Shown here piece after piece: positions 1 through 64,000 of a stretch of DNA of 64,000 bases. The DNA lies in the NCBI RefSeq assembly GCF_014696355.1, contig NZ_JACJQA010000048.1, positions 1-64,000 on the forward strand, given 5' to 3'. How positions within the stretch are numbered: the stretch's first letter is position 1; each line of letters begins with the position of its first letter. The stretch is from Pseudanabaena sp. FACHB-1998. Lineage in GTDB: Bacteria; Cyanobacteriota; Cyanobacteriia; Pseudanabaenales; Pseudanabaenaceae. The notes beneath the pieces were generated by a model that saw nothing but the letters and a program-made list of their open reading frames with translations, was not told the DNA's origin and did not search any database. The translations under genes were made by a program, and so were the position numbers.

Positions 1-62
1 CCTGCGTTATACTCTGACCAGTTGCGGATCTGATATTGCTCTTTCATTGGCTGTTTTGCCAT
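1..62 (-). CDS. IS5-type transposase, N-terminal fragment cut by window edge
   Basis: On the minus strand an ATG at 60-62 opens a frame that stays open to base 1 and gives about 20 residues containing QYQIRNWSEYNAG. That start is typical of the N-terminus of IS5-family transposases, which commonly carry a Y-x-I-x-N-W-x-x-Y-N motif. A short purine-rich stretch precedes the ATG. The rest of the gene and both element ends lie outside the window, so it cannot be told whether this copy is intact. The DUF1993 gene begins about 100 bp away on the other strand, so the insertion sequence probably marks the upstream border of that two-gene unit. Confidence 0.65.
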   Translation of the reverse strand, partial: MAKQPMKEQYQIRNWSEYNA

Positions 63-158
63 CCTTATTTATATTTAATCTACCCTTCCATCCCTCTTTT
101 ATGCAACAACGCCATGTAAAATTAAAGAAGAGACATCAAGAAATATATAAAAAGTAAA

Positions 159-683
159 ATGGAAAATCAGCAGATCAAAGCGCTACAAAATATCTTTAGT
201 TCTAGACTCGACACGTTGAGCCATTTCTTAACGTTAGCGGAGAGCCATTTCGGAACCGATGTGGAGTCTATATTGCAGCGCCGTATAGCTCCCGATATGT
301 TTCCCTTCGGCACACAAATTGTATTTACTTGCAATCAGCCTCGCAACTTCGCATTGTGGTGCTTTGGACAATCGCCGAACAACTTGCCCCCTGACTTAGC
401 ATCTTTAGGTGAGGCTCGTGGTCATATTTCCTCCACTCAGGAACTGTTAGCAAGTATCGATGTTCCTGACGCTACGCTGTCAGAGACCAAGCGAGTTGAA
501 CTTGGGCAAGGTCTATACCTCGAACTATCTGGACTCTCATACGTGGACGATTTTCTAATGCCAAACTTTTACTTCCATTTGACGACAGCATACGACATTT
601 TACGTATGGAAGGAGTACCCATAGGTAAGCGCGATTTTATGAGGCATTTGATGCCTTTCGTAAAGACCCAAGGTAACTCATAA
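159..683 (+). CDS. DUF1993 family protein
   Basis: A 174-residue soluble protein with no signal peptide or membrane segment. It has the layout of DUF1993 proteins: a helical N-terminus (MENQQIKALQNIF, then L-x-x-F-L-T-L-A-E), a central R-I-A-P-D-M-F-P-F segment, and a Y-F-H-L-T-T-A-Y-D-I-L-R helix near the C-terminus followed by G-K-R-D-F. DUF1993 is a DinB-like helical family common in bacteria and fungi, and no biochemical role is established. The stop lies 13 bp before the acetyltransferase gene, so the two are probably co-transcribed. Family call from remembered motifs. Confidence 0.75.
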   Translation: MENQQIKALQNIFSSRLDTLSHFLTLAESHFGTDVESILQRRIAPDMFPFGTQIVFTCNQPRNFALWCFGQSPNNLPPDLASLGEARGHISSTQELLASIDVPDATLSETKRVELGQGLYLELSGLSYVDDFLMPNFYFHLTTAYDILRMEGVPIGKRDFMRHLMPFVKTQGNS

Positions 684-696
684 CATAGAGTGAAAA

Positions 697-1185
697 ATGT
701 CATTATCCGAAACAATTAGCATTCAGCAGCTTTCCGCCAACGACTTGGCACTTATGGAAGGATTATTAACTGTCTTTGGTGAAGCCTTTGAGGAAGTTGA
801 TACCTATAGCTCATCTCGTCCAAGCGATGCCTATCTCAAGCGCTTGCTGGGTAGCGATTATTTCATCGCACTTGCAGCGCTAAAAAATGGAGCAGTAGTC
901 GGAGGTCTCACCGCTTATGAACTTCAGAAATTTGAACAAGAGCGGAGTGAAATCTATATTTATGATCTAGCTGTTGCCGCAGAACATCGGCGTGAAGGCA
1001 TTGCCACAGCATTAATTCAGGAATTAAAGAAAATTGCTGTAGCACGAGCAGCTTACGTTATTTTTGTACAGGCAGATATCGGCGATGACCCTGCGATCGC
1101 ACTCTATACAAAGCTTGGTGTGCGTGAAGATGTACTTCATTTTGATATTGCTGTTGACGATGCTAGCGATCGCCTTGAGGACTAG
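697..1185 (+). CDS. AAC(3)-I-like GNAT aminoglycoside N-acetyltransferase homologue
   Basis: A 162-residue GNAT protein. Residues 83-93 ([11 protein letters not shown]) and 97-106 ([10 protein letters not shown]) form the acetyl-CoA binding strand and the R-x-x-G-x-A pyrophosphate loop. Further on, [22 protein letters not shown] and the ending REDVLHFDI closely follow my memory of integron-borne AAC(3)-I gentamicin acetyltransferases, including the N-terminal FGEAF-x-x-V-D-T-Y segment. The likely reaction is acetyl transfer from acetyl-CoA to an amine; whether the substrate is an aminoglycoside cannot be read from sequence. It follows the DUF1993 gene by 13 bp. No integron attC site or integrase is visible. 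HIP1 sites near the 3' end show it is settled in this genome. Confidence 0.82.
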
Positions 1186-1342
1186 ATCTTTCGCTGACTT
1201 AGCGATCGCCGTGGATATTACTTTTAAGCTAAGTTTGAGGTCTATGGCGTTCTTGGCGTTTGGACTACCTACTTAAAGAATGATTGTGTTTAAGTCATCT
1301 ACTAAAGTAAACTTTTGTAAAGACATTTAGTAATTACCAAGA

Positions 1343-1376
1343 TTTGGTGTGTGCTGTGAAGGCAGCATATACCAAA
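1343..1376 (+). promoter_or_regulatory. Leader hairpin upstream of the HHL1-like gene
   Basis: A 14-bp stem (1343-1356 with 1363-1376, including two G-U pairs) closes a 6-nt loop, about 36 bp before the HHL1-like start codon. There is no U-tract after it, so it is not a typical terminator. It could be a 5' UTR stabiliser or a control element. Confidence 0.4.
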
Positions 1377-1412
1377 CAACTCAAAACTATTTTAAAAAAC
1401 AAAGGTTAAGCT

Positions 1413-1850
1413 ATGCCTGTAACTAAACCAACTGGATTTGCCCAGACTTCTGGTCAGCCTAAGAAAAAGAAAAAAACACCCAACAAGCATCAAGTCGCTG
1501 CCAATAAATATGACGAGATGAAAGACAAGGGTTTGCCTGAGTTCAATATTTATATTCGGATCAAGGGCAAAGAATGGGTTCCTGCGGGTTCGATGGCAGT
1601 GGAACGTAGTAATCAAATCAGTCGAGCTATTTTTCAACAAGAGGACGCTCTGTTCAAAGGTGCGGTGCGGCTCTATCCCATCCTGCGGAAGTTCAAAGAG
1701 GATCTTGAGTATGGCTACCGTCTGAAGGAATTTCCTGATGAGGAAATCACCGTAGCCGTTCTTCCTAAGCCGACGATTGGAGACAAGGTGAAATATGCTT
1801 TTGCAAAGGCTAAGGAATATTTTAATAGCGTCACGAAGAAGTCTAAATAG
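1413..1850 (+). CDS. HHL1-like photosystem-associated protein (DUF6523-type)
   Basis: A 145-residue basic protein. The first 30 residues are low complexity (P-K-K-K-K-K-T). The conserved body contains GLPEFNIYIRIKGKEWVPAGSM, then two segments (AIFQQEDALFKGAVRLYP and YGYRLKEFPDEEITVAV). This matches the cyanobacterial proteins annotated as HHL1-like, after the plant thylakoid protein that protects photosystem II in high light. No membrane helix is evident. It is monocistronic: a hairpin in the leader, and downstream a long bidirectional hairpin shared with the convergent DUF3685 gene. The family link is from memory, and the function in cyanobacteria is inferred. Confidence 0.6.
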   Translation: MPVTKPTGFAQTSGQPKKKKKTPNKHQVAANKYDEMKDKGLPEFNIYIRIKGKEWVPAGSMAVERSNQISRAIFQQEDALFKGAVRLYPILRKFKEDLEYGYRLKEFPDEEITVAVLPKPTIGDKVKYAFAKAKEYFNSVTKKSK

Positions 1851-1901
1851 AAGTAATGAATATATGTTGCCTGCTATGCAGGCGACATATATTCATTACT
1901 T
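1851..1901. terminator. Bidirectional 24-bp hairpin terminator
   Basis: The arms 1851-1874 and 1878-1901 pair along their whole length with one G-U pair and a TAT loop. The right arm contains the stop codon of the convergent DUF3685 gene (1896-1898), and the left arm starts directly after the HHL1-like stop. Confidence 0.75.
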
Positions 1902-3680
1902 CTTGGAGCGATTGTCTTGCCAAGCATTTCCAATCCCTTGCAACACACCTCGTCCAATCAAGCCTATCCCTTGCCCAATCACATTAGTTAAGACATATAC
2001 AAATCCACTACCCAGAAACCTGAGCGCAGATTTTAGTCTGGGCGCGATCGCGTCCTGTAGTTCTAACACTAAAGTTACGGCAAGTTGAACTCCTTCTAAT
2101 TGCTCAAGCTCTAAACTACGTGGTGCGTAGATACTTACTTTTCTTATACAGGGATTGGCAAAGACAAAGAGAATATGGCGACTCTCAAAGATTAATTGAG
2201 GATCGGTAATATATTTTTCTAAGCGATATTTCCAAGAAAGGTCATTGCGAAAACGCTCAATCTCACGGGTAGCCAAAAGGTTATAACGATAAAACTTTTG
2301 CTTGATTTCTTCTAAATCTGCAAAGTGATTTAATAATGGCTGAATAACAGCATTGGCAATTTGGATAATTAAATTATCTAAGATTAATTCGGCTCTTTGC
2401 ATTGCTTCGGGCGTTCCAATAGCAGCACTGGAATTGTTAATTATTAATTCTGTATTAAACAATAAGTGAGAAATCAAATTATCTAGCTGCGGTATTTTAT
2501 CGAGAATTTCTACTTGAACAATATCGATATCTTTGAGTAAGACATCAACAATATTTATTTCTGAATCAATGGGGTCACTAACTCGATAATATTTACCAAA
2601 AAAGTTAATGACCGTTTCTTGCCAAATATTTTTTAAGATAGTTGGGATTTGTTCGCCTAGTTGTGATGGTTGAATTTGGGCAAAGCGAAGTTCTGTCAAG
2701 CTATTCTCTACCTGTCGCAGGGCAATATATAGAAGTTCGCGTTTCTTATCCTCTTTGAGAATATCAATTTCTAAGGAGGTTTTACTGATATTGCTTAAAT
2801 TAGCCTGTAGTTTAGTAACGGTAAGATCCCACAAACTCGCTTGAACAGCCAAAATATTATTCAGATTATTGGGGTTTCGTTCTTTATTTAAATCATCAAC
2901 GACTTCTACGGAAGGTTGAGAAATTTCTCTTTCTACATTGTTAGATATTTTTTTTGTACCCCATAGTTGATTTATGAGCCAACGTGCCGCTTGTAATTCC
3001 CTTGCTTGACCTGCCAAAACCATTTGACTTAAGCGATCGCTTAATGGATTTTCTACGCCCAGATTTGCGGTGATTTGAGCTTGTATTTGCGTTAACTCGC
3101 GATCAATGCGTTTGAGTCCAGATAAATAGAAATTGTTTCGGATAATTGCTAAAACGCTCACAGGTTCATTGGGAAGATTGGTAACTTGTCTTTCACTTAG
3201 TTCTATTCCTAAACTATCGCGATCGCGATAGTATTGATGCCCTGTGGCAACTTGGCGAATAGCTCTAATTAACTCTTCGGGCGGAGTTGCTTTGAGGCAA
3301 ACGCCTTCAATCCCTGAACGTAAGGCGATCGCTACCAAGTCAGATCGCAGTGACGAAGTTAGTAGCAGAATAGGCAAATGGGGATATGTGGCTTTCAATT
3401 TCTGACCTAGCGCCAAGCCTCCTGCCCCTTGAGATTTATTAATTTCCCCGATAGGCTCTAGCGACTCGTTCAAGTTAAGATCGAGTAATACTAAATCAAG
3501 TTCTAATTTCCCCTCTGAAGTTTTGGGTATTTCTTGGCTCAAAATCTCTAAGGCAATTTCCGCAGCATTCGCTTCAGCGACAATTGATATATCTGCGAAC
3601 TGTTCCAGCCAAGAGCGCATTCCCAGACGAAAAATGCGATCGCCATCAATCAGCATTAGTCTATATATATCATTACTCAT
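1896..3680 (-). CDS. Response regulator with C-terminal DUF3685
   Basis: A 594-residue protein. Residues 5-135 form a receiver domain: acidic pocket around D12-D14, phospho-acceptor D67 in LVLLDLNL, the T/S position at T108-S110 and lysine K130. An inserted loop around residues 70-88 (NESLEPIGEINKSQGAG) is longer than usual. The rest, about 150-594, is all-alpha and matches the cyanobacteria-specific DUF3685. There is no helix-turn-helix, so the output is unlikely to be DNA binding of the NarL type, even though the receiver resembles that class. The ending is hydrophobic and glycine rich (GSGFVYVLTNVIGQGIGLIGRG) and might touch a membrane. No partner kinase is adjacent on the same strand. Confidence 0.8.
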   Translation of the reverse strand: MSNDIYRLMLIDGDRIFRLGMRSWLEQFADISIVAEANAAEIALEILSQEIPKTSEGKLELDLVLLDLNLNESLEPIGEINKSQGAGGLALGQKLKATYPHLPILLLTSSLRSDLVAIALRSGIEGVCLKATPPEELIRAIRQVATGHQYYRDRDSLGIELSERQVTNLPNEPVSVLAIIRNNFYLSGLKRIDRELTQIQAQITANLGVENPLSDRLSQMVLAGQARELQAARWLINQLWGTKKISNNVEREISQPSVEVVDDLNKERNPNNLNNILAVQASLWDLTVTKLQANLSNISKTSLEIDILKEDKKRELLYIALRQVENSLTELRFAQIQPSQLGEQIPTILKNIWQETVINFFGKYYRVSDPIDSEINIVDVLLKDIDIVQVEILDKIPQLDNLISHLLFNTELIINNSSAAIGTPEAMQRAELILDNLIIQIANAVIQPLLNHFADLEEIKQKFYRYNLLATREIERFRNDLSWKYRLEKYITDPQLIFESRHILFVFANPCIRKVSIYAPRSLELEQLEGVQLAVTLVLELQDAIAPRLKSALRFLGSGFVYVLTNVIGQGIGLIGRGVLQGIGNAWQDNRSKK

Positions 3681-3730
3681 TGGCTATTTTATTAGATTAC
3701 TTTGAGCTGTATTGAATTCTTTTGAAAGTA

Positions 3731-3823
3731 TATAGCAATCCTAAATGAGTCATGAGAAACAGAAGCTTATCACAAGGGGCTTAAGCCTCTTGCCTTTTTC
3801 ATAAATGAAATAAGATTGCTATA
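3731..3823. repeat. Family C MITE-like element, copy 1 (93 bp)
   Basis: It is bounded by TATAGCAATCCTA at 3731 and the near-complement TAAGATTGCTATA ending at 3823. A central near-palindrome at 3773-3792 (CAAGGGGCTTAAGCCTCTTG) recurs at 25179-25199. It lies in the 381-bp space between the divergent DUF3685 and HstK-like genes and codes for nothing. Confidence 0.6.
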
Positions 3824-3841
3824 TTAGTTATAAACGAGAGT

Positions 3842-4003
3842 TATATGGCTGCTGCCATTCTTGTGAGGTCACAAAACCAGAAGACGAATTGTGGCGCAAA
3901 GCGCCACAACTCGATTAAATATAAAACCCCAAAACCTGTGGCGCACGCTGCGCGTGCGCCACAGGTTTTGGTTCTGGGCTTTAATTATGCCCAGCTACTT
4001 ATA
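3842..4003. repeat. Composite of family A left half and family B right half
   Basis: The left part (3842-3913) begins like family A (ATATGGCTGCTGCCATTCTT, then an ACAAAACCAGAAGACGA-type arm) and contains a hairpin at 3891-3910 (TGTGGCGC/GCGCCACA). Without returning through the family A right end it passes into a reversed family B copy (from about 3915), with a perfect 18-bp stem (3931-3948 with 3952-3969, loop TGC) and the family B end AATTATGCCCAGCTACTTA finishing at 4002. The B stem is the same as at 61342-61376. Any open frame here is a by-product of the repeats. Confidence 0.6.
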
Positions 4004-4061
4004 ACTAAACTAAAATTTCCATGCGTATAGCTCAATAAAAATATCACCGAACTATAAAACA

Positions 4062-7000
4062 ATGCTTAATATAACTGGATATACGATCGCCGAGAAAATT
4101 TACGAAAGCAATAATTCTCATGTTTATCGAGCTATTCGTCAGCAAGATAGCTTGCCCATAGTAATTAAAATTTTGATGACCGAATTTACTACTTCCCAAT
4201 TAATGGGCCGATATAAATTAGAGTATGAAATCACCAAAAAACTTAGCTCAGATTTTATTGTTGAGGCTTATGATTTAATCCCCTATCAAAATGGATTTGC
4301 GATCATTTTAGAGGATTTTGGTGGAGAATCTCTAAGTGACTTTTTGACAGAAAATGAGCTAGAACTAGAGCAGAAATTAAAGTTAGCCATTCAAATTTGT
4401 GAAGGAGTGATTCAAATTCATTCAGCGAATATTATTCACAAGGATATTAATCCGTCAAATATAGTTATTAATGCAAATACTAATCAACTAAAAATCATTG
4501 ATTTTGGTATAGCTTCATCCATACAAAAGGAAACCTCCTTAGTTGCTGGACAAAATGATTATCTAGAAGGTACTTTAGCCTATATGTCTCCTGAGCAAAC
4601 AGGACGGATGAATCGATCGCTGGATTATCGGACTGATCTCTATGGGATGGGTGTCACTTTTTATCAAATATTAACCCAAAGATTACCATTTCAGTCTGAG
4701 GATCAATTAGAGCTAATTCATCAACATTTAGCCCTAGAGCCAATCCCCTTAAATTTAATTGATGCTCAACTTCCTCCCATTCTATCGGACATCATCTTAA
4801 AACTACTAGCCAAGAATGCGGAACAAAGATATCAAAGTGCGTGGGGCGTAAAGGCAGATCTAGAAGAATGCTTAAAGATGTTACAGACTCAAGGAGTAAT
4901 TGAGCCTTTTGAGTTAGCAATACAGGATATTGCTGATAAGTTTTTGATTTCCGAAAAGCTTTATGGCAGAACAGAAGAAGTCAAAGTTTTATCATCTGCA
5001 ATGGAGCGAATTGTGGATCGAGATAAACCTAGCGATCGCCTAGAGATTATTTTAGTCTCAGGCTACTCTGGCATTGGAAAATCTAGATTAGTTCAAGAAT
5101 TTCTCAAGGCAATTACTAAAAATCACGGTTATTTTATAACAGGTAAATTTGATCAATATCAGCGTAATATTCCCTATTCAGCTTTTATTCAAGCTTTTCA
5201 AAATCTAATTAAATATCTTCTCACTGAGAGCGCTGAATCGCTGAACAATTGGCGTATTAAACTTAGGGATACTTTAGGGGCTAATAGCCATTTAATTACA
5301 CAGGTGATTCCCAACTTGTCAATAATTTTAGGAGATACATCGCCTAGTTCGGAGGTGGATATAGACAAAAACATATCTGCAAGTGAATCGCGAAATCGTT
5401 TCAATTTAGCCTTTCAAAATTTTATTAGCCTATTTGCTCAGCCTGAACATCCTTTGGTGATCTTTCTGGATGATTTGCAATGGGCTGATCTTGCCTCTTT
5501 AGAGTTATTAAAAAATTTAGCTTCTTCCTCGGCAAAAAAATCTCTACTTTTAATTGGAGCCTATCGCGATAATGAAGTAAATGCTGCTCATCCGATGATG
5601 CAAATCATGGAACTTATTCGGCAAGATAATGGAATAATCAATCATCTTTATTTGTCAGAATTAAATATTTTTGATGTTAATCAGCTTATTGCCGATACAT
5701 TACATTGTTCTCCAGAAGATTCCTCTGCCTTGGCGGAACTACTGCAACAAAAGACAGGTGGCAATCCGTTTTTTATGAATGAATTTCTTAAGTCGCTGTA
5801 TGACGATCGCTTAATTAATTTTGATTACCTATCTCGACGTTGGCAATGGTCGATTACCAAAATTCAGGAGCGAGAAATCACTGACAATGTGGTGAGTTTC
5901 ATGGCTGACAAAATCCTCAGACTCCGCGATCGCACCCAATATTTATTACAAATTGCCGCCTGTATTGGTAATCAATTTGATATTGAAACTTTAGGTATGT
6001 TAGCTGAACTCTCCCCAGTTGAGACTATGCATAGTTTGATGGAGGCGATCGCGGAGGGGCTGATCTTAACTTTGGGGCATAATCCTCAATCACTTTATTA
6101 CAGCATCGAATTTAGCCAAACTAAATCTCATATCATTTATAAATTTGCCCACGATCGCATTCAGCAAGCGGCTTATTCGTTAATTCCCGAAGCAGATAAA
6201 GCGCTATTGCATTATGAAATTGGCAAACTATTGTTAGAAGATTTACTGGCTAAGTCGAAATCCAGTGCTACATCCCTTACTAAATCCAGTACTATCTCAA
6301 GCGCTAATTTCCTAGAAAACATCCTTCAAGATAGCTTTGACCATCAGATTTTTATGATTGTCAATCAATTTCGTTTAGGTATTCAAGAGGTCGCGGAGTC
6401 AGATTCCCGTGTTTATATAGCCAGACTCAATCTGAGGGCAGGTCATAAAGCAAGGCTATCCTATGCCTATGAATCAGGTTTGCAATATTGTGAAGTAGGT
6501 TTACAACTTTTAGGTGATGAGCCTTGGACAGATCAGCCCCAATTAACACAGGATTTATATCTAGAAGCCACCACTCTCGCTTGTTTAGCGGGAAGATTTG
6601 ATCGCGTTGATGAAATGTCCGCGATTGCATCTGACCATATTCGAGACATCCTCGATCGCGCTAAATTTGTAGAAGTCCAGATTCAATCCTTAATTGCGCG
6701 AAATCGATTGGGAGAAGCGATCGCGATTGCCTTAGATATGCTGCATCATTTGAGCGTAGATTTGCCGCAGCAGCCACAATCTGAAACAATGCAGCAATCC
6801 CTAGCCAATATTGCCCAAATTATAGCCATTGTCGGGAATGTCTTAGCCTTGCCCCAAATGAGCGATAAATTCATTCTGGCGGCTATGAAGATTTTGAGTA
6901 ATATGGCTTCGGCGGCTTACATTGGTTCGCCTGCGCTGTATCCCCTTATCGTTCTGAAGCAGGTAGAGCTTTCCTTAGGATTTGGCAACACCTTAGAAAC

Positions 7001-9938
7001 AGCCTATGCTTTCTCTACTTACGGCTTAATTTTATGTGTAGGCGATGACATCGTGGCAGGTAATCAAGCAGCCGATATTGCGCTAGCCCTGATGAATAAG
7101 TCCCATGCCCTTGGATTTAAAGCCAAAATATTCAATCTGATCTATCACTTTGTCCGACCTTGGCAAGAGAGCGTGCGGCAATGCTTAGCCCCCTTACTTG
7201 AGGGCTATCAAGCGGGACTCGAATCTGGCGATCTAGAATTTGCGGCTTATTGTGTATATAACCACTGCCAGCTAGCCTATTTTGGCGGCGAAAATCTCCT
7301 CAAAGTTAAGCAAGATATGCAGAACTATGGCGAGGCGATCGCGCTTTTAAAACAGGAAATAGCCCTCAATTTCCATCAAATTGGGCAGCAGGCTGTTTTA
7401 AACTGGCTGGGCGAAGCCGAGAATCCACTGCTCTTAAAGGGTGCGGTTTATAACGAAGAGGAGCGATTACCTTTGCATATAGCCGCAGGCGATCGCTATT
7501 CCATTGGGACTTTTTATGTGCAGAAGTTGATTTTGACCTATCACTTTGGGCAATCACAGGAGGCGATCGCGATCGCCAAACTTGCCAAGCAATATAGTAC
7601 GGGGCTGGTGGGCGCAATTCAATCTACGGCTTTTTATTTCTACCATGCCTTAACTCTCTTGACTGCTGATGAAATAAAAGAAGCGGATTCTGAGATTTAC
7701 CAAGAATTTACTCAAGATCTCGAAAAGCTTGATTTTTGGGCTACCCACGCTCCTTCTAACTTTAGTCATCGCTGTCAACTGCTGCGTGCCGAATTAGCGC
7801 GAATTTCTGGACAGAGACTAGAAGCGATGGATTTATACGATCAGGCGATCGCCTCCGCTAAGGCTAATCAATATATCCAAGAAGAAGCCCTTGCCAACGA
7901 ACTAGCCGCTAAGTTTTATCTAGCCCAAAACAAGGTGGTGATTGCTAAAGCCTATATGCTGGAAGCCCAATATGCCTATTTGCAATGGGGTGGGCTAGCG
8001 AAAATTCAACATCTCAAAAATGAATATCCGCAACTACTCGCCCACATTACTACCGAACTGACAACTACTACAAAAAAACCTAAGCCCACCACAAATCCTA
8101 GCCTGACTCAATCATCCTCTAGTAAATTAGAACATCTAGAACTAAGTGCAGTATTGAAATCCTCTCAAGCGATCGCCAGTGAAATTAATCTGGAGCGCTT
8201 ACTGGAATTACTGATGAGTATTCTCATTGAGAATGCAGGCGCACAGATAGGATATCTACTCTTGCCAACTCAGATCTTTATTGATTCCTCCAATATGGAA
8301 ATAGAGAATGAATGGCAATGGCAGATAGAAGCCGTCAAATCTATTAACGATCAAAATGTTCAAGTAGTCCAGTCGCAACCCATCGATCTGACCGCGACTA
8401 GTCAAGATCAAGAAACTTTAGTCCCTGTATCTTTAGTAAATTATGTAATTCGTACCCATGAAAAGATTGTGCTTCACGATGCCACCCATGAAGGCGATTT
8501 TCAAAATGATTCATGGATTAGGCGACATCAGACAAAATCACTTTTATGTATGCCCTTGATCAACCAAGGCAAACTCATCGCCATTGTGCTTTTAGAAAAC
8601 AATTTAGTTGCCCAAGCCTTTACTCCAAATAGGGTAGAGATTTTACACTTACTTTCTTTTCATGCCGCGATTTCCATCATTAAGGCAAAGCTATTACAGC
8701 AGCAACAAGAACGAGAAATTGCCCTCCAGCGATCGGAAAGAACTTTACAAAATATCGTAGCTGGAACTTCGGCAGTTACAGGGGATGATTTTTTCAAGGC
8801 TTTAGCCCAACACATCGCTGAAGCCTTAAATGTTAAATATGCATTAGTGACTGAACTAGTGGATAACAAACTGCACACTCTCGGATTTTGTGCCAACGGA
8901 GTGCTGCTACCTTCTATCTCTTATCTTCCCGCCCAAACGCCCTGTGAAATCGCTTTAAATCATGGCGAATTTATCTGTAATAGCCTTGTGCAGCAAATGT
9001 TTCCCGAAGATTTAGATCTCGTCCATATGAGAGCCGATAGCTATATGGGAATTGCGCTGAAGGATACGCAGGGTCGAGGGATCGGCAATTTATGTATTCT
9101 CGATACGGAACCACTTCGGGACATCGAAAGGTTTGGCAATATCTTACAAGTATTTGCGGCAAGAGCATCGGCAGAACTTCAGCGCGAATCCGCCAATAAG
9201 GCTTTGTATGAACTAAATCAATCCTTAGAAATGAGGGTAAATCAACGCACGGCTCAACTAGAAGCTGCTAATAAAGAATTGGAGTCTTTTGCCTATTCTG
9301 TTTCCCATGATTTACGTGCACCGCTTAGGGCGATTGTCGGGTTTTCGCGCATATTGCAAGAGGATTATGGCGATCGCCTAGATAGTGAAGGTAATCGATT
9401 TATCAAGGTAGTACGAGATAATGCCCAACGCATGGGAGAACTAATTGATGACCTCTTAAATTTGTCGCGCTTAAATCGCAAGGAAATCTCCCGTCAGTCC
9501 ATTTCAATTAACAGCATGGTACAGAGAATCTTAAAAGATTTTGATACCGAGATTAATAATCGACAAGTTGAGGTGAGCGTTGATGATTTGCCTGATTGTC
9601 AAGCAGACAGTTCACTGCTCACTCAAGTATGGATTAACCTCATTTCCAATGCAGTGAAATACACCAGCAAAATTGCCAACGCCCAAATTAAGATCGGGGT
9701 TCAGTCCCACAATCAGGAAATTATCTACTTTATTCGCGATAATGGAGCTGGATTTGATATGCAATATGCTGACAAGTTATTTGGAGTATTTCAAAGAATG
9801 CATCTTGAACAAGAATTTGAAGGAACTGGCATTGGACTGGCGATCGCCCAAAGAATTGTTCAACGTCATGGCGGACGTATTTGGGCTGAGGCAGCCGTTA
9901 ATCAAGGCGCGACTTTCTACTTCACAGTTCCTGACTAA
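4062..9938 (+). CDS. HstK-type hybrid Ser/Thr kinase - AAA ATPase - GAF - histidine kinase
   Basis: A 1958-residue protein. Residues about 8-280 are a Ser/Thr kinase domain with the VIKIL lysine, an HKDINPSN catalytic loop (HRD read as HKD) and DFG. Residues about 300-600 are an AAA-type ATPase with Walker A GYSGIGKS and Walker B VIFLDDLQWAD. About 700-1370 is a helical, TPR-like region. Two GAF-like domains follow (about 1400-1560 and 1590-1720), then a coiled coil, a HisKA domain with phospho-acceptor H1749 in SVSHDLRAPL, and an HATPase with N, G1 and G2 boxes. This architecture is known from cyanobacterial HstK proteins. It starts a three-gene signalling cluster, and its last 590 bp nearly duplicate the end of the next gene. 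Confidence 0.92.
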   Translation: MLNITGYTIAEKIYESNNSHVYRAIRQQDSLPIVIKILMTEFTTSQLMGRYKLEYEITKKLSSDFIVEAYDLIPYQNGFAIILEDFGGESLSDFLTENELELEQKLKLAIQICEGVIQIHSANIIHKDINPSNIVINANTNQLKIIDFGIASSIQKETSLVAGQNDYLEGTLAYMSPEQTGRMNRSLDYRTDLYGMGVTFYQILTQRLPFQSEDQLELIHQHLALEPIPLNLIDAQLPPILSDIILKLLAKNAEQRYQSAWGVKADLEECLKMLQTQGVIEPFELAIQDIADKFLISEKLYGRTEEVKVLSSAMERIVDRDKPSDRLEIILVSGYSGIGKSRLVQEFLKAITKNHGYFITGKFDQYQRNIPYSAFIQAFQNLIKYLLTESAESLNNWRIKLRDTLGANSHLITQVIPNLSIILGDTSPSSEVDIDKNISASESRNRFNLAFQNFISLFAQPEHPLVIFLDDLQWADLASLELLKNLASSSAKKSLLLIGAYRDNEVNAAHPMMQIMELIRQDNGIINHLYLSELNIFDVNQLIADTLHCSPEDSSALAELLQQKTGGNPFFMNEFLKSLYDDRLINFDYLSRRWQWSITKIQEREITDNVVSFMADKILRLRDRTQYLLQIAACIGNQFDIETLGMLAELSPVETMHSLMEAIAEGLILTLGHNPQSLYYSIEFSQTKSHIIYKFAHDRIQQAAYSLIPEADKALLHYEIGKLLLEDLLAKSKSSATSLTKSSTISSANFLENILQDSFDHQIFMIVNQFRLGIQEVAESDSRVYIARLNLRAGHKARLSYAYESGLQYCEVGLQLLGDEPWTDQPQLTQDLYLEATTLACLAGRFDRVDEMSAIASDHIRDILDRAKFVEVQIQSLIARNRLGEAIAIALDMLHHLSVDLPQQPQSETMQQSLANIAQIIAIVGNVLALPQMSDKFILAAMKILSNMASAAYIGSPALYPLIVLKQVELSLGFGNTLETAYAFSTYGLILCVGDDIVAGNQAADIALALMNKSHALGFKAKIFNLIYHFVRPWQESVRQCLAPLLEGYQAGLESGDLEFAAYCVYNHCQLAYFGGENLLKVKQDMQNYGEAIALLKQEIALNFHQIGQQAVLNWLGEAENPLLLKGAVYNEEERLPLHIAAGDRYSIGTFYVQKLILTYHFGQSQEAIAIAKLAKQYSTGLVGAIQSTAFYFYHALTLLTADEIKEADSEIYQEFTQDLEKLDFWATHAPSNFSHRCQLLRAELARISGQRLEAMDLYDQAIASAKANQYIQEEALANELAAKFYLAQNKVVIAKAYMLEAQYAYLQWGGLAKIQHLKNEYPQLLAHITTELTTTTKKPKPTTNPSLTQSSSSKLEHLELSAVLKSSQAIASEINLERLLELLMSILIENAGAQIGYLLLPTQIFIDSSNMEIENEWQWQIEAVKSINDQNVQVVQSQPIDLTATSQDQETLVPVSLVNYVIRTHEKIVLHDATHEGDFQNDSWIRRHQTKSLLCMPLINQGKLIAIVLLENNLVAQAFTPNRVEILHLLSFHAAISIIKAKLLQQQQEREIALQRSERTLQNIVAGTSAVTGDDFFKALAQHIAEALNVKYALVTELVDNKLHTLGFCANGVLLPSISYLPAQTPCEIALNHGEFICNSLVQQMFPEDLDLVHMRADSYMGIALKDTQGRGIGNLCILDTEPLRDIERFGNILQVFAARASAELQRESANKALYELNQSLEMRVNQRTAQLEAANKELESFAYSVSHDLRAPLRAIVGFSRILQEDYGDRLDSEGNRFIKVVRDNAQRMGELIDDLLNLSRLNRKEISRQSISINSMVQRILKDFDTEINNRQVEVSVDDLPDCQADSSLLTQVWINLISNAVKYTSKIANAQIKIGVQSHNQEIIYFIRDNGAGFDMQYADKLFGVFQRMHLEQEFEGTGIGLAIAQRIVQRHGGRIWAEAAVNQGATFYFTVPD
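9342..9931 (+). repeat. Near-identical histidine kinase module, copy 1
   Basis: From 9342 the DNA matches 12292-12881 at a constant offset of 2950 bp, with about 10 substitutions counted by eye. Upstream of 9342 the two genes diverge quickly. It covers most of HisKA and all of the HATPase domain. Confidence 0.9.
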
Positions 9939-9951
9939 GTTGTAGATAAAA

Positions 9952-12891
9952 ATGAACTTAATAAAAAATTTGAAATCAAAGTTGTTTCTCAGTCGCCCAG
10001 CGATCGCCTTAATCATTCTTATAATCACGGGATTTGTCGGAAACTATTGTCGCTGGACGTTATTTTTTGATATTGATTTTATATTTGGTTCGATCGCTGT
10101 TTGGATTGTGGTTTGTCTCTATGGCTTAAGATGGGGAACCTTAGCAGGGTTTATTGCGGGATATTGTACTTATGTAATTTGGCATCATCCCTATACCACC
10201 GTAACTTTTACCGCCGAAGCATTATTTGTGGGATGGCTATTTCATAATCGACAGCAAAATAATATTGTTTTGCTCGATGCGCTTTTTTGGCTATTAATTG
10301 GAATGCCATTAGTCTGGTTATTTTACGGGGTGATTCTGGGCATTGATCAAACTCAAGTTTTGATTATTTTAATGAAGCAACCTGTCAATGGGATTTTTAA
10401 TGCACTCATGGCAAGTTTAATGCTTACTCACTTGCCGATTCATCATTGGATAAAACGACCTGCCTCGATCAACAATTTATCATTACAACAAACTCTTTTT
10501 AATTTATTAGTTTTATTTGTATCAGTCCCCACACTTTTGTTAATTGTTCTTTCAAGCAATCAGGTCGTTGATGATATTAAAAATACAGTTCGCTTAAATC
10601 TAAATGATGCATCGCGTTATTTAATTGTTGAAGCACAAGGCTGGTATGAAAGACGGTTAGTGGCAGCAAATGGACTTGCCGAATTAGCATCAACTACACC
10701 AATACAGAACAACTTAATTCGCCAAAGAGTTGCATTTACGCGACTTAACTTTCCTGATTTCAAACATATTTACTTTTTAGATGAAACAGGAACTACTGTT
10801 TTTGATTTTAACAGTGATAATAAGATAGTTGAAAGCGCTTTTAATCAAAATGACTATTTCGAGCAGCTTAAGAAAACGCCTCAGCCTATTCTCTCGCCTG
10901 TAATGTTTCAACCCGATAGATCTAAATTCGCAATCGCTTTATTAGGTGTGCCAATAAAACGGGATGGTAAATTCGTGGGTGCGGTTTTAAGCGAGATAGA
11001 TTTAAGCAAACTGACAAATTTATTTCAGTCTAGTTTAGACGGAGAAAATTTAGATATTTTACTGCTCGATCAACAGCAGACTGTTGCTTCTAGCACCAAA
11101 TCAGAATTAATTGGCAATCCAAAATTTGACTGGCGCAAAGATGGCAAAATCAGTCAAATTGATGAAAATTCTTACCATGTACTTTCAGTCAAAAGCAGCT
11201 ATCTCGTAATGGTACAGTGGCAAAAATCTCAGTTTATAAAAGAATTTAAATTAAATACAAATTTCCCTTGGACAATGGTTGTCCAGATCGCCGCAAAACC
11301 CTATGTCCAGCAAATTGAACGTATTCACACTCGTAACATGGCGATATTGCTATCAGTGTCAGCATTAGCGCTAATTTTAGCAGCTCTAGTCAGTCGTCAA
11401 ATAGCAAAACCGTTACTCCAGTTAGCAGAAATTACCACCAACTTACCAAATAAACTCCTAGATCAAGAACCAATCTATTGGCTACGCAGCTCAGTTACGG
11501 AGTTAGTAATATTAATCAAGAATTTCCGTGCCATGTCTTCTAGTTTGCAACAGAAATTTCGAGAAATTAATCAAGCTAATGAACTTTTGGAATTGCGTGT
11601 TCAAGAACGAACTCAAGATTTGAGTGAACAAAATCGTCGTATAGAAATTTTTGCAAAAGTTACCCTAACAATCCGTCAATCTATTGAACTTAAAGAAATT
11701 CTGCATAGAACAGTTATCGAAATCCACAAAATCCTCCAAACCGATCGCGTATTTATTTATCAAATCAATCCCGATTTAACAGGAGATGTTGTAGAAGAAT
11801 CTGTAGTTTCAACTTATCCAGCTTTAATTGGTTTTAAAATATTTGATCCTTGTTTTCCTGATTGTATAAATGATTATGTTCATGGGCGTATCAGCGTAAT
11901 TAATGACATCGCTAATTGCGAGCTTAAATCTTGTTATCTTGATTTCCTTAAACAATTTGATGTCAAGGCAAACATCATTGTGCCAATTTTACAAGCTGAT
12001 CAGCTTTGGGGATTGTTAGTTGTGCATCAATGCGATCGCCCACGTCAGTGGCTACCCTTTGAGATTGAGTTTCTATTGCAATTAGCAAACCAATTGAGTA
12101 TTGCGATATTTCAAAGTGAACTAGTCGTTAACCTTCGCCAAAACGAACAATCTTTACAGCATCTCAACGAACAACTCGAAAATCGTGTGTCGCAGCGTAC
12201 TGCTGAGCTAGAATCTGCTAATAAAGATCTCGAATCTTTTGCCTATTCTGTTTCCCATGACCTCCGTGCACCATTGAGGGCGATCGATGGATTTTCGCGC
12301 ATATTGCAAGAGGATTATGGCGATCGCCTAGATAGTGAAGGTAATCGATTTATCAAGGTAGTACGAGATAATGCCCAACGCATGGGAGAACTAATTGATG
12401 ACCTCTTAAATTTATCGCGCTTAAATCGCAAGGAAATCTCCCGTCAGTCCATTTCAATTAACAGCATGGTACAGAGAATCTTAAAAGACTTTGATGCCGA
12501 GATTAATAATCGACAAGTTGAGGTGAGCGTTGATGATTTGCCTGATTGTCAAGCCGACAGTTCACTGCTCACTCAAGTATGGATTAATCTCATTTCCAAT
12601 GCAGTTAAATACACCAGCAAAATTGCCAACGCCCAGATTAAGATCGGGGTTCAGTCTCACAATCAGGAAATTATCTACTTTATTCGCGATAATGGAGCTG
12701 GATTTGATATGCAATATGCTGACAAGTTATTTGGAGTATTTCAAAGAATGCATCTTGAACAAGAATTTGAAGGAACTGGCATTGGACTGGCGATCGCCCA
12801 AAGAATCGTTCAACGTCATGGCGGACGTATTTGGGCTGAGGCAGCCGTTAATCAAGGCGCGACTTTCTACTTCACAATTCCTGATAAGTAG
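9952..12891 (+). CDS. Membrane sensor histidine kinase (TM - Cache-like - HAMP - GAF - HK)
   Basis: A 979-residue protein. Residues about 12-165 contain several membrane helices in a MASE-like block, followed by a helix near 177-200. An extracytoplasmic Cache-like region follows (about 205-455), then a helix at about 463-483 (MAILLSVSALALILAALV), a HAMP-like stretch, a GAF domain (about 570-720, with the DRVFIYQ motif of phytochrome-like GAFs but no obvious bilin-binding Cys at the usual place), a coiled coil and HisKA with H769 in SVSHDLRAPL. HATPase closes the protein. It begins 13 bp after the HstK-like gene and shares its catalytic module with only three residue changes after the histidine. 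The stop lies inside a family B repeat. Confidence 0.9.
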   Translation: MNLIKNLKSKLFLSRPAIALIILIITGFVGNYCRWTLFFDIDFIFGSIAVWIVVCLYGLRWGTLAGFIAGYCTYVIWHHPYTTVTFTAEALFVGWLFHNRQQNNIVLLDALFWLLIGMPLVWLFYGVILGIDQTQVLIILMKQPVNGIFNALMASLMLTHLPIHHWIKRPASINNLSLQQTLFNLLVLFVSVPTLLLIVLSSNQVVDDIKNTVRLNLNDASRYLIVEAQGWYERRLVAANGLAELASTTPIQNNLIRQRVAFTRLNFPDFKHIYFLDETGTTVFDFNSDNKIVESAFNQNDYFEQLKKTPQPILSPVMFQPDRSKFAIALLGVPIKRDGKFVGAVLSEIDLSKLTNLFQSSLDGENLDILLLDQQQTVASSTKSELIGNPKFDWRKDGKISQIDENSYHVLSVKSSYLVMVQWQKSQFIKEFKLNTNFPWTMVVQIAAKPYVQQIERIHTRNMAILLSVSALALILAALVSRQIAKPLLQLAEITTNLPNKLLDQEPIYWLRSSVTELVILIKNFRAMSSSLQQKFREINQANELLELRVQERTQDLSEQNRRIEIFAKVTLTIRQSIELKEILHRTVIEIHKILQTDRVFIYQINPDLTGDVVEESVVSTYPALIGFKIFDPCFPDCINDYVHGRISVINDIANCELKSCYLDFLKQFDVKANIIVPILQADQLWGLLVVHQCDRPRQWLPFEIEFLLQLANQLSIAIFQSELVVNLRQNEQSLQHLNEQLENRVSQRTAELESANKDLESFAYSVSHDLRAPLRAIDGFSRILQEDYGDRLDSEGNRFIKVVRDNAQRMGELIDDLLNLSRLNRKEISRQSISINSMVQRILKDFDAEINNRQVEVSVDDLPDCQADSSLLTQVWINLISNAVKYTSKIANAQIKIGVQSHNQEIIYFIRDNGAGFDMQYADKLFGVFQRMHLEQEFEGTGIGLAIAQRIVQRHGGRIWAEAAVNQGATFYFTIPDK
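12292..12881 (+). repeat. Near-identical histidine kinase module, copy 2
   Basis: Partner of 9342-9931. Protein differences after the phospho-acceptor histidine are V/D, T/A and V/I. Such a sharp boundary suggests recent gene conversion or segmental duplication. Confidence 0.9.
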
Positions 12892-12964
12892 CTAAGCCCC
12901 AAGGCTATGACGTACACCGTACGCCACAGCCTTGAGGGTTTATATAATTGCGTCCAGCTACTTA
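12885..12964. repeat. Family B MITE-like element overlapping a stop codon (80 bp)
   Basis: It begins with TAAGTAGCTAAG at 12885 and ends with CCAGCTACTTA at 12964. An imperfect stem (12900-12915 with 12919-12934, two A/C mismatches) sits in the middle. The TAG at 12889-12891, the kinase stop codon, lies in the left terminal repeat. Confidence 0.65.
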
Positions 12965-12986
12965 GCGAATAACCTAAATTAATCTT

Positions 12987-13439
12987 ATGACAGATCAATT
13001 TCTAAGCCAATCCGTCTTTATTTTGTTAGTAGAGGACAATCCTGCCGATGCCGAATTAGCAATTCGAGCTTTACGTCGTGGTCGGATTAGTAACCCCATT
13101 CAAGTATTAAAAGATGGTGCTGAAGCTCTCGATTTTATTTACTGTCGTGGTGATTATACGCATCGGGAATTTACAGACTTCCCCAAGTTGATTTTGTTGG
13201 ATTTAAAGTTACCTAAAATTAGTGGTTTAGATGTATTAAAACACCTTAAGTCCGATCAAAGTACGCAATCAATTCCTATTGTGGTTTTGACTTCTTCGGC
13301 ACAAGATAGCGATGTCATTGAGAGCTATAAACTAGGTGTCAATAGTTATATTGTTAAACCCGTTGATTTTGAGCAATTCAATCAATCCATTGAGCGACTA
13401 GGATTTTATTGGGTCGTGATCAATAAAACACCGTTTTAA
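12987..13439 (+). CDS. Single-domain response regulator (Rcp1-like)
   Basis: A 150-residue receiver domain with nothing attached. The acidic pair E16-D17, phospho-acceptor D72 in LILLDLKLP, T102 and K124 in YIVKPVDF are all present. The insertion between beta-2 and beta-3 (DFIYCRGDYTHREFTDFPK) is the one seen in Rcp1-type partners of cyanobacterial phytochromes and related GAF kinases. It lies 95 bp after the second of two histidine kinases, separated by a family B repeat, and is the natural phosphate acceptor for one or both. It has no output domain, so it probably acts by protein contact or phosphorelay. Confidence 0.9.
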   Translation: MTDQFLSQSVFILLVEDNPADAELAIRALRRGRISNPIQVLKDGAEALDFIYCRGDYTHREFTDFPKLILLDLKLPKISGLDVLKHLKSDQSTQSIPIVVLTSSAQDSDVIESYKLGVNSYIVKPVDFEQFNQSIERLGFYWVVINKTPF

Positions 13440-13446
13440 AGCCCAA

Positions 13447-13496
13447 CCAATTAATTTTTTAAAGTTCTGCAAGCAGAACTTCAAAAAATTAATTGG
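13447..13496. terminator. 24-bp hairpin after the response regulator gene
   Basis: The arms 13447-13470 and 13473-13496 pair with one A/C mismatch around a 2-nt loop. It starts 8 bp after the stop codon and is A/T rich at its base, so it probably ends transcription of the kinase cluster. Confidence 0.65.
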
Positions 13497-13518
13497 TGTT
13501 ACGATGAAAATTTCATAA

Positions 13519-13601
13519 AAACCAGAGTCAAAAGCTGTGATGCTTGCTGTATGTACATCACAGCTTTTAAAATTTTATATTTAATTGCAACCCGCTACTT
13601 A
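13519..13601. repeat. Family B-related element, degenerate left end
   Basis: A perfect 13-bp stem (13530-13542 with 13556-13568) is followed by TTTAATTGCAACCCGCTACT and a final A at 13601, the family B right end. A matching left end is not clear. Apart from this and the hairpin before it, the 307-bp space 13440-13746 holds nothing I recognise. Confidence 0.5.
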
Positions 13602-13746
13602 GAAGAAACGATCGCTTCAGCAGTCAATTGAGCGGCGATCGCAGGAAAAATCCTTACGCATCGGAGCCAAAGACACTACACGACTTGATTTTGCTGTTAC
13701 ATTGTTTTTGTTATCGTGATTTTCATGTACAGCGTTCGTAGATTTT

Positions 13747-16494
13747 ATGGCAAAGCAAGGGCAGCAACAGCTAGATTTTTGGTCGGAGTCTAATGGGGGA
13801 AACATCATACCGACTTCACTGCATACCGAAATGCAGCGATCGTATCTAGAATACGCCATGAGCGTCATTGTCGGTCGGGCTTTGCCTGATGCCCGTGACG
13901 GTCTCAAACCTGTGCATCGGCGCATTATCTACGCAATGCATGAGCTTGGGCTAGTCCCCGATCGCCCCTTTCGGAAATGCGCCCGCGTCGTTGGGGATGT
14001 GTTAGGTAAATATCACCCCCACGGCGATCAATCGGTTTACGATGCCCTTGTGCGCTTAGTGCAGGATTTTTCGAGCCGTTATCCCTTGCTGGCAGGGCAT
14101 GGCAACTTCGGCTCGGTGGATAATGACCCTGCGGCGGCGATGCGTTATACCGAATGTCGTTTGGCAGCGATCGGCAACGAGGCTTTGCTGGGGGAAATCG
14201 AGGAAGAAGTCGTTGATTTTGTCGATAACTTTGATGGCTCAGAACAGGAGCCTGCGGTACTGCCTGCTCAATTGCCGATGCTATTGCTCAATGGGGCGAC
14301 GGGTATCGCCGTGGGGATGGCAACAAATATTCCGCCTCACAATTTAAGTGAAGTAGTAGATGGCGCGATCGCCTTGATCGATAATCCCCATCTGTCCGAT
14401 GAGCAGTTGCTCAGCATAATTCCTGCGCCCGACTTCCCCACAGGTGGGATCATCATGAACGAGGAGGGGGTGCGCGAAGCCTATCTGACGGGCAAAGGTA
14501 GTGTGACCATGCGCGGTGTTGCCTCCGTCGAGCAGATGGGCGGCAAAGGCACTGGCAAGCGCCAAAAGCAAGCAATCATCGTTACCGAGTTACCCTATCA
14601 GGTAAATAAATCGGCATGGATCGAGAAAATTGCCGAACTGGTGAACAATAACAAAATTGACGGTATTTCCGATATTCGGGATGAAAGCGATCGCACGGGA
14701 ATGCGGGTAGTTATTGAATTAAAAAAAGATATTTCCCCTGAAGCGGTGATTGATCAGCTATATCGCCAAACCGCTTTGCAATCAAACTTTGGGGTAATTC
14801 TCCTTGCGCTCAAGGGTTCTCAACCCAAGCAAATGACTTTGCGCGAATTGCTGCAAGAGTTTCTCGAATTTCGTGAAGAAACCCTATCGAAACGCTTCCG
14901 CTATGAATTAAAAAAAGCACAGGAAAAATCGCATCTATTGGAAGGATTAGTCATCGTCCTTCAAGATATTGATCGCCTGATTAGAATTTTGCGATTTGCC
15001 AATAATAGCGCCCTTGCTAAGACGGATTTGCAGACCGAGTTTGCCCTTTCGGAAACTCAAGCGGAAGCGATTCTCTCGATGCCTTTGCGCCGTATCACCG
15101 CCATTGAGCAACAAAAGATTCGTGAGGATTTGGATGGGTTGCAGCAACAGGTGGCGAGATTAGAGAGATTGCTAAGCGATCGCCGCGAGTTAATGAAATT
15201 TCTGAAGAAGGAATTGCGCGATCACAAAAAACACCACAGCGATCCAAGGCGTACTCGTCTGGCATGGCAGTTATTAGAGAATTATCAAAATCAACAAAAG
15301 CCCGTAGAAGTTGCTGCGAGTTCTCCCGAACCGACAAAAGCTAAGAGTAGTAAAGGCGATCGCGCAGTCCCGAAAACTGCTCAGGAAACCTCGATTCCCC
15401 CCACGGTAGAAGTTGCCACCGTTAAGGAAAAAAGTCCAGAGAAAAAATCTCGTACTTCTCCTAAAACCTCTCAACCCGTAGAAATTCCACTTCTATCTTT
15501 AACTACGGAGCTAAACATTCCCGTTGCCGAACCACAGGATATTACGGTGCAACTTACCCATAAGGGCTATATCAAGAGCTTTGAGAGTAGTGCCAAAATC
15601 TCGCAATCGGTGGATCTCGGTGAAGATGTGACGATCGCTTCCTACAATACCCGCAGCGATCGCGAGATGGTAGTACTCACCAGCGCTGGTAAAGCCCTCC
15701 CTCTAGCCCTAGTAAATATTCCCCTTGTCAAAGGCAAAGGACGCGGCACACCCTTGATTACTCTTTTGCCTGACAGCACCGAAAATGCCGTTTCGCAAAT
15801 CGTTTCGCAATTTGTTTGGGAAAAGAATCCTGAATCAACGGAAGGATTAGTTTTACTATCCAGTCAAGGCAAAATCAAGCGATCGCCCCTTGCCGAATTT
15901 GCGGATATGACCGCAAGGGGGTTAATCGCCGCCAAATTTAAAGAAGATGATTCTCTCTTCTGGGCGGATGTGGTGAGCGTTGACCAAGAACTGGCGATCG
16001 CCACTTCCGCAGGTCGGATTCTCCGTTTCAAAGCCGATGAAACTCAAATTCCTACGATTGGACGCGCCGCCGCAGGTAATATTGCGCTCCGCTTAGGCAG
16101 TTCCGAATCCCAAATTGGTGTGTCAGTCCTCGATTTGGCGAATTATCCGAATTCTGAACTAGTCTTAATCACTGCCGAAGGATTCGCCAAACGGATAGGG
16201 GCGGCGAATATCAAAGCGGCGATGCGGGGAGCCATTGGCGCTCAAAGCTTTAAATTCCAGTCGCGCACCGATCGCCTAGTGAGCATGGTGGCGATCGCCA
16301 ATCCCCGTCCCGATCTACCCGTTACTTTCTTGATCGGTCAAGAAAATGACATCGGCTTGAGAACTGTGCAAATGCCTCTAGGTGCAATTCCCCTAGAATC
16401 GCCTAACAGTCAAGGACGCTCCATCTTTGCTGGAGAAAGCGATCTGGTGCGATCGGAAAAAGTTATTCGCGTAGCTACTCCTGTTACGACTTAA
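13747..16494 (+). CDS. DNA gyrase/topoisomerase IV subunit A paralogue
   Basis: A 915-residue type IIA topoisomerase A subunit. It has the [14 protein letters not shown] winged-helix segment, the catalytic tyrosine Y134 in [11 protein letters not shown], the tower and coiled coil to about residue 510, and a C-terminal beta-pinwheel from about 595. The two halves are joined by a charged linker rich in K, P, S and T (about 520-590) that is longer than usual. In the quinolone-determining region the usual Ser83 (E. coli numbering) is Gln (Q95, HGDQSVYD) while Asp87 is kept. The canonical GyrA box is replaced by a K-G-K-G-R-G-T-P version. Cyanobacteria often encode two GyrA-like proteins; this looks like the second, ParC-like one. 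It is monocistronic. Confidence 0.85.
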
Positions 16495-16531
16495 AATTAT
16501 AAAAGCAGAGCTTTGCTCTGCTTTTATAATT
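16495..16531. terminator. Perfect 17-bp hairpin after the gyrA-like gene
   Basis: Arms 16495-16511 and 16515-16531, loop TTT. It begins directly after the gyrA-like stop and ends 12 bp before the start codon of the next gene. Confidence 0.7.
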
Positions 16532-16542
16532 CCTGTAAAACC

Positions 16543-17388
16543 ATGCTAACAGTCTATTTCACCATCGGTCTACCAGCCTCTGGCAAGTCCACATGGGCAA
16601 AAAACAAAGTCGATAAAGCGCCCAATAGCATCAAGCGCGTTAATAAAGACGAACTTCGCGCCATGTTAGACAATTCCTATCACTCCAAGGGAAATGAGAA
16701 GTTTGTTCTGGATATGCAAGACCAAATTATCAAAGCGGCTCTAGAGAATGGAAAACATGTCATTGTTGATAATACGCACCTATCCCCCAAGCATGAAGCC
16801 AGAATTAGAGAACTCATCAAAGGCTTAGCAGGATTAGAAATAGTAGATTTTCGCCATGTGCCTCTCGAAACTTGCATTGAGCGAGATTTGAAGCGCTTTA
16901 ACTCCGTTGGTGAAAAGGTAATTCGTGATATGTATAACCAATTTATCGCCCCACCCAGAGCCGCCAAACCTGCCCATAATCCTGATCTGCCCGACGTAAT
17001 TCTCTGCGATCTAGATGGCACGATCGCGCTAATTGGCGATCGCAGCCCCTACGATGCCGCCAAATGTGAGCAAGATTTGGTTAATGAGCCAGTGCGATCG
17101 ATATTAGAAACTTCAGGGAAGATGGTGATCTTTGTCTCGGGAAGAGAGGATAAATACAAGCCTCAGACTTTAGCATGGCTAGCAAAGCACCAGATTTCCT
17201 TTGATGGTTTATATATGCGAAAATCGGGCGATCAGCGCAAAGATAGTATTGTCAAAAAAGAGCTTTACGATGAATTTATTCTCGATAAATACAATGTTGC
17301 TTTTGTCCTAGACGATCGCGATCAGGTGGTTAGAGTCTGGCGTGATCTGGGCTTAACCTGTTTGCAGGTTGACTATGGCGATTTTTAA
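16543..17388 (+). CDS. T4-type polynucleotide 5'-kinase / 3'-phosphatase
   Basis: A 281-residue fusion with the domain order and length of phage T4 Pnkp. It has an N-terminal P-loop kinase with GLPASGKST (9-17) and the catalytic aspartate in VNKDELR (about D36), then a HAD phosphatase with the nucleophile motif LCDLDGT (D146, D148). The middle reads R-S-P-Y-D-A-A-K-C-E, and the conserved end is DDRDQVVRVWRDLGL plus a terminal GDF. The ATG at 16543 is preferred to a TTG at 16513, because the latter lies in the preceding hairpin and the P-loop starts right after the ATG. The family repairs RNA or DNA ends by moving phosphates. No RNA ligase gene is adjacent. Confidence 0.88.
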   Translation: MLTVYFTIGLPASGKSTWAKNKVDKAPNSIKRVNKDELRAMLDNSYHSKGNEKFVLDMQDQIIKAALENGKHVIVDNTHLSPKHEARIRELIKGLAGLEIVDFRHVPLETCIERDLKRFNSVGEKVIRDMYNQFIAPPRAAKPAHNPDLPDVILCDLDGTIALIGDRSPYDAAKCEQDLVNEPVRSILETSGKMVIFVSGREDKYKPQTLAWLAKHQISFDGLYMRKSGDQRKDSIVKKELYDEFILDKYNVAFVLDDRDQVVRVWRDLGLTCLQVDYGDF

Positions 17389-17486
17389 AGCTGTGAGTAA
17401 GTTGTGATCCTAAAGTAAAACAGGCGATATTTCAGGAAACTGGAATGCATTCGCTAAAATCTACCTAGCGTTCAATAGCCGAGCCT

Positions 17487-19016
17487 GTGGTACAAATACT
17501 CGAAAATCCCTTAAGGGTTGGTTTACAACAAGAAAGAACACCTGAACCATTGATCCTCGTGATCTTTGGCGCGTCGGGCGACTTAACTATTCGCAAGTTA
17601 GTCCCCGCCATCTACCAGCTTAAAAAGCAGCGTCGTCTGCCACCAGAACTAACCATAGTTGGTGTGGCGCGACGACCTTGGAGCCACGATTATTTCCGTG
17701 AGCAGATGCGCGAAGGTGTGGAGAAATTTTCCGTAGGTGTGGGAGCAGAGGCAATTTGGCAAGACTTTTCTGAAGGCTTGTATTATCAATCTCTGGATAT
17801 GTCAAATTTGGAGGACTATCACAAACTTGATGAATTTTTAGGACAGCTAGATAAAGAAAGAGGTACTCGGGGTAATCGAGTCTTTTATTTAGCCGTTTCG
17901 CCTAACTACTTTACCGATGCGATCGAGAAACTAGGACAAGCGGGGATGATCAAAAATCCTCAAAAAACTCGATTGGTCATTGAAAAACCCTTCGGTCGCG
18001 ACTTATCCTCTTGTCAAGACCTCAACCGTGTAGTTCAAAAAGCTTGTGACGAAAAGCAAATTTATCGCATTGACCACTATTTAGGCAAAGAGACAGTTCA
18101 GAACCTTTTAGTATTGCGCTTTGCTAATGCAATTTTTGAGCCTTTATGGAACCGTCAATTTATTGACCATGTCCAAATCACCGTCGCTGAAACCGTTGGG
18201 GTAGAAGACCGTGCGGGTTATTACGAAAATTCGGGCGCACTTAGGGATATGCTGCAAAACCATTTAATGCAGCTATTTTGTCTCACTGCGATGGAGCCAC
18301 CAAACTCGATGGACGCGGACTCCTTGAGAAATGAAAAGGTGAAGGTAATCCAAGCAACCAGTTTGGCGGATACCCGTAAACTCAACCGCTCCTGTGTACG
18401 GGCGCAATATAGTGCAGGATGGATGAAAGGTAAGCCCGTAGAAGGCTATCGCCTCGAACCAAATGTTAATCCTGCGTCCCTTGTGCCAACCTATGTGGCG
18501 ATGAAGTTTGAGGTGAATAACTGGCGTTGGCAAGGCGTTCCCTTCTATTTGCGGACGGGTAAACGGATGCCTAAGAAAGTTAGCGAAATTGCAATTCAAT
18601 TTCGAGATGTGCCTTACTTGCTATTTCAGTCTGCGGCAAAACAGGTATCTCCCAATGTCTTGACTTTGCGAATTCAACCTAACGAGGGGATTGCGTTGAG
18701 ATTTGAGGCGAAAATGCCGGGGGCTGATCTGCGATCGCGCTCTGTGGAGATGGACTTTGGCTATGGTAAGACCTTCGGGATCGAAGGTTCCGATGCCTAC
18801 GATCGCCTATTACTAGACTGCATGTTAGGGGATCAAACGCTCTTTACACGCGGCGATGAAGTGGAAGCTGCTTGGAAAGTGGTGACCCCCGCCCTCACAG
18901 CGTGGGAAATGCCCAATGATCCCATCGTTGTCCCTCAGTATGAAGCAGGCACATGGGGACCTTCAGAAGCTGAGCAGTTAATCGAACAAGATGGGCGGCA
19001 GTGGCGACGGTTATAA
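17487..19016 (+). CDS. zwf: Glucose-6-phosphate 1-dehydrogenase
   Basis: A 509-residue G6PD that makes 6-phosphogluconolactone and NADPH in the oxidative pentose phosphate pathway, the main route of sugar breakdown in cyanobacteria at night. It has the nucleotide-binding [13 protein letters not shown] near residue 28, the substrate motif RIDHYLGKE near 195, and the VIEKPFGRD segment. The start is GTG, giving V-Q-I-L-E-N-P. The partner opcA follows 100 bp downstream, after an imperfect hairpin. The fbp gene that precedes zwf in many cyanobacteria is absent here. It is expected to be redox-controlled through OpcA and thioredoxin. Confidence 0.97.
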
Positions 19017-19027
19017 GGGACCATAAA

Positions 19028-19066
19028 GATTTTTGATGATGTGGCTTCGCCGCACCATCAAAAATC
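19028..19066. repeat. Imperfect 18-bp hairpin between zwf and opcA
   Basis: Arms 19028-19045 and 19049-19066, loop TTC, one A/C mismatch and one T/G pair. It lies in a probable operon, so it may attenuate or process the message instead of ending it. Confidence 0.5.
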
Positions 19067-19117
19067 GGTTCCGAAGCCCTAAGCGTTTTTATCCATTAGT
19101 GATGTTTTTAGAAATCT

Positions 19118-20239
19118 ATGAGTAAACAAACAAGTTCCGTAGTATCTTTGCAAGCTCCCAAAGATGTCTCGGTATCTCAAGTCGAAGCAGAGCTAAGTAA
19201 AATCTGGCAATCCTATGGAGAAAACTCCGCCGCAAGAGCTACTACCTTCAATCTGTTGGTCTATGAACCAGAAACGATGGGGGCAGCCTCACGGATGGCT
19301 TCAGTAGATGCGATCGCCTCTCAAAGTCCCTGCCGCGTAATTGACCTCGTCGCCCTTGACGAAGAAGATCAAGGCATATCGGCACAGGTAGCCGCCTACT
19401 GTCCCATCCAAAAATCCCGTAGTTCGCTAATTTGCGGCGAATACATTACCCTGTCAGGCGCAAAAGCCGCCTTCGAGCGGGTGCATAGTATTCTACCCGA
19501 ACTATTGATCCCCGATTTGCCAGTGTTTTTGTGGTGGAAGGAAAGTCCTGCACCCAATACAAGGATGTTTGAAAAGATGGTGAATCTGAGCGATCGCTTG
19601 ATTGTCGATTCCGCCAGCTTTACCGAATCAGAAGTAGATCTGCTCAAAGTTCAAGGCATGATTGATTCCAGTGTGCAAATTGCGGACTTAAATTGGCAAC
19701 GCCTCGCACCTTGGCAAGAACTTACGGCTCAAGCCTTTGACCAACCCGATCGTCGCGCTGCCGTCTGGGAAATTGATGGGATCACCATTGACTACGAACG
19801 CGGCAATAGTACCCAAGCCCTAATGTTTTTAGGATGGATTGCTAGTCGATTGGAATGGACGCCCTTAGAACGAAATTTAGAAGGTGGTGACTACAATATC
19901 CAGCACATCACCTTTGAAGGTCGCGATAAGCTAATAATCAAGGCGGAATTAGCGGAGATCCCTGTGGGTGACGCTGGTGAAGTGATCGGAGATTTGATTG
20001 GCTTACGTTTAATAGCCTCTAATCAAAATACTGATGCTTGCAATGTATTCTGCTCCGAGTCTACGGGTTGTATGCGGATGGAAGCAGGCGGTGGCGCTCA
20101 AAACTATCGCGTGCATCAAGTATCACCCCTATCCGATCAGAGTGCGGATACCTTGCTTGGTCAACAGCTACAGCATTGGGGACGCGATGTTTTATACGAA
20201 GAAAGCCTCGCCCTTGCGACCAAAATAATTGCTCTGTAA
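19118..20239 (+). CDS. opcA: OpcA, G6PDH assembly/activator protein
   Basis: A 373-residue OpcA-family protein. It has a conserved N-terminal SQVEAELSKIWQSYG, a central CGEYITLSGAKAAFERVHSI, the P-D-L-P-V-F-L-W-W-K segment near residue 140, and a C-terminal C-M-R-M-E-A-G-G-G-A stretch. OpcA binds Zwf, favours its active oligomer and links it to redox state. The gene directly follows zwf in the same direction, the usual cyanobacterial arrangement, and ends in a strong terminator at 20242. Confidence 0.95.
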   Translation: MSKQTSSVVSLQAPKDVSVSQVEAELSKIWQSYGENSAARATTFNLLVYEPETMGAASRMASVDAIASQSPCRVIDLVALDEEDQGISAQVAAYCPIQKSRSSLICGEYITLSGAKAAFERVHSILPELLIPDLPVFLWWKESPAPNTRMFEKMVNLSDRLIVDSASFTESEVDLLKVQGMIDSSVQIADLNWQRLAPWQELTAQAFDQPDRRAAVWEIDGITIDYERGNSTQALMFLGWIASRLEWTPLERNLEGGDYNIQHITFEGRDKLIIKAELAEIPVGDAGEVIGDLIGLRLIASNQNTDACNVFCSESTGCMRMEAGGGAQNYRVHQVSPLSDQSADTLLGQQLQHWGRDVLYEESLALATKIIAL

Positions 20240-20241
20240 CA

Positions 20242-20277
20242 AAAAAAGAAGGCTCGCTAATGCGAGCCTTCTTTTTT
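20242..20277 (+). terminator. Rho-independent terminator of zwf-opcA
   Basis: A perfect 16-bp stem (20242-20257 with 20262-20277), loop TAAT, with six T residues on the right arm. Confidence 0.9.
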
Positions 20278-20284
20278 GCTACAG

Positions 20285-20315
20285 ATTAAGGACTGCACGC
20301 AGTGCAGTCCTTAAT
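20285..20315. repeat. Perfect 14-bp hairpin following the opcA terminator
   Basis: Arms 20285-20298 and 20302-20315, loop GCA. It lies just before the stop codon of the convergent small membrane protein gene, so it may act as that gene's terminator. Confidence 0.6.
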
Positions 20316-20324
20316 TATTTATGA

Positions 20325-20645
20325 TTAAAATTCTTCGATTTCTAGCTGTCCGACAATAAAGGCGACACAGCCAAATGCACAGGTAATCGGTAGAGGGTTT
20401 TTCAAGATGAAGCTAAATATGGAGGCTAAGCAAGAAATAGCGATCGCCGCTAAAGTCCAAAACTTTTCGTCATCGCTCATGCCCTTAGCAGCCTTAATCG
20501 CCCGAAGCGTATCGTTAGGTATAGGCAATGGCATCACCGAGCTAGGGGGAAAAGCCCAATAATTACAGCAACGCTCAACAAATAGGTCAGTCCAACCATT
20601 TTCCCGACACCATTCATCGATCCATTCATCCCGAAAACGCTTCAT
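20325..20645 (-). CDS. Small conserved cyanobacterial membrane protein, function unknown
   Basis: About 106 residues. The ATG at 20645 is preferred because the next residues (KRFRDEWIDEWCRENGWTDL) are well formed; a second ATG lies two codons upstream. The N-terminal half is acidic and tryptophan rich with two adjacent cysteines (ERCCNYW). The C-terminal half has two membrane helices (WTLAAIAISCLASIFSFIL and TCAFGCVAFIVGQL). I do not recognise a named family, but the composition and clean borders between hairpins suggest a real gene. Confidence 0.6.
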   Translation of the reverse strand: MKRFRDEWIDEWCRENGWTDLFVERCCNYWAFPPSSVMPLPIPNDTLRAIKAAKGMSDDEKFWTLAAIAISCLASIFSFILKNPLPITCAFGCVAFIVGQLEIEEF

Positions 20646-20769
20646 ATACACAAATTACCGCTGAATCTCTAAAACAAGAAACATGAGCAGCGAAAAGAGC
20701 CACTCATGTTTGTTTTGACTAGATTAACAGGATGTTCTCTAAATGGGGCAGAAGTTAGGAAAACTTATC

Positions 20770-20824
20770 AAAAACCAACAAATAAGTGGCGGTGCGAAGC
20801 ACCGCCACTTATTTGTTGGTTTTT
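20770..20824. terminator. Perfect 26-bp hairpin at the end of the AI-2E transporter gene
   Basis: Arms 20770-20795 and 20799-20824 are perfectly complementary around GAA. The base is five A against five T. The first two bases of the transporter stop codon (20823-20825 on the minus strand) are in the right arm. Confidence 0.8.
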
Positions 20825-21932
20825 ATTTAATGGAGATTTCTTGATGATCTTCGGCAATGATCGCAATTGGCTCTTTGGACGCTGGCGTAACATTCACACC
20901 GCGAATTGTGTCGAAAGTGCCTTTGATAAAACCAGCGATCGGAACCGCCACTAGTAGCCCTAAAACTCCATTTAGCTTAAAGCCAATATCAAGCGATATC
21001 AACATCCAGACAGGATTTAAGCCCGTGAGTTCACCAACGATGCGAGGGCCCAGTACATTCTCCACAACTTGAATGATCCCCACGGCAACTAATAAGACCT
21101 TCACCCCTAGCCAAAAATTTTGTAAGGCAATTAAGAGGCTAACGGTAATAATCGTGCTAGAGCCGCCAAGGGGAATCAAACTCGCAATACCAATGCCAAA
21201 GCCAAAAAGTTGCGCCAGTGGCACACCTAAAATTAACATGGCAGTGGTTTGGGATACACCGAGAATCGTTGCAAGAGTAACCTGTCCAACAATAAAGCGT
21301 TCAAAATTGCGCGGTAGCAAATTACGAACCTGCTCGTTCCATTTAGGAGGTAACCAACTTAGCAAACCATTCCAGAGATATTCACCACGCAAAACGAGGA
21401 AAATCGAAAATATTAAGGTTAAAAAGATATTAACAATACTACCGATCGCACCAAAGACAATGCTAAAAAGTTGACTGGTTATCGATCGCAGGACTCCTGT
21501 TAATTTCTCAATGAGTTGATTAAAGGTGCTACTGATATCGATGGGCAGTTGCTGAGCGATCGCCCAAGTCTCAAGAGTTTGTAATTGTTGCTGTCCCGAC
21601 TTAATCCAATCAGGCAACCGCACCAATAATTCATTAGCCTGAGCCAAAATTAACGGTACAAGAAAAATAGCAAGAGTGCCAAGTAGCATGAAAAAGATGA
21701 GAATCACCAATCCAGCGGCAACGCCTCGCTTAAATTTCAATTTTGTTAGAAAGCGGATGGGATAATCTAGCAAAAAGGAAATAACTGTCGCTGTAATGAG
21801 AATGCTGACTAATGGTTGCAATTCTCGACATAGCAATAGCAATAACCAGCCGTTAAGGAAAATTAACGGAAAAGTTAAGCCGAGCGAAAACCAACGAGGC
21901 AGCTTGTTGAGAGTCTCAATCATACGAAACAA
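20823..21932 (-). CDS. AI-2E family (PerM-like) membrane transporter
   Basis: A 369-residue inner-membrane protein with about seven or eight helices: a pair at 12-60, one near 65-90, a long amphipathic middle (LVRLPDWIKSGQQQLQTLE), and a C-terminal block with the family signature GIASLIPLGGSSTI, ENVLGPRIVGELTGLNPVWMLISL and P-I-A-G-F. The AI-2E/PerM family contains exporters of unrelated substrates, including an AI-2 exporter and Na+/H+ antiporters, so the substrate cannot be named. It is transcribed alone, convergent to nothing, 73 bp from the livF-like gene on the same strand. Confidence 0.88.
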   Translation of the reverse strand: MFRMIETLNKLPRWFSLGLTFPLIFLNGWLLLLLCRELQPLVSILITATVISFLLDYPIRFLTKLKFKRGVAAGLVILIFFMLLGTLAIFLVPLILAQANELLVRLPDWIKSGQQQLQTLETWAIAQQLPIDISSTFNQLIEKLTGVLRSITSQLFSIVFGAIGSIVNIFLTLIFSIFLVLRGEYLWNGLLSWLPPKWNEQVRNLLPRNFERFIVGQVTLATILGVSQTTAMLILGVPLAQLFGFGIGIASLIPLGGSSTIITVSLLIALQNFWLGVKVLLVAVGIIQVVENVLGPRIVGELTGLNPVWMLISLDIGFKLNGVLGLLVAVPIAGFIKGTFDTIRGVNVTPASKEPIAIIAEDHQEISIK

Positions 21933-22005
21933 TATGGTGCGCTAGGTATCTACTTAAAATTGTGCGTTAAAAGTGTTGGATAAAACACAAAATCTGAAAA
22001 AGTTT

Positions 22006-22707
22006 CTAGCCTAAATAAGCTTGACGTACCCTTTCGTCAATTAATAAATCCGATGCTTGCCCCTCAATCGTAATCATTCCCGATTCCATCACATAGCCAC
22101 GATTGGCATTTTGCAAAGCTAAATTCGCATTTTGTTCCACTAATAAAATCGTTACACCCGATTTATTTAGCTCCACAATTGTTTTAAAAATTTCGCGGAC
22201 AATCTGAGGAGCTAGCCCCAAACTAGGCTCATCTAGTAAGAGCAACTTGGGGCGGCTCATCACAGCACGGGCGATCGCCAGCATTTGTTGCTCTCCTCCG
22301 CTTAAGGTTCCTGCAAGTTGGTTACGTCGCTCACCAAGTCGCGGAAAAATCTGAAACTGTTTTTCAATATCGGCTTTAATGCCCCAGCGATCACTCCGCA
22401 AAAAAGCACCTAATTCTAAATTATCTAAGACCGTTTGCCGCGCTAAAACTCTACGTCCCTCGGGACTATGGGCGATACCCACCTGCACTATTTGATCGGG
22501 TCGTAAGTTGGTAATATTTCTACCGTTATAAATGATCTCTCCCGATCGGGGCGAGACTAGGCGCGAGATCGTCCGTAAAGTGGTGGTTTTACCTGCTCCA
22601 TTTGCCCCAATCAAAGTAACTACTTCACCCTCATTAACGCTCAGGCTAACATTCTGCAAAGCCTGAATCCCGCCATAGTTAACACTAAGGTTGTTAATTT
22701 CTAACAC
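22006..22707 (-). CDS. LivF-type ABC transporter ATP-binding protein
   Basis: A 233-residue ATPase with Walker A GANGAGKTT, signature LSGGEQQML, Walker B LLLLDEPSLGLAP and the switch histidine position occupied by LLVEQN, which is normal for LivF proteins. It belongs to the branched-chain or neutral amino acid uptake group (LivF/NatE); the urea homologue UrtE is a less likely alternative. No LivG, permease or binding-protein gene is adjacent, so it must pair with subunits encoded elsewhere, as is common for the scattered nat genes of cyanobacteria. Confidence 0.88.
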   Translation of the reverse strand: MLEINNLSVNYGGIQALQNVSLSVNEGEVVTLIGANGAGKTTTLRTISRLVSPRSGEIIYNGRNITNLRPDQIVQVGIAHSPEGRRVLARQTVLDNLELGAFLRSDRWGIKADIEKQFQIFPRLGERRNQLAGTLSGGEQQMLAIARAVMSRPKLLLLDEPSLGLAPQIVREIFKTIVELNKSGVTILLVEQNANLALQNANRGYVMESGMITIEGQASDLLIDERVRQAYLG

Positions 22708-22792
22708 CGATCCTCTTCTCCCAAGTTTTTAGTCTTAGGTAAGTATAGGCGGCACATGCCGTTATCTTTTATCACGTTGACGACAGTTATAC

Positions 22793-22875
22793 TAAGTAGC
22801 TAGACATAAGTAAACTAAAAACCAAGAAGATTGTTCCGCCCGCATAGCGGGCGGAACAATCTCTGGTTTTAGGTT
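22793..22875. repeat. Family B element with a GC-rich 16-bp hairpin
   Basis: It begins TAAGTAGCTAGACATAAGTA at 22793. Arms 22828-22843 and 22847-22862 are perfect, loop ATA. The right terminal repeat is truncated after GGTTTTAGGTTTAA, close to the Uma2 start. Confidence 0.6.
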
Positions 22876-22903
22876 TAATACAATATTGCTTTGGAGCAGT
22901 GTA

Positions 22904-23635
22904 ATGGTTCTTCTAAATGTCAACCCACCATCGGTTAGCGAGAATCTAGTCAGTGAAGTTACTGAAGATCTAGATGAAGATTTAATTGACGAGATTAAGA
23001 TACCGCCCACAAATCTATATAGTGATGAGCCACAATTGGAAACAGATTTTCACCGCGAACAAATTGATCTCTTAATTCGCCTCTTAAAATATTTTTGGCG
23101 CGATCGCTATGATTTCTATATCTCTGGCAATCTGACCGTTTATTACAATCAAAAACAACTCAAATCAAGGGACTTCGCGGGACCAGATATCTTTGTTGTA
23201 CTGGGGACGGAAAAACGCGATCGTCGTAGTTGGGTGGTTTGGGATGAAGACGGAAAGTATCCCAATGTGGTCATTGAATTGCTATCTAATTCGACGGCGA
23301 AAGTAGATCGTGGTGCAAAAAAACAACTTTATCAAGATGTCTGGCGCGTTCCTAATTACTTTTGGTTTCATCCTGAAACTTTAGAATTTGCAGGATTTCA
23401 TCTAGTTGATGGTAAATATGAAGCTTTGATTCCTAATGCTCAAGGATACCTATGGATTGAGCAACTAGGAATATATCTCGGCATTCATGAGAATCAACTG
23501 CGCTATTTCACTCCTGATGGTGCGATCGTGCCACTACCAGAGGAACAAGAACGCATAGCTAAAGAACAGGTTATGCAAAGGGCTGAACGATTGGAGGCAA
23601 TTTTGCGATCGCAAGGCATTGATCCCGATCAATAA
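22904..23635 (+). CDS. Uma2 family (DUF820) PD-(D/E)XK nuclease-like protein
   Basis: About 243 residues. A TTG lies six codons upstream, but the ATG at 22904 (MVLLNVNPP) is the more likely start. It has the Uma2 fold pattern: an early R-x-x-L-I-R-L-L-K-Y-F segment, GPDIFVVLG with the catalytic Asp, VVIELLSNSTAKVDRGAKKQLY with the Glu and Lys positions, and a C-terminal coiled tail (EEQERIAKEQVMQRAERLEAIL). These proteins are hugely expanded in cyanobacteria, their natural role is unknown, and they spread like selfish or accessory genes. The stop codon lies inside a perfect 27-bp palindrome. Confidence 0.85.
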   Translation: MVLLNVNPPSVSENLVSEVTEDLDEDLIDEIKIPPTNLYSDEPQLETDFHREQIDLLIRLLKYFWRDRYDFYISGNLTVYYNQKQLKSRDFAGPDIFVVLGTEKRDRRSWVVWDEDGKYPNVVIELLSNSTAKVDRGAKKQLYQDVWRVPNYFWFHPETLEFAGFHLVDGKYEALIPNAQGYLWIEQLGIYLGIHENQLRYFTPDGAIVPLPEEQERIAKEQVMQRAERLEAILRSQGIDPDQ

Positions 23636-23685
23636 CAAAGCTAAAAATAAAGTCGCGACGCGACTTTATTTTTAGCTTTGTTATT
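23631..23685. terminator. Perfect 27-bp palindrome spanning the Uma2 stop codon
   Basis: Arms 23631-23657 and 23659-23685 around a single unpaired A. The TAA stop at 23633-23635 is in the left arm. It separates the convergent Uma2 and DUF2079 genes and can serve both strands. Confidence 0.8.
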
Positions 23686-23695
23686 GATATAAAAG

Positions 23696-25099
23696 TCACA
23701 AATTCTTTTTTGCAAATAAATAAACATCATCTTTTTGATACTCAAGTTTAAAACTCGATATTTGCTTTGCTTGTTCAACTAAACTTAGAGTATATTCGCG
23801 ATCGCTTTGATAGCCAGAATGTCGAGTATTTAAAAGAATATAATCAAAGTCTGCAAGCTGATAGCTGGAGTTTGAGAAAGCTAGCCTAACCTGCGATCGG
23901 TGGGTAACATGAGGTGCAATTTCATGGGTTGTTAAAATACTACCCTTTGTATTTTTTACTAGCGCGATCGCCTCCTGATTTGCTTGCCAAGTATCCAGCG
24001 ATTGCAAATATTCTCCCGCAAATAAATTCAAACGAGACATCGCCACAAAGGCTAAAACTGTCCAAAAGACAATAAATCTATATCTCCATTTTTTTTGATC
24101 TGTAAAATCATTAATTTCTGAAATTACCATTAAGATTAAAACTGGCAATACTGGTAAAGGATAATGATTTGATAGATATCTTTGTTGAGGATCATTGGAC
24201 AAAATATTCATAATAATAGTTGGAAGAACTATTATTAGATAGTTTAAGTTTTTATATCTTATGCACCAAATATAAGGCGCAAATAGTAAAAGTAAGTAAA
24301 CTAAACTATCAACTGAAAACAATTTCGATAAAATTAAATTAGGTTTCCAGAAAAGATTGCCTAATATACTTGAATAGGATTCTCCTAAATAGCTATATCG
24401 CAAAGCAAATCTCTCTGTACTAGCCCCAAAAGTAGGCATAATAACTTGAGTTGCTATAAGAAACCAAAATATACCTAGAAATATAGTAACTAAACCAATT
24501 TTTTTTCTTTGATTACAGAAAATTAGCCATATTCCTAATGCAATTGCTATTAATGAAAAAACGGCTTTACTAATAAGTAATCCTATTATGGATAAACTGA
24601 AAAGTCCGAGTTTATTTTCCTGTGACCATACAATCGCCCATAACAAACACGGCAAAGCAAATATATCAGGATGAAAATCATAGGTAGAATTAGCATTAAA
24701 TAATATTGGTGACAGTAGATATATTGCTAATATCAAGTTGAGATTTTTATTAGATAAGCTCCATTTTTGAGATAAATTTACTATGGGAAATATACTGATC
24801 GAAATAGCGATCGCCTGTATCAAAAATAGCCAATGAATATCTGGATAAATTTTATAAAATAGGCTTAAGGGGTACAATATGAGTGCTGCGTGATCACCCA
24901 GCATGTGTATATCAATGATGGTGGATCTAGGATATAAACCTTGGCTGATTAAATATATTCCTTGATCAAAAAACCCCAAATCTAATGCTCCAGATTGAAA
25001 TAGAGCATGGCGAATACTACTAAAAAAGAATAAAACTAATGTACTAGTTACCACCAGTATAATAATGGAATTAATTTTTGAAAAGGTAATCTTTCTCAT
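23696..25099 (-). CDS. DUF2079 multi-pass membrane protein
   Basis: A 467-residue membrane protein with about eleven hydrophobic helices. Its N-terminus reads R-H-A-L-F-Q-S-G-A-L-D-L-G-F-F-D-Q-G, the hallmark of DUF2079, followed by D-I-H-M-L-G-D-H-A near residue 63; both are conserved luminal motifs of GT-C-like proteins. A C-terminal soluble part (about 385-467) ends in YLFAKKNL. It probably acts as a polyprenyl-sugar-dependent glycosyltransferase, but the substrate is unknown. It is divergent from a PIG-V-like gene, suggesting a shared surface-glycan role. Codon use is A/T rich compared with neighbours. Confidence 0.82.
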   Translation of the reverse strand: MRKITFSKINSIIILVVTSTLVLFFFSSIRHALFQSGALDLGFFDQGIYLISQGLYPRSTIIDIHMLGDHAALILYPLSLFYKIYPDIHWLFLIQAIAISISIFPIVNLSQKWSLSNKNLNLILAIYLLSPILFNANSTYDFHPDIFALPCLLWAIVWSQENKLGLFSLSIIGLLISKAVFSLIAIALGIWLIFCNQRKKIGLVTIFLGIFWFLIATQVIMPTFGASTERFALRYSYLGESYSSILGNLFWKPNLILSKLFSVDSLVYLLLLFAPYIWCIRYKNLNYLIIVLPTIIMNILSNDPQQRYLSNHYPLPVLPVLILMVISEINDFTDQKKWRYRFIVFWTVLAFVAMSRLNLFAGEYLQSLDTWQANQEAIALVKNTKGSILTTHEIAPHVTHRSQVRLAFSNSSYQLADFDYILLNTRHSGYQSDREYTLSLVEQAKQISSFKLEYQKDDVYLFAKKNL

Positions 25100-25148
25100 C
25101 GGATTTATTATTTTAAAATATTTTTATAAACAAAGAGATATTTCTAAA

Positions 25149-25239
25149 TATAGCAATCCTATTTCATTTGTGAAACAGACAAGGAGCTTAAGTCACTTGT
25201 TATAAACTTCTCTTTCTCCTGACTTTTAGGATTGCTATA
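25149..25239. repeat. Family C MITE-like element, copy 2 (91 bp)
   Basis: TATAGCAATCCTA at 25149 and its exact complement TAGGATTGCTATA ending at 25239. The core ACAAGGAGCTTAAGTCACTT is close to that of the copy at 3731. It lies in the divergent promoter region of the DUF2079 and PIG-V-like genes. Confidence 0.7.
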
Positions 25240-25282
25240 AATAAAGAAAAATTACTTTGGCTTTTGATAACAAGGAATAATC

Positions 25283-26662
25283 ATGCAAGCTATTAGACTG
25301 CCCCGATATATTACCGCAACTTTATTTAGTATATTGTTATTTGGATTTTGCTTTTTAATAGCCTCTTTAATTGATCCCAATACTTTCCATAAATTCTTTT
25401 CAGCGATTTCCCTACAAGCAGTAGAAAACAATCAGAATATAGTAGATAAAGCAGGCTATTACTATGATGTAAGTGCCTATGCAAATATGGCTATATTAGA
25501 TCAATGTCAAGCTTTTTATCCTATGTTTTCATGGATAGCAAGATTTTTATTTCATCCACAAACATTTGAACAGGCAGTTATAGGACTAAAAATTATTTCT
25601 TGTATAAGTTTCACAATAAGTATTCCCATATATTTTAATCTGCTTGAAAGAATTTCAAAAAGTAAAGCGATCGCCTACTTACTGACCTTTATTTATACTA
25701 TTAGCCCAATGGCTATTTTTAGAGTGATTGGCTATACAGAAGGAATATTTGCACTTCTTAGCCTCATTTTATTATCAATAATAATTAGTGAAAAAATAAA
25801 TAAAAGTATTATTTATATTAGTGCTTTCCTAATTGTTTTAGTGATGTCATTAACTCGCCCTGTATCTCTACAGTTGATTTTTTCATCTTGTACTACTCTT
25901 ATAATAATTGTCTTTATTGAAAAGGCTAAAAGTAAATTAGATTGGCAAGAATTATTTGAGAATTATAAATATAAATATCGTCATTTGATAATACTATCGC
26001 TAATGATTATTACTGCCACAATTATAGGCTATAGCATTTATGGATATTTATGCTTCCAATCAAGAGGAGATTTCTTTGCGCCTTTTAACGATCAAAAGCT
26101 ATGGGGAAAAACGTTAGGATTTTATCCACAAATATTTTTATCATTGGAGTATCCATTATTTGAACAAATATCCCTATACTTCCCCGTCATATTTCTGTTT
26201 GGGATAATTATTTGTTTATATAGCTTTATAAATTCAAGTGATATGGAAGTATTCATTCCTCAATTTCCATTGTTCTGGGGATTAATAAGTCTCTATCCTT
26301 CTATTCTCATCGCTATTTATATATTTGTATTTTTAATTAAAGGAAGAGATAAAAAGAGCATAATTACTATTAATTTATCCAATTCCCATAAAACAAAAAA
26401 ACTATTTAGTAGCTATACTTTTTGGTTTTGTTTGAGCTTTGTTTTGAGTCACATCTTCATCAATTTGTTTACTGTTGATAAAATCTATAGCCTTGCTCGA
26501 TTTACATTCAGTTTGCCATTCTTTTTTGTGTTTTTAGGCTACATCTTACAGAATGTGAAACATCAAAATATTATTAATATTTTAAAATTGTTTGTTCTCA
26601 TTGAATCTATCGCTTTAATTGAGCAATGGGTTCGTTATGGTCGAAATTTATGGCTTGGTTAA
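25283..26662 (+). CDS. PIG-V-like mannosyltransferase family membrane protein
   Basis: A 459-residue GT-C type membrane protein. The first helix (about 12-30) is followed by a luminal loop with YYYDVSAYANMAI and CQAFYPMFSWIARFLFHP, and then SPMAIFRVIGYTEGIFALLSL. The order of aspartate loop, F-Y-P-x-x-x-x-x-x-R-x-L and S-P-x-A-I-F-x-x-x-x-Y-T-E is what bacterial homologues of GPI mannosyltransferase 2 (PIG-V) show. About ten further helices follow. It probably adds a sugar from a lipid carrier outside the membrane. It is A/T rich like its divergent neighbour, hinting that the pair arrived or evolved together. Confidence 0.7.
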   Translation: MQAIRLPRYITATLFSILLFGFCFLIASLIDPNTFHKFFSAISLQAVENNQNIVDKAGYYYDVSAYANMAILDQCQAFYPMFSWIARFLFHPQTFEQAVIGLKIISCISFTISIPIYFNLLERISKSKAIAYLLTFIYTISPMAIFRVIGYTEGIFALLSLILLSIIISEKINKSIIYISAFLIVLVMSLTRPVSLQLIFSSCTTLIIIVFIEKAKSKLDWQELFENYKYKYRHLIILSLMIITATIIGYSIYGYLCFQSRGDFFAPFNDQKLWGKTLGFYPQIFLSLEYPLFEQISLYFPVIFLFGIIICLYSFINSSDMEVFIPQFPLFWGLISLYPSILIAIYIFVFLIKGRDKKSIITINLSNSHKTKKLFSSYTFWFCLSFVLSHIFINLFTVDKIYSLARFTFSLPFFFVFLGYILQNVKHQNIINILKLFVLIESIALIEQWVRYGRNLWLG

Positions 26663-26670
26663 TATAATCC

Positions 26671-26711
26671 CAAGAAAAAAGAGATTTGCATAGCAAATCT
26701 CTTTTTTCTTG
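26671..26711. terminator. Perfect 19-bp bidirectional terminator
   Basis: Arms 26671-26689 and 26693-26711, loop ATA, between the convergent PIG-V-like and hemF genes. Confidence 0.8.
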
Positions 26712-26728
26712 ATGGATGAGGATCGCCT

Positions 26729-27748
26729 TTAGAACTTCCAGTTAGCCCAGTCTTGAGGCTTTAAGAATGTTTCATGAAGTTCTGCTTCGGGAGTATTTGG
26801 TTCGGGCTTGTAGTCGTAATCCCAACGCACGAGAGGAGGTAATGACATGAGGATTGACTCAGTGCGTCCATTGGTTTGGAGTCCAAAGATCGTACCGCGA
26901 TCATAGACTAGATTGAATTCTACATAGCGTCCACGACGATAGAGTTGCCATTGCTTTTCACGATCGCCATATTCCATATTGCGGCGACGGTTAGCGATCG
27001 GTGTATAAGCTGGCAGAAAGGAATTACCGCAGGTCTTAATAAAAGCAAAAATTTCTTCCCAAGTCCGAGGCACATCGCCGATCTCATCACTCATCACTTG
27101 AGCCGTGGTGGAATCATTACTATTTTTGTAAAGTCCATCCTCACCATTTTGGTAGTCAAAGAAAATACCGCCTACGCCACGGGTTTCGCCACGGTGCTTG
27201 AGATAGAAGTAATCATCACACCATTGCTTAAAGACAGGGTAGTAATGAGGATTATGGCGATCGCAAGCATCCTTCAGAGTAGTGTGCAGATGATGAGCAT
27301 CTTCGGCAAAGCCATAGTATGGCGTGAGATCGAGTCCACCGCCAAACCACCAAATGGGGCCCGCTTCAAAATAGCGATAGTTAAGATGAACGGTTGGTGC
27401 ATAAGGATTATGGGGATGCAGCACCATTGATGTACCCGTGGCATAAAAATTATGCCCTGATGCTTCAGGGTGTTGGCGCAGAATGGCTGGGGGTAATTGG
27501 GTGCCAGATACTTCCGAAAAATTAACGCCACCTTTCTCAAAGTAATCGCCATCGGTAATTACACGAGAACGCCCACCGCCGCCTTCAGGACGCTCCCACT
27601 GATCTTGTTTAAACTTTGTTTTGCCGTCTAGCTCTTCTAAGCCTTGGCAAATACTATCTTGTAAGCTTTGCATAAATTGACTTACGCGAGCTTTAGAATC
27701 TGTCGGAACTTTTGGGGATACCTTCGGTGCAATAGGAGCGATGGTCAT
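26729..27748 (-). CDS. hemF: Oxygen-dependent coproporphyrinogen III oxidase
   Basis: A 339-residue HemF, converting coproporphyrinogen III to protoporphyrinogen IX with O2 in haem and chlorophyll synthesis. Visible signatures are GGGGRSRVITDG, SMVLHPHNPYAPTVHLNYRYFE, IWWFGGGLDLTPYYGF, and the C-terminal YVEFNLVYDRGTIFGL with SLPPLVRWDYDY. The length is usual for the cyanobacterial protein. It is monocistronic. Oxygen-independent HemN would be needed under anoxia and is not in this window; hemA lies 1.2 kb away on the same strand in a separate unit. Confidence 0.97.
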   Translation of the reverse strand: MTIAPIAPKVSPKVPTDSKARVSQFMQSLQDSICQGLEELDGKTKFKQDQWERPEGGGGRSRVITDGDYFEKGGVNFSEVSGTQLPPAILRQHPEASGHNFYATGTSMVLHPHNPYAPTVHLNYRYFEAGPIWWFGGGLDLTPYYGFAEDAHHLHTTLKDACDRHNPHYYPVFKQWCDDYFYLKHRGETRGVGGIFFDYQNGEDGLYKNSNDSTTAQVMSDEIGDVPRTWEEIFAFIKTCGNSFLPAYTPIANRRRNMEYGDREKQWQLYRRGRYVEFNLVYDRGTIFGLQTNGRTESILMSLPPLVRWDYDYKPEPNTPEAELHETFLKPQDWANWKF

Positions 27749-27939
27749 AATCGTTTCGTAGGATTTTTTCAGAGGTTGGACTTAGTCTTTTATAAATTTT
27801 TGTAAGCCATGCCCAAGACACGATATAGGCGCTTTGAGCAAAACTCATGAAAGTGTTTTTGTATCACTCGTTAATTACTTTACATTTATCTGTAATATCT
27901 CGGTGAAATGTAAAGCATTGTGTAGCAACTTTTTGTACA

Positions 27940-28030
27940 TATAGCTGTGGTCACTTGCATTAGGACAAATCAAAAGCAGAATACGAGTTGCGGCGCTTCG
28001 CGCCGCAACTCGCTTCTGGGGTTGTATCCT
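27940..28030. repeat. Family A MITE-like element with a 13-bp GC-rich hairpin
   Basis: It begins TATAGCTGTGGTCACTTGCA at 27940. The hairpin arms are 27984-27996 and 28000-28012, loop TTC, and the end is near GTATCCT. Besides this element, the 371-bp space 27749-28119 shows nothing I recognise. Confidence 0.65.
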
Positions 28031-28119
28031 CACAATATTTCTGGAGCCAATTTTATTTGTCAAATTGTATAGCAATGAAAGGAATCTCTGATAATTGCTT
28101 GGCATTTGCACAGGGTAAA

Positions 28120-28689
28120 TTACAACATAAATAGACAGTTATTATTTCTTAAAAACTTTAGAGCCGATCCATTCTCTAAATGAGATAGGTGATCAGGCAA
28201 GTAAGGTATTTTAATACTGTATAAATTGGCTGTTGACTCTTGAGATGTCTTAAACTCAATACACCAATCCTTATCAGAGTCTTCTTTAACACTAAAAACC
28301 CAACCATCAATCACCTCACCACCATTTTGAATGATCTTAGAGGCTCTATGTTTCGCCCATAGCCTTTCCATCCATTTGAACAGGACAGGATTAGAGAAAA
28401 TTGAAAGTAAATTTAGTACTGCTAAACCACTCACTCCGAATCCAGCAAATTGGATCAACATGGCAACCTGCGGCAAGTTCCTGATGTTCACTACTTTTGC
28501 TAGTTGAATTAACCCCTGAGCTAGGGCAAATGGAATGAAGATTATTCCAATCACAAATAGAATCGGCATTTGAAAGGCTCTGTAAATACCATCCACAATC
28601 ATTAAGCCTTCTGGCAAAGGGGACTCTCCACGAATAAACGCCTGATTTTGAGGATAAAACAGCGTGTAAGAATCAAACCTAGGAATCAT
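28120..28689 (-). CDS. Uncharacterised membrane protein
   Basis: About 189 residues from the ATG at 28689 (MIPRFDSYTLFYPQNQ); an ATG five codons upstream is less likely. Two hydrophobic stretches (IYRAFQMPILFVIGIIFIPF and VAMLIQFAGFGVSGLAVL) are followed by a charged cytoplasmic-type tail with a small beta-rich part (GWVFSVKEDSDKDWCIEF). I recognise no family. The composition looks coding and the gene ends just before the family A element. It might be species specific. Confidence 0.5.
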   Translation of the reverse strand: MIPRFDSYTLFYPQNQAFIRGESPLPEGLMIVDGIYRAFQMPILFVIGIIFIPFALAQGLIQLAKVVNIRNLPQVAMLIQFAGFGVSGLAVLNLLSIFSNPVLFKWMERLWAKHRASKIIQNGGEVIDGWVFSVKEDSDKDWCIEFKTSQESTANLYSIKIPYLPDHLSHLENGSALKFLRNNNCLFML

Positions 28690-28771
28690 AGTGAATATAA
28701 TCAATCTATATCTCGGCTCAGTATCTCAGATAAAGATCCCCGTCGGTCTTCGCAAAATTTTTTGTTTTGGG

Positions 28772-28878
28772 TAAGTACCTCGGCTTAATAAAACCAAGAA
28801 CCCAAATAAGCTGATTCGTCCGCAAAGCGGACGAATCAGCTTATTTGGATTTTATATTTAATTATGTCTACCTACTTA
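28772..28878. repeat. Family B element, both ends present (107 bp)
   Basis: Left end TAAGTACCTCGGCTTAAT at 28772, right end ATTATGTCTACCTACTTA at 28878. The internal stem is a perfect 22 bp (28802-28823 with 28827-28848, loop AAA), unlike the stems of other family B copies. Confidence 0.7.
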
Positions 28879-28961
28879 TTACATCTTGATCGCTTCCCAA
28901 TTATCTGATTGCGACAGGACACATCCTGAAAGGGATTTCTGATAATTTATCGAAATTAAAC

Positions 28962-28995
28962 AATAAAAAAGCCGCCTACAGGCGGCTTTTTTATT
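28962..28995 (-). terminator. Rho-independent terminator of hemA
   Basis: A perfect 15-bp stem (28962-28976 with 28981-28995), loop TACA, A/T tract at the base. It overlaps the hemA stop codon. Confidence 0.85.
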
Positions 28996-30295
28996 AACCT
29001 TCTTTCAGTTGGCTAGAAGGTGAATCTAGGTCAAAGAGAACTTGCAACATTTGCATGGCGCGGCGGCGCGTCTCAATGTCTTGCTGTGCGCGAAGCTGCA
29101 CCATTGGATCATGGAGGATTTTATTGATGATGCCGCGAGTCATGCTCTCGATTACATCCTGATGCTTATCTGCAAAATCATTACCGAGACGGGATAGGGC
29201 TTTTTCCATTTCCTGCTCGCGGATGATTTCCATCTTTTGACGGAGTTTGCTAATAGTGGGGACAGTCTCTAGCGATCGCCACCAGCTATCAAATTCCGCC
29301 ACACAACCTTCTAGCAAAACTTCCGCTTGCATTGCCATTTGGCGACGGCTTTCTTGATTCTCAGCTACTACGGCTTGCAAATCATCAACGTTGTAAGCTT
29401 TTGTATTTGGTAACTCGTTGACATCAGAACTGATATTGCGCGGTACAGAAATATCAACGAGAGTCAAGCCATTGTGATTTGAGGCGATCGCTTCCAGATT
29501 TTTGCGACTAATAATCACCTCAGTCGAAGCTGTACTAGTAAATACCAAGTCCGAAACTGCCACACAGTCAAACATCTGATCTAGAGAATGAATATCGAAC
29601 TGAGCGCCACTAGACTCAAATTCTTTGAGCATAGTCTCAGCACGCGCACGAGAACGATTCACGATCGCAATCTTTTGTGCGCCTTTAGAAATTAAATGCT
29701 TGACCAACAGGCGGGACATCTTGCCCGCACCAATGATGGTGGTATGTTTATCTGATAAATTTTGCAGTTTAATTTGAGCGAGTTCTACTGCTGCCGAACT
29801 AATCGACACCGCACCCGTACCAATTTCAGTTTCCGTGCGAACTCGTTTACCAGCCGATAGAGCTTGTTTAAAGAGTTGGTTGAGGATTCGACCTGCGCCA
29901 TTATGTTGCTGGGCAAGACGATGGGTATTTTTGACTTGGGCAAGAATTTGTCCTTCACCAAGCACGAGACTATCTAATCCTGAAGCAACCCGCATCAGGT
30001 GAGTCACGGCATCTTGACGGAGCAGAATAAACAGATAGCGACGGAGGAACTGTAGAGGTAGTTGGCTAAATTCCGCAAGAAACTGCATAATTTCGCGAAT
30101 GCCACCTTCGGCTTCGTTGGTGACTACATACAACTCTAAGCGGTTACAAGTGCTTAAAATTGCAGCTTCTTCGATACTCGGATAGCTCATCAGTTGAGCG
30201 ATCGCTGCTTCCATGCGATCCTCTGGAATACTCAACTTTTCTCGTACTTCCACAGTCGCCGTTTTGTGACTCAAGCCAACAACTGCAATATTCAT
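28994..30295 (-). CDS. hemA: Glutamyl-tRNA reductase
   Basis: A 433-residue enzyme of the C5 pathway, reducing glutamyl-tRNA to glutamate-1-semialdehyde, the committed step of tetrapyrrole synthesis. The N-terminus [15 protein letters not shown], the catalytic Cys50 in STCNRLELY, the GQILAQVKN segment, the NADPH-binding [13 protein letters not shown], and the C-terminal dimerisation domain are all present. Length is typical. It stands alone, with hairpins on both sides. Control by the Glu-tRNA reductase-binding proteins is known in phototrophs but cannot be read here. Confidence 0.97.
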
Positions 30296-30468
30296 ATCGT
30301 AAATGCGTTTCTTATTTGGACTAGAAATTATTATCTTATTGAATGAGCTTATCAGGCGATCGCTACCACTGTAGTAGGTACTTATTACTCCTTAACGTTC
30401 TGTAATACGATCACTTTAAATTAATGTTAGTGATATTACAGCTTGTTTCGGCTTTGTGTAGTGTGCCT

Positions 30469-30509
30469 AAATTTTGAAAAAGCTTACAAAGTAAGCTTTT
30501 TCAAAATTT
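30469..30509. repeat. Perfect 19-bp hairpin upstream of hemA and downstream of tRNA-Arg
   Basis: Arms 30469-30487 and 30491-30509, loop AAA. On the minus strand it lies 73 bp beyond the tRNA 3' end, so it may terminate that transcript before hemA. Confidence 0.6.
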
Positions 30510-30581
30510 AACTGGGTTTTAAGAAGGCGCACAGCCCTGTAAGTAAGGCTTAACTGATGAAATTTTAATTAAATTGTGGTA

Positions 30582-30655
30582 CGGGACTGATCGGGATCGA
30601 ACCGATGACCTAGCGCTTAGGAGGCGCTTGCTCTATCCAACTGAGCCACAGCCCC
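30582..30655 (-). tRNA. tRNA-Arg, anticodon CCU
   Basis: Read on the minus strand from 30655: a 7-bp acceptor stem GGGGCTG with CAGTCCC (one G-U pair), D-arm, anticodon stem AGCGC/GCGCT enclosing the loop CTCCTAA with anticodon CCT, T-arm with GGTTCGATCCC, and discriminator G. CCA is not encoded. It decodes the AGG codon. Confidence 0.93.
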
Positions 30656-30721
30656 AAAGAGGGTATTAACTAGCTCATTATAGCAACTACCTTTAAAAAA
30701 GGAAGCTGCTATTTCGATACT

Positions 30722-32023
30722 TTAACCTCGGCTAGTGATCGATAGTCCTTCGACGATCATTGCTGGGACATATAAAGAACCGTGCCAATGCCGATCGCTT
30801 GCCACCCCAATCACCTGATTAAGCGCTGTATAGATATTTCCTGACACCATCGTGTCTTTGACTCGACCGACGATTTTGCCATTTTTAACGCGATAGCCCA
30901 AATCGACATTAATCGAAAAATCTCCCGATAAATCGGAATCATCACCTAAAACTTGATCGACAATTAAGCCATTTTTTAAGGTTGCCGCTAGCTCTAAAAT
31001 ATCGCCTTGAATCGTTTCGCTCGCGGCGATCGCCAAATTAAATAGCCCCGGACTAGGATAATTTCCCAAATCGCCGCGAAATCCATTACCAGTCGCAGCA
31101 ATCCCTAATTCCTTACAGGTGCGAATATCGCCATAAAATCCTTGCAAAATACCGCGATCAATCCAAGTAAATTCCTGTGTGGGCGTACCTTCATCATCAA
31201 AGGGAGCGCTGTAAACCCCAAAATTCGGGTTTTGGCTTATTGAAAACATAGGCGCGATCACAGGTTGTCCCACCTTCGCTAGCCAAGGTGTTGCCTTTTG
31301 CTGCACCTGTCTACCACTCATGGCGATCGCCACCACTCCCCACAACAAATCCGCCGCCTTACTCGTAAAAATTACGGGTACTTTGCCCGAAGGTGCGGTG
31401 GCATTTTTTTTCGCCCATGCTAAATATTGCAGAACTTTTTGGGCGATCGCGGATGGCTCTAGCTTGCCCCGTTCCGACTGCCCATACCAAACATTCAGAA
31501 AGTCATCGCCTCGCGTCACTTCAGCCGTCAGCGCACCATCCACCGTGATGTCTTGATAGCCGCAGTCTAGTCCTTTGCTATTAATGATCCTGACCGTCTC
31601 TTGGCTACATTCCCAATCCGCCCCACAAATTGCCTCTGGATAATGCTCTAATACCTCAGCGATCGCCGATTTCCCCCAATCTACCATTTGCTTAACGCTA
31701 ACTTCTTCGCCATAGATTTTGGGATAGTCGATCACCGTCGAGTCTTGCAGTAAAATCTCTTCAGGTTCGCTGAGGGTGCTTAAGGCGATCGCTTGATCCA
31801 CTAAGTCCTGCGGCTCTACCGTACCGTAGGCAGTTGCTAAACCGACTTTGCCATTTTGCCAAATCCGTAAACCTACTCCTTCTGCATCAATACTTTCGAG
31901 TTGCTTAAGCCGATTTGCTTCAAAAAATACAGGTCGGGAAATAGAGCTTGATGCATATACTTCTGCGGCTTCGCAGCCAGATGTAAGGGCTAGTTCTAGT
32001 AATTGTTCGGGAGCGATGGTCAT
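30722..32023 (-). CDS. TldD/PmbA family metallopeptidase-like protein, PmbA type
   Basis: A 433-residue protein of the TldD/PmbA family. The N-terminal sandwich contains VGLRIWQNGKVGLATAYG. The C-terminal half has GVYSAPFDDEGTPTQEFTWIDRGILQGF and a closing SGNIYTALNQVIGVASDRHWHGSLYVPAMIVEGLSI. The HExxxH zinc motif of TldD is absent, as expected for the PmbA (TldE) partner. In E. coli the heterodimer trims peptides such as microcin B17 precursor and CcdA. The TldD partner is not nearby. The gene lies just upstream of tRNA-Arg on the same strand. Confidence 0.88.
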   Translation of the reverse strand: MTIAPEQLLELALTSGCEAAEVYASSSISRPVFFEANRLKQLESIDAEGVGLRIWQNGKVGLATAYGTVEPQDLVDQAIALSTLSEPEEILLQDSTVIDYPKIYGEEVSVKQMVDWGKSAIAEVLEHYPEAICGADWECSQETVRIINSKGLDCGYQDITVDGALTAEVTRGDDFLNVWYGQSERGKLEPSAIAQKVLQYLAWAKKNATAPSGKVPVIFTSKAADLLWGVVAIAMSGRQVQQKATPWLAKVGQPVIAPMFSISQNPNFGVYSAPFDDEGTPTQEFTWIDRGILQGFYGDIRTCKELGIAATGNGFRGDLGNYPSPGLFNLAIAASETIQGDILELAATLKNGLIVDQVLGDDSDLSGDFSINVDLGYRVKNGKIVGRVKDTMVSGNIYTALNQVIGVASDRHWHGSLYVPAMIVEGLSITSRG

Positions 32024-32150
32024 TGCTAATTGATTAAGGTTGCTCTATTTTAAACTGTTCAAGTCATGCTTTCAAAAAAGCGATTTTGTGGTTTCAAGCG
32101 CCAAAAAGATGTTTATTCGATTCTATGAACTTGCTACTCCCTTCTCACTC

Positions 32151-32193
32151 AAGAATTAGGTAGGCGGCGCTTCGCGCCGCCTACCTAATTCTT
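32151..32193. repeat. Perfect 20-bp GC-rich hairpin
   Basis: Arms 32151-32170 and 32174-32193, loop TTC. It sits between the pmbA start and a possible gene remnant. Confidence 0.65.
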
Positions 32194-32198
32194 GTCTA

Positions 32199-32407
32199 TT
32201 TCTTAGACGGAGAAGGGCGTAAGAAAGAAAATAATCCTGAATTCCAAGATTTTGCTACAGAGATTCTTAAGCCCTTTGAAAAGTTTAATATTAATGGATA
32301 TATTGAATGGAAAAAGTAGGAGGGTTCTATTTAATAGTCGTAAAAAAGCTATAAAATCCACACATTCTGGCGATAAGTCTCTATTTTTAGATAAAAAACT
32401 CAAATAA
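32199..32407 (+). pseudogene. Possible gene remnant plus 37-codon open frame
   Basis: From about 32199 a plus-strand frame reads protein-like sequence (FLDGEGRKKENNPEFQDFAT, then EILKPFEKFNINGYIEWKK) to a TAG at 32318-32320, with no start codon because the perfect hairpin lies directly upstream. An ATG at 32294 in another frame opens 37 codons to 32407 (MDILNGKSRRVLFNSRKKAI and so on). The first looks like the tail of a lost gene; I cannot name the family. The rest of the 405-bp space 32024-32428 holds only the hairpin. Confidence 0.3.
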
Positions 32408-32428
32408 AAAATTTAACAATAAGCTGAT

Positions 32429-33925
32429 ATGCAACTTAGTCCTCGCTTTAAGCTCTTTTCTCAACCCATCGATCGCTATGCAATTGGTTTAGTCGCCATA
32501 TTAAGTATAGCGATTGCGATATTGCTATGGATTGGCGATCGCACTGCCCCACAGGTGAGAGACTTTAGCTGGCAAGGACAGAGAATTGATGCCAGCAATA
32601 TCTCCTTTGTCTTGACTTTTAATCGCCCGATGAATCGTGAAAGCGTCGAGCAGAATCTGAAATTTGAGCCGCCCCTCGCAGGTAAGATCAGTTGGTCATC
32701 GCGGCGCATGTCCTATACGCCGCTAGCACCTGCGACCTATGGCAAATCCTATACAGTAAAGCTCGAAAATGCCTATGATCGCTTTGCAAGTGAGTCTGGT
32801 AAAAAAATTGCGATCGACCCTTTTACAGGACTCTTTAAAACTCCCAATCCCTACTTTGCTTATATTGGCTCCCAAGAAGAAGAAAAAGGTCGCCTTGTCC
32901 TTTACGATGTGCTACAAAAGGAGAAGCGAGTTTTAACTCCTCCTAATCTAACTGTTCTAGATTTTCGGATTTATCCTGATCGCCAAAAAATTCTTTTTGG
33001 CGCGATCGAAGCGGTGGGGCAAAGCTTACTCGATCAAAAACTCTATGTTGTAACGACGGGAATCGATCGCGAAGATCGCTTAACGGCAAATTCACCAGAA
33101 ATAAAACCTGTTCTTGGTAGTGATGACTTTCAAAACTTTAAATTCGATCTCTCGCCCGATGGCAAAAATATCTTGGTGCAGCGTCTCAGCCGTCAACAAG
33201 TTGGACGCTATGGACTCTGGCTTATCAAAGACAATCAAGCACCACGATCGCTGGATAATCAACCAGGAGGGGATTTTATGTTTACGCCCGACAGCGCGTC
33301 GGTGGCGATCGCTCAAGGCGAAGGAGTTGCGATTCTGCCCCTTGAGCCGCAAGCCCCACCGTTGGACTTTCTCCCCAGATTCGGTACTGTCCTAAATTTT
33401 GGTAGAAGCGGTACACAGGCGGCGACAATTAAATTTAATAAGGACTATACGCGATCGCTATATTTAGTAAATAATCAAGGCGTGCAAAAAGAACTTACGA
33501 AAATTAATGGTTCCATCCTTGGCGCTCAATTCGATCCTCAAGAAAAAAACCTCTATTGCCTTCTTACGGATGTCGAGCAGGATACCGCTAAAAATATCTT
33601 TCGAGAGAAGCCCTACCTCGCCGCGATCGATCTAGAATCGGCACAATTACGAAGACTTCTCGAACTTCCATCTCAAAGAGAAGTTCAATTTAATATTTCT
33701 CCTGATGGACAATCAATTCTTCTTAATTCTGCTATTCCCAACAGTAATGCCTCTAGCAATACTCCATCAAGTACCGAAGATTCGGCTCAATCCACTAGAA
33801 GTTCTCAAGCTTCTCAAGTTCCAACCCAGTTGATTATGCTATCAGTTAACAACTCAGATAGAAACAATTTACCTCAACCTGAAGTATTACCTATGTTTGG
33901 TAAGTTTGCCCGATGGATACCCTAG
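32429..33925 (+). CDS. Membrane-anchored Ig-like / beta-propeller (PD40-type) protein
   Basis: A 498-residue protein. One N-terminal helix (about 20-35, LVAILSIAIAILLWIG) anchors it with the rest outside the cytoplasm. Residues about 45-135 form an Ig-like SbsA/Big_5-type domain (ISFVLTFNRPMNRESVEQNL, then YTPLAPATYGKSYTVKL). The remainder has repeating blades of the TolB/PD40 sort (FRIYPDRQKILFGAI, FDLSPDGKNILVQ, FMFTPDSASVAIAQ, FNISPDGQSILLN). A Ser-rich linker precedes the end. The combination suggests a periplasmic scaffold. No enzyme motif is visible. It is monocistronic. Confidence 0.7.
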   Translation: MQLSPRFKLFSQPIDRYAIGLVAILSIAIAILLWIGDRTAPQVRDFSWQGQRIDASNISFVLTFNRPMNRESVEQNLKFEPPLAGKISWSSRRMSYTPLAPATYGKSYTVKLENAYDRFASESGKKIAIDPFTGLFKTPNPYFAYIGSQEEEKGRLVLYDVLQKEKRVLTPPNLTVLDFRIYPDRQKILFGAIEAVGQSLLDQKLYVVTTGIDREDRLTANSPEIKPVLGSDDFQNFKFDLSPDGKNILVQRLSRQQVGRYGLWLIKDNQAPRSLDNQPGGDFMFTPDSASVAIAQGEGVAILPLEPQAPPLDFLPRFGTVLNFGRSGTQAATIKFNKDYTRSLYLVNNQGVQKELTKINGSILGAQFDPQEKNLYCLLTDVEQDTAKNIFREKPYLAAIDLESAQLRRLLELPSQREVQFNISPDGQSILLNSAIPNSNASSNTPSSTEDSAQSTRSSQASQVPTQLIMLSVNNSDRNNLPQPEVLPMFGKFARWIP

Positions 33926-33958
33926 AGTTATTTCTAAGCTTCTGGCTTAGAAATAACT
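33926..33958. terminator. Perfect 14-bp hairpin after the propeller gene
   Basis: Arms 33926-33939 and 33945-33958, loop TTCTG; it overlaps the final base of the stop codon region only marginally. Confidence 0.6.
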
Positions 33959-33982
33959 TTACACACTGAAGAGCATAGCTTG

Positions 33983-34017
33983 CTACCAGAAGCGAGTTGC
34001 GCCGCAAATCGCTTCTG
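33983..34017. repeat. Family A-type hairpin without clear terminal repeats
   Basis: The stem ACCAGAAGCGA and its complement (33983 and 34017 ends), with one mismatch inward, is the same arm as in the 38117 hairpin. TGTCCTAA follows, as in other family A right ends. Confidence 0.5.
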
Positions 34018-34150
34018 GTTTTGTGTCCTAACAAGAGGCAATAGCTATAAATTAAGCTTAGGTTAACTCTAGGTTATAAGTCTTAGCTTGTATCTAACTT
34101 GACCTAACACCTAATATGAAAAAAACACTTTTTATAATTTTGGGGGTTAC

Positions 34151-36133
34151 GTGGTTAAATCTGTTTTGCTTGCTCAATTATCAGAAGAGCAATCATTGAT
34201 GTGGCATAACGTCCTAACCTCACATCAGCTTGAAGTATGGGCAACCCCTGAGACTGAAGATTTACTCAAGTTACTTGACCAAAAGCGACAAACTAAACAA
34301 ACCTTACCCAATCTAATTATTGCTGATATTGGTATCAGATACGGGGGAGGGACATCCTTGCTAGCTACGGAACTTTGCAAATGGTGTGCTGATAATGAGC
34401 CTAATTTAAAAGTTCTATTAGTTAACCCTCGTCAAACTCAAATCAAAGAAGTCGAAAAACGATGGGCAACTCGTCGGGGAGCGAGCGATCTACTTCCTAA
34501 AATTTCGCTAGACAATTTAGAATCTGCTTTTACAACTGCGGCTCAATCGCTAGATCTAGAGGTTAATGCTGAGGCTCTCAGGATAGCGATTAACAATCTC
34601 AAACGCCAACAGTCTCAACCAGACAAGGGTGCAGTCAAAGGGAAAAATATTAGAAAAACTGCTACTGAAGAACTAGCCCGCAAAATGGCGATGATTCCTC
34701 TGATGGTGATGGCTAATGAACCTAGCCACGAATCTCAGGATTCCGCTACAGATTCTTTACAACATTCCAAACGAAAATTAGCTCTAGATTCATCCATAGG
34801 TGAACTAAATTTATATGACATCAAAATTGATCTAGAGCAGACTGGTGCTTCAGCTAGCCAACTTTTTAAAGACAATCCTCTATTACCTGCGGTAATTATT
34901 TATGACCAAGATAACTATGTGGGAATGTTATCTCGTCGTCGTTTCTTTGAATGCTTGAGCCGTCCCTATGCTCTAGAGCTATTTACAAAAAGACCTTTGA
35001 GAGTACTTTACGAACAAGCACAAGCGGAAGTTCTCAAACTTCAAGGCAATATGCCTATTGTTATGGCATCGCAGTTAGCCTTGAGTCGTGTTAGTGATGA
35101 TATTTATGAGCCTCTGATTGTGCATTTAGATGGTGATATTTATTCTGTATTAGATATTCACGATCTCTTACAATCTCAGTCATATATCCACGAACTCGCT
35201 ACTAAACTGTTACGCGAGCAGACTCAAACCACCATGTTTCAAACAGAAAAGATGGCTAGTTTGGGACAAATTGTGGCGGAAGTATCCCATGACATTCGCA
35301 ACCCTGTATCGGCTATTTATGGCAATACAGAGTGCTTGATGACTTATATCGAGGGGGTAGTGAAAATACTCAGAACCTATGAGAAAGAATATGGAACCAC
35401 AGCCCCAGTCATCAAAGACATCTTAGAAGAGGTGGATTGGGATTTTGTGCGATCGGATTTGCCGCAAGTAGTGCGAAGTATTCAGTCTGGTTCTCGATAT
35501 TTACGCCGACTAGTGGATACTTTACAGAGTCTTTCTCATATGGAAGATCAGGCTAATCCCGAACCCATTGATCTCTTGGATTGTGTCGAAAGCAGTTTAA
35601 CAATCCTGAGTGGTCGAATCAGAAATATTCAGATTGTCAAGAACTACGTCAATCTTCCCAAGATTAATGGATTTACCGATCGCTTAATTCAAGTGTTTAT
35701 GAACTTGATTAGCAATTCTATTGATGCATTAATAGATTTGAAATCTCAGCCTGATTTGATTAAGCAGAGATCTCAGATGCTGCTTAAGGAGGCTGATGGG
35801 CGCACAAGTGGCAATGTGCAAACTGAAGAGCAGATTGTATGGCAGCCTCTAATTATGCTCACGGCGGCGATCGCGGAAGTTGACAAGTCCCAATGGATTT
35901 CTATTAAAGTTGGGGACAATGGTTTAGGTATTCCGAAGGAAATTCAAGATCGCATTTTTGATAATTTCTTTACTACTAAGGGGCAAGGGAAGGGGACGGG
36001 GCTAGGTTTAGCGATTTGCTATCAGATTGTGACTCAACAGCACAATGGCAAGATTGTGCTGCGATCGCCCTATCTCAACAACAATGGTGACGTTACTATC
36101 GGAACTGAGTTTGAAGTACTGTTGCCTATCTAA
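34151..36133 (+). CDS. Sensor histidine kinase with degenerate receiver and CBS-like domains
   Basis: A 660-residue protein starting with GTG. Residues 1-130 resemble a receiver fold (NLIIADIGIRYGGG at the acceptor position, but the acidic pocket and lysine are poorly kept). Residues about 215-350 form a CBS-like region with LFKDNPLLPAVIIYDQDNYV, SRRRFFECLSRPYALELFTKRP and YSVLDIHDLL. HisKA follows with the acceptor His in VAEVSHDIRNPVSAIYGN (about residue 384), then HATPase with the N box FMNLISNSIDAL, DNGLGIP and GKGTGLGLAI. A DNA-free soluble sensor; no response regulator is adjacent. Confidence 0.85.
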   Translation: MVKSVLLAQLSEEQSLMWHNVLTSHQLEVWATPETEDLLKLLDQKRQTKQTLPNLIIADIGIRYGGGTSLLATELCKWCADNEPNLKVLLVNPRQTQIKEVEKRWATRRGASDLLPKISLDNLESAFTTAAQSLDLEVNAEALRIAINNLKRQQSQPDKGAVKGKNIRKTATEELARKMAMIPLMVMANEPSHESQDSATDSLQHSKRKLALDSSIGELNLYDIKIDLEQTGASASQLFKDNPLLPAVIIYDQDNYVGMLSRRRFFECLSRPYALELFTKRPLRVLYEQAQAEVLKLQGNMPIVMASQLALSRVSDDIYEPLIVHLDGDIYSVLDIHDLLQSQSYIHELATKLLREQTQTTMFQTEKMASLGQIVAEVSHDIRNPVSAIYGNTECLMTYIEGVVKILRTYEKEYGTTAPVIKDILEEVDWDFVRSDLPQVVRSIQSGSRYLRRLVDTLQSLSHMEDQANPEPIDLLDCVESSLTILSGRIRNIQIVKNYVNLPKINGFTDRLIQVFMNLISNSIDALIDLKSQPDLIKQRSQMLLKEADGRTSGNVQTEEQIVWQPLIMLTAAIAEVDKSQWISIKVGDNGLGIPKEIQDRIFDNFFTTKGQGKGTGLGLAICYQIVTQQHNGKIVLRSPYLNNNGDVTIGTEFEVLLPI

Positions 36134-36137
36134 TACC

Positions 36138-36171
36138 AAAGTACAAAAGTGTTGGCACACTTTTGTACTTT
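36138..36171 (+). terminator. Perfect 15-bp hairpin after the histidine kinase gene
   Basis: Arms 36138-36152 and 36157-36171, loop TGGC. It lies 4 bp after the stop codon. Confidence 0.65.
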
Positions 36172-36236
36172 AAAACCAAACCCCATAGTTTTTTTTTAAT
36201 AAAGGAATGGTTACGCCCTTTCTTCAGTGGGTATAA

Positions 36237-36283
36237 AATCCAAATTTTGGAGTGCGGCGGAGCCGCACTCCAAAATTTGGATT
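36237..36283. terminator. Perfect 22-bp hairpin at the end of the flavodiiron gene
   Basis: Arms 36237-36258 and 36262-36283, loop GGA. It ends 2 bp before the stop codon of the convergent flv gene. Confidence 0.75.
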
Positions 36284-36285
36284 AT

Positions 36286-38043
36286 TTAATAATTACTGGC
36301 GGTTTTACGGTGATGGATGGCAGTTAAACCGTTGGATTGTAAAAGCTTCCCATTTTCCACGATCGCATAGACTAGCCAATGATCGCCACATTCCATCCGT
36401 TGAGCGACCCGACATTCCAAGTAGGCTAAACCTTCGGGCAAGATCAGTCCACCTTCCGTATCTTCTACGTTGACATCTGCAAAGCGGTCTTCCCCCGGGG
36501 CAAATTTTTTCATGAAGTGGCGGCGTAGTTGTTTGCCCTGCTCCAAGATATTCAACACAAAGCGATCGCCTTCAAACATATAAGTCTCGATCGCCCGATC
36601 CTTGGCTACAGCGATCGTTAATCCTGGAGGATTGAAGGTTGCTTGCGATACCCAAGACGCGAGCATAGCTGTTGAAATTTCGCCCCGTTTGACTGTCAAT
36701 ACGCATAGGGAACCAACGATGCGTCCTACAGCCTGCTCAACGGTGCTACCAGGATTTAAAGTCGTGCGGACTTTTTTGGCACGTTTTAAAGCTTGTGCAA
36801 AGTCAGTGCCTGTTTCTTCGCAAATTTGGAGTGTGGCTTCGGTGGGCTTGAATTTGATGCGGATTGGCTCAAAGGCGAGGGTGTAGCCCGCATCCTTCAG
36901 CTTGCCAGCAATAATATCAACGGCTTCACCACTCCATCCGTAGGAACCGAATACACCTGCTTGATAGCTTTTAGTAGCGGTTGATAGGACGATGCCTAAA
37001 GCAGTTTGGACTTGGGTGGGCAAATGTCCTGCGAGGGTAGGTGATCCAATTAAAAATCCAGAGGATTTTTCGATCGCTGCCTTAATTTCTTCTGGTTCTA
37101 CGCTTTCGCAATTAATTAGCTCAACCGCTACTCCTGCTTTGGTAATACCTCTAGCCAAGGCATTGGCGATCGTCGTGGTGTTGCCATAGGCGGACGCGAA
37201 AAGCAGAGCCACGGAAATATTTTGTTGCTTCTGGGCTTCGCTCCATTGGCGATAGAGATTAACTAATTCATGCAGTCCGTAGCGAAGCATAGGACCATGA
37301 CCGGGGGCATAAAAGCTCGTCGGTAACTCTGCTAACTTATCCAGAGCAGACTCCACCTGACGGACTTGGTTTGCCATCGTGCTATCAAAGTAATAACGGC
37401 GATCGCCTAAGAGTGTACTCCAGCCTTCATCAAATACTTGATCGCCGCAAATATGCGCTCCAAAAAACTTATCGGTATAGACAATTTGCGTCTTGGTGTC
37501 ATAGGTGCAAAGCTCGTCAGGATGGCGTGGGGTAGAAGTGGGAATAAATTTGAGAAGATGCCCTTTGCCTAAGTCAAGGGTTTCTTCACCCCGTACCACC
37601 TGTATTTTTAGCTCCCGTTCTTCGTCAAGCTCCTGACGTAAAGCGATCGCCCCCGGATTTGTGCATATAAAGGTAAGGCGACTATTAATTTCCAGTAAGG
37701 CTTTGATAGTGTCTATACGGTTAGTATTAACATGCCCCAAAATCACATAACTAATATCGAGAATATTGGTACGTTGACTAAGTTCCTTGAGATAAATTTC
37801 GGTAAACGTCCCCCCCGGAGGATCGATTAACGCCTGTAAATTTCCTTGAATCAAGAAGGAATTAGCCGTAGTCCCTTTTTCGAGGGCATATTCAATTTCA
37901 AAGCGCAGGCGATTCCAACTACGCGATCGCAAGGCTAAGGTTTCGGCAGCAATGTAGATTGCTTGTACATCGCGGGGTTTATTGTTAGTCACGATTGCTG
38001 TCTCCAAACTCTTATGCTTCTTAATCTCAATCATAGCGATCAA
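36286..38043 (-). CDS. Class C flavodiiron protein, Flv1/Flv2 type
   Basis: A 585-residue protein with three parts: a metallo-beta-lactamase-like domain (about 30-260), a flavodoxin domain (about 270-420, FASAYGNTTTIANALA) and a C-terminal flavin reductase domain (about 435-580). In the diiron site the canonical H-x-E-x-D-H is H-V-N-T-N-R (104-109), so the Glu, Asp and second His are lost; H174, D191 and the His in APGHGP remain. This is the pattern of Flv1 and Flv2, which work as heterodimers with Flv3 or Flv4 to reduce O2 to water with electrons from photosystem I. It stands alone without flv3 or the flv4-sll0218 cluster, which favours Flv1. Confidence 0.88.
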   Translation of the reverse strand: MIAMIEIKKHKSLETAIVTNNKPRDVQAIYIAAETLALRSRSWNRLRFEIEYALEKGTTANSFLIQGNLQALIDPPGGTFTEIYLKELSQRTNILDISYVILGHVNTNRIDTIKALLEINSRLTFICTNPGAIALRQELDEERELKIQVVRGEETLDLGKGHLLKFIPTSTPRHPDELCTYDTKTQIVYTDKFFGAHICGDQVFDEGWSTLLGDRRYYFDSTMANQVRQVESALDKLAELPTSFYAPGHGPMLRYGLHELVNLYRQWSEAQKQQNISVALLFASAYGNTTTIANALARGITKAGVAVELINCESVEPEEIKAAIEKSSGFLIGSPTLAGHLPTQVQTALGIVLSTATKSYQAGVFGSYGWSGEAVDIIAGKLKDAGYTLAFEPIRIKFKPTEATLQICEETGTDFAQALKRAKKVRTTLNPGSTVEQAVGRIVGSLCVLTVKRGEISTAMLASWVSQATFNPPGLTIAVAKDRAIETYMFEGDRFVLNILEQGKQLRRHFMKKFAPGEDRFADVNVEDTEGGLILPEGLAYLECRVAQRMECGDHWLVYAIVENGKLLQSNGLTAIHHRKTASNY

Positions 38044-38081
38044 GAGTTAACACAGCATAATTTCATGCATAGTTTTTCTTA

Positions 38082-38186
38082 TATAGCTGTGGTCAGTCTT
38101 GTTATAGGACATAAAACCAGAAGCGAGTTGCCCGCAACTCGCTTCTGGGGTTTGGATTTCTCCTAATGCAAGTGACCACCGCTATA
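38082..38186. repeat. Family A MITE-like element, most complete copy (105 bp)
   Basis: The left end TATAGCTGTGGTCA (38082) and right end TGACCACCGCTATA (38186) are inverted repeats with one mismatch. The internal stem (38117-38131 with 38134-38148) is perfect over 15 bp. It lies in the promoter region shared by the flavodiiron and 2TM genes. Confidence 0.75.
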
Positions 38187-38324
38187 GCAACACTTCGGAC
38201 AGATTTAGAAAACAGATTTTCGACAATCCTGAGGCTTTACTGGAAGTCAAAGTTTGCCCCATTAGCAAAGACCAAGTTTTGCGCTAGCATAGGCTTAGAC
38301 TAAAGTTAGAAATTTCTATCCCTC

Positions 38325-38567
38325 ATGCCCAAGCTATCCAAGCCGCCAGATCCTAACGATCCTGAGTACCAAAATCTCGAACGTAGAGTTAACTTTTATT
38401 TACACCTTGCCCTTTATTCTGCTTGCAGCACTTGTATGTGGTTTGTGCAATCTATTACTGACAAGGTGTGGATATGGTCAGTATGGGTTGCCATCATCTG
38501 GGCAATATTGATTCTCGGTCATGGAATTTGGGTATTTGCCAAAGAAAAGCAAGTTCCTATCACATAA
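38325..38567 (+). CDS. 2TM domain protein
   Basis: An 80-residue protein. The first 20 residues are Pro- and Asp-rich (KLSKPPDPNDPEYQNLERRV); two membrane helices follow (FYLHLALYSACSTCMWFVQ and IWSVWVAIIWAILILGHGIW). The N-L-E-R-R-V-N-F-Y-x-H-L start of the first helix and the V-W-x-x-W-x-x-I-x-W-x-I-x-L-x-x-H-G turn match the 2TM domain family, found alone or with sensor modules. Function unknown. It ends in a strong terminator. Confidence 0.72.
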   Translation: MPKLSKPPDPNDPEYQNLERRVNFYLHLALYSACSTCMWFVQSITDKVWIWSVWVAIIWAILILGHGIWVFAKEKQVPIT

Positions 38568-38569
38568 AG

Positions 38570-38603
38570 AAGAAAGCGGTGCTTTGCACCGCTTTCTTTT
38601 TTA
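38570..38603. terminator. 13-bp hairpin terminator with T tract
   Basis: Arms 38570-38582 and 38586-38598, loop TTT, followed by T residues. It lies between the convergent 2TM and phosphodiesterase genes and overlaps the stop of the latter. Confidence 0.8.
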
Positions 38604-39425
38604 ATAGCCCACTGCGGCTAAATCTGGGTGGAAGCTTCCTATTTTGAGACGATGAATTTCAGTTTCTAGAGTGCCGTCAGCGTAAAGCCGTAAATATCGA
38701 AATCCGGGAGGTTGGCTGTCAATTTGAAATTTATAATTTTGAGGCTCAAATTGAATGCAAGTGGAAGGCGTAACTAAACAACGCACGGAGTTATGAGGGG
38801 TTTCATAAATTTGGTCGAAGGCTTGATGGGCATGACCATTTAAAACGACTTCTATTTGGGGATGCCGATCGCATATTTCCCAAAACTCTTCTTGATTCTC
38901 TAGACAGATGCTATCAATCCACTGAGAGCCAAGGGGAACGGCAGGATGATGGAAGGTGATTAGAGTAGGGCGATCGGGATAAGCATTGAGCGTATTCTCT
39001 AAATAGGAAAGTTCTTCGCCTGATAGATAGCCATACACCGCGTCTACAACAACGGAGTTAAGGAAGAGAATTCTCCATTTGCCGATGTCTAGCGATCGCC
39101 GTAAATGCACATATTCGCTAGGCAGATGGGATTGCATGAGGGGTATATCGTCATGATTACCCGCTAGGCAGTAGGCAGGGATTGCGAAATCATCAAGGCT
39201 TTGGCGCAAGCGTGTGTAAGAAGCGATACTCCCGTCTTGGGTTAAGTCCCCCGTCAAAAGCATTGCATCAATTGGTAATAGACTGCGTTTGACTTCTGTT
39301 AAGACAGCTTGAAAAGAAGCTTCAGTCTGAATTCCCAACAATGACTTGTTGATATCTTCAAATAGATGAATATCGGTTAACTGTGCAATTGAAAAAGAAT
39401 TACCGCAATTTGTCTTGCCTTTCAT
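38601..39425 (-). CDS. CpdA-type calcineurin-like phosphoesterase, probable cAMP phosphodiesterase
   Basis: A 274-residue metallophosphoesterase. The metal motifs are in order: Q-L-T-D-I-H-L-F, LLTGDLTQDGS, LAGNHDD, TFHHPAVPLGS, and VLNGHAHQAF. The pattern D-x-H, G-D-x-x-x-D, G-N-H-D, and G-H-x-H with the N-D-x-P-L-M-Q-like D-D-I-P-L-M-Q segment points to class III cyclic nucleotide phosphodiesterases (CpdA/Icc), which hydrolyse 3',5'-cAMP. Related enzymes can act on other phosphoesters, so substrate is inferred. A perfect CRP-type site lies 196 bp upstream in the space to the divergent HD gene. Confidence 0.8.
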   Translation of the reverse strand: MKGKTNCGNSFSIAQLTDIHLFEDINKSLLGIQTEASFQAVLTEVKRSLLPIDAMLLTGDLTQDGSIASYTRLRQSLDDFAIPAYCLAGNHDDIPLMQSHLPSEYVHLRRSLDIGKWRILFLNSVVVDAVYGYLSGEELSYLENTLNAYPDRPTLITFHHPAVPLGSQWIDSICLENQEEFWEICDRHPQIEVVLNGHAHQAFDQIYETPHNSVRCLVTPSTCIQFEPQNYKFQIDSQPPGFRYLRLYADGTLETEIHRLKIGSFHPDLAAVGY

Positions 39426-39620
39426 ACTACCTATGCCTGTACAAATAAGCTTTAAGTAGCAACCATTTATTTCTGTACTAATTTCTAGGTTTGATTAGGA
39501 TTAATCGAGAAATTAGCAACTGCTCAGCCCATTGAGCAGATAGCCAAATTTTTTCAGATTTTGATTTTATCAAAAAGCTTATATCTGCTTATTAACTTAT
39601 GATAGCTGTAATCGGTACGA

Positions 39621-39636
39621 TGTGATTTGTATCACA
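39621..39636. promoter_or_regulatory. Perfect CRP/SYCRP1-type palindrome
   Basis: TGTGATTTGTATCACA matches TGTGA-N6-TCACA without a mismatch, the site bound by E. coli CRP and by the cyanobacterial cAMP receptor SYCRP1. It lies 19 bp before the ATG of the HD-domain gene and 196 bp from the cpdA-like start. So close to a start codon it would block rather than activate the HD gene, unless transcription begins elsewhere. Confidence 0.6.
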
Positions 39637-39655
39637 GCCCTCTTGGTTGAGTTTT

Positions 39656-40882
39656 ATGCTATTTGGTAAGTCGCGTACTTATAACGATCCTATTCATGGC
39701 GCAATTACTCTTGATGGTAGCGATCGCACTGAGTTTTTATTGATTCAATTAATTGATACGCCTGAGTTTCAGCGCTTAAGAAGAATTCATCAACTCGACA
39801 TTGCCTATTTTACGTTTCACGGTGCAGAGGGGTCACGTTTTACCCATTCTCTAGGCGTAATGGCGTTAACAAGGCGAGCTTTTAACGCTATTACCGCAAA
39901 ATATCCCTACCTCGAAACCCATCGGACTGCGGTGTTAGTCGCCGCCCTCCTGCACGATCTGGGTCATGCTGCCTATAGTCACGCTTCGGAGGAAGTATTT
40001 GGTAGTAACCATGAAATATGGACTTTACGATTAATAAAGTTCGGCAAAATTGCGGAGATCCTCAACAACTTTTCTTCTAATTTAGTTGCGGATTTAGAAA
40101 AAATATTTACAAAAAAATATGCTGTACCTTTAATTTATCAACTAGTTTCTAGCCAAATAGACTGCGATCGCCTTGATTATTTACAACGCGATGGCTATTT
40201 CACAGGCGCGAAATATGGGCAGTTAGATATTGATCGAATTTTGCTAGCGATGCGCTTTGATCCTATTTCTCAAAACTTAGTGATTGGGCGTAAAGGCATC
40301 GTAGCGATCGAGCATTATTTGACGGTGCGATACTTCATGTATTTGCAGGTTTATAACCATGCTAAAAATTTAGCGGCAAGGTTTTTGTTAGAAAGAATTT
40401 TCCGCAGAGCTAAGTTTCTGATAGCCGATGGCAGATCGGGGGGCGAATTTTTTAGCGATCGCACGATGACGGCTTGGCTAACCCAAGATCCGCAAAGTCT
40501 TAGCTGTGAGGATTATCTTGCCTCCGATGATGTGGTGTTTGCTTACCATATTCATCGCTGGCGCGATAGTAATGATGGAATTTTGGCGGATTTATGTCGT
40601 CGTTTTTTAGATCGAGATTTGCTGCACGCGACGGATATTTCCCATCTAGATGATATTCAGCAGCAAGAAAGCCTGAATAGTTGGTATGCCAAACTCACAT
40701 CTCAAGGAATTGAGCCGAAATACTATTGTGGTATTAGGGTTTCACGAACCAAGGGCTATAGCATTTACCGACAAGGGATTAATATCCAAACGGAACAAGG
40801 TTTACAAGATATTTCCAAAATGTCCCCGCTAGTACAAGCGATCGTGCAACCTATTCAAAGAGCATGGTTAGTGCATCCATAA
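39656..40882 (+). CDS. HD-domain phosphohydrolase (dGTPase/SAMHD1-like)
   Basis: About 408 residues. The ATG at 39656 (MLFGKSRTYNDPIHGAI) is preferred to a TTG three codons upstream. The metal motif is H in RFTHSLGVM, HD in ALLHDLGHAAYSH and D in SSQIDCDRLDYLQRD, with the YNDPIHG start and the R-x-x-Q-L substrate-side motif of SAMHD1-like proteins. Members remove triphosphate from dNTPs or act on unknown nucleotides. The upstream CRP-like palindrome suggests cAMP control. The stop is inside a perfect 23-bp hairpin. Confidence 0.85.
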   Translation: MLFGKSRTYNDPIHGAITLDGSDRTEFLLIQLIDTPEFQRLRRIHQLDIAYFTFHGAEGSRFTHSLGVMALTRRAFNAITAKYPYLETHRTAVLVAALLHDLGHAAYSHASEEVFGSNHEIWTLRLIKFGKIAEILNNFSSNLVADLEKIFTKKYAVPLIYQLVSSQIDCDRLDYLQRDGYFTGAKYGQLDIDRILLAMRFDPISQNLVIGRKGIVAIEHYLTVRYFMYLQVYNHAKNLAARFLLERIFRRAKFLIADGRSGGEFFSDRTMTAWLTQDPQSLSCEDYLASDDVVFAYHIHRWRDSNDGILADLCRRFLDRDLLHATDISHLDDIQQQESLNSWYAKLTSQGIEPKYYCGIRVSRTKGYSIYRQGINIQTEQGLQDISKMSPLVQAIVQPIQRAWLVHP

Positions 40883-40929
40883 GAGATTTTTTAAAAGTGT
40901 TGCTTTGCAACACTTTTAAAAAATCTCTT
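40881..40929. terminator. Perfect 23-bp hairpin starting in the HD gene stop codon
   Basis: Arms 40881-40903 and 40907-40929, loop TTT. The stop TAA is 40880-40882. Its inner core GTGTTGC-TTT-GCAACAC also occurs at 61265, with different outer arms. Confidence 0.75.
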
Positions 40930-40960
40930 GTTTGGGCTTCAACAGCAAGTCAGTGCTTAT

Positions 40961-41006
40961 GCAATAAATAAAAAAAGCCGCGAAGCGGCTTTTTTTTATT
41001 TATTGC
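40961..41006. terminator. Terminator of the CO2 hydration gene
   Basis: GCAATAAATA and GCCGC with complements around GAA; the A tract is 7 and the T tract 8, leaving one bulged base. It overlaps the stop codon at 41000-41002. Confidence 0.75.
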
Positions 41007-42130
41007 AATGTGTATAGTCGCGATCGCGATAGACGATCTAGCCAAGGGTTAATAAATTTGTCATTGACTTCCTTCTCTTGAGGATCTTTGGTCTCAAAAG
41101 GATGAGGTGCTAATCCGCGCAAAGCTGCCGTAGTCACGCAAAACATTGACTTTTGAAAAGACAAACAAATTTTTACCAATAAGTCCTCAGCCCCGCGATC
41201 GCCAGATTGATAGAACTTTTGGAGATATTCGGGCAAATAGTGCCGCATATCCTGCATTAACAAAGTTGGCGGAATCCCTGCACCACCGACAGGCAAGGGA
41301 TCGGCATAGAGTACGCCATAGTTAAACTGCGATATTTCTGTAGATATTTGATGCGCCTGTGCGTTGTAGGACACCGTGCCTCGGAAAGGGAAGGAACGGA
41401 AAAATACCGCCTCAACGTAGGGAACTGCGGTATCCATCAAAAAACTCAAATTGGCGGAAGCTGGCACAATTTCGTAATCTTTGCCCTTAATTTCCACTTT
41501 ATAGGTGTAGGGTACGCTCGCGGCGGCGACTAGCCCATCCTGCACATGACGCACCACATCGGGAATACTCTTAATTTCGCCACGGTCGTAGCGATCGCTT
41601 AATTCTAAAAACATCGGCGACATGAACGACCAGAAATAACCCAAGGCACTGTAATAGGTCAATAGACGCACCTGTTCAGGCAAAAAGTCTGGGAATAGAC
41701 CATTTAAAACGGTCATTATGGGATTGCCCTTCACTTTGGCGGCGATCGCGGCTTTAGCTCTGCCTTGAAAATCCTCAGAGTCCAAATAGGCATCCAGCCC
41801 ACCACCACCATGCCAAAACATCGCTTTCATACAGTATTCGGCGAACTCAAAGTTAATGCGATCGTGCCACCAATGACGACCTAGTTTATTTAGCGAAAAA
41901 CTGCCATTAAAAAACTTAAAAAATGGGAAAACAACTAAAAATTGATTTTCAGAAACATAGGTGAGATTTCGATAATATTCACCGAGGACTACTCCATAGC
42001 TTTTGAGGATACCAACCACCTCTAACAAGTTATCGGGCGAGTCTGGTAGTAAAGCCCCTCCTTCTTCGAGACGTTCCTTTACCGCAGCAAAGGCGGGTTC
42101 AACTTTTTTATTTGGTATCAGTACACTCAT
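41000..42130 (-). CDS. NDH-1 CO2 hydration protein (ChpX/CupB or ChpY/CupA)
   Basis: A 376-residue protein of the CO2 hydration family, which converts CO2 to bicarbonate on specialised NDH-1 complexes at the thylakoid membrane. Visible family segments are GEYYRNLTYVSENQFLVVFP, FKFFNGSFSLNKLGRHWWHD, INFEFAEYCMKAMFWHGGGG, and LLTYYSALGYFWSFMSPMF. The usual CupA gene sits in an ndhF3-ndhD3-cupA operon, whereas CupB is often alone. No ndh gene is adjacent here, so the constitutive CupB/ChpX form is the better guess. Confidence 0.88.
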   Translation of the reverse strand: MSVLIPNKKVEPAFAAVKERLEEGGALLPDSPDNLLEVVGILKSYGVVLGEYYRNLTYVSENQFLVVFPFFKFFNGSFSLNKLGRHWWHDRINFEFAEYCMKAMFWHGGGGLDAYLDSEDFQGRAKAAIAAKVKGNPIMTVLNGLFPDFLPEQVRLLTYYSALGYFWSFMSPMFLELSDRYDRGEIKSIPDVVRHVQDGLVAAASVPYTYKVEIKGKDYEIVPASANLSFLMDTAVPYVEAVFFRSFPFRGTVSYNAQAHQISTEISQFNYGVLYADPLPVGGAGIPPTLLMQDMRHYLPEYLQKFYQSGDRGAEDLLVKICLSFQKSMFCVTTAALRGLAPHPFETKDPQEKEVNDKFINPWLDRLSRSRLYTLQ

Positions 42131-42168
42131 ATTTAAATTTTGTTAATAAATTTTGTTAATTAGCTTTG

Positions 42169-42197
42169 TATAGCAATCCTACAGCGCTTAGCGCTGT
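42169..42197. repeat. Family C-like left end with a short palindrome
   Basis: TATAGCAATCCTA at 42169 continues into ACAGCGCT-T-AGCGCTGT (42181-42197). A decayed relative is at 61213-61255 (CTATAGTAATCC, then TTACAGCGCTTTACGCT). Confidence 0.5.
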
Positions 42198-42259
42198 AAT
42201 GTTTGAGCGATTTCTTCAATAGATCTTCCCTTCCCACCCAAGGAATAGGTATTAAAAAG

Positions 42260-42306
42260 TGAATAATTAAAGGTGCGCAGCGGAGCCGCGCACCTTTAAT
42301 TATTCA
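42260..42306. repeat. Near-perfect 22-bp hairpin near the pdxH end
   Basis: 19 paired bases (42260-42278 with 42288-42306), one A/C mismatch, then GC/GC around GGA. Its outer arm TGAATAATT is shared with the hairpin at 59054. Confidence 0.65.
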
Positions 42307-42332
42307 TTGGGTTTAATCGCATTTAATCGTGA

Positions 42333-42971
42333 TTAAGGTGCTAGGCGTTGAATTTGCCATGGGCGATCGCCTTGAGGGGTATATAAAAAGCGATCGTGTA
42401 AGCGATTGGAGCAACCTTGCCAAAACTCAAAGCTATCAGGCACTATGCGATATCCACCCCAAAAAGAAGGCAAAGGAATCTCTCCATCTAAAAATTTGCG
42501 CTTTACTTCTTCAAATTGCATTAGTAGAAGTTTGCGAGAGGAAATTACCGAACTCTGTTGAGAACTCCAAGCCCCTAACTGACTGCCTCTAGGTCGGGAA
42601 GTAAAATATTCCCAAGATTCTGCGGTAGTCACCTTTTCGGCAGAGCCAGTGATATGGATTTGACGTTGAAGAGGTAGCCAAGTAAATAGAATAGAAACGT
42701 TATGATTTAGTTCTATTTGCTGTGCTTTTCTACTTTCGTAATTAGTAAAAAAAACAAAGCCCTGACGATCAAAATATTTTAATAAAACTGTTCGCATAAA
42801 GGGCTTACCCTCTGCTGACACCGTCGCTAAAGTCATGGCATTTGGTTCTAAGAGTTCCGCATGGCAAGCTTGCTGAAACCAAATTTCAAACTGTTTAAAT
42901 GGATCGTCTTGCAGGTCTTTTCGTCTTAGCTGGGATTGTTTATATTCCTCTCTTAATGCATGAATATCCAT
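42333..42971 (-). CDS. pdxH: Pyridoxamine 5'-phosphate oxidase
   Basis: A 212-residue PdxH, which oxidises pyridoxamine or pyridoxine 5'-phosphate to pyridoxal 5'-phosphate with FMN and O2. Signatures: MTLATVSAEGKPFMRTVLLK, GFVFFTNYESRKAQQI, LFTWLPLQRQIHITGSAEKV, SRPRGSQLGAWSSQQS, and the C-terminal PSFWGGYRIVPDSFEFWQGCSNRLHDR with RLAP as the last residues. Length is typical. It is monocistronic. Confidence 0.96.
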   Translation of the reverse strand: MDIHALREEYKQSQLRRKDLQDDPFKQFEIWFQQACHAELLEPNAMTLATVSAEGKPFMRTVLLKYFDRQGFVFFTNYESRKAQQIELNHNVSILFTWLPLQRQIHITGSAEKVTTAESWEYFTSRPRGSQLGAWSSQQSSVISSRKLLLMQFEEVKRKFLDGEIPLPSFWGGYRIVPDSFEFWQGCSNRLHDRFLYTPQGDRPWQIQRLAP

Positions 42972-42999
42972 TAAATACTCTCTAATTTGATCATTTCTC

Positions 43000-43101
43000 T
43001 AAGTAGGGGGGCATAATTAATAAACAGAACTTAAACCTGTGGCGCACACTGTGTGTATCAAAGGTTTAAAGGTTTGATATTTAATTACGCTTAATTACTT
43101 A
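43000..43101. repeat. Family B element with imperfect hairpin (102 bp)
   Basis: Left end TAAGTAG...GCATAATTAA at 43000, right end TTAATTACTTA at 43101. The internal stem TTAAACCT/AGGTTTAA is partly decayed, keeping CTGTGGCGCACAC from the 3931 and 61342 stems. Confidence 0.6.
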
Positions 43102-43256
43102 CACCTCATTTAGTATACTTTACTTAATATAAGAGTTTTTATTTAGCCATAGGCAAAAACAAAACCCTAAAACTCTTGCTAGGATTGATTTTTGGTTTTT
43201 AAGTGAGTATACACTCATGGAAAAACTGCTATAGCTAACCTACGAATCGATGGATT

Positions 43257-44747
43257 ATGCAAAACCTTCCTCAATACACAACCTATCGATCTCTCCTAGA
43301 CCAAAGACAAGGGCAAGGTTTCTCGGAAGCCGAGGCAATAGATATTTTACGCCAAGTACTTTCTCAACTCACCAAACTGCACGCTCTTAAGCAAGCTCAT
43401 GGGGCAATCTCACTGGATACCGTTGCCTATGATGCTAGTCGGATGTATATCGTTTTGCTCTCAGGGCAGGGGAATAACTATCCAATTTACCTCGCTCCAG
43501 AAGTCGCCATAAATCGAGAAGCTACGCCTGCGGGGGACATCTACGCTCTGGGTGTTTTCACGATCGCCTTATTAACAGGTTTACCACCTGAAAAGCTCAA
43601 AAATGCTCGCAACGAATGGGATTGGGAAGATCATTGTAATGTTAGTAGTCGATTCATTCAGATTCTAAATATTACGCTATTTGATTCGTTAGACTTTCGG
43701 TATGTAAATGCAGGACAAATGTTGCGATCAATTCAGTCAATTCTCATCAAAGATGATGCAGAACTTGCGATCGCCGAAAATATTTCTGAACTAGTTTTGC
43801 CAGACCATAATTCAACAGCAATAAATTTTGCGAAACCCTTGCCCTTACCTCCTTCTAAGCTAGGATCAGGGGAATCAATAGCAAATCCCCAAAGTACCGA
43901 AAAATTAGATTTTAGCTCTAACAATAGACCAGAAATAAGTGAACTAAAAGCAGAACTTCCTGATTCTCCCACCTATAGAAGAACGAAATTTTCGACTGAT
44001 TCTAATCAACATATATCTCGGTCAAATGCTAAGGGAAGAAAAGGTTTTTTGCTACTTTTACTTTTGGGAATAGGAATTATGGGTGTGGGGATAATTGCCA
44101 TTTATTTTTTTAATCAAACCAATAATCAGACAAGTTCTTTAAATTCTTTAAAGAATCCTCTTACCAATACTGAAGCCTCTAACATTAAAAATCAAACGGT
44201 GGCGACAGTATCAGAAGCGACACGCCTTGAGAATGCTCAAAAAGCTGAAGAAAAATTGAATAGGCTGATAGGCTCGGCTAAAGCTAAATATGAAAGTACG
44301 GGAAACCTGATGGAAGTCAAGACAATTTTGCAGGAAATTCCCGCTAGTAGTAGCCTGCGCCCCAAAGTTGATCTATTAATCAAACAATGGCAAGAAGATA
44401 TGAAAAAAAATAACGAGGCGATCGCCAAAGCTGAAATAGCGATCACCAATGGCTCTGGGCAACAGGCGATCGATATTTTAAAGAGTATTTCGTCAACTCC
44501 CTATTGGCAACAACGCAGTAAAAAGATTTTAGAAAATGCCAAGCAGCAGCTTAATAGAAAGATGGAAGCCCCACTTCCTATTGCGCCACCCTCTGAGTAT
44601 GTGCCTCCTCTAAATCCAGAGCCGCCAGTAATCAATCCAGAAGTTCCCGAACCCCTCGAAACTCCTTCCTATAACGCGCCTTCGTATTCTCCACCTTCGT
44701 ATTCGGCTCCTCCTAAAGAAGCACCACCACCGAGAGCAGCTAACTAA
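43257..44747 (+). CDS. Membrane-anchored pseudokinase lacking the N-lobe
   Basis: A 496-residue protein. Residues about 20-165 match only the C-lobe of a Ser/Thr kinase: a helix ending in LHALKQAHGAISLDTV where HRD should be, no DFG, then YLAPEV (APE) and GDIYALGVFTIALLTG (the alpha-F Asp is kept). The glycine loop and ATP-binding lysine are missing. A membrane helix at about 262-285 is followed by a coiled, charged region (about 320-440) and a Pro-rich tail (PPSYSAPPKEAPPP). It cannot be an active kinase; it probably binds or scaffolds. The TPR gene follows 69 bp downstream on the same strand. Confidence 0.72.
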   Translation: MQNLPQYTTYRSLLDQRQGQGFSEAEAIDILRQVLSQLTKLHALKQAHGAISLDTVAYDASRMYIVLLSGQGNNYPIYLAPEVAINREATPAGDIYALGVFTIALLTGLPPEKLKNARNEWDWEDHCNVSSRFIQILNITLFDSLDFRYVNAGQMLRSIQSILIKDDAELAIAENISELVLPDHNSTAINFAKPLPLPPSKLGSGESIANPQSTEKLDFSSNNRPEISELKAELPDSPTYRRTKFSTDSNQHISRSNAKGRKGFLLLLLLGIGIMGVGIIAIYFFNQTNNQTSSLNSLKNPLTNTEASNIKNQTVATVSEATRLENAQKAEEKLNRLIGSAKAKYESTGNLMEVKTILQEIPASSSLRPKVDLLIKQWQEDMKKNNEAIAKAEIAITNGSGQQAIDILKSISSTPYWQQRSKKILENAKQQLNRKMEAPLPIAPPSEYVPPLNPEPPVINPEVPEPLETPSYNAPSYSPPSYSAPPKEAPPPRAAN

Positions 44748-44816
44748 TACCAATAAAACTAATTCTACTTGGTATGTTCCACAATCATCGAAAATAGAAT
44801 AAATCAGATAAATAAT

Positions 44817-46172
44817 ATGAATTCTCAATCTTTACTTTGGCGATCGCTACCCTACTGGCTGGTTCTATCAGGACTTGCTCTGGACTTTTCAGGATTAGTT
44901 AATCCTCCCGTAGCTTTGAGCCAAAGCCTTACCTGTGATATTGGCTCTCTGCCTCTCCATCCCGGAAACTACAAATTGCGCGGTAGCCTTTACCTTAAAA
45001 AAGATCAATTTGTGGAAGCGCTAGATTGCTTTGAAATTGCTCTCCGAGATCCTCGCGGACAGAAAGATCCCGAACTCTGGAATAACCGTGGGCTAGCCTT
45101 GGCAGGTTTAAAGGAGTATAGCGAAGCGATCGCCTCCTATGATATGGCTTTAAAAATCAAACCAGGTGCTAGTTTTGTTGATCGCGTTAAGCCTGTAGTA
45201 AAACAAGAAGACTACTATCTATGGTGGTTTAATCGGGGTACAGCCTTGGTTGATTTGCAAAGATATCAAGAGGCTCTCGATTCCCTCGATAGGTCATTGA
45301 AGATTAGATCAGACTATGGATTTGTGTGGTTTTATCGAGGACTCGCTCTATTTCGATTAGAACGCTACGAAGAAGCTCGTCGTTCCTATCGGCGTTCAGT
45401 TTTACTATCGCCTAATACCCCTTACAATTTGAAATTTAGACCATTATTTAGTATTCAAGACTATGTTGTGTACTATGGCGAAGCAGAGGCAAAATCGAGA
45501 TTAGGACGCTACAAAGAGGCTATTAGGGCGTTTGAACGTGGCAAAAGCATTCGGCTGAGTAATCCTGACATGAAGTTCTTTCAAAATAATATTGATGAAA
45601 GTTCCTATGAATCCTATATTGAAGGAATTCGCTTAATGGATCGGGCGGAATATGCGAAAGCCGCAACAATTTTTGATCGCATAATTGCGACTAATCCCAA
45701 ATATGCGAATGCGTGGGACGCTAGAGCCGATGCCCTGACTCTTCTAAAATCCTATCCTGAAGCTATTAGCTCCTACGATCGCGTCATCGCTCTCGAACCC
45801 GATGACTATGCCAGTTGGTACAAAAAAGGCAATGTGCTGAGGAAAGCAAAACGCGATATTGAAGCTTTGCAAGCCTATCAAAAAGCGCTTGATTTATCGG
45901 GTGGTTTCGCAGAGGCATGGCACAATCGCGGTCTGATTCTCTATAGCCAAAGCAAGTATGACGAGGCGATCGCTGCCTATAGTCGCTCTTTAAAAGCTAA
46001 TACCCTCTGGGGCGGTGTCGAACGCATTGACACGGAGTATGGCATCGCTGTGTGCCAATACGCGACTAAACGCTATCGCGAGTCATCCGCCACGGTAGAC
46101 CAAATTTTAAAAAAGCAACCAAATTATCAAGAAGCTTTACAACTGCGTAAGCTACTGAAAAAAGTTTTATAG
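44817..46172 (+). CDS. Exported TPR-repeat protein
   Basis: About 451 residues from the ATG at 44817 (MNSQSLLWRSLPYWLVL). A signal peptide with core WLVLSGLALDFSGLV and a cleavage-like A-L-S-Q site precedes at least seven TPR units (for example NRGLALAGLKEYSEAIASYD, DARADALTLLKSYPEAI, YKKGNVLRKAKRDIEALQAY, NRGLILYSQSKYDEAIAAY). TPR arrays bind other proteins. It follows the pseudokinase gene, whose Pro-rich tail also probably lies outside, so the two may work as one complex; that is inference. Confidence 0.8.
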   Translation: MNSQSLLWRSLPYWLVLSGLALDFSGLVNPPVALSQSLTCDIGSLPLHPGNYKLRGSLYLKKDQFVEALDCFEIALRDPRGQKDPELWNNRGLALAGLKEYSEAIASYDMALKIKPGASFVDRVKPVVKQEDYYLWWFNRGTALVDLQRYQEALDSLDRSLKIRSDYGFVWFYRGLALFRLERYEEARRSYRRSVLLSPNTPYNLKFRPLFSIQDYVVYYGEAEAKSRLGRYKEAIRAFERGKSIRLSNPDMKFFQNNIDESSYESYIEGIRLMDRAEYAKAATIFDRIIATNPKYANAWDARADALTLLKSYPEAISSYDRVIALEPDDYASWYKKGNVLRKAKRDIEALQAYQKALDLSGGFAEAWHNRGLILYSQSKYDEAIAAYSRSLKANTLWGGVERIDTEYGIAVCQYATKRYRESSATVDQILKKQPNYQEALQLRKLLKKVL

Positions 46173-46195
46173 CGCTTTGCCATAAAATCCCCGCT

Positions 46196-46244
46196 AAGAA
46201 CACCTTTAAAAGCGTTGCGAAGCAACGCTTTTAAAGGTGTTCTT
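46196..46244. terminator. Perfect 23-bp hairpin after the TPR gene
   Basis: Arms 46196-46218 and 46222-46244, loop GAA. The core AGCGTTGC/GCAACGCT resembles the GTGTTGC class. A decayed family A-type stem (AGAGTTGT-type) follows at 46273-46306. Confidence 0.7.
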
Positions 46245-46362
46245 GAAGTTTGTTTGCCCAAAAAAGACTAAAAAGAGAGTTGTAGTGCAAAAGCGTCACA
46301 ACTCTTTTGGGTTTTAGGTTGATGCTAAAATATGCCTTGATATTTTGTGAGGAAAGCAATAT

Positions 46363-46590
46363 ATGTCCACTAGACGCAGTGATAGCGCATTTCCCATGGC
46401 CTATAACCGAGACACTGATAGCTTGGTTGAGGGAATGACTAAACGTGAATATTTTGCGATTATGATTATGCAAGCCTATACTTCGACAAACACTAAGTTT
46501 GAAGATGAGTACCAAAAAGCACGATTAGCCGTTGCTGAAGCGGATGCGTTGATTGATATTCTTGCCTACGAAGCCAATCCCAAAGGGTAA
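46363..46590 (+). CDS. Small phage-like protein
   Basis: A 75-residue acidic protein. After a polar start, GMTKREYFAIMIMQAYTS and the C-terminal AVAEADALIDILA match a short pattern (L-T-K-R-E-x-F-A-x-M-x-M-Q-x and A-x-x-A-D-A-L-I) common in small proteins of phages and prophages. No other phage gene is near. A GAGGA Shine-Dalgarno lies about 9 bp upstream. It ends 12 bp before def, so it is likely co-transcribed with def and the DUF2237 gene. Confidence 0.6.
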   Translation: MSTRRSDSAFPMAYNRDTDSLVEGMTKREYFAIMIMQAYTSTNTKFEDEYQKARLAVAEADALIDILAYEANPKG

Positions 46591-46602
46591 TAGATAACTA
46601 TC

Positions 46603-47154
46603 ATGTTAGTTCCTGTCCTAGAAAAGCTATTTGCCCAGAAATTATCAATTCATCAGTTAGGCAATCCTGCATTACGGGCGATCGCGCAACCGATCGCCAA
46701 TGTGCGCGATCGCCAAATCCAAAAACTAATTGATGATATGTTAGTTACGCTCAAGGAAAGCAAGGGTGTGGGCTTAGCGGCTCCGCAAGTGGGGCAGTCT
46801 CTCCAGTTGATTATCATTGCTTCTCATCCGAATGATCGCTATCCCCATGCGCCACAAATGGAACCCACGGCAATGATTAATCCCCAAATCATTGGACATA
46901 CCCAAGACACTGAAAAAGGATGGGAAGGTTGTCTATCCGTGCCGATGATTCGAGGACTTGTGCCACGCTATCGAGAAATTGAGGTGGAATATCTCGACCG
47001 TCAAGGCGATCGCCAAGTTATTAAACTAACTGATTTCGTGGCAAGAATTTTTCAGCATGAGTACGACCATCTCGAAGGCAAAGTTTTTCTAGATCGCGTT
47101 GAAAATACGTTGGATCTGGCTTCGGAAGAGGAATATAAAAAATTATGGCAGTAG
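46603..47154 (+). CDS. def: Peptide deformylase
   Basis: A 183-residue Fe/Zn enzyme that removes the formyl group from nascent proteins at the ribosome exit. Motif 1 GVGLAAPQVG (55-64), motif 2 EGCLSVP (108-114, metal Cys) and motif 3 QHEYDHLEG (151-159, metal His pair and catalytic Glu) are intact. It overlaps the DUF2237 gene by 10 bp and follows the small phage-like gene by 12 bp, so the three form an operon. Confidence 0.96.
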   Translation: MLVPVLEKLFAQKLSIHQLGNPALRAIAQPIANVRDRQIQKLIDDMLVTLKESKGVGLAAPQVGQSLQLIIIASHPNDRYPHAPQMEPTAMINPQIIGHTQDTEKGWEGCLSVPMIRGLVPRYREIEVEYLDRQGDRQVIKLTDFVARIFQHEYDHLEGKVFLDRVENTLDLASEEEYKKLWQ

Positions 47155-47507
47155 TCAAAAATGTTTTGGGTGAAAATCTTGCCCTTTGTTGTTCATCGCC
47201 CGTAACAGGATTTTATCGAGATGGATTTTGTCAGACGGGAGCGCAAGATATGGGTAAACATGTCATCTGCGCCCAAGTTACTGATGAGTTTCTGGACTAT
47301 ACCAAGGCTCAAGGCAATGACTTACGAACACCTGCACCAATGTTTAATTTTGTGGGACTAAAATCGGGCGATCGCTGGTGTTTATGTGCATCCAGATGGA
47401 AGGAATCGCTTGATGCAGGGGTTGCCCCACCCGTAGATCTGGCGGCTACTCACGAAGCGGCTTTGAAATATGTATCTCTAGACGAACTCAAAAAACATGG
47501 GATTTAA
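47145..47507 (+). CDS. DUF2237 family protein
   Basis: A 120-residue protein matching DUF2237: NVLGENLALCCSSPVTGFYRDG, then HVICAQVTDEFLDYTKAQGNDL, F-N-F-V-G-L-K-S-G-D-R-W-C-L-C-A-S-R-W, and AATHEAALKYV. Several cysteines are conserved in the family, but no reaction is known. Its ATG lies in the last codons of def, giving a 10-bp overlap and probable translational coupling. It ends in a hairpin shared with pyrF. Confidence 0.88.
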   Translation: MAVVKNVLGENLALCCSSPVTGFYRDGFCQTGAQDMGKHVICAQVTDEFLDYTKAQGNDLRTPAPMFNFVGLKSGDRWCLCASRWKESLDAGVAPPVDLAATHEAALKYVSLDELKKHGI

Positions 47508-47539
47508 ACCAAACATCTCGCTCAGCGAGATGTTTGGTT
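47507..47539. terminator. Perfect 15-bp bidirectional hairpin
   Basis: Arms 47507-47521 and 47525-47539, loop TCA. It starts in the last base of the DUF2237 stop codon and ends in the pyrF stop codon, so both convergent genes end inside it. Confidence 0.8.
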
Positions 47540-48248
47540 AGGTTAGATTTTGACAAATCTGTTCCCAAGCAGCGACGGGATCAGGAGCCGCATTAATCGG
47601 TCTGCCAATAACTAAATAATTTGCCCCTGCGGCGATCGCTTCTTGGGGAGTCATCACTCGACTTTGATCACCAAGCGCCGATCCTGCGGGACGTACCCCG
47701 GGGGTTACAAAGCAAAAATCCTTACCAAGCAGCGATCGCAAATTTGCCACCTCATGGGGCGAACACACGGCTCCCGTCAGCCCACTTTCCTGAGCTAATA
47801 ACACCAATTGCGAAACATAGTCGGAAACTTCAAGACTTACCTTAAGGTCAGAAGCTAATTCATTAGCAGAAATACTCGTTAGTAAGGACACCGCTAGTAA
47901 TTGCGTGGATGAGCCTAGCACCTCCCCTTGGGCCGCCTGCATCATCGCCTTGCCTCCAGACGCATGAATTGTTAGGAAGTCCGCACCGTATTTAGTGGCT
48001 ACGCGACAAGCCGAAGCAACGGTATTGGGAATATCATGGAGCTTGAGATCGAGAAAAACCTTTTTATGACGCGCTTTTAGCTCCTGCAAAATTGTGTTGC
48101 CATCAGCAATAAATAGCTCTAGCCCGACTTTCCAGAAATTTACCTGTGGTAAGCGATCGCACAAAGCGATTGCCTCAGCCGCCGAGGGCAGATCAAGCGC
48201 CACAATAATTTTGTTTTTCGGATCTTCAGGGTTAAGGTTTATTTTCAT
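47538..48248 (-). CDS. pyrF: Orotidine 5'-phosphate decarboxylase
   Basis: A 236-residue OMP decarboxylase, the last step of UMP synthesis. The catalytic array is visible as VALDLP near residue 17 and KVFLDLKLHDIPNT with D67, K69 and D72. GVRPAG and YLVIGRPI near the end bind phosphate. Length is typical of the bacterial group I family. It stands alone; no other pyr gene is near. Confidence 0.96.
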   Translation of the reverse strand: MKINLNPEDPKNKIIVALDLPSAAEAIALCDRLPQVNFWKVGLELFIADGNTILQELKARHKKVFLDLKLHDIPNTVASACRVATKYGADFLTIHASGGKAMMQAAQGEVLGSSTQLLAVSLLTSISANELASDLKVSLEVSDYVSQLVLLAQESGLTGAVCSPHEVANLRSLLGKDFCFVTPGVRPAGSALGDQSRVMTPQEAIAAGANYLVIGRPINAAPDPVAAWEQICQNLT

Positions 48249-48311
48249 TGCTTTATCGCAAATTTGAACGATACTAGAATCCTATGGAGCTTTACGCTAT
48301 TTGAGTAACTA

Positions 48312-48360
48312 AATATTTTTGTTGAAAGTGTTGTAAAGCAACACTTTCAACAAAAATATT
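48312..48360. repeat. Perfect 22-bp hairpin upstream of the GMPP fusion gene
   Basis: Arms 48312-48333 and 48339-48360, loop of five bases. It lies between two divergent genes, so it is not at the end of either; a leader role or a mobile repeat is more likely than termination. Confidence 0.65.
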
Positions 48361-48425
48361 CTGGTTTACTAAAAAGCAGAGCGTTGTCATCCTAATCCTA
48401 TTACGTATTGACGTTCGGAGGAGCT

Positions 48426-50984
48426 ATGCGGGCGGTATTGATGGCAGGCGGTTCAGGAACGCGATTACGTCCCCTAACTTGCGATTTACCAAAGCCGATG
48501 GTTTCGGTGTTAAATCGTCCCATTACAGAACATATTCTTAACCTACTAAAACGTCACGGCATCCGTGAAGTTATCGCCACCTTGCATTACCTGCCCGATG
48601 TGATTCGGGAGCATTTTGGCAATGGTTCGGAATTTGGCGTAAATATGATGTACGTGGTGGAAGAGGATCAACCCCTCGGAACCGCAGGCTGTGTCAAAAA
48701 TGTCGAAAGCTTACTCGATAGTACTTTCATGGTCATTAGTGGCGATAGCATTACGGATTTTGATCTCACGGCTGCCATTAAGTTTCATCGCGCCAAAAAA
48801 TCTAAGGCAACGCTAATTTTGCGACGGGTTAGTGAACCTATGGCTTTTGGCGTGGTGATTACCGATGAAAATTCTCATATTCAAAGATTTTTAGAAAAAC
48901 CCTCTACGAGTGAGGTCTTCTCCGATACGGTCAATACAGGGATTTATATTCTCGAACCTGAAGTTTTAGACTTCCTACCTGCTAACGAACCGAGCGACTT
49001 TTCTACGGATTTATTTCCCACGCTCTTAGATAAAGGTGTGCCAATGTACGGCTATATCGCGAGCGGCTATTGGTGTGATATTGGGTCTTTAGAAGCCTAT
49101 CGTCAGGCGCAATATGATGCGATTCGGGGGCGAGTACATATTGATTTAGACTATGTGCAACTGCGTACAGGACTGTGGATTGGTAAGCATACGGTAATTT
49201 CGCCGACGGTGCAGATCGAGCCGCCCGTTTTAATTGGGAGCAACTGCTCCATTGGCGATCGCACTAAAATTTCGGCAGGTACAATCATCGGCGATCGCGT
49301 CACCATTGGCTCCGATTGTGATCTACAGCGCCCGATCATTGGCAATAGCGCCATGATTAGCGAGGAATGTCACCTATGGGCTTGCACCATTGCCCGCAAT
49401 GCGCGGATTAGCCGTCGCGCCCATGTGATGGAAGGATCGGTAGTTGGTTCTAATTCCGTAATTGGCGAAGAAGCAAGGGTATTTCCCAACGTTCGCATTT
49501 GGCCGAGTAAGCATGTAGAATCAGGCGCAACTCTCACCACCAACTTAATTTGGGGGGCGATGGCATCGCGAAATTTATTTGGACAGCATAGCGTCTCAGG
49601 CTTAGCCAATGTCGATATTACTCCTGAGTTTGCGGTAAAACTAGGCGCAGCTTACGGCGCGACTCTGCGCCCCAATTCCCATGTGATGGTTTCGCGAGAT
49701 CAGCGCACAATTTGCCGAATGTTAACGCGATCGCTAATTTCTGGCTTAATGTCCGTAGGCATTAATGTGGAAAACCTTGAAGCCACAGCAATTCCCATCT
49801 CAAGGTTTATTGCGCCTAGTTTAGGCGTTGTCGGCGGCATCCATGTGCGCGTCCATCCCGATCGCAATGATTGCGTAATGATTGAGTTTTTAGACTCCAA
49901 TGGCATCAATATCAATAAGTCCACCGAAAAGAAAATTGAAGGGACATTTTTTAAAGAGGATTTCCGTCGCGCTCGTATCGAAGAAATTGGCGAAATTAGC
50001 TATCCGACAAGGGTTTTAGATTATTACAATAGCGGCTTTGCCAAAAATATTGATGTAGAGGCGATCCGCTACAGCGATTGCAAAAAAATAGTTATAGACT
50101 ATGTGTACGCCGTCTCGGGAGCAGTGCTGCCAAGGATTTTAGGAAAATTTAGCACTGATGTGGTTGTTCTCAATGCCAGCCTTAATGAAGTCGCGCCTGC
50201 GCCTGTCGATCGCGAAAAAATGTTGACGCAGTTAACCGATGTGGTCAAGGCGGTTAGGGCTAATTTCGGAGTACAGGTTTTTGCTAATGGCGAGAAATTC
50301 ATCTTAATTGATGAATTAGGAAAACCAATTCGTGACGAATTGTTAACAGGCTTGATGGTGGAAATGGCGTTAATGTCGAAACCAGGCTCCACCGTAGTAG
50401 TGCCAGTGTCAACTTCGGGGCTGGTCGAACTGATTGCCGAACGCCATGAAGGTAAAGTAATCCGCACAAGGGCAAATCCCACGGCTTTAATGGCAACCTG
50501 TCATAACAATACGGGTGTGGTATTAGGTGGCTCGGCAGACATGGGCTTTATTTTCCCCCAACTCCATCCGGGGTTTGATGCCATGTTTAGTATTGCCAAA
50601 ATTATGGAATGGATCACGCTCCAAAAGCGATCGCTCTCTCAAGTCCGCACGCACCTGCCCAAATGCCATTTCCGTAGCCAGACGGTGCGTTGTCCTTGGA
50701 GTGTGAAGGGTACATTGATGCGCCACTTGGTAGAGTCCTATGGGCAGGAAAAAATAGAACTAATTGATGGCGTGAAAATTTTTTATAGCGATCGCGATTG
50801 GGTGTTAGTCCTTCCTGATGCAGGCGATCCTCTAGTCCATGTGTTTGCTAATGGCTTTGATACGCCCTTGAGCAATGGTCAAGCTTGGGCGGAGCATCAA
50901 TTACAGGAAGTATGCAGTCACATAGAGGGTTTTTGTAAGCTACAGGTTGCTTTATCGAAGGATTCTGTACTTTTAGATAGTTGA
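48426..50984 (+). CDS. Mannose-1-phosphate guanylyltransferase / phosphomannomutase-like fusion
   Basis: A 852-residue protein. The ATG at 48426 follows a GGAGGAG ribosome site, so an upstream TTG at 48408 is rejected. Residues 1-235 are a nucleotidyltransferase with MAGGSGTRLRPLT and LPKPM. About 245-365 is a left-handed beta-helix of hexapeptides (VTIGSDC, VVGSNSVIGEEARV). About 380-850 is alpha-D-phosphohexomutase-like, yet the phospho-serine T-A-S-H-N-P is replaced by GGIHVRVHPDRNDCVM. It should make an NDP-sugar for polysaccharide or glycolipid; the mutase half may be inactive. This fusion is known in cyanobacteria and Actinobacteria. Confidence 0.88.
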   Translation: MRAVLMAGGSGTRLRPLTCDLPKPMVSVLNRPITEHILNLLKRHGIREVIATLHYLPDVIREHFGNGSEFGVNMMYVVEEDQPLGTAGCVKNVESLLDSTFMVISGDSITDFDLTAAIKFHRAKKSKATLILRRVSEPMAFGVVITDENSHIQRFLEKPSTSEVFSDTVNTGIYILEPEVLDFLPANEPSDFSTDLFPTLLDKGVPMYGYIASGYWCDIGSLEAYRQAQYDAIRGRVHIDLDYVQLRTGLWIGKHTVISPTVQIEPPVLIGSNCSIGDRTKISAGTIIGDRVTIGSDCDLQRPIIGNSAMISEECHLWACTIARNARISRRAHVMEGSVVGSNSVIGEEARVFPNVRIWPSKHVESGATLTTNLIWGAMASRNLFGQHSVSGLANVDITPEFAVKLGAAYGATLRPNSHVMVSRDQRTICRMLTRSLISGLMSVGINVENLEATAIPISRFIAPSLGVVGGIHVRVHPDRNDCVMIEFLDSNGININKSTEKKIEGTFFKEDFRRARIEEIGEISYPTRVLDYYNSGFAKNIDVEAIRYSDCKKIVIDYVYAVSGAVLPRILGKFSTDVVVLNASLNEVAPAPVDREKMLTQLTDVVKAVRANFGVQVFANGEKFILIDELGKPIRDELLTGLMVEMALMSKPGSTVVVPVSTSGLVELIAERHEGKVIRTRANPTALMATCHNNTGVVLGGSADMGFIFPQLHPGFDAMFSIAKIMEWITLQKRSLSQVRTHLPKCHFRSQTVRCPWSVKGTLMRHLVESYGQEKIELIDGVKIFYSDRDWVLVLPDAGDPLVHVFANGFDTPLSNGQAWAEHQLQEVCSHIEGFCKLQVALSKDSVLLDS

Positions 50985-51060
50985 AAACCTCCCATACAAT
51001 AGAGCAAGGCTTTGCGCCGTCCCATTTTATGGGAAGTGCATAAAAAAATTTAAAAATGGG

Positions 51061-51091
51061 TTGACAAAACCCCATATCCCTTTGCTATAGT
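51061..51091 (+). promoter_or_regulatory. Sigma70-type promoter of tRNA-Gln
   Basis: TTGACA at 51061-51066 and an extended TGCTATAGT -10 (TATAGT at 51086-51091), spacing 19 bp, or 17 bp if GCTATA is used. It lies about 57 bp before the tRNA. Confidence 0.65.
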
Positions 51092-51147
51092 AATTACCGC
51101 GCAATCAAAGAGATTTGAAAAACGCGTCAACACTAAGAAAGACACAA

Positions 51148-51219
51148 TGGGGTGTCGCCAAGTGGTAAGGCAGCTGGTTTTGGTCCAGCCATTCCGAGGT
51201 TCGAATCCTTGCACCCCAG
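51148..51219 (+). tRNA. tRNA-Gln, anticodon UUG
   Basis: Acceptor stem TGGGGTG/CACCCCA, anticodon stem GCTGG/CCAGC with loop TTTTGGT and anticodon TTG, T-arm GGTTCGAATCC, discriminator G, no encoded CCA. A clear promoter is upstream and a strong terminator downstream, so it is a single-gene unit. Confidence 0.95.
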
Positions 51220-51233
51220 TTAAAAATCAAAAT

Positions 51234-51266
51234 ATAAAAAAGCTCCTCTTTGAGGAGCTTTTTTAT
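51234..51266. terminator. Perfect 15-bp terminator of tRNA-Gln
   Basis: Arms 51234-51248 and 51252-51266, loop TTT, T tract on the right. The convergent gloB gene ends 6 bp beyond it. Confidence 0.88.
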
Positions 51267-51271
51267 TGAGG

Positions 51272-52048
51272 TCAGCCAGCGAAATTATCCTTTTGTCCGC
51301 GAATTCTGGCAAATACGCGATCGGGAATATCAATCCCTGCCGATCTCTGAATTGCTGGCACATCCCAACGCATAAATGGATTAGTCCGCTTTTCTAAACC
51401 AATCGTTGTGGGAACCGTAGATTCCCCCCTTTGACGCATTGCTGTCGCAGTGACCATCCTTTCTTGTAGATCAGGATTTTCACGATCAACGGTGAGGGCA
51501 AACTTGAGATTGCCCAAGGTGTACTCATGGGCGCACCACACACGAGTATCGTCAGGCAATTTCCGCAATTGATCGATTGATTCCAGCATTTGGGCAGGAG
51601 TGCCTTCAAACAATCTGCCACAGCCACCCGCAAATAAAGTGTCACCGCAGAATAATTCCCCACCTTGATCACCGACCGCAGGGAAATAATAGGCAATATG
51701 GGCGTAAGTATGTCCGGGGACAAAAAATACTTCGGCTTCGCGATCGCCAAAGTTCACGCGATCGCCGCCTTTGAGAAATACTTGCTGATGGGGAATGCGA
51801 TCGTGATCCTTTTCACCACCATAGACAATTGCATGGGGAAATTTTTTGATCAGGGCGTTATTACCACCCACATGATCGCCATGATGATGGGTATTAAAAA
51901 TGGCTACTAAATTTGCGCCAAGTTCTTCTAATTTAGCTAAAACTGGTTCGGCTACAGCAGGATCTACGACTGCGGCAGTATTACTGGCAGGATCATGGAG
52001 GACAAAAATGTAATTATCACTTAAAACTGGCAGACGATAGATGTGCAT
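51272..52048 (-). CDS. gloB: Hydroxyacylglutathione hydrolase (glyoxalase II)
   Basis: A 258-residue metallo-beta-lactamase-fold enzyme that hydrolyses S-D-lactoylglutathione in methylglyoxal detoxification. The metal motif is THHHGDHVGG (about 53-62), with VPGHTYAHIAYYF, FCGDTLFAGGCGRLFEGT and WCAHEYTLGNLKFA, and a C-terminal R-T-N-P-F-M-R. Length and closing part are those of GloB. It is monocistronic, with hairpins on both sides. Confidence 0.95.
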   Translation of the reverse strand: MHIYRLPVLSDNYIFVLHDPASNTAAVVDPAVAEPVLAKLEELGANLVAIFNTHHHGDHVGGNNALIKKFPHAIVYGGEKDHDRIPHQQVFLKGGDRVNFGDREAEVFFVPGHTYAHIAYYFPAVGDQGGELFCGDTLFAGGCGRLFEGTPAQMLESIDQLRKLPDDTRVWCAHEYTLGNLKFALTVDRENPDLQERMVTATAMRQRGESTVPTTIGLEKRTNPFMRWDVPAIQRSAGIDIPDRVFARIRGQKDNFAG

Positions 52049-52082
52049 AGGATCGATACTTATCAGTTATTTAATATTCAGT

Positions 52083-52117
52083 GAACCAGTAGAGGGGCTA
52101 AGCCCTTCTACTGGTTC
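52083..52117. terminator. 17-bp hairpin between gloB and the next gene
   Basis: Arms 52083-52099 and 52101-52117 around one A, with one G-T pair. It reaches the stop codon of the 52117 gene. Confidence 0.65.
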
Positions 52118-52521
52118 TATTTTGCAGCAATCAAAGCGATCGCTGCTTCTAAACGCGAAGGATAGTTCTTGGCAAATCCCTCAAACCATAAGCCCTCACC
52201 CGATAAAGGATCGAGAATTTTGAGCCATTCGGTAGCTTGTTGAGTGAATTGCTGTTGTTCTTTAACTTTTTGGCGATCGGCTACCTGTTGTAAGTCATGA
52301 TTAATTGCCTGATGTCCCACAGGTGGAACTTGCTGTACATCAATTTCAGGTTTTAGAGCCTTAGATTCATTGGATGAGTTATTTCGTAAATCTGTCAATA
52401 AGCGATCTAGCGAACTTGGATTTACCACAGCTTGATTGGGTAGATCTGGACTCGCCTTGCTAGATTCAGGAGCTTGGTATTTAACTTGTAGATCCGTAAG
52501 AATGGATTCAAGAGATTCCAT
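52117..52521 (-). CDS. Conserved cyanobacterial protein of unknown function
   Basis: A 134-residue soluble protein. The N-terminal MESLESILTDLQVKYQ and a related SLDRLLTDLRN near residue 37 look like two copies of one short helix. The C-terminal block QATEWLKILDPLSGEGLWFEGFAKNYPSRLEAAIALI is strongly conserved in cyanobacterial proteins I remember, none with a known role. The middle is low complexity. It lies 72 bp downstream of the VWA gene on the same strand and could be its partner. Confidence 0.65.
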   Translation of the reverse strand: MESLESILTDLQVKYQAPESSKASPDLPNQAVVNPSSLDRLLTDLRNNSSNESKALKPEIDVQQVPPVGHQAINHDLQQVADRQKVKEQQQFTQQATEWLKILDPLSGEGLWFEGFAKNYPSRLEAAIALIAAK

Positions 52522-52566
52522 TTGATTTTTGCTATTGGTTTATATCGGTTTTCTAAGGATTGCTAT

Positions 52567-52604
52567 TTAATGATTAGAGGTTACGGGGAAACTCTAATCA
52601 TTAA
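52567..52604. terminator. 13-bp hairpin overlapping the VWA gene end
   Basis: Arms 52567-52579 and 52592-52604, 12-nt loop. The right arm is in the last codons of the VWA gene. Confidence 0.55.
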
Positions 52605-53196
52605 TAGCACTCATCAATACTTCCGCTAAGGTCATGTCTTCCATATCATTAATAGTGATAGTGTCCACAATATCGAAATTAGCCCCAATGCTCTGCAATT
52701 TATCGTCAAGGGCTTTTAGGAAATCCGTCGCGCTGGCATCGGAACCAACTTGAATAAAGGAAATCGCCAGTTCTGCATCAGAACTCATGCGACGAGTCGC
52801 TTCAATGATGACTTCAAACACCGAACGGCGATCGTCTGGCTCTCCATCCGTAATTACCAAAATAGTTTCACCAGACTTGACTTGACCAGCTTTTTTGCGC
52901 TGAAAGAAATTGTTAATCGCATCTTGCAAAACTGCGGTTAAGTTTGTGCCGCCCATCGGATCATTCTCTTGGAAAATTTGCTCAACTTTCGCCGCCGAAA
53001 CATTATCGTATCGCTTAAACTTCCCTGAGAATAGATAAACGGTAATTCCATCTGGATCTAGTTGATCACATTTACGCGCAAGGGCAAGCGTAGATTCTTT
53101 AACCACTTCCCATCGACTTTTGCTGTAACCTCGGTCAGTATTAGACATACTGCCACTTTTATCGATGATCAGAGTATAGTCACGTTTGTCTAGCAT
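52594..53196 (-). CDS. von Willebrand factor A domain protein
   Basis: A 200-residue, single-domain VWA protein with a complete metal site: D-K-S-G-S (12-16), T in GGTNLTAVL near residue 80, and D in VITDGEPDDR near 115. The core resembles TerY/TerF-like intracellular VWA proteins, which take part in tellurite- or phosphorylation-linked chaperone complexes, but no ter gene is near. It has no signal peptide. It may pair with the small conserved protein just downstream. Confidence 0.82.
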   Translation of the reverse strand: MLDKRDYTLIIDKSGSMSNTDRGYSKSRWEVVKESTLALARKCDQLDPDGITVYLFSGKFKRYDNVSAAKVEQIFQENDPMGGTNLTAVLQDAINNFFQRKKAGQVKSGETILVITDGEPDDRRSVFEVIIEATRRMSSDAELAISFIQVGSDASATDFLKALDDKLQSIGANFDIVDTITINDMEDMTLAEVLMSAIND

Positions 53197-53231
53197 ATTA
53201 ATTTTTCTTAAAATCAGGAACTAGATTTAAT

Positions 53232-53315
53232 TATAGCTGTCGTCAGTTTCGTTAGGGATACACAAATCCAAAGTTAGTTACGGCAAGAAGAACGGTAACT
53301 TAACTTTTGTCTTTT
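53232..53315. repeat. Decayed family A element
   Basis: It starts TATAGCTGTCGTCAGTTTCG at 53232. An imperfect stem (AAGTTAGTTAC with GTAACTTAACTT) follows. The right terminal repeat is not clear. Confidence 0.5.
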
Positions 53316-53441
53316 TAGTAGTACTAAATCAGTAAATAGCACTGTCTATCTTTACTTAACCTGCTTTGCCTTCAAACCTAAAAAAATAAATTTATTCGTC
53401 TCGCAATATATCTTTTCTTTATTTCAATAAATACTCTTAAT

Positions 53442-54071
53442 TTAAAAGAGCTTACGAGGTGATAGTTCAATTTCTGATTGACCAATTTTAATATCAAATT
53501 TTCCAAAAAAATCATGTCCTAGCAAGCCAATATTAGAGTTTTTAGCAATTACAACAGGCATGACTTGAATTTTGAAAGAACCTAGCTCGATAGATTTAAC
53601 TTCCCCCACCCCAAATTTTACATTGCTACCATCAGCAATATTAAAATTTGCATAGTTATAGGCAACAACATTAAGTGCTTGTGCCATTTCAGCCGTAATT
53701 AAAGTATGACTTGCACCAGTATCAAAAATCATTTCGTAGGTAAGATTGCCATTAAAAACCACATCAATTATAGGTATTTTGTTGGCAAATCTCTTAATCC
53801 GAATTTTAATGGTTCCATTCGGTTCCGCCCTGACATTATCAGACGGGAGGTTTGGTAATGTAGGTGGGAGATTAGAATTAGGTTTAGAGTAACTACCACT
53901 GCATAGTTTACTAAGATTAATTCGCTGCCCTCGCGAGTTAATCATAAAACAATCTGAAGAATCTTGAGCGATCGCGCTGTCACTCTGGATTACCAAAGGC
54001 ATGGAATATAGGCTTATATGAAGGAGAATAGCAGTCACCATATTGCTGACAAGTTTGTGGGCTGGTTTCAT
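53442..54071 (-). CDS. Retropepsin-like aspartyl protease, exported
   Basis: A 209-residue protein. A signal peptide (VTAILLHISLYSMPLVIQS) is followed by a short Cys-containing, Pro-rich linker and a single-lobed aspartic protease domain with catalytic D117 in MIFDTGASHTLIT and a closing GLLGHDFFGKFDI. One lobe implies an active homodimer, as in bacterial clan AA members (the TIGR02281 type). The substrate is unknown. It is monocistronic. The 332-bp space upstream (54072-54403) holds only the hairpin at 54319. Confidence 0.82.
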   Translation of the reverse strand: MKPAHKLVSNMVTAILLHISLYSMPLVIQSDSAIAQDSSDCFMINSRGQRINLSKLCSGSYSKPNSNLPPTLPNLPSDNVRAEPNGTIKIRIKRFANKIPIIDVVFNGNLTYEMIFDTGASHTLITAEMAQALNVVAYNYANFNIADGSNVKFGVGEVKSIELGSFKIQVMPVVIAKNSNIGLLGHDFFGKFDIKIGQSEIELSPRKLF

Positions 54072-54318
54072 ATAAGTTTTCCGCTAGAAATAAAGTTTAG
54101 GCTGGGGTTTTGGGTCAAGATTATTTCATTATAGCGTTAGTCATTATTTATCTCTAATTCTTAAAATATATACAACTTTAAGGTTGCGACCATATACCAA
54201 GGAAAGAGTTTTTATTTGTTCTAAGCAATCATTTCATTGTTAAAGTAAATCTTACGTATAAAGTACGCCATAATTTTTTTGACTCTTATATTTGATTTTT
54301 CTTAGATACTCCCTTCCC

Positions 54319-54369
54319 ACCAAAGAATGATTAGTGCGGCGCGAAGCGCCGCACTAATCATTCTTTGGT
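54319..54369. terminator. Perfect 24-bp GC-cored hairpin
   Basis: Arms 54319-54342 and 54346-54369, loop GAA. The loop-side core GGCGC/GCGCC is the same as in the family A stems at 27984 and 56970. It lies 35 bp past the GH94 stop. Confidence 0.7.
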
Positions 54370-54403
54370 TTTAATGTCTGTTTGGAGACTGGGAAGAAAG
54401 TAT

Positions 54404-56806
54404 CTATATATTAATGGCGATCGCAATCTCCTCACCTTCATACTTAGTAGGGTCAATAAACTTCCCTTGTATAACTTGTCCATTGACCAGCATCTGTTTA
54501 ACCCCACTATGATTAGTTACGGTGAGCGAGAGAGTCTTGCCGCGAAACTTGCGTTTTGCCGTAAATCCAGACCATTCACTCGGAATTTTGGGATCGATGA
54601 TCATCCCTGTAAATGTTGGCTGAAATCCTAGGATGTAATCAATGCCGATGCGTAACATCCATACGGCTGTACCTGTGAGCCATGAATGGCTTGCCTGACC
54701 TTGAGTTTCATGATCAGGACTGGTGACATATTCAGGATAAACATAGGGTTCAGTCTCAAAGCGATCGCATTTTGCATCAGTCGCCTGTGAGGAATTAATC
54801 GGCATCATGCGGCGATAGATTTCCCAAGCAAATTCCGTATCACCATTGAGAATGGAAGCTAGCACAAACCATGAGGAGGCATGGTTAAACACTGCGCCAT
54901 TTTCTTTCTTTCCGGGGACGCAACGACTGATTAAGCCAACCGTGTCGTCAATTTCCGTAAAGGAAGGCGCAACGATTTGCATTCCAAAGGGAGTCGCTAG
55001 ATATTCACGACTACTTGCCATCGCTTTATCAGCGCGATCGCTGGGTGCGAGTTCAGAAATAACCGCCCATGATTGGGCATTGAGGAAGATTTTGCCCTGA
55101 GTTGCCGCCGATACCCCAATCGGTTCGCCATTGTCACGGAAGGCGCGTAAATACCATTCACCATCCCAACAGATATCACTAGTTACTTGACGCAAATGCT
55201 CATAAAACTTCTGGAATCGATCAAGAGCTTCGCGATCGCCTTGTTGTTCGCAGACTTGCCATGATTTTTTCAGTACATAGCCCAAAAAGAACGCACCCCA
55301 AGTGGTTTCACCCTTGCCCTGTGAGCCAACATGGTCGAGAGTATCATTCCAATCGCCTGTAAAAATGCGCGGCATTCCGCGTTCGCCTGTATTAGCGATC
55401 GCAAAGTCTAGCGCTCTTACTAAATGCTCATAGACTGTCCCTGAAGTCTCATCGTGGTAAGGAACTACTTCTTCTAAAATCGAAAAATCACCAGTCTCTT
55501 TGAGATATTCGACAATGCCAAAGGGAATCCAAAGGGGGGTGTCGGAATGATTGGTGCGTTCGCCTGTATTGGTTAACACAAAATAGTTATGTAGAGTGGA
55601 ACCGTCCTTAAATTGGAAGTTGAGCGCTTTAATCAACCGTTCCCGCACTCTTGCAGGATCAACCATGACCACACCAAGAATATCTTGGAAGCGATCGCGC
55701 ATTCCCGTCCCAAATAGCAAACCGCCGTGATAATAGCCTGAATTTCGTGCCATATCGAAAGTTACAGCCGCCTGATACTGATTCCAGACATTGAGCATCG
55801 CATTAAATGCTTCATCGGGTGTTTGCACCTGCACGCAGGACAAATGGGCATCCCATTTTTGTTTAAGTTGGAGGAATTGGCGATCCATCTTGCTCCCCTC
55901 TCCTGCGGGAGAGGGGCTGGGGGTGAGGGTGGGACTTTCTCCCTTTGGCGCAATCTCCAAAGTTACCGCAAAATCCACAGAACCATTCGCTGCCAAGCTA
56001 ACCTTTGATTGCAAAGCCACCACAGGATCACCCGCCGTGATTTCCGTATTCTGCATCACCCCCGTTTCTACCGCTACAGGATTTGCTTCCGATCGCCATC
56101 TCCCGATAAAAGTATCGAGACTGCTATCAAAGCCAGCGATCGGCAAACTCTGCGAAAAATAGATCTGATACTTCCAATCAATATTCGGTTGCTTAACAGA
56201 AACCCCTTTATTCAAAACCCAATAGCGGCGCGTAGCGACCAAAGCTTGCAAATCTTGATCAAAATGAATATCCGTGAAATGTTTATCATTCGGTTGATTG
56301 ATTTGATCATTGAGAGCATTCCCCATCAACAATTCCAAAAATGAATAAATCTCTAAATCGCGAGTCTCTCCTGAAAGTTCGGTTAATTTCACGCGCCAAA
56401 CTTCAGCATTGGTATCAGTCGGAACGAAGTAGGTAATTTCACCACGAATTCCATTGATTTCCGTCGTGATTTTTGTATATCCCTGTCCATGCCGACATTC
56501 ATAAAAGTCATATTTTAAATCAATTGTCGGAGCCCAACTCAGCGACCAATATTTCCCCGTTGCACCATCTTTGACCATCACATAACGACCGGGGCGATCC
56601 CAAGGCAGACAGTTATAGCGCATTCGACTGATGCGATTATCCCGTGGCGATTCTAAAAAGCTAAAGCCGCCGCCTGTATGGGAAATTAGCCCTGCATACT
56701 GGCTATTCCACATATAGTTAAACCAAGGGCGCGGGGTGCGCGGATTTGTAATCACAAATTCCCGATAATCTTCGGTGTAATAGCCGTACTGGTTTGCGAT
56801 CGCCAC
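54404..56806 (-). CDS. GH94 family glycoside phosphorylase-like protein
   Basis: An 800-residue cellobiose/chitobiose-phosphorylase-like protein. An N-terminal beta-sandwich (about 1-285) has Y-G-Y-Y-T-E-D-Y-R-E-F, SHTGGGFSFLESPRDNRISR and PWDRPGRYV. A helical linker and an alpha6/alpha6 barrel follow with FGTGMRDRFQDILG, the catalytic acid in TGDWNDTLDH (about 483) and GYHGGL-like YYHGGLLFG. Such enzymes split beta-glycosides with phosphate; the substrate is not clear, and cyclic glucan synthase-like activity is an alternative. Residues about 293-305 (TLTPSPSPAGEGS) are encoded by an inserted palindromic repeat at the linker. Confidence 0.85.
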   Translation of the reverse strand: MAIANQYGYYTEDYREFVITNPRTPRPWFNYMWNSQYAGLISHTGGGFSFLESPRDNRISRMRYNCLPWDRPGRYVMVKDGATGKYWSLSWAPTIDLKYDFYECRHGQGYTKITTEINGIRGEITYFVPTDTNAEVWRVKLTELSGETRDLEIYSFLELLMGNALNDQINQPNDKHFTDIHFDQDLQALVATRRYWVLNKGVSVKQPNIDWKYQIYFSQSLPIAGFDSSLDTFIGRWRSEANPVAVETGVMQNTEITAGDPVVALQSKVSLAANGSVDFAVTLEIAPKGESPTLTPSPSPAGEGSKMDRQFLQLKQKWDAHLSCVQVQTPDEAFNAMLNVWNQYQAAVTFDMARNSGYYHGGLLFGTGMRDRFQDILGVVMVDPARVRERLIKALNFQFKDGSTLHNYFVLTNTGERTNHSDTPLWIPFGIVEYLKETGDFSILEEVVPYHDETSGTVYEHLVRALDFAIANTGERGMPRIFTGDWNDTLDHVGSQGKGETTWGAFFLGYVLKKSWQVCEQQGDREALDRFQKFYEHLRQVTSDICWDGEWYLRAFRDNGEPIGVSAATQGKIFLNAQSWAVISELAPSDRADKAMASSREYLATPFGMQIVAPSFTEIDDTVGLISRCVPGKKENGAVFNHASSWFVLASILNGDTEFAWEIYRRMMPINSSQATDAKCDRFETEPYVYPEYVTSPDHETQGQASHSWLTGTAVWMLRIGIDYILGFQPTFTGMIIDPKIPSEWSGFTAKRKFRGKTLSLTVTNHSGVKQMLVNGQVIQGKFIDPTKYEGEEIAIAINI
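55893..55930. repeat. In-frame palindromic repeat inside the GH94 gene
   Basis: The core CCCCTCTCCTGCGGGAGAGG (55895-) is a hairpin followed by GGCTGGGGGTGAGGGT. Read on the minus strand it gives TLTPSPSPAGEGS, a peptide that recurs in unrelated proteins of several phyla. It lies at a domain junction and keeps the frame. Confidence 0.75.
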
Positions 56807-56942
56807 AGTTTAAAATTTTCCTTATTTGTATAATGATTAGGATTTTTGCGGTTTTGCCACAAAAATTCTAACTAGAGTGCGACTTAGATTATCTCAATTT
56901 TTTTCGATACTTGTTTAGATTTTTGGCATTGCATATTATTCA

Positions 56943-57055
56943 TATAGCTGCCGTCATTCTTGTAGGGACAAAACCCCAGAAGACGAGTTGCGGCGCTTCG
57001 CGCCGCAACTCGTCTTCTGGGGTTTTATGTCCTAAGCCAAACTTACATTGCTATA
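56943..57055. repeat. Family A element with a perfect 27-bp hairpin
   Basis: Left end TATAGCTGCCGTCATTCTTG at 56943, right end TTACATTGCTATA at 57055. The internal arms 56970-56996 and 57000-57026 match over 27 bp around TTC. The remaining 309-bp space 56807-57115 shows no gene. Confidence 0.75.
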
Positions 57056-57115
57056 AGGGAAAGATCTTTTGGTTTTTACGCTTGAGGTAGAAAAGCAATA
57101 AATGAACCGAAAGAA

Positions 57116-58198
57116 TTAGCTTAAAACGGCAGATCTCTGGGGCGAGGGGCAATTCTCCATACTTAGAGATTGCTTCAGGAGTGGCTGAATATTTGGATCG
57201 ATAATGTAATCACTTATCCATTTAGCGGTAAGAGGAGCAAAGAGAATTCCATTGCGATAATGTCCAGTTGCTAAAATTAAATTCTCATAATCGCTAGCTC
57301 CTAGAAGTGGGATTTCATTAGGAGCATGGGGACGAAATCCCCACCATGTTTCTGTAATGGGCATATTCGCGATCGCTGGATAAACTGCGATCGCTCTATT
57401 TAATAACTGAGCTACACCAGCGGCTGTATTGCCTTGAGAGAAGCCATTATCTTCAACCGTCGCGCCGATGACAATGGTTCCATCTTGGCGCGGCACTATA
57501 TAGCAACTAGGGGCATAAATTACCCTTTGCAATAACCGATCGCGATCCAGTACCGAAATCATTTGTCCTTTGATGGGCTTAATTGGTAAAGGCATTAGCG
57601 CCCTTGTCCAAGCCCCTGTTGCTAAAACATAGCGATCGCTTTGCATTTTGCCAGCACTAGTTTCTAGATGGGTAACCCGCTGGTGATCGCGTTCAATTTG
57701 ATAAACAGTTGTCCCTTCGAGAATTTTAATTGATAGGGATCGCGCTGCGGTTAATAGAGCTTGAGTGAGTTTACGATTATTTACCTGTCCATCTTCAGGC
57801 AGCCAGAGGGAACCTAAAACTGATTTCCCTAAACCTGATTGTTTTCTATGAGTTTCTATCTGATCGATATATTTAGGATGTTGAGATATTTCTAGGCGAT
57901 CGCTTTCCGTTAAAACTGGAGCAATCATTCCACAACACCAATAGCCACAATCTTGACCCGATAAGCGCATCAAGTTGGCAATCCATTGGGGATACATTTC
58001 ACGGCTACGAATGCCAAACGTTAAGAGATCACCCTCTAGTCTCTCGGCTTCAGGGGCAAGCATTCCAGCCGCAGCCCATGTTGCCCCTTGCCCACAAATT
58101 CCACTCTCTACGATGGTAACGCTTGCACCTTTTTGAGAAAGGGCGATCGCTGTAGACAAGCCAATAATTCCACCACCAATTATTAAAATATCAGTCAT
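57116..58198 (-). CDS. thiO: Glycine oxidase ThiO
   Basis: A 360-residue FAD oxidase of the DAO family. The dinucleotide-binding IIGGGIIGLSTAIAL opens the protein, followed by G-Q-G-A-T-W-A-A-A-G-M-L-A-P, and the C-terminal ETWWGFRPHAPNEIPLLG and ILATGHYRNGILFAPLTA are typical of ThiO, which makes the iminoglycine used in thiazole synthesis. In some cyanobacteria ThiO is fused to ThiG; here it is separate. It follows the methyltransferase gene by 33 bp on the same strand. No TPP riboswitch is visible. Confidence 0.9.
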   Translation of the reverse strand: MTDILIIGGGIIGLSTAIALSQKGASVTIVESGICGQGATWAAAGMLAPEAERLEGDLLTFGIRSREMYPQWIANLMRLSGQDCGYWCCGMIAPVLTESDRLEISQHPKYIDQIETHRKQSGLGKSVLGSLWLPEDGQVNNRKLTQALLTAARSLSIKILEGTTVYQIERDHQRVTHLETSAGKMQSDRYVLATGAWTRALMPLPIKPIKGQMISVLDRDRLLQRVIYAPSCYIVPRQDGTIVIGATVEDNGFSQGNTAAGVAQLLNRAIAVYPAIANMPITETWWGFRPHAPNEIPLLGASDYENLILATGHYRNGILFAPLTAKWISDYIIDPNIQPLLKQSLSMENCPSPQRSAVLS

Positions 58199-58231
58199 TT
58201 TATTGTTCCTTCAAGCTTTCTGTAGCGATTT

Positions 58232-58900
58232 TTAACCACAACGAGTTGCTACTACAGCATAGAATGGATCGCTGCTGGCTAAACCGAGCATTGCTAAAAA
58301 GGGAGAACTAGGTGGAACATTTGCCACTAATTCGGGCTTGGTAAATCCCTTCGGCACAGAAGCAAAATACTTGTATACCAACTTGGTGCGATCGCTTTCT
58401 GAACCATCTCGCCATGCTTGAATAGCTTTTTGATAGAACATCCGATTGGAGAAGCTGATAATGGCAATTCCTCCCACTTTTAAAATTCGATGAATTTCCG
58501 TAAAGACGGCTTCAGGATATTGCAAATACTGTACGGAGACGGTGTTAATCACCGCATCAAAGGATTGATTAGCAAAGGGTAATGCTTGTTGCTTGTTTAA
58601 ATTTTGCACAAAATAATGATTTAACCGAGGGTTACGAGCCAACTCTTCCGCATTTAATCCATGTCCTTCTACATGGGCAAAATCTAGTTCTTCTGGTAAA
58701 TGTGAAACCCAGCTACTCATGAGATCGAGAATGCGCGTATTTGGCTCTAGTCTTTGGCGATAAAGCTCGGTTAACTGCTCAATGAAGCGATCGTCTACAT
58801 GCTTAACAAAACGCGGATATTCATAAAATAGCAAGTCATCAGAATTATCGAGTTTAGTACGTTGTTCAGAAGCAAGGTTCATAGGTATCGCTGTCGCCAA
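58232..58900 (-). CDS. Class I SAM-dependent methyltransferase
   Basis: A 222-residue methyltransferase with a somewhat atypical motif I (TRILDLMSSWVSHLPEEL, lacking the usual glycines), then VEGHGLNAEELARNP, FDAVINTVSVQYLQYP and EIHRILKVGGIAIISFSN. The start YEYPRFVKHVDDRFI is conserved among plant and cyanobacterial homologues. Substrate unknown. It is the upstream gene of a probable two-gene unit with thiO. The start ATG at 58900 is the first in frame after a hairpin. Confidence 0.82.
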   Translation of the reverse strand: MATAIPMNLASEQRTKLDNSDDLLFYEYPRFVKHVDDRFIEQLTELYRQRLEPNTRILDLMSSWVSHLPEELDFAHVEGHGLNAEELARNPRLNHYFVQNLNKQQALPFANQSFDAVINTVSVQYLQYPEAVFTEIHRILKVGGIAIISFSNRMFYQKAIQAWRDGSESDRTKLVYKYFASVPKGFTKPELVANVPPSSPFLAMLGLASSDPFYAVVATRCG

Positions 58901-58913
58901 GTTTGTTATGACT

Positions 58914-58961
58914 TAACTCCAAGAGAGCGCAACGTATGGCATTGCTGCCCTCTTGGAGTTA
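58914..58961. repeat. 12-bp hairpin upstream of the methyltransferase gene
   Basis: Outer arms 58914-58925 and 58950-58961 are perfect; the inside has a further GCAAC/GCATTGC pairing. It lies 13 bp before the start codon, in the leader. Confidence 0.5.
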
Positions 58962-59053
58962 GGGTTTATACTCTATATGATAGCAATTCCTCTAAGTTCG
59001 ACAACACTTAAAAGAGCTAAAAACTATACGCTGTAACAGCTTACTGCTTTATC

Positions 59054-59104
59054 AATGAATAATTGGGTGTGCGCGGAGAAGCCGCGCACACCCAATTATT
59101 CATT
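59054..59104. repeat. Perfect 23-bp hairpin
   Basis: Arms 59054-59076 and 59082-59104, loop AGAAG. It lies in a 491-bp space (58901-59391) between divergent genes that contains three hairpins and, by eye, no gene; an open frame on the minus strand there is mostly hairpin sequence. Confidence 0.7.
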
Positions 59105-59171
59105 TTAATAACACCTATTATTTGGCTGAAAAGGGAATATCCCTGTAATTTACAAGTTGTGCTTTTCCCAC

Positions 59172-59208
59172 AAAAAGAAAGGCGGCGCGAAGTGCCGCCT
59201 TTCTTTTT
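59172..59208. repeat. 17-bp hairpin with A/T base and GC core
   Basis: Arms 59172-59188 and 59192-59208, loop GAA, one G-T pair. It has the shape of a terminator, but no gene ends next to it. Confidence 0.6.
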
Positions 59209-59391
59209 TATGGGGGAATAGTTGCAATCTCGCTCTATTGTCGGTAGCATAGGACATAATAAAAAATGTAATAAAACGCAACAATAAAATATATTTTTAA
59301 AATATATTTTTGAATATATTTTGGTTTTGGCGATTGGCAAGCCCAGAACGCATACTAGATAAAGATAGGAAATTGATTAAGGAGTGACAAA

Positions 59392-60270
59392 ATGCAGCAG
59401 CAGGGCAAAGCCCTAACTGTTCCAATCGGTCTGATGGGTGCAGCGCAGGGATTTAATCCAACAGTACTACTGCTACTAGGTTCGATTGTTTTAGCAACCG
59501 CATCAACCACAGGGTATTGGGTATGGGGCTGGGCACACTGGCTCGTATTTGTTTGTAATTTTTCGTCGCTTTACGTACTGGGTACGGTGATTCACGATGC
59601 TTGTCATGGTGTAGCTCACCCTAACCGCATAGTTAACTCGGCGATCGGTCATCTTGCGGCTGTATTACAAGGTTTTGTGTTTCCTGTATTTACTCGTGTG
59701 CATATGCAGCACCACGCCCATGTGAATGATGAAGAGGACGATCCCGATCACTACGTTTCTACTGGGGGACCCCTCTGGTTGATTGCCGCAAGATTTTTCT
59801 ATCATGAAATTTTCTTTTTTCAGCGTCGTCTATGGCGTAACTATGAGCTACTAGAATGGGCGATTAGCCGTTTGATAGTAATTGCCACTATTTTTGTGGG
59901 TTATCACTATGGCTTCCTCGGTTACATGATGAACTTTTGGTTTGTCCCAGCCGCAGTTATGGGGCTTTTGTTAGGGCTATTCTTTGACTATTTGCCTCAT
60001 CGTCCCTTTATCGAGCGATCGCGCTGGAAAAATGCCAGAGTTTACCCAAGCTGGTTTTTGAATATTATGTTGCTTGGTCAAAACTATCACCTAGTCCATC
60101 ACCTTTGGCCGAATGTGCCTTGGTACTACTACGAGAAAGCCTATTACCAAATGAAGCCTTTGCTTGATGCTAACGGCTCTCCACAGACCTTAGGGCTTTT
60201 CAGAATGCCTGACTTTGCGGGATTTTTGTATGACGCATTTTTAGGTATCCGTTTTCACCACAAGAAATAA
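59392..60270 (+). CDS. crtR: Beta-carotene hydroxylase
   Basis: A 292-residue membrane di-iron enzyme of the fatty-acid desaturase superfamily that adds 3-hydroxyls to beta-carotene to form zeaxanthin and related carotenoids. The histidine boxes are HDACHG (68-73), HMQHHAH (about 104-110) and NYHLVHHLWP (about 227-236). Four membrane helices are spaced as in CrtR. The opening MQQQGKALTVPIGLMG is also typical. It is monocistronic and has a strong terminator. Confidence 0.93.
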   Translation: MQQQGKALTVPIGLMGAAQGFNPTVLLLLGSIVLATASTTGYWVWGWAHWLVFVCNFSSLYVLGTVIHDACHGVAHPNRIVNSAIGHLAAVLQGFVFPVFTRVHMQHHAHVNDEEDDPDHYVSTGGPLWLIAARFFYHEIFFFQRRLWRNYELLEWAISRLIVIATIFVGYHYGFLGYMMNFWFVPAAVMGLLLGLFFDYLPHRPFIERSRWKNARVYPSWFLNIMLLGQNYHLVHHLWPNVPWYYYEKAYYQMKPLLDANGSPQTLGLFRMPDFAGFLYDAFLGIRFHHKK

Positions 60271-60303
60271 AAAAAGAGAGTAGCTAAGCTACTCTCTTTT
60301 TTT
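60269..60303 (+). terminator. Perfect 17-bp terminator of crtR
   Basis: Arms 60269-60285 and 60287-60303 around one A, with a 7-A/7-T base. It begins within the TAA stop codon of crtR. Confidence 0.88.
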
Positions 60304-60307
60304 AAGC

Positions 60308-60364
60308 AAAAGCCCAAAAGATGAGAGGTGGCACTTTGTGCCGCCTCTCATCTTTTGGGCTTTT
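60308..60364. terminator. 27-bp hairpin at the end of the DUF760 gene
   Basis: Arms 60308-60334 and 60338-60364, loop TTT, one T-G pair. It reaches the stop codon of the convergent DUF760 gene. Confidence 0.75.
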
Positions 60365-60663
60365 TATTCGGCGGAAGCGAGGGAATTATCTAACTGCATT
60401 CTGGTTTCCATCTGGCGGATAAAGTAACCCGTCATCATTGCCGAGCCAATTAATCCAGCTAAATTATCGCGATCGCTCGTGATGCTGACGTTAAAGTGTT
60501 GTGAAGGGAGTATGCCAAAAAGATTTTGCACATTCTGACTGATAATTTGCTGTGCTTCGGGACTCACAGATTGAGCTACTGCTGCTAAGGTTTCGGGGGA
60601 TTGATTTTTTAGATAGTCGAGTAAAAGGTTGTTGCTGGAATTTAGTTCCCCAATGTTAAACAT
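60364..60663 (-). CDS. DUF760 family protein
   Basis: A 99-residue soluble protein. NLLLDYLKNQSPETLAAVAQSVSPEAQQIISQNV and the following GLIGSAMMTGYFIRQMETRMQL are the DUF760 pattern, a family restricted to cyanobacteria and plastids. In plants some members are chloroplast proteins that are degraded on light or phosphate cues; the cyanobacterial role is unknown. It stands alone, upstream of ssb on the same strand in reading order of the map but separated from it by a hairpin. Confidence 0.75.
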   Translation of the reverse strand: MFNIGELNSSNNLLLDYLKNQSPETLAAVAQSVSPEAQQIISQNVQNLFGILPSQHFNVSITSDRDNLAGLIGSAMMTGYFIRQMETRMQLDNSLASAE

Positions 60664-60762
60664 GATTAATTTTCCATATCTAGTTTGAGCTAACTATATT
60701 TTTACCGATATCTCTAAGAGTGTTTAAGGCGGAAAACCGTATTCAACCGAATAAAGATCTTC

Positions 60763-60799
60763 AAACATAAAGGCGGCGCTTCGCGCCGCCTTTATGTTT
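60763..60799. terminator. Perfect 17-bp hairpin at the end of ssb
   Basis: Arms 60763-60779 and 60783-60799, loop TTC. It overlaps the first base of the ssb stop codon. Confidence 0.75.
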
Positions 60800-61167
60800 T
60801 AGAAATCGTCATCATAGGTACTGGTGCTACTTGCGGCTTCATTGTCGCGGCGCGAACCTAATAGCTCAAGGCGATCAACTCGGATTACGGGCTTTTGTCT
60901 TTCGTCGCCAGTGTTGCGATCGTTCCAGCGATCGAACTTGAGCGCACCCGATACACCAATGAGACTTCCCTTTTTGACATAGTTAGCCGCGACTTCTGCG
61001 GTCTTGTCCCATACTTCTAGGTCAAACCAATCGGGTGGCTCATCACGATTGCTGGTATTGCGATTAACGGCTAGGGTAAAGTTCGCAACCACTTTGCCTG
61101 ACTCAAAATATTTGACTTCAGGATCTCGTCCTGCCCGCCCCACTAGATGAACTTTGTTGAGGGTCAT
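60799..61167 (-). CDS. ssb: Single-stranded DNA-binding protein
   Basis: A 122-residue SSB. The OB fold starts with MTLNKVHLVGRAGRDPEVKYF, and the W in DWFDLEVWDKTAE and the LIGVSGALKFDRW segment are typical. The C-terminal linker is short and ends in the acidic tip DDDF, which recruits repair and replication proteins. Short SSBs with this tip are usual in cyanobacteria. It is monocistronic. Confidence 0.95.
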   Translation of the reverse strand: MTLNKVHLVGRAGRDPEVKYFESGKVVANFTLAVNRNTSNRDEPPDWFDLEVWDKTAEVAANYVKKGSLIGVSGALKFDRWNDRNTGDERQKPVIRVDRLELLGSRRDNEAASSTSTYDDDF

Positions 61168-61264
61168 AAGATTAAGTGTAAAAAAGGTTAAGGATATTTT
61201 TGCATCTTAACCTATAGTAATCCAAGTTTTTCTTACAGCGCTTTACGCTCAAATCCGTAGCAAT

Positions 61265-61307
61265 AAATTTTTTAAAAGTGTTGCTTTGCAACACTTTTAA
61301 AAAATTT
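61265..61307. repeat. Perfect 20-bp hairpin of the GTGTTGC class
   Basis: Arms 61265-61284 and 61288-61307, loop TTT. Its right edge touches the start of a family B element. Confidence 0.7.
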
Positions 61308-61380
61308 AAGTAGCTAGGCATAATTAAAAATCTGGAACCACAACCTGTGGCGCACGCAGCGCGTGCGCCACAGGTTTTAG
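61307..61380. repeat. Family B element cut by an IS end
   Basis: Left end TAAGTAGCTAGGCATAATTA at 61307 and a perfect 16-bp stem (61342-61357 with 61361-61376, loop AGC) like the one at 3931. The right end is missing; an IS5-type terminus begins at 61381. Confidence 0.65.
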
Positions 61381-61611
61381 AGACTGTTTGAAAAGGTGGA
61401 AGTGATTAGAAGTGAGTAGAAAAGAGCGGAAAAGAGTGTTAAGGGATAATAAAGTAAAAGGGGCTACAGGAGACCCAATTTATGATAAGACCAGCATAAG
61501 ATTACAGGCTTCACAAATGACCAGTGGGAAACTTTAACACCACTCATCCAAGAAGCAAAAACAGGAGGTCGTCCCCGTACAGTGGACATGAGAGAGGTGT
61601 TAAACGCGATT
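61381..61611 (+). mobile_element. Left-end remnant of an IS5-family element
   Basis: GAGACTGTTTGAAAAG at 61380-61395 resembles the terminal repeat of many IS5-group elements. From the ATG at 61482 a broken transposase follows: M-I-R-P-A, then a stop or frameshift near 61497, then the frame F-T-N-D-Q-W-E-T-L-T-P-L-I and G-G-R-P-R-T-V-D-M-R-E-V-L-N-A-I to 61611. The sequence then joins the 3' end of the hybrid kinase gene. The rest of the element is absent. Confidence 0.72.
61482..61611 (+). pseudogene. IS5-family transposase N-terminal fragment
   Basis: About 40 residues of the N-terminal DUF4096-like domain are recognisable (NDQWETLTPLI, GGRPRTVDMREVLNAI). An in-frame stop or small deletion lies between MIRPA and this part, and the gene stops being similar at 61611, where the kinase stop codon (61612-61614, minus strand) begins. 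It cannot make a transposase. Confidence 0.72.
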
Positions 61612-64000
61612 TCAGTCACTCTCTAAGAGTTCTTGAATGGAATTAGATAGTGTTCGCAAGCGAAAGGGTTTGCTCATGTAATCGTTAGCGCCTGCCTCTA
61701 TACATTTTTCTTGATCGCAACTCATAGCTAAAGCAGTAAGTGCAATAATGGGAATATTTGCGGTTTCTGGGTTAGAGCGAATTAGTTTGATTGCTTGCAA
61801 ACCATCCATTTCAGGCATTTGAATATCCATCAATATAATATCTGGTTTTTGAGCGATCGCCATGTCCACAGCTATTTTTCCATCAGACGCGGTACATACT
61901 TGATAATTCTTACTTTCTAAATAATCATGGACGGTTTCCATATTGGCAGTATTATCATCAACAATAAGAACTTTGTAAGGGATATCTCTATTGCTTGAGT
62001 ATTCTGAAGTTTCCGATATCGAAGGTTGTAGATTTAGGGGATGATTAGGGGATGAATCAGATTGGTAGGGAAGCCTGATCGTAAACTTACTACCTTTGCT
62101 TGATTCACTTTCAACGCCAACAGAACCTCCATGCATTTCGACAATTTTTTTCACCAAAGATAAACCTAGCCCAGTACCCGCATATTTACGGTTGAGCGTG
62201 CTATCGATTTGGACAAAGGTTTGAAAGAGCTTACCAATGTCATCAGGATTAATACCAATACCTGTATCGATTACAAGGAAATCAATATAAACTTTATGTT
62301 GTTCACCTTCACTAGAAACTTCAGTGATTTGGACTTCTAAAGTAACAGTTCCGCCATCGGGTGTGAACTTTACAGCATTAGTAAGCAAATTGATTAATGC
62401 TTGGCGCATTCGTAATTCGTCAACTTCGACATAAACCGATTGATTTTGTTTGATGCGACTGGGAATATTGAGGATTAGTTGAATATTCTTTTTATGAGCG
62501 AGTTGTTTTATAAAAACAAAACTATCATTGCATAGTTTCTCTATTTCTATTTTTTCAAGATGTAATTCTAGTTTCCCAGATTCAATTTTGGCAAGATCGA
62601 GAATATCAGTGATCAGTGCTAATAAATGCTGACCGCCAGATTCAATAGTAGTAATTGCTTTTCTTTGTCGTTCGTTTAATTCACCGAAAATACCTTCTTT
62701 TAGAGTCTCTGACATTCCCAAAATTGCATTGAGAGGTGTGCGTAATTCATGGCTCATATTTGCCAGAAATTCGTCCTTGAGACGAGTTGCTCTAGCTAGT
62801 TCAATATTGGCGAGAGCTAAGCTTTCATTATTCTTTTGGAGTTGCAACTCACTTCTTTTTAGATCTCCTGTGCGCTGTTCCACCCGATCTTCTAGCTCTT
62901 GATTTACGAATTGCAGAGCTTTTTCTGCTTGGATTTTTTCTGCTAGTTCTATTTGTACCTGTTGATAGAGATTAGCTTGGGAAATGGCGATCGCCATTTG
63001 ATTGCTGACCTGATTAAATAGTTCAGATTCCCATGATTGCCACAAATGGGGCTTGCTATGATGGGCTATGAGTAGACCCCAGAGACTTTCATTTTGAATA
63101 ATTGGTGCAATTAGTTTCGCTTTAACTCCAAGATTTTGTAAGAATTCTCTAAGGCAAGGTACCATCTCAGTACTATCGAGATCACTAACGGAATAGATCC
63201 GTCCTTCGATATAGCGTTGATAAACTTCCTCAGGAAATATCTCTGACGAAAAAACATGATCCACCATAGCTTCTAATTGCTCAGAAACGGATTCTGCTAC
63301 CATCTTGCCACTACCATCAGGCATCAGGAAATATACCAAAACCCGATCTACTCCCACAATTCTTCTTAATTCTGTAACTGCGGTATTTAAAATTACTGAC
63401 AGATCAAGGGAATGACGGATACTAAGCGTTAAGTCAGCGACGACCCCTTCTCGTTCTAGTTGCTGATATAGTTCTAATTCATTTTGCTTACGGACTGTAA
63501 TATCTTCTTTGACTGCAACGTAATGTGTTATTTTGCCATCAGCATCCTTAATTGATGAAATTGAAGCATATTCCCAATACAGTTCACCATTACGCTTCTT
63601 ATTATGAAATTCACCATGCCATTCATGACCGTTAGCCAGCATTTTCCAAAGATGCGTATATTCCTGCTCAGGGGTATTACCAGATTGGAGAATCCGAGGA
63701 TTTTTACCAATTACATCTTCTAATTTATAGCCTGTTAGTTCTTCAAACTTAGGATTTACATAAGTAATATTACCCTTCACATCTGTAATCACAATCGAAG
63801 TAGGGCTTTGTTCTGATACCTTAGATAGGATTTTAATTTGTGCTTCTGCGGCTTCCCGTTGAGCGATTTCTGCTTGGAGTTGTTGGTTTTGCTTGGCTAA
63901 GTCTTGACTGAGGCGGCGCAGTTGTAAATGTAACTCTAATCTGGCTATCAGTTCTTCTTCTTGAAATGGTTTGGTAACGTAGTCTACTGCACCTAATTTA
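61612..64000 (-). CDS. Hybrid sensor histidine kinase (REC-PAS-GAF-HK-REC), 5' end outside window
   Basis: The frame is open without interruption to base 64000, adding about 69 codons upstream of the ATG at 63792. These read GAVDYVTKPFQEEELIARL, the end of a receiver domain, then a coiled coil, so the true start lies outside. After that come a PAS domain (ITYVNPKFEELTGY) with PAC, a GAF domain, a coiled coil, HisKA (acceptor His in ANMSHELRTPLNAIL), HATPase (DTGIGINPDDIGKLFQTF, GTGLGLSLVK), and a C-terminal receiver (LIVDDN, phospho-acceptor in ILMDIQMPEMDG, YMSKPF). The domain order suggests a multistep phosphorelay. The 3' end abuts an IS remnant. Confidence 0.92.
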   Translation of the reverse strand, partial: KLGAVDYVTKPFQEEELIARLELHLQLRRLSQDLAKQNQQLQAEIAQREAAEAQIKILSKVSEQSPTSIVITDVKGNITYVNPKFEELTGYKLEDVIGKNPRILQSGNTPEQEYTHLWKMLANGHEWHGEFHNKKRNGELYWEYASISSIKDADGKITHYVAVKEDITVRKQNELELYQQLEREGVVADLTLSIRHSLDLSVILNTAVTELRRIVGVDRVLVYFLMPDGSGKMVAESVSEQLEAMVDHVFSSEIFPEEVYQRYIEGRIYSVSDLDSTEMVPCLREFLQNLGVKAKLIAPIIQNESLWGLLIAHHSKPHLWQSWESELFNQVSNQMAIAISQANLYQQVQIELAEKIQAEKALQFVNQELEDRVEQRTGDLKRSELQLQKNNESLALANIELARATRLKDEFLANMSHELRTPLNAILGMSETLKEGIFGELNERQRKAITTIESGGQHLLALITDILDLAKIESGKLELHLEKIEIEKLCNDSFVFIKQLAHKKNIQLILNIPSRIKQNQSVYVEVDELRMRQALINLLTNAVKFTPDGGTVTLEVQITEVSSEGEQHKVYIDFLVIDTGIGINPDDIGKLFQTFVQIDSTLNRKYAGTGLGLSLVKKIVEMHGGSVGVESESSKGSKFTIRLPYQSDSSPNHPLNLQPSISETSEYSSNRDIPYKVLIVDDNTANMETVHDYLESKNYQVCTASDGKIAVDMAIAQKPDIILMDIQMPEMDGLQAIKLIRSNPETANIPIIALTALAMSCDQEKCIEAGANDYMSKPFRLRTLSNSIQELLESD

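Follow-up and report, generated by a model that had tools for sequence, protein, structure and literature searches.

The GH94 glycoside phosphorylase-like gene of Pseudanabaena sp. FACHB-1998 carries a palindromic repeat that is read in frame. This raises the question of where the repeat came from and how it became part of an enzyme. The most probable answer, to which we give a probability of roughly 0.85, is that a mobile palindrome, small and non-autonomous and here called family A, left a copy in the loop between two protein domains. The window, the whole stretch of DNA that was analysed, is 64,000 nucleotides long and contains the following features at this locus:

54404-56806, minus strand: GH94 glycoside phosphorylase-like gene, an 800-aa ORF with a GTG start (Pfam PF17167 and PF06165)
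55958-56734, minus strand: GH94 beta-supersandwich domain, residues 25-283, N-terminal to the insert (Pfam)
55892-55930, minus strand: family-A palindrome insert, in-frame reading TLTPSPSPAGEGS, residues 293-305 (DNA and orthologue comparison)
55917-55928, minus strand: unpaired conserved 5' tag of the element, CCTCACCCCCAG, mostly CCTCACCCCTAG in intergenic copies (comparison of genomic copies)
55895-55916, no strand assigned: hairpin with arms 55895-55903 and 55908-55916 and a 4-nt loop (palindrome search and folding)
54626-55855, minus strand: GH94 catalytic domain, residues 318-727, C-terminal to the insert (Pfam)

The insert occupies 39 bp, or 13 codons, between the two GH94 domains. Its minus strand reads ACC CTC ACC CCC AGC CCC TCT CCC GCA GGA GAG GGG AGC, which is translated as TLTPSPSPAGEGS. 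The earlier note had placed an in-frame palindrome at 55893-55930; CCCCTCTCCTGCGGGAGAGGGGCTGGGGGTGAGGGT is indeed present there, and sequence, arms and translation agree, with 55892-55930 as the exact span of the peptide. The arms are perfect over 9 bp, and the insert folds as single-stranded DNA with -10.6 kcal/mol (z -3.5). A chance origin of the core is excluded, since the 21-mer has 0 matches in dinucleotide shuffles of the window, and the genome holds 46 matches to it (at most two mismatches) compared with 0 for a reversed control pattern.

Both GH94 domains exceed the curated Pfam cut-off (PF06165, 241 bits; PF17167, 401 bits), and the closest solved structures are those of cellobiose phosphorylases. 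In an AlphaFold2 model (mean pLDDT 76), residues 288-299 form a loop between the last strand (276-287) and a helix (300-322), in agreement with the proposed position at the junction of beta-sandwich and helical linker. The tail of the insert peptide is predicted to begin this helix. Judging from the open reading frame, the peptide should be translated, and its role is most probably that of a spacer and nothing more.

Family A has the consensus CCTCACCCC(T/C)AG followed by the stem CCCCTCTCC ... GGAGAGGGG. Eight copies of the 21-nt core in the genome are exact, and 25 of the 44 copies examined lie outside any long ORF, as expected by the earlier note, which had called for a count of the repeat and regarded the linker as a mobile palindrome put to use. 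The tag beside the stem is CTAG in 30 of these 44 copies and of the CCAG/CCTG type in 14. Many intergenic CTAG copies have a longer form with AAGAC...GTCTT flanks in common, which bears on whether family A is a MITE, a longer element with outer inverted repeats; the GH94 copy does not have these flanks. Each of the 26 Pseudanabaena genomes searched contains family A, with 2-100 copies (1-mismatch pattern), and in a sample of 386 genomes from the phylum, 78 have exact copies of a degenerate core. Its distribution is patchy across cyanobacteria and extends to Proteobacteria and Bacteroidota. On replicons of a plasmid collection, copies with 85-97% identity to the element occur in cyanobacteria, Cupriavidus (23 places), Sulfitobacter, Vitreoscilla, Xanthomonas, Methylobacterium and Prevotella, which bears out at the DNA level the earlier note's statement that the peptide is present in several bacterial phyla.

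The GH94 gene is one of many unrelated genes into which family A is inserted in frame. With a stop-free stretch of at least 250 aa, a threshold of our choice, as the criterion, 19 of the 44 copies examined in this genome and 22 of 57 in a congener (G005) are in frame in an ORF. In the first genome, the host ORFs are mostly recognisable conserved genes, among them uvrA, mnmE, mfd, cobG, recJ, cobN, leuS, uvrC, polA and genes for an RqcH-like protein and a glycosyltransferase; the hosts in G005 include ligA, recJ, uvrC, mutL, cobB and a gene for a UvrD/PcrA-like helicase. The peptide inserted in uvrA recurs in G005. Within the genus, MnmE and UvrC each have a site that is clearly filled in some species and empty in others. 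In UvrC, an A-derived peptide lies between RFRKY and FPDVVMIDG in nine genomes, including that of the window, and is absent in the other congeners examined. In MnmE, A-derived peptides follow NKIDL in many congeners, and seven (G004, G014, G023, G001, G002, G013, G009) have a short unrelated sequence instead.

The two tag types are distributed differently. CTAG-core copies are mostly intergenic, and CCAG/CCTG-core copies lie mostly within ORFs: 13 of 14 CCAG/CCTG-type copies compared with 6 of 30 CTAG copies in the genome of the window (Fisher p 6e-6), and 14 of 16 compared with 8 of 41 in G005 (p 3e-6). DNA repair genes make up 5 of 17 in-frame host ORFs in the former (L001, L004, L018, L172, L175) and 6 of 17 in the latter (L241, L242, L250, L252, L264, L271); a bias towards repair genes is only a rough impression from these two genomes.

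The history of the GH94 linker was followed in an alignment of 25 congeneric orthologues, including that of the window (G000). Apart from the C-terminus, internal indels are confined to the linker (alignment columns 287-353), and every orthologue has a palindrome-derived peptide there, from family A, from a second family B, or from both. Family A stands in the orientation of the window in G000, G022 and G011, in degenerate form in G017, and reversed in G007, G006 and G002. Family B, CCCCCCTTNNNAAGGGGGG, is translated as PPTPLVKGG or similar in 12 species; in five others (G001, G008, G003, G005, G009) B is followed by inverted B, with the translation SPPLLRGAGGD or similar. In G021, A and B directly adjoin in this order. 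Family B is dispersed as well, with about 16 places in the genome of the window. The stems in the linker are perfect, GC-rich and 7-10 bp long in most orthologues; in G010, G012, G014 and G019, the B hairpin has decayed, yet the peptide is retained.

Among the 24 other congeners, the peptide of the window is near-intact only in G022 and G011, degenerate in G017 and accompanied by B in G021. Outside the genus, six cyanobacteria of related genera and about 60 further relatives have no palindrome peptide in the GH94 linker; the linkers are ordinary in other genera of the family and in relatives that belong to Ignavibacteria, Bacteroidota and other groups. The alignment and the repeat count suggested by the earlier note thus gave neither of the two results named there as contrary, a peptide conserved in all GH94 orthologues and a lack of free copies. 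The idea that a mobile palindrome became a linker holds, but A probably replaced or joined an older palindrome instead of entering an empty linker, since most congeners have B at this site and A is followed by B in one species. None of the 25 congeneric orthologues has an empty linker, so that an insertion of A is visible only as a replacement and a target-site duplication cannot be read. Several palindrome families turn over in the linker, and this one position of the enzyme has been rebuilt by mobile DNA time and again, with different palindromes across 25 species.

These states suggest a sequence of events. B may have entered the linker in the ancestor of the genus, and A may have been inserted later beside it, a state that G021 would retain; on the GH94 tree, G021 is the first branch of the genus, albeit with weak support. 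A copy of family A landing in the loop between the two domains would survive because the loop tolerates additional Pro, Ser and Gly residues and the frame has no stop. A deletion between short GGGGRGC repeats could then have removed B, or alleles could have been exchanged by recombination. As the linker sequences stand, a deletion from GGGGAGC to GGGGGGC that removes B would yield the linker of the window.

Recombination is also the basis of the most serious alternative, according to which no new insertions took place and homologous recombination shuffled a small set of old linker alleles with palindromes among Pseudanabaena species. The six linker states require 11 Fitch changes on the GH94 tree, compared with a mean of 13.1 and a minimum of 10 after shuffling, and several nodes of this tree are weakly supported. 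Such near-random scatter implies frequent turnover or exchange and could stem from interspecies recombination instead of fresh insertions. The identical hairpins of G000, G022 and G011 and flanks in common, such as GESP and KIIEIVD, fit this account too. However, the two orientations of A, the A+B tandem and the combination of B with inverted B require several structural events, and MnmE and UvrC behave alike and have empty sites. We regard shuffling as the sole process as rather unlikely; it accounts for the spread of the palindromes, not for their origin, and is compatible with insertion.

If family A was inserted as a mobile palindrome, the next question is what moves it. An ordinary REP element moved by a host RAYT (TnpA-REP, a Y1 transposase) would match in size and hairpin shape. 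Intragenic REPs are on record (PMC3733652), and the genome has two Y1_Tnp (RAYT-like) genes (L057 and L058, on contigs 27 and 23). Both, however, lie between inverted repeats of the GGGCAGAGCATTCCCGC type, which form a separate repeat family, and no A core (up to four mismatches) was found within about 1.5 kb of either. In addition, the tag adjoining the stem is CTAG or CCAG, and GTAG is absent from this position in the 44 copies examined. An ordinary REP is therefore an improbable identity for the insert, and the RAYTs of this genome were rejected as mobilisers of family A on account of the different repeat at their borders.

Another candidate mobiliser is suggested by the neighbours of A copies. 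In two A-bearing ORFs, one in this genome (L007) and one in G005 (L276), a DUF559 endonuclease domain adjoins the A copies. The genus was therefore searched for PF04480, and of 44 strong matches, 25 are embedded in ORFs of at least 400 aa and 19 are free-standing. An A core (up to three mismatches) lies within 400 bp of 16 of the 25 embedded domains, on both sides in 10 cases, compared with 0 of the 19 free-standing ones. The chance expectation is about 0.8 percent per domain, and Fisher's test gives p 5e-6, although many of the embedded domains are orthologues of each other, so that p-values overstate their independence. By our reading, the A-bordered cases represent about seven host types. 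Of the nine embedded domains without an A core, the two that were read (L296, L304) are bordered by other palindrome-like peptides. DUF559 is a Vsr-like endonuclease domain, and its in-frame embedding in host proteins invites comparison with Vsr-like homing endonucleases.

According to Pfam, the hosts of these cassettes are restriction-modification or related proteins. The Type_ISP_C match in L285 and the MmeI_Mtase match in L296 each fall into two parts, which fits a cassette that interrupts its host. Unlike in homing endonucleases, no intein or intron domain around DUF559 was reported by Pfam; GC-rich palindromes form the borders instead. In-frame DUF559 domains with GC-rich palindrome borders are found in the genus (L007/L322, L285-L293, L300, L301, L310, L320, L324, L325) and elsewhere in the phylum (L365-L376). 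Twelve cassettes, hand-chosen mostly for long frames, were taken from other lineages within the phylum; all have Pro/Gly-rich palindrome-like peptides at their borders, most with A cores or near-cores. Eight free-standing DUF559 domains from other lineages give a mixed picture, several of them having A or near-A copies close by. The co-location suggests that the DUF559 cassette bordered by the same palindromes, and not the resident RAYTs, may mobilise family A, a weaker part of the proposed mechanism. A tentative extension is that the bordered cassettes are a mobile system that inserts into proteins in frame, mostly those of restriction-modification, without self-splicing, and that the dispersed palindromes, the GH94 copy included, are its non-autonomous derivatives. 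No paper on a link between DUF559 and palindromes was found in the literature searched, a search with most subscription journals outside its scope.

The remaining alternatives do without mobility. A regulatory hairpin, such as a terminator or mRNA stability element, selected within the gene would agree with the stability of the fold, but the family-A hairpin has no match in Rfam, and in some species the hairpin decays and the peptide stays; this explanation is very improbable. Convergence on a Pro/Gly-rich linker by point mutation is hardly credible and is refuted at the DNA level: low-complexity peptides are common in inter-domain loops, but the 21-nt core equals other genomic copies exactly, including synonymous positions and hairpin, and both strands of one element are used in different species.

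Among known systems, the small dispersed repeats of Nostoc are credited to Elhai et al. (2008) in PMC3116915. Such repeats of cyanobacteria are very small and mobile, reportedly with nested insertions; family A would be comparable to them in size, mobility and host group. The earlier note had compared the insert with the RPEs of Rickettsia, and the comparison is right for the behaviour: both are mobile palindromes that lie in frame within unrelated conserved genes, are translated, and often occupy tolerant places. It fails for the tag. RPEs differ in sequence and carry a CGTC end tag (PMC3733652), which is absent from the genomic copies of family A compared, and the host of family A is a free-living cyanobacterium.

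The GTAG/CGTC-tagged REPs described by Di Nocera et al. (2013, PMC3733652) resemble family A in being dispersed, GC-rich hairpins of 20-40 bp, one end of which carries a short unpaired tag. The same paper describes Rickettsia RPEs and intragenic REPs leaning to DNA repair genes (UvrA, PolA, RecBCD), comparable to the copies found here in UvrA, UvrC, Mfd, RecJ, PolA, LigA and MutL. Unlike those REPs, family A has neither tag, and no RAYT association was found. The described diversity of TnpA-REP includes cyanobacterial subclasses (PMC6006769). A further difference is the recurrent replacement of palindromes at one protein site, for which the accessible part of PMC3733652 mentions a parallel only in recB, where X. 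campestris and X. oryzae have different REPs at about the same site. Intragenic REP and RPE insertion is already known; what looks new is the turnover in the linker and the link to DUF559.

With one linker in 25 species and parallel filled and empty sites in MnmE and UvrC, the genus offers a natural, replicated record of mobile DNA becoming protein, in which the cost and movement of palindrome insertions can be tested. Should DUF559 prove to be the mobiliser, a role would be assigned to a large family of nucleases whose annotation is unknown function, and the recurring Pro/Gly-rich peptides in many bacterial proteins would be explained.

Two minor observations concern the GH94 gene itself. Its closest relatives found outside the family are from Ignavibacteria and Bacteroidota, at about 60-70% identity, which suggests gene transfer. 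Directly after the insert, five GH94 loci (L032, L033, L036, L037, L038) have a perfect AT-rich palindrome with 10-15 bp arms, for example ATTATTGAAATAGTTGATAACTATTTCAATAAT, and other species have a similar but imperfect sequence at this site; the perfect form looks like the product of template-switch correction.
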